A stretch of DNA of 8,774 nucleotides from Bacillota bacterium (lineage in GTDB: Bacteria > Eremiobacterota > SpSt-956 > JAKJGF01). This document shows, piece by piece, positions 1 through 8,774 of the stretch. Positions within the stretch are counted from its first letter, which is position 1; every line of letters begins with the position of its first letter. Under the pieces are notes generated by a model. It was not told the DNA's origin and made no database searches. It saw only the letters and a list, made by a program, of their open reading frames with translations. The DNA is taken from the NCBI GenBank assembly GCA_029555925.1, contig JAKPQU010000275.1, forward strand, positions 1-8,774, read 5' to 3'. The translations under genes were made by a program, and so were the position numbers.

Positions 1-38
1 TTATAGTGTATTTCATAACTTATTAGAATTTAAGTCTT

Positions 39-109
39 CGTGACGCGTAACGCGTGACGCGTGACGGGTTTAATCCCTGCGCACCACGCATTACACTTTA
101 CGCATTACG
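39..109. repeat. Imperfect hairpin built of heptamer repeats
   Basis: The left arm (39-68) is four tandem 7-nt units, CGTGACG, CGTAACG, CGTGACG and CGTGACG, followed by GG. The right arm (75-109) carries CGCATTA and CACTTTA units that are largely complementary to the left arm, with scattered G-T and A-C positions. The loop is TTTAAT at 69-74, closed by GGG/CCC. It lies about 150 nt upstream of hdrC. There is no U-run after the stem on the plus strand, so it is not an obvious intrinsic terminator. It has the same architecture as four other spacers in this window. No coding potential is seen. Confidence 0.7.
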
Positions 110-148
110 AGGTCATTATTTATGGATAGTTATGAAACTAAGTATAAA

Positions 149-154
149 TATAAT
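149..154 (+). promoter_or_regulatory. Candidate -10 box for the hdr-flx operon
   Basis: A perfect TATAAT lies in the AT-rich leader, 105 nt upstream of the hdrC start. No convincing TTGACA-like box is found 16-18 nt upstream. Transcription from here would start near 161, where CCCTTTTT (161-168) can pair with AAGAAGGG (185-192), giving a small leader hairpin. In DNA this AT-rich a TATAAT can occur by chance, so the call is weak. Confidence 0.2.
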
Positions 155-221
155 AAATATCCCTTTTTAAAAAAATTAACTATAAAGAAGGGTAAATTTA
201 CGTTTTAACGAATAACAGTAA

Positions 222-238
222 TATAAACTGTTTATAAT
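222..238 (+). promoter_or_regulatory. Operator-like palindrome overlapping a TATAAT
   Basis: TATAAAC and GTTTATA form perfect 7-bp arms around a single T (222-236). The right arm overlaps a second TATAAT (233-238). A transcription factor bound here would cover this possible -10 box, and it would also lie just upstream of the ribosome-binding site. A start from this box would leave a leader of only about 14 nt, and no good -35 is visible. The palindrome does not match the Rex or FNR consensus. The regulator is unknown. Confidence 0.3.
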
Positions 239-247
239 CAAGAGAAG

Positions 248-255
248 AAGGTGAG
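248..255 (+). promoter_or_regulatory. Shine-Dalgarno site supporting the TTG start of hdrC
   Basis: AAGGTGAG ends 3 nt before TTG at 259. The frame has no ATG until residue 45 (in AENMDF), which lies after the first Fe-S motif. TTG is therefore the only start that keeps the complete N-terminal cluster with a ribosome-binding site. Confidence 0.6.
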
Positions 256-258
256 AAA

Positions 259-843
259 TTGCATTTTACTAAAGATGGAGACAATTTTAAAGAAAAACTC
301 CGTGACCATGTGGAGAAAGTAAGTGATGTAAACCTTTCCTCCTGCTACCAGTGCGGTAAATGTTCTGCAGGCTGTCCTATGGCAGAGAACATGGATTTTT
401 CAACAAACCAGATAATGAGACTCATAAATCTGGGTCAATTTGAACAGGTTCTGAACTGTAAAGCCATATGGAACTGCATATCCTGCGAAACATGTACCAC
501 CAGATGCCCCAGAGAACTTGATCCTGCTGCAGTCATGGATGCCCTCAGAATGATGGCAAAAGCAAAAGGCTATGCAGGGGCAAGAAATAATATGGAAAAA
601 TTCAACAGGATATTTTTGGAAATAGTAAGACTCAGGGGTAGACTATACGAACCTGGTCTTATTGGTTTTTATAATTTATTAAGCGGTGATTTATTCAAGG
701 ATTTCGATCTGGCTTTGCCGATGGTAATCCAGGGTAAATTAAAGCCCTGGCAATTTCCCGGTATTGGCGATATAGAAGCATTACAGAGAATGGTAGAAAA
801 ATGTAATCAATTTGCAGAAGAAGAAAGGGCTCAGAAGCAATGA
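259..843 (+). CDS. hdrC: Heterodisulfide reductase-like subunit C (HdrC), 4Fe-4S electron-transfer protein
   Basis: This is a cytoplasmic iron-sulfur subunit expected to carry electrons between HdrA and the catalytic subunit HdrB. The 194-residue protein has the family's usual size and two ferredoxin-type motifs. The first is C29-x2-C32-x2-C35-x3-C39-P and the second is C73-x2-C76-x2-C79-x3-C83-P, with an extra Cys67. Together they can bind two 4Fe-4S clusters. No signal peptide or membrane helix is seen, which separates it from the membrane HdrE/DsrM type. The start is TTG, chosen from the upstream ribosome-binding site. The stop overlaps the hdrB start in an ATGA tetranucleotide, so the two genes are probably translationally coupled. 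It is the first gene of the operon. The family assignment is strong; the physiological disulfide substrate cannot be read from this gene. Confidence 0.93.
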   Translation: MHFTKDGDNFKEKLRDHVEKVSDVNLSSCYQCGKCSAGCPMAENMDFSTNQIMRLINLGQFEQVLNCKAIWNCISCETCTTRCPRELDPAAVMDALRMMAKAKGYAGARNNMEKFNRIFLEIVRLRGRLYEPGLIGFYNLLSGDLFKDFDLALPMVIQGKLKPWQFPGIGDIEALQRMVEKCNQFAEEERAQKQ

Positions 844-1718
844 AATACGCATATTTTCCAGGATGTTCTTTACATTCTACTGCTTTGGAATATGGTAATT
901 CCACAAAGGAAATCTGTAAGAAAATAGGGATAGAACTGCAGGAAATACCTGACTGGAACTGCTGTGGTGCTACACCTGCCCATCAGACAAACAGATATCT
1001 TGCATCGGCACTACCTCTGAGGAATATTGCAAAAGCAGAAGAAATGGGACTCGACATGGTTATTCCATGTGCTGCCTGTTTTTCCCGCTCCAAATTTGCC
1101 CAGTATGCAGTTGAAAAAGATGGGGAATTCAGAAAAAAAGTAGTAGAAGCTGTAGGATTACCCTATGAAGGTAAGGTAAAAATAAAACATCTCCTTCAGG
1201 CCTTCTCAGATGATATAGGCCTGGAAGAGATAAAGAAAAAAGTTACAAAGCCACTTACAGGACTGAAAGTAGCCTGTTATTACGGATGTCTTCTTACAAG
1301 GCCTCCGGAAGTAGCTCATTTTGATGATCCGGAAGAGCCTCAGATAATGGAAAATCTATTGAAAGCCCTGGGAGCGGAACCGGTAGAATGGGCTTTTAAA
1401 ACAGAATGCTGCGGAGCAAGTTTTGCTGTAAGTAATATAGATGCAATGGTAAAACTTACCGTAAGGATATTAAAAGATGCAATGCTTAATAAAAGTGATT
1501 GTATCGTAGTTGCCTGTCCCCTCTGTCATGCAAATCTGGATATGAGACAGAAACAGATAAGTCACGGTTACAACTACGGAAATTTTAATATACCTGTCTA
1601 TTATTTTACGGAACTGGTCGGTGTGGCATGTGGTATACCTGTAGAAAACCTGAATATAGGCAGTCATCTTACCAATGCTCTGGATCTATTAAGAGAAAAA
1701 CAGCTTATTTCAGCATAA
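840..1718 (+). CDS. hdrB: Heterodisulfide reductase-like subunit B (HdrB), catalytic CCG-domain protein
   Basis: This is the disulfide-reducing catalytic subunit. The 292 residues contain two cysteine-rich CCG domains. The first has C9, C41-C42-G, C77 and C80; the second has C150, C190-C191-G, C226 and C229. Both fit the CX31-39CCX34-36CXXC pattern that in methanogen HdrB binds two non-cubane 4Fe-4S clusters at the active site. All ten ligands are present, so catalysis should be intact. It starts with ATG inside the hdrC stop codon and ends 13 nt before hdrA. In methanogens the substrate is CoM-S-S-CoB; in bacterial HdrABC-Flx systems DsrC-type protein disulfides have been proposed. Neither a dsrC gene nor a CoM/CoB pathway is visible here, so the true substrate is open. 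Confidence 0.94.
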   Translation: MKYAYFPGCSLHSTALEYGNSTKEICKKIGIELQEIPDWNCCGATPAHQTNRYLASALPLRNIAKAEEMGLDMVIPCAACFSRSKFAQYAVEKDGEFRKKVVEAVGLPYEGKVKIKHLLQAFSDDIGLEEIKKKVTKPLTGLKVACYYGCLLTRPPEVAHFDDPEEPQIMENLLKALGAEPVEWAFKTECCGASFAVSNIDAMVKLTVRILKDAMLNKSDCIVVACPLCHANLDMRQKQISHGYNYGNFNIPVYYFTELVGVACGIPVENLNIGSHLTNALDLLREKQLISA

Positions 1719-1731
1719 GAAAGGATGGATT

Positions 1732-3765
1732 ATGGCTAACATAGGAGTATTTGTATGCTGGTGCGGCTCAAATATAGCCCAGACTGTTGACGTAGGGGCT
1801 GTAGCAAAAGCTGCAGGAGAATTTAAAGATGTAGTTTATGCAGTAGATTATAAATATATGTGTTCCAGCCCGGGACAAAATCTGATGATTGATGCCATTA
1901 AAACTCATAATCTTGATGGAGTTGTCATAGCTTCCTGCTCTCCCAGAATGCATGAGTCGACCTTCCGTTCTGCTGCAGTACTGGCAGGTTTTAATCCCTA
2001 TATGGTAGAAATGGCAAATCTTCGTGAACACTGTTCCTGGGTTCATGATAACAGAGAAGAGGCTACAAAGAAAGCCATTGAACTGGTGAGAATGCTTGTA
2101 GCCAAAGTGGCGAGGAATGCACCTCTTAATAAAATTCATGTGCCTGTTACAAGGAGAGCCCTTGTAATAGGAGGAGGTATTGCAGGCATACAGGCAGCCC
2201 TTGATATAGCAAACGGCGGTGTGGAAGTTATAATGGTTGAGAAAGAACCCAGCATCGGAGGGCATATGTCTCAGCTTGATGAAACCTTCCCTACCCTTGA
2301 CTGTTCCCAGTGTATCCTTACACCGAGAATGGTGGAAGTGGCAACCCACAAGAATATAACCCTTTACGCCTACTCAGAAGTAGACAGCGTACAGGGCTTT
2401 GTAGGGAACTTCAAGGTTAAAATAAGAAGAAAAGCCAAGTGTGTAATAGAAGAAATCTGCACAGGATGCGGATTGTGTACCCAGAAATGTCCTGTAGGAA
2501 AAAAAGGCGAGGTAATGAATGAATTCGAACTGGGCATGGCTCCCAGACCTGCCATTTACACTCCCTTCCCACAGGCAGTTCCCAATATTCCTGTCATAGA
2601 TAAAGAACACTGCACTTACTTTAAAACAGGTAAATGCGGTGTATGTGAAAAGGTCTGTGTGGCAAAGGCTATAGACTTCAAGCAGGAAGACAGGATTGTA
2701 GAAGAAGAAGTCGGAGCCATAATAGTTGCCACAGGATATGACCTGTACGGTAAAGATAAATATGCAGAATACGGATATGGAAAATTCAAGGATGTCATAA
2801 GCGGTCTCGAATTCGAAAGAATGGTCAGTGCATCAGGTCCTACAAAGGGAAAGGTTCAGAGACCATCAAACGGGAAGCCTCCAAAGAATGTTGTATTTAT
2901 AAAATGTGTTGGCTCCCGTGATGAAAAACATGGAATTTCTTACTGTTCGAAAATATGCTGTATGTATACGGCCAAACATGCCATGCTGCTCCATCATAAA
3001 TGTCATGGGGCAAAGGCATATATATTCTATATGGATATAAGAGCTACGGGAAAGGGTTATGAAGAATTTGTAAAACGTGCCATGGAAGAAGAAGAGGCAA
3101 TTTATATAAGAGGCAGAGTATCCCGTATATATAAAAGAGGAGATAATCTTATAGTACAGGGAGTAGATACCCTTACAGGCCAGCAGGTGGAAGTGGAAGC
3201 AGACCTGGTAGTTCTTGCCACTGCCATAGTGGCAAAGAGCGGTGCAGATAAGCTGGCTCAAATGCTGAATATTTCCTATGACACTCATAATTTTTACAAT
3301 GAAGCCCATCCCAAGCTCAGGCCTGTAGAAACAAACACTGCAGGTATATTCCTTGCAGGCTGCTGTCAGGCTCCCAAAGATATTCCCGACTCTGTAAGTC
3401 AGGGATCTGCAGCGGCATCGAAAGCCCTGGCAATGTTCTCAAATAAAGAACTTGAAAGAGAACCTCTTGTTTCAAGAGTTACAGAGGAATACTGCGTGGG
3501 ATGTCTCGCATGCCAGCCAGTATGTCCTTATAATGCCATAGAAGAACATGAAATTAAAGACAGAAAGGGAAATCTGATAAAGAAAGTGGCCCATGTAAAT
3601 GAAGGACTATGTATGGGATGCGGGGCATGTGCGGTGACATGCCGCTCGGGATGTATAGTTCTGGACGGATTTACAAATAACCAGATCTTCACTCAGATAA
3701 GTACCCTTGAAAATCTTATAACAAAGTTTGAACCGACAAAAGAAGAAGCAGTAGCAAAAAAATAG
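1732..3765 (+). CDS. hdrA: Heterodisulfide reductase-like subunit A (HdrA), FAD-dependent electron-bifurcating subunit
   Basis: This is the core flavoprotein that splits electron pairs between a disulfide (through HdrC/HdrB) and ferredoxin. The 677 residues match the usual length. In order they show an N-terminal HdrA domain with Cys9, Cys11, Cys44, Cys69 and Cys101, and the FAD Rossmann motif GGGIAG at 147-152. Then come the HdrA signature CSQCILTPRM (C191, C194), an inserted ferredoxin domain (C243, C246, C249, C253; C294, C302, C305, C309) and a second flavin-domain part with FIKCVGSRD (C392), C405 and C409/C410. A C-terminal two-cluster ferredoxin (C588, C591, C594, C598; C627, C630, C633, C637) ends the protein. 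No ligand appears lost and there is no in-frame TGA suggesting selenocysteine. A strong purine-rich ribosome-binding site (AAGAAAGGATGG) lies just before ATG. The next gene, flxD, encodes the docking partner expected for HdrA. Confidence 0.95.
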   Translation: MANIGVFVCWCGSNIAQTVDVGAVAKAAGEFKDVVYAVDYKYMCSSPGQNLMIDAIKTHNLDGVVIASCSPRMHESTFRSAAVLAGFNPYMVEMANLREHCSWVHDNREEATKKAIELVRMLVAKVARNAPLNKIHVPVTRRALVIGGGIAGIQAALDIANGGVEVIMVEKEPSIGGHMSQLDETFPTLDCSQCILTPRMVEVATHKNITLYAYSEVDSVQGFVGNFKVKIRRKAKCVIEEICTGCGLCTQKCPVGKKGEVMNEFELGMAPRPAIYTPFPQAVPNIPVIDKEHCTYFKTGKCGVCEKVCVAKAIDFKQEDRIVEEEVGAIIVATGYDLYGKDKYAEYGYGKFKDVISGLEFERMVSASGPTKGKVQRPSNGKPPKNVVFIKCVGSRDEKHGISYCSKICCMYTAKHAMLLHHKCHGAKAYIFYMDIRATGKGYEEFVKRAMEEEEAIYIRGRVSRIYKRGDNLIVQGVDTLTGQQVEVEADLVVLATAIVAKSGADKLAQMLNISYDTHNFYNEAHPKLRPVETNTAGIFLAGCCQAPKDIPDSVSQGSAAASKALAMFSNKELEREPLVSRVTEEYCVGCLACQPVCPYNAIEEHEIKDRKGNLIKKVAHVNEGLCMGCGACAVTCRSGCIVLDGFTNNQIFTQISTLENLITKFEPTKEEAVAKK

Positions 3766-3768
3766 AAA

Positions 3769-3827
3769 AGCAGTCAGCCATCAGCAGTCAGCTTTTGCAG
3801 ATAGCTGATAACTGAAGGCTGATAGCT
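3769..3827. repeat. Imperfect inverted repeat of heptamers between hdrA and flxD
   Basis: The left arm 3769-3793 contains CAGTCAG, CCATCAG and CAGTCAG; the right arm 3803-3827 contains CTGATAA, CTGAAGG and CTGATAG. The two 25-nt arms match at 19 positions when one is reverse-complemented, around a 9-nt loop. No U-run follows, so transcription probably continues into flxD. An effect on mRNA stability or processing at the hdr/flx boundary is possible but not shown. Confidence 0.75.
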
Positions 3828-3850
3828 TAAAAGAAAGGCAGCAAGTAATT

Positions 3851-4282
3851 ATGGAAGATAAATCTACAAAATCAGTATGGGAACCGAGAATAGTAGGTTT
3901 TGTCTGTAACTGGTGTACCTATGCAGGAGCAGATCTTGCAGGAACAAGCAGACTTAAATATCCTCCCAATGTGAGACTCATCAGACTGCCCTGTACAGGA
4001 GCTATTGACCCTCTCTTTATAGTCAAAGCTTTTCAGTCAGGTGCAGATGCAGTCCTTGTATCAGGGTGTCATCCTGCTGACTGCCATTATACGAGCGGAA
4101 ATTATCATGCAAGAAGAAAACTTACAGTATTTCGTGATCTTCTGGAATATACGGGACTGGATCCGAAACGGTTCTGGATGTCCTGGATAAGTGCGTCGGA
4201 AGGACAGAAATTTGCAAGTTTCATGGAAGAAATAGTGGCAGAAACAAAAAAACTCGGCCCTCTTAAAGGATATAACAACTAG
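3851..4282 (+). CDS. flxD: MvhD-like 2Fe-2S electron-transfer protein (FlxD)
   Basis: This small cytoplasmic protein docks on HdrA and delivers electrons to its FAD. The 143 residues match MvhD/FrhD-family size. It has the family's cysteine pattern, C19-N-W-C22 near the N terminus, C48 in LPCTGAID, C73 in SGCHPADC and C78, which supports a 2Fe-2S cluster. The segments FVCNWCTYAGADLAG and SGCHPADCHY are characteristic. In methanogens MvhD couples Hdr to the MvhAG hydrogenase. No hydrogenase gene is present here, and the genes downstream are NAD(P)H-linked, so it is named FlxD by context. A weak GAAAGG ribosome-binding site lies 12 nt before ATG. The stop codon shares its last base with the first octamer of the array that follows. 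Confidence 0.93.
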   Translation: MEDKSTKSVWEPRIVGFVCNWCTYAGADLAGTSRLKYPPNVRLIRLPCTGAIDPLFIVKAFQSGADAVLVSGCHPADCHYTSGNYHARRKLTVFRDLLEYTGLDPKRFWMSWISASEGQKFASFMEEIVAETKKLGPLKGYNN

Positions 4283-4313
4283 CAGGTCAGCAGGTCAGCA
4301 GGTCAGCAGGTCA
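4282..4313. repeat. Tandem octamer array, GCAGGTCA x4
   Basis: Four perfect head-to-tail copies of GCAGGTCA begin at the last base of the flxD stop codon and are followed by GCC. The reverse complement TGACCTGC agrees at 6 of 8 positions with TGAAATGC, the unit of the array 11 nt downstream, so the two arrays can form a long imperfect hairpin. The short perfect period suggests recent slippage expansion. Confidence 0.9.
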
Positions 4314-4324
4314 GCCAAAAAACC

Positions 4325-4388
4325 CGAAATGCCGAAATGCTGAAATGCTGAAATGCTGAATTGCCGAAATGCTGAAATGCTGAATTGC
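4325..4388. repeat. Tandem octamer array, (C/T)GAA(A/T)TGC x8
   Basis: There are eight contiguous 8-nt units: CGAAATGC twice, TGAAATGC twice, TGAATTGC, CGAAATGC, TGAAATGC and TGAATTGC. Differences fall only at positions 1 and 5 of the unit. The array ends 7 nt before the AAAGGAG ribosome-binding site of flxC (4396-4402). Units can pair with the preceding GCAGGTCA array; TGAATTGC pairs best, leaving one mismatch and one wobble per unit. Confidence 0.9.
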
Positions 4389-4411
4389 TAAAATAAAAGG
4401 AGTATTACTCT

Positions 4412-5350
4412 ATGGAAGATATTATAAAAATAGCTAAAGAGCTGATAAAAAAGGATGAGATAGAAGCTATTATAGGTTATGAAAAAGGAAGGGGACCATT
4501 TCAGTCTGTTCCGTTCTTTGCAAAATCCCCTGAAGATTGTGATAAACTAATATTAAATCCTCTCTGTGTTCATAATCTTACTTCTTATATCAATCAATTC
4601 AAAGGTAAGGTTGCTATTTTTGCAAAACCCTGTGATGCAAAAGCCATAGTGGGACTTCTGCAGGAAAAGCAGATAGCAAGGGAAAAAGTTCACATAATAA
4701 GTCTCAACTGTCCCGGAGCATTAAATCCAAAAAAATTGATAAATGCTATTAAAGGGAAAACAGTTAAAGACTGGACTGTAAACGGTGATAAAATTAGAGT
4801 GACCTATGAAAGCGGAAGTGAAGATTTCAATATAAAGGATTTTCTCTTAACCAAATGTGTATCCTGTGATACCAGGGTTCCTCCTCTGTATGATCAGATA
4901 CTCGGAAGTGAAATAAAAGTAGGAGAGCTCCCTTCGTCTATGAAAAGGGTGGAAGAAATAGAAAAACTTTCGGTAGATGAAAAACAGAATTACTGGAATG
5001 CACATTTTGACAGATGTATACGATGTTATGCCTGTGTTAAAATATGTCCTCTCTGCTACTGTGAGAGGTGTTTTGTAGAGAATGCCTCACCTCAGTGGAT
5101 AGATAAAACGACTGATTTAAAGAGCAACAAGGCTTTTCATCTTATAAGAGCCTATCATCTTGCAGGAAGATGTATAGGATGCGGGGAATGTGAGAGGGTC
5201 TGTCCTATGGATATACCGCTCGGTGAATTAAATATGAAAATGAGAAAATCTGTGGAAGAACATTTTGACTATGTACCGGGGAAAGATCCGACTGTTCCTC
5301 CGCCGTTGAGTACTTTTAAGAAAGAAGATCCGCAGGAATTTATACGGTAG
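4412..5350 (+). CDS. flxC: Iron-sulfur electron-transfer subunit of the Flx module (FlxC-like)
   Basis: This cytoplasmic Fe-S protein probably passes electrons between the NAD(P)H dehydrogenase part and FlxD. It has 312 residues. The N-terminal half has AKPCDAKAI (C74), LNCPG (C100) and KCVSC (C149, C152). The C-terminal half has C202-x2-C205-x2-C208-x3-C212 running into C215, C217 and C220, then C254-x2-C257-x2-C260-x3-C264-P. This predicts two 4Fe-4S clusters plus further Cys ligands. Its PCDA and CPxCxC motifs recur in the protein encoded at 5492-6523, so the two look like paralogs. The start is ATG with AAAGGAG 9 nt upstream. The Flx role is from context and domain type. Which of the two Fe-S proteins corresponds to FlxB and which to FlxC in described systems is not certain from sequence alone. 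Confidence 0.82.
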   Translation: MEDIIKIAKELIKKDEIEAIIGYEKGRGPFQSVPFFAKSPEDCDKLILNPLCVHNLTSYINQFKGKVAIFAKPCDAKAIVGLLQEKQIAREKVHIISLNCPGALNPKKLINAIKGKTVKDWTVNGDKIRVTYESGSEDFNIKDFLLTKCVSCDTRVPPLYDQILGSEIKVGELPSSMKRVEEIEKLSVDEKQNYWNAHFDRCIRCYACVKICPLCYCERCFVENASPQWIDKTTDLKSNKAFHLIRAYHLAGRCIGCGECERVCPMDIPLGELNMKMRKSVEEHFDYVPGKDPTVPPPLSTFKKEDPQEFIR

Positions 5351-5372
5351 AGCAAATTTTTGATAAAGATAA

Positions 5373-5445
5373 AAAGACAGGGGCTGCAGTCTTTGAGTAA
5401 TGGTACTCTGGAATCCCGCATCATAAACCGGTGGAGGGAGCAGCC
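5373..5445 (+). other. Possible structured RNA spacer between flxC and flxB
   Basis: This 141-nt spacer (5351-5491) has no heptamer array but several complementary segments. GGCTGC (5382-5387) pairs with GCAGCC (5440-5445). Inside it, GAGTA (5395-5399) pairs with TACTC (5404-5408) around ATGG, and TCCC (5414-5417) pairs with GGGA (5436-5439) directly next to the outer stem, which would make a three-way junction. A competing AAAGAC/GTCTTT pair exists (5373-5378 with 5389-5394). A run of seven T follows at 5469-5475, 23 nt after the last stem. I do not recognise a known riboswitch. Chance folding is possible. Confidence 0.3.
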
Positions 5446-5479
5446 ATATAACTTCTATTGTCTGATAATTTTTTTGATA

Positions 5480-5485
5480 GAGGTG
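5480..5485 (+). promoter_or_regulatory. Shine-Dalgarno site fixing a TTG start for flxB
   Basis: GAGGTG ends 6 nt before TTG at 5492. The homologous sequence begins here (MALILKKDKIKEF). The 44 codons upstream in the same open frame lie in the spacer and translate to unrelated sequence, so the short form is preferred over a TTG at 5360. Confidence 0.75.
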
Positions 5486-5491
5486 ATTGAT

Positions 5492-6523
5492 TTGGCGTTA
5501 ATCCTTAAGAAAGATAAAATTAAGGAATTTCTGGAAATACTCGGAAAGAATTATGAAATTATCGCTCCGGTAAAAGAAGGAGACCTCATTAATTTTAAAG
5601 TGGTAAAAGATTTCAGCAAGGTAATTCTGGATTATCCGAAAACAGTAAAATCGCCCAAAGAATTCCTTTTTCCACAATCGGAAGAACTATATAAATATAA
5701 ATTCTCCGGAAAGGATGTAGAGGTAAAACCGGCTGAACTGGATAAAAAACCCAGAGCTATAGTGGCAATTCATCCCTGTGATGCCCGTTCCTTAACTATA
5801 ATGGATAAGGTTTTTAACTGGGATTACAGTGATAAGCTGTATGTTGAAAGGAGAAAAAATACCCTTCTTATATCTATGTCCTGTAAATCTCCTGACTGGA
5901 GCTGTTTCTGCACATCAGTTGAAGGTAAACCCTATGATGCGGAAGGAACAGATATTCACTTCGCAGAAATCAATGATAATTACTATGTGGAAAGCAGAAG
6001 CGATAAAGGTGAAGCAGTCATTAAAGATGCAAAAAAACTCTTCACTGACGCAGGTAAAAAAGATAAAGAAAAATATGAAGCTCTCCAGAAAGAACTTATG
6101 GCAAAATTACCTGTAAAGGTAAATATAAAAGAAGTATCGGAAAATCTGGACCTTATGTTTGATGATAAAATATGGGATAATATTTCTATAAAATGCATCC
6201 ACTGCGGTGCCTGTGCCTACCTGTGTCCTACATGCCATTGTTTTGATATAAGCGATCAGGGTAATTACGAAGAAGGTAAAAGGGTAAGGTGCTGGGATGC
6301 ATGTATGCACGGACATTTTACAAGAATGGCAGGAGGACATAATCCGAGAGATGCGGAAAAGACAAGATATCGTCAGAGAATATTCCATAAATTCAATTAC
6401 TATAAAAAGAATTTCAATACAATCTCCTGTGTGGGATGTGGCCGTTGCATAGCCGAATGTCCGGCAGGTATGGATCTTGTAAAAACTCTTCAGATTATAG
6501 AGAAGGGAGGAAGCCATGAGTAA
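5492..6523 (+). CDS. flxB: 4Fe-4S dicluster subunit, AsrA/sulfhydrogenase-beta type (FlxB-like)
   Basis: This Fe-S subunit is expected to partner FlxA, as AsrA partners AsrB in anaerobic sulfite reductase and as the beta subunit partners gamma in archaeal sulfhydrogenase. The protein has 343 residues counted from the TTG start. It shows IHPCDARSL (C96), a C131/C138/C140 group in a WSCFC context, then C235-x2-C238-x2-C241-x3-C245-P with C248 and C250 (CPTCHCFD). C267 and C271 follow, then a last ferredoxin motif C313-x2-C316-x2-C319-x3-C323-P. This predicts two 4Fe-4S clusters and possibly more metal sites. No membrane segments are seen. The gene overlaps flxA by 8 nt. The family call is firm; the FlxB rather than FlxC label rests on adjacency to flxA and similarity to AsrA. 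Confidence 0.85.
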   Translation: MALILKKDKIKEFLEILGKNYEIIAPVKEGDLINFKVVKDFSKVILDYPKTVKSPKEFLFPQSEELYKYKFSGKDVEVKPAELDKKPRAIVAIHPCDARSLTIMDKVFNWDYSDKLYVERRKNTLLISMSCKSPDWSCFCTSVEGKPYDAEGTDIHFAEINDNYYVESRSDKGEAVIKDAKKLFTDAGKKDKEKYEALQKELMAKLPVKVNIKEVSENLDLMFDDKIWDNISIKCIHCGACAYLCPTCHCFDISDQGNYEEGKRVRCWDACMHGHFTRMAGGHNPRDAEKTRYRQRIFHKFNYYKKNFNTISCVGCGRCIAECPAGMDLVKTLQIIEKGGSHE

Positions 6524-7358
6524 TATAGTTGAAAATTATGTCCCTCATAAAGCAATAATTCATGAAGTGATAGACGAATCTCCCGATACAAAAACCTTTC
6601 GATTTACCCTTTCAGATGAAAAACTCCATAAGGAATTTGATTTCAAACCGGGGCAGTTCTGTGAATTTTCAGTATTCGGCGAAGGGGAATGCACATTCTG
6701 CATATCATCAAGCCCTACAAGAAAAGAATTTCTTGAATGCAGTGTAAAAAAAGTAGGTAAAGTGACAGAGACAATTCACAAGTTAAGAAAAGGGCATACC
6801 ATAGGCTTTCGTGGCCATTACGGGAACTGGTTTCCTGTAGATGATTTAAAAGGGAAAAACCTTATATTTGTAGGTGGCGGCATAGGGCTTGCACCACTTC
6901 GAAGTCTTATACAGTATGTCATAGATAAAAGAAGCGATTACGGTAAAATACTCATACTTTACGGAGCAAGGTCTGTTGCGGATCTCTGTTATGAAAGAGA
7001 TTTAAAGGCATGGTACAAAGCTCCTGATACGGAACTCATACTCACCGTCGATCCGGGAGGAGAAACACCTGACTGGCGGGGGAAAGTGGGATTTGTCCCC
7101 ACTGTTCTGGAACAACTCAATCCTTCTAAAGAGAATGCAAAGGTGGTAACATGCGGCCCTCCCATCATGATTAAATTCACCGTTCAGTCTCTCGAAAAAA
7201 TGGGCTTCAAACCTGAAGATGTCATAACAACCCTTGAGATGAAAATGAAATGCGGTATAGGGAAATGCGGCAGATGTAATATAGGTCATATTTATGTATG
7301 CAAACATGGCCCCGTATTTACCTATGCACAGATAAAGGAATTACCCCAGGAATTTTAA
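6516..7358 (+). CDS. flxA: FAD/NAD(P)-binding oxidoreductase subunit, AsrB/sulfhydrogenase-gamma type (FlxA)
   Basis: This is the NAD(P)H dehydrogenase module that feeds the complex. The 280 residues follow the ferredoxin-NADP reductase/dihydroorotate dehydrogenase electron-transfer subunit fold. PGQF is at 45-48 and the flavin-binding FCISSSP at 61-67. HYGNWFP (101-107) and the nucleotide-binding FVGGGIGLAPLRS (118-130) follow, then the CGPP motif (213-216) and a C-terminal 2Fe-2S site C246-x4-C251-x2-C254-x7-C262. All expected motifs are intact. The ATG at 6516 lies inside the end of flxB, preceded by GGGAGGAAG, so translation is probably coupled. In described HdrABC-FlxABCD systems this subunit oxidises NADH; whether NADH or NADPH is preferred cannot be judged from the sequence. 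Confidence 0.93.
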   Translation: MSNIVENYVPHKAIIHEVIDESPDTKTFRFTLSDEKLHKEFDFKPGQFCEFSVFGEGECTFCISSSPTRKEFLECSVKKVGKVTETIHKLRKGHTIGFRGHYGNWFPVDDLKGKNLIFVGGGIGLAPLRSLIQYVIDKRSDYGKILILYGARSVADLCYERDLKAWYKAPDTELILTVDPGGETPDWRGKVGFVPTVLEQLNPSKENAKVVTCGPPIMIKFTVQSLEKMGFKPEDVITTLEMKMKCGIGKCGRCNIGHIYVCKHGPVFTYAQIKELPQEF

Positions 7359-7360
7359 AA

Positions 7361-7424
7361 GAGTGAAAAGTGAAAAGTGAAAAGAATAGGATATTACTCA
7401 CTTTTCACTTTTCACTTTTCACTC
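7361..7424. repeat. Perfect 24-bp inverted repeat of GTGAAAA heptamers
   Basis: The left arm 7361-7384 is built of three 7-nt AGTGAAA-type units and the right arm 7401-7424 is its exact reverse complement, around a 16-nt loop (7385-7400). One further A-T pair extends it at 7360/7425. It starts 3 nt after the flxA stop. As RNA it would be a very stable hairpin, but no U-run follows on the plus strand, so termination by the standard mechanism is doubtful. It may partly insulate the nitroreductase gene from the operon or protect the 3' end of the hdr-flx mRNA. Confidence 0.92.
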
Positions 7425-7438
7425 TAAAACATAAAATA

Positions 7439-7444
7439 AGGAGG
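7439..7444 (+). promoter_or_regulatory. AGGAGG ribosome-binding site fixing the nitroreductase start
   Basis: A perfect AGGAGG lies 9 nt before ATG at 7454. An upstream in-frame GTG at 7370 would put the start inside the hairpin and add 28 residues encoded by the inverted repeat, so it is rejected. Confidence 0.9.
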
Positions 7445-7453
7445 AAATTTTTC

Positions 7454-8239
7454 ATGTCAACTATAACAATTTCTCAGGGAAAGTGTACCCTATGCGGTAT
7501 GTGTATTTTAGAATGTCCGGCAGGAATCTTTAATAAAAATGAGCACATAACAACTGTAGAAGATGCAGAGACTAAATGTATAAACTGCGGACACTGTATG
7601 AGTATATGTCCCGTTGAAGCCGTAACTCTTCCCTCTGCACAACCAGGTCAGCTTGTACCGATAGATAAAAATTTGAATGTAAGTAAAGAACATATAGGCC
7701 AGTTCTTAAAATCCAATCGTTCCATGAGGCAGTATAAAGACATAGAGGTTACGAAAGAAGTAATTGCAGAAATTATGGATATTACCAGATATGCCCCGAG
7801 TGCAAGAAACCTGGAACCAATCCACTGGATTATAACTAAAACCAGAAAAGAAACTGCATATCTTGCAGATCTTACGGCAAAAGGGATGGCCGATCTGGAT
7901 AGATATGGCAAAATGGCGGAATTTCATACGCCGGAAAATGATATTGTATTCAGAGGAGCACCACATGTTATTATAGCCCATGCAAACAGCGAAGGTTTCA
8001 TTCCCTATGTAGACTGCACCATCGGAATTACTTATTTTGATCTCGCTGCAAACAGTTTCGGTCTGGGCACTTGCTGGGCAGGTATTTTCATGCTCGTAGC
8101 AGACAAATACTCTCCCATTGCGGATTATCTGAAACTGCCGGAAGGTCATAAGGTCTACGGGGCAATGATGTTCGGATATCCGAAATATGAATATAAAAGA
8201 ATCCCGGAAAGACATAAAGCAAGAGTCAAATTTATCTAA
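7454..8239 (+). CDS. Ferredoxin-nitroreductase fusion (2x[4Fe-4S] domain plus FMN nitroreductase domain)
   Basis: This is a predicted cytoplasmic FMN enzyme that takes electrons through its own ferredoxin domain. Of 261 residues, the first 60 hold two clusters, C11-x2-C14-x2-C17-x3-C21-P and C42-x2-C45-x2-C48-x3-C52-P. Residues from about 83 onward form a nitroreductase domain with RSMRQYKD (89-96), the FMN-contact region APSARNLEPIHW (114-125) and GLGTCWAGIF near the C-terminal third. Domain order and length match the ferredoxin-fused nitroreductase family common in anaerobes. The true substrate is unknown; family members reduce nitro compounds, flavins or other acceptors. It follows the bifurcating complex on the same strand after 95 nt, so it could draw on ferredoxin reduced by that complex, although the 24-bp hairpin may separate the transcripts. 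No intrinsic terminator is seen after it. Confidence 0.9.
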   Translation: MSTITISQGKCTLCGMCILECPAGIFNKNEHITTVEDAETKCINCGHCMSICPVEAVTLPSAQPGQLVPIDKNLNVSKEHIGQFLKSNRSMRQYKDIEVTKEVIAEIMDITRYAPSARNLEPIHWIITKTRKETAYLADLTAKGMADLDRYGKMAEFHTPENDIVFRGAPHVIIAHANSEGFIPYVDCTIGITYFDLAANSFGLGTCWAGIFMLVADKYSPIADYLKLPEGHKVYGAMMFGYPKYEYKRIPERHKARVKFI

Positions 8240-8246
8240 ATAAAAC

Positions 8247-8385
8247 AGAGAAGATATGCGAGTTAAAGTTGCTGATTGTGGTTTTGCTACAGGAATCGAA
8301 CCTGTTACACAGAGATTAATGTCTCCTGCTCTACCAGATGAGCTAAGCTGCGTGTAAGCAACTTACGTTATAGCATATCTCCTCT
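8247..8385 (-). ncRNA. tRNA-like structured RNA with long flanking helices
   Basis: On the minus strand this contains recognisable tRNA parts: a D-arm (GCTC, ATCTGGTA, GAGC; about 8343-8328), a stem-loop in the anticodon-arm position (GGAGA, CATTAA, TCTCT; 8326-8311) and a T-arm (ACAGG, TTCGATT, CCTGT; 8305-8289). The acceptor stem is nearly absent, with only GCT/AGC pairing, and the anticodon-position loop has 6 nt and lacks U33. Outside the cloverleaf, AAGTTGCT (8364-8357) pairs with AGCAACTT (8273-8266). Further out, a 13-bp helix joins 8385-8373 to 8259-8247, with one G-T wobble that is a pair only in minus-strand RNA. GTTTTATTT follows the 3' side. No mature CCA-ended tRNA is obvious. 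Alternatives are a degenerate tRNA gene or a tRNA-mimic regulatory RNA. Confidence 0.6.
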
Positions 8386-8391
8386 ATGTTT

Positions 8392-8420
8392 ATTATATCA
8401 TATAATTAGTGAATAGTGAA
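8392..8420 (-). promoter_or_regulatory. Promoter of the tRNA-like RNA
   Basis: Minus-strand TATAAT (8392-8397) lies 17 nt downstream of TTCACT (8415-8420), a 4/6 match to the -35 consensus TTGACA. Transcription would begin near 8385, exactly at the 5' base of the 13-bp terminal helix. The -35 hexamer is itself part of the TAGTGAA heptamer repeats. Confidence 0.55.
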
Positions 8421-8467
8421 TAGTGAAAAATAGAAAGTAAATAAAATCTTTTTTTCACTTTTCACTA
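8407..8467. repeat. TAGTGAA heptamers and inverted repeat
   Basis: Three TAGTGAA units start at 8407, 8414 and 8421. The segment 8414-8430 is inversely repeated at 8451-8467 with one mismatch in 17, around a 20-nt loop. The right arm reaches exactly to the stop codon of the truncated minus-strand gene. It may act as a 3'-end hairpin for that gene, and it supplies the -35 region for the RNA gene downstream. The unit is related to the GTGAAAA repeat after flxA. Confidence 0.8.
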
Positions 8468-8620
8468 TAAAAGTAATTCTCTCTTATAGGCAAAAATAGC
8501 AGGAAGTCCTCCCGTATGAAGAAAAACAATTGTTTCGTCTTTTCCTATAAGGCCTTTCCTTATAAAGTCAATAAGACCTGCCATGGCTTTACCGGTATAA
8601 ACAGGATCTAATACCAAATT
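8465..8620 (-). pseudogene. C-terminal fragment of a D-cysteine desulfhydrase/ACC deaminase-family PLP enzyme
   Basis: The minus-strand frame ending in TAG (8465-8467) encodes about 51 residues. They include [20 protein letters not shown] followed by [13 protein letters not shown], the highly conserved C-terminal part of D-cysteine desulfhydrase/1-aminocyclopropane-1-carboxylate deaminase-type PLP enzymes. These are normally about 330 residues, so roughly 280 are missing. Going upstream, homology stops near 8618 and an in-frame TAA lies at 8624-8626. The other two minus-strand frames do not restore the expected upstream segment. The fragment lacks the PLP lysine region and cannot be active. 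A deletion, an insertion just outside this point, or a misjoined contig end could each explain it. Confidence 0.75.
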
Positions 8621-8774
8621 GCTTTACTTAAATTGAACAATTTGAATAATAGGTAAATACTGTCTGCCTGCCTGATGCTCCTCCGAAAAAAATCTAAACT
8701 GGAACGTTTATAACAGTTACAGCTTATATCATGCTACTTTACATTATAATTCAATAAAATATACCTGTGCTGCC
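8621..8774. other. Unassigned sequence at the window edge
   Basis: No gene is recognised in this stretch. It abuts the broken desulfhydrase gene and has stops in the relevant minus-strand frame. A small AAATTG/CAATTT hairpin lies at about 8629-8642. It may be part of an inserted element that extends beyond the window, or an assembly artefact. Confidence 0.4.

Follow-up and report, generated by a model that had tools for sequence, protein, structure and literature searches.

A tRNA-Lys-like core enclosed by its own paired flanks on a bacterial contig: a candidate acceptor-less tRNA mimic

Architecture of the minus-strand element

What is a tRNA-like segment that retains its D and T arms, has only three acceptor pairs and is closed instead by two longer helices: a tRNA, the remains of one, or a structured RNA of another kind? 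The question is raised by positions 8387-8245 on the minus strand of the window (the whole stretch of DNA that was analysed, 8,774 nucleotides), where a tRNA core is found with its arms in the canonical order, D, anticodon-like and T. A preliminary description had placed here a minus-strand tRNA-like core with a 3-bp acceptor enclosed by two outer helices, and every element that it named was recovered. Its length for the inner helix, 8 bp, stands, whereas the outer helix, which it had counted as 13 bp, actually has 15. The elements are as follows, in window positions.

8373..8387, minus strand: outer helix, 5' strand; 15 bp, paired with 8259-8245, two pairs being G-U
8245..8259, minus strand: outer helix, 3' strand; 15 bp
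8357..8364, minus strand: inner helix, 5' strand; 8 bp, all Watson-Crick, paired with 8273-8266
8266..8273, minus strand: inner helix, 3' strand; 8 bp
8346..8348, minus strand: residual acceptor stem, 5' strand; 3 bp with 8288-8286, placed by sequence and Rfam alignment; ensemble probability 0.0
8286..8288, minus strand: residual acceptor stem, 3' strand; placed by sequence and Rfam alignment
8328..8343, minus strand: D arm; 4-bp stem, G18 and G19 present
8311..8326, minus strand: anticodon-like arm; 5-bp stem (one G-U), 6-nt loop CATTAA
8289..8305, minus strand: T arm; 5-bp stem, loop TTCGATT
8344..8365, minus strand: rival local hairpin; 8 bp, competing with the inner helix and the acceptor in the computed minimum free energy (MFE) fold

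Read from 5' to 3', the element opens with the outer 15-bp strand, an internal loop, the inner 8-bp strand, an 8-nt spacer, three acceptor nucleotides and U8 A9. It continues with the D arm, the anticodon-like arm, a 5-nt variable region, the T arm, the three opposite acceptor nucleotides and a 12-nt spacer, and it ends with the 3' strand of the 8-bp helix, the 3' strand of the 15-bp helix and a U-rich tract.

The structure is not what random sequence yields. The 145-nt stretch has an MFE of -48.6, whereas its shuffles average -29.44 (z -5.55), and 0 of 200 were as good. In 5000 dinucleotide shuffles of the two flanks only, neither the longest flank helix (15) nor the two-helix total (23) was reached once, the best shuffles giving 12 and 17. 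Stepping through both strands of the window in 2466 frames gave, as the two highest values, 15 and 13 for a single helix and 23 and 20 for two helices, where the top frame may be the locus itself. The inner helix, with its 8 Watson-Crick pairs, was reached in 68 of 20,000 mononucleotide shuffles. The outer helix exceeds chance; the inner helix is rare, and the evidence for it is weaker.

The same flanks can be read as imperfect inverted-repeat arms, 8234-8259 and 8373-8398, 26 nt long and 77% complementary, and a small mobile or repeated element (MITE-like) would consist of just such terminal repeats around a tRNA-derived core. We consider this origin improbable: a covariance model of the whole RNA gives one match in the window at E<=1, that is, no second copy there; two exact patterns gave 0 matches in viral contigs; and a target-site duplication is not obvious by eye.

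Relation of the core to tRNA genes

The near-textbook D-arm and T-arm sequences noted at the outset are borne out, both arms being present together with the nucleotides needed for the usual contacts of a tRNA core (8-14, 15-48, 18-55, 19-56, 54-58, 26-44, 13-22 and 22-46). The acceptor retains 3 of the canonical 7 pairs, its distal part being gone, and a CCA string follows the core one position out of register. The anticodon-like loop has 6 nt instead of the normal seven, its second residue is A, and there is no U33. That this is not a normal tRNA, as had been proposed, agrees with the gene finders. ARAGORN called no tRNA at the locus by default, one 'tRNA-?' without a proper anticodon at a relaxed threshold, and five in 200 nt in its permissive metazoan-mitochondrial mode, which we regard as noise. 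In Rfam, RF00005 is the sole match at gathering score, at 32.5 bits and over model positions 5-66 only.

A working tRNA could still be hidden here if the 8-bp helix served as the real acceptor and the 3-bp stem, together with both spacers, were inserts that are removed from the RNA. The 3-bp stem repeats the letters of the final three pairs of the 8-bp helix, and short direct repeats, GCTTA on one side and AGCAA on the opposite side, lie level with the would-be inserts. Against this stand the 6-nt anticodon loop lacking U33 and the absence of CCA past the 8-bp helix; moreover, we know of no bacterial process that removes such acceptor inserts. We judge an interrupted tRNA to be very improbable.

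The covariance model, built from the full-length RNA alone, to which it gives 187.7 bits, was run on sets of 9, 384, 297 and 294 genomes, which amount to 981 distinct genomes as three were counted twice. The sampled groups were the phyla of loci L001, L002 and L006 from the neighbour-gene route described below (record titles Planctomycetota, Omnitrophota and Solidesulfovibrio) and the six Methanolobus genomes to which the remaining loci of that route belong. For the window itself, the closest protein bearing an organism name (P0005, 89% over 68% of the query, scoring below P0001-P0004) is assigned to Candidatus Eremiobacterota. No homologue of the whole RNA was found in these 981 genomes. They all belong to groups other than the lineage of the window, so this absence says little about close relatives, and the stricter search filters applied to sets of more than 40 genomes mean that weak homologues could be missed. 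The best non-self score was 54.2 bits, and the matches were of tRNA type wherever checked. Genomes with a match at E<=1e-6 numbered 7 of 384, 3 of 297 and 1 of 294, and in the smallest set 2 of 9 had a match at E<=0.001. Eight of the 11 matching places in the three larger sets were examined, and all eight overlap ARAGORN tRNA genes. Seven of the eight span the full model (1-145), but their flanks contain gaps and broken pairs. A complete seven-pair acceptor is present in six of the full-length matches (L045, L046, L047, L049, L050 and L051), L052 being left unscored.

BLAST against phages returned 254 records at E<=1, none covering 80% of the query; among the best 30 of these 254, the lowest E-value (1e-7) falls at a tRNA-Lys gene, and the other rows listed are tRNA-Arg, tRNA-Met or without tRNA annotation. 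The 36 records obtained from plasmids likewise included none covering 80% of the query. A neighbour-gene route led to 9 loci at 33-43% identity, none of them from a record named as the lineage of the window, so synteny was not usable.

The nearest relatives of the core are tRNA-Lys genes. Among the 12 loci obtained by means of the whole-RNA model (L041-L052), ARAGORN identifies 9 as tRNA-Lys, two as tRNA-Gly and one as tRNA-Thr. The five tRNA-Lys genes that were scored (L045, L046, L047, L049 and L051) reach 57.6-77.7 bits on RF00005. Locus L052 has two ARAGORN tRNA calls at only 34.0 and 35.4 bits, and its tRNA-Thr call has an RF00005 match that is likewise truncated (6-65, 48.5 bits); a weak or acceptor-poor tRNA is therefore not unheard of. 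As a separate observation, L052, from the phylum of genome G001, is a dense cluster of 8 ARAGORN tRNAs, several at 34-51 bits and one with a truncated match; it resembles a tRNA array of the degenerate or phage type.

One possible answer to our question is that the locus is a degenerate tRNA-Lys-type gene, without present function, which lost its acceptor end and is enclosed, by history, in the spacer between two convergent genes, this spacer being palindromic or a bidirectional terminator. This is the main rival to a functional RNA, and we give it a substantial chance, although one well short of even. It is favoured by the weak, truncated tRNA score, by the 6-nt anticodon loop, by the shifted CCA, as in a damaged tRNA 3' end, by the lack of a homologue in the 981 genomes from other groups, and by the low-scoring and acceptor-truncated tRNAs of L052. 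It fits less well with the core stems and elbow letters, which are intact. The damage is limited to the acceptor and one loop, which is not what scattered decay is expected to leave, and under pure decay the two acceptor strands would need to have been replaced at matching levels.

Computed fold, promoter match and surroundings

The energy calculations also bear on this choice. No pair is missing from the D, anticodon-like or T stem. The computed ensemble gives the inner helix a probability of 0.19-0.22 and the 3-bp acceptor, which costs about 1 kcal/mol and brings no energy gain, one of 0.0. The energy models prefer the hairpin 8365-8344 over the inner helix plus acceptor, and 82 of 5000 mononucleotide shuffles contain a hairpin as long. 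By default, the tRNA-like fold is 5.4 kcal/mol less stable than the MFE fold (4.0-5.9 across four dangle settings), whereas the corresponding cloverleaf gap is 0-3.3 in 10 real tRNAs, cut out without their flanks; an eleventh, L044, was left out because the motif rule could not place its arms. This preference for the rival hairpin leaves three possibilities: rescue of the fold by tertiary contacts, an RNA with two states, or an inner helix that is not real. A computed fold that is not tRNA-like also speaks for a degenerate tRNA gene. Switching between two states through the rival 5' hairpin may occur, an idea that comes from the folding models.

Upstream of the outer helix, and past its 3' end, lie possible transcription signals on the same strand.

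8415..8420, minus strand: -35-like hexamer TTCACT; 10 of 12 consensus positions counted together with the -10
8392..8397, minus strand: -10 hexamer TATAAT with an upstream TGn (extended -10)
8238..8245, minus strand: U-rich tract TTTTATTT, placed where the helix ends; a possible transcription end, from sequence

The promoter match runs from 8420 to 8392 (TTCACT-17-TATAAT), and its predicted start, about 7 nt past the -10, falls near 8385, at the base of the outer helix. The TATAAT and the start at the helix base had been pointed out in the preliminary description, and the extended -10 match is indeed rightly placed. Three promoter-like sites were found in 8200-8774 against 2.2 expected from shuffling, a count so near chance that only the position of the 8420-8392 match is suggestive. 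The U-rich tract at 8238..8245 was not flagged by the terminator scan, which admits only loops of 3-8 nt.

The plus strand of the window carries HdrC-, HdrB- and HdrA-like genes, an FlpD-type gene, hydrogenase/sulfhydrogenase-type beta and gamma genes and a ferredoxin-nitroreductase gene, the names resting on Pfam or on NCBIfam matches that fall short of the NCBIfam cut-offs. The series ends at 8239, convergent with the RNA. Within it, at 1732-4282 (+), an HdrA2-like protein is split over two frames, its first 677 aa matching positions 2-642 of the NF040770 profile and the next gene (FlpD-like) matching 645-774. On the strand of the RNA and upstream of it, 8468-8617 encodes a 50-aa C-terminal remnant of a D-cysteine desulfhydrase/CuyA-type PLP enzyme, matching the profile from about position 276-289 on. 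No open frame of at least 25 aa lies beyond it in 8618-8774, which suggests a pseudogene, a rearrangement or an assembly break. Nothing suggestive of a functional link between the RNA and either the plus-strand genes or the remnant was seen. Runs of short repeats, some palindromic, were noted by eye between genes at 3770-3840, 4283-4390, 7362-7425 and 8407-8468 (repeat types GTGAAAA, TGAAATGC and CAGCAGGT); the last of these regions includes a palindrome at 8413-8468.

The adjoining remnant, the palindrome at 8413-8468 and the convergent gene order suit a degenerate tRNA gene in a palindromic spacer; the symmetry of the helices about the tRNA core and the rightly placed promoter match do not. 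Counting against a mimic are the lack of a homologue, the unfavourable ensemble, the shifted CCA, the adjoining gene remnant, the palindromes of the window and the near-chance promoter count. The intact core, the replaced acceptor and the helices centred on the core tip the balance slightly towards a functional RNA, a reading that is held back by the missing relatives and by the energy result.

Our preferred explanation, to which we give a little less than an even chance, is that the RNA is a tRNA-Lys-derived, acceptor-less tRNA mimic that may work like YrlA, the bacterial Y RNA, without being one. The preliminary interpretation is supported in part: the sequence and structure elements are shown, whereas a functional stand-alone RNA is a conjecture, and we infer its transcription, tRNA-shaped folding, protein binding and function. 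According to this model, a short non-coding RNA (some 140-148 nt), descended from a tRNA-Lys-type gene, would be transcribed from its own promoter, and its two ends would pair into a 15-bp handle. The acceptor end would have been replaced while the D/T elbow was kept and displayed at the tip of the long double-stranded handle; normal charging or CCA addition would then not be expected. A tRNA-elbow protein (PNPase or another nuclease, or else a modifying enzyme) might bind the elbow, and the RNA would act as a decoy or tether, by analogy with the role described for the tRNA-like domain of bacterial Y RNA, though with its arms unpermuted. Such an RNA may have two states owing to the rival 5' hairpin.

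Comparison with YrlA and other known RNA classes

No known class had been recognised at this locus, and this assessment held: the truncated tRNA is the only Rfam match at gathering score, and the nearest class, YrlA, does not fit. A tmRNA was considered and rejected, as the ARAGORN tmRNA search finds none and RF00023 does not appear at the Rfam gathering score; the Rfam listing of 8200-8450 to E 10 omits one lower-scoring, unnamed match of the tRNA clan. The likeness to tmRNA (RF00023) lies in a tRNA-like domain within a longer bacterial RNA, and tmRNA keeps the acceptor and the T arm and has no D stem. Riboswitch families are absent from the matches up to E 10 in 8200-8450, and in the window no gene lies downstream of the RNA on its strand, beyond mechanical minus-strand ORFs inside the operon. 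The yjdF riboswitch is a bacterial RNA reported (PMC9142559) to have an overall tRNA-like shape; it differs in being, by the same account, a ligand-binding riboswitch that regulates translation. The matches listed in the literature (subscription papers being mostly outside the scope) include no described bacterial RNA of the present architecture.

YrlA combines a tRNA-like domain with a large stem formed from both ends, in 90-150 nt, as set out in PMC8394870 (further background in PMC4726728 and PMC7790460). This general design is shared by the RNA described here and is the argument for reading it as a bacterial Y RNA bound by a Ro60/Rsr protein, a reading to which we nevertheless give hardly any credence. 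RF02553 has no match up to E 10 in 8200-8450 and, since this family belongs to no clan, it was not masked by the tRNA match. Five Ro-stem strings are absent from the minus strand of 8240-8400: CGAATG, CGAAT and CTTGTCG, taken from the RF02553 consensus, and CTTGACC and GTCCGAA, which we take to be vertebrate Y RNA motifs. The whole-RNA model, conversely, gave no match at E<=1 to 7 YrlA-model loci (of 20 fetched), and no TROVE domain was found among the 9 window proteins scanned. With this record and the different arm order, membership in YrlA was rejected.

Controls show how such searches behave. In the phylum of G001, 10 of 199 genomes have a TROVE match at E<=0.001, 9 of them over the cut-off; RF02553 matches (E<=0.001) occur in all 10 TROVE genomes, over the cut-off in 2, and in 8 of the 10 the RF02553 match is on the TROVE contig within about 1.5 kb. 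RF02553 also matches below the cut-off in 7 of 14 control genomes, among which only Deinobacterium chartae has a TROVE match, so a weak match at our locus would have meant little. As a side observation, three consecutive YrlA-model matches, L025, L031 and L038, lie no more than 2 kb from a TROVE match on contig 7 of genome G174; they score 60.6, 54.9 and 47.9 bits, all under the cut-off of 69 bits, and their arrangement suggests a Y RNA cluster.

Compared with a canonical tRNA of the Lys type (RF00005), the RNA has in common the D arm, the anticodon-like arm, the 5-nt variable region, the T arm and the core-contact letters; the canonical tRNA has a seven-pair acceptor, an in-register CCA and a seven-nt loop with U33, where 3 pairs, a shifted CCA and a 6-nt loop are found here. 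With YrlA it shares a D/T elbow on a long stem built from the RNA's own ends and a similar length (PMC8394870). YrlA is permuted, with the T arm, an acceptor hairpin, the D arm and conserved stem motifs in this order (RF02553 consensus; best matches of L021-L024), whereas the present RNA has the canonical order, joins its long stem on the acceptor side and has no YrlA stem motifs. It is conceivable, although we think it unlikely, that the RNA represents a new bacterial class of tRNA mimics, separate from the Y RNAs, unpermuted and with a long handle for an acceptor, which possibly switches between an elbow-presenting fold and a 5' hairpin with a free 3' strand, and is used to hold or titrate a tRNA-elbow-binding protein. 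If the mimic is real, it would be a warning that weak 'pseudo-tRNA' matches can conceal structured RNAs, and it would suggest that bacteria built acceptor-less tRNA mimics more than once, in two topologies, permuted in YrlA and unpermuted here. Such a recurrence would point to imitation of the elbow of the tRNA as such and not of any single protein partner.
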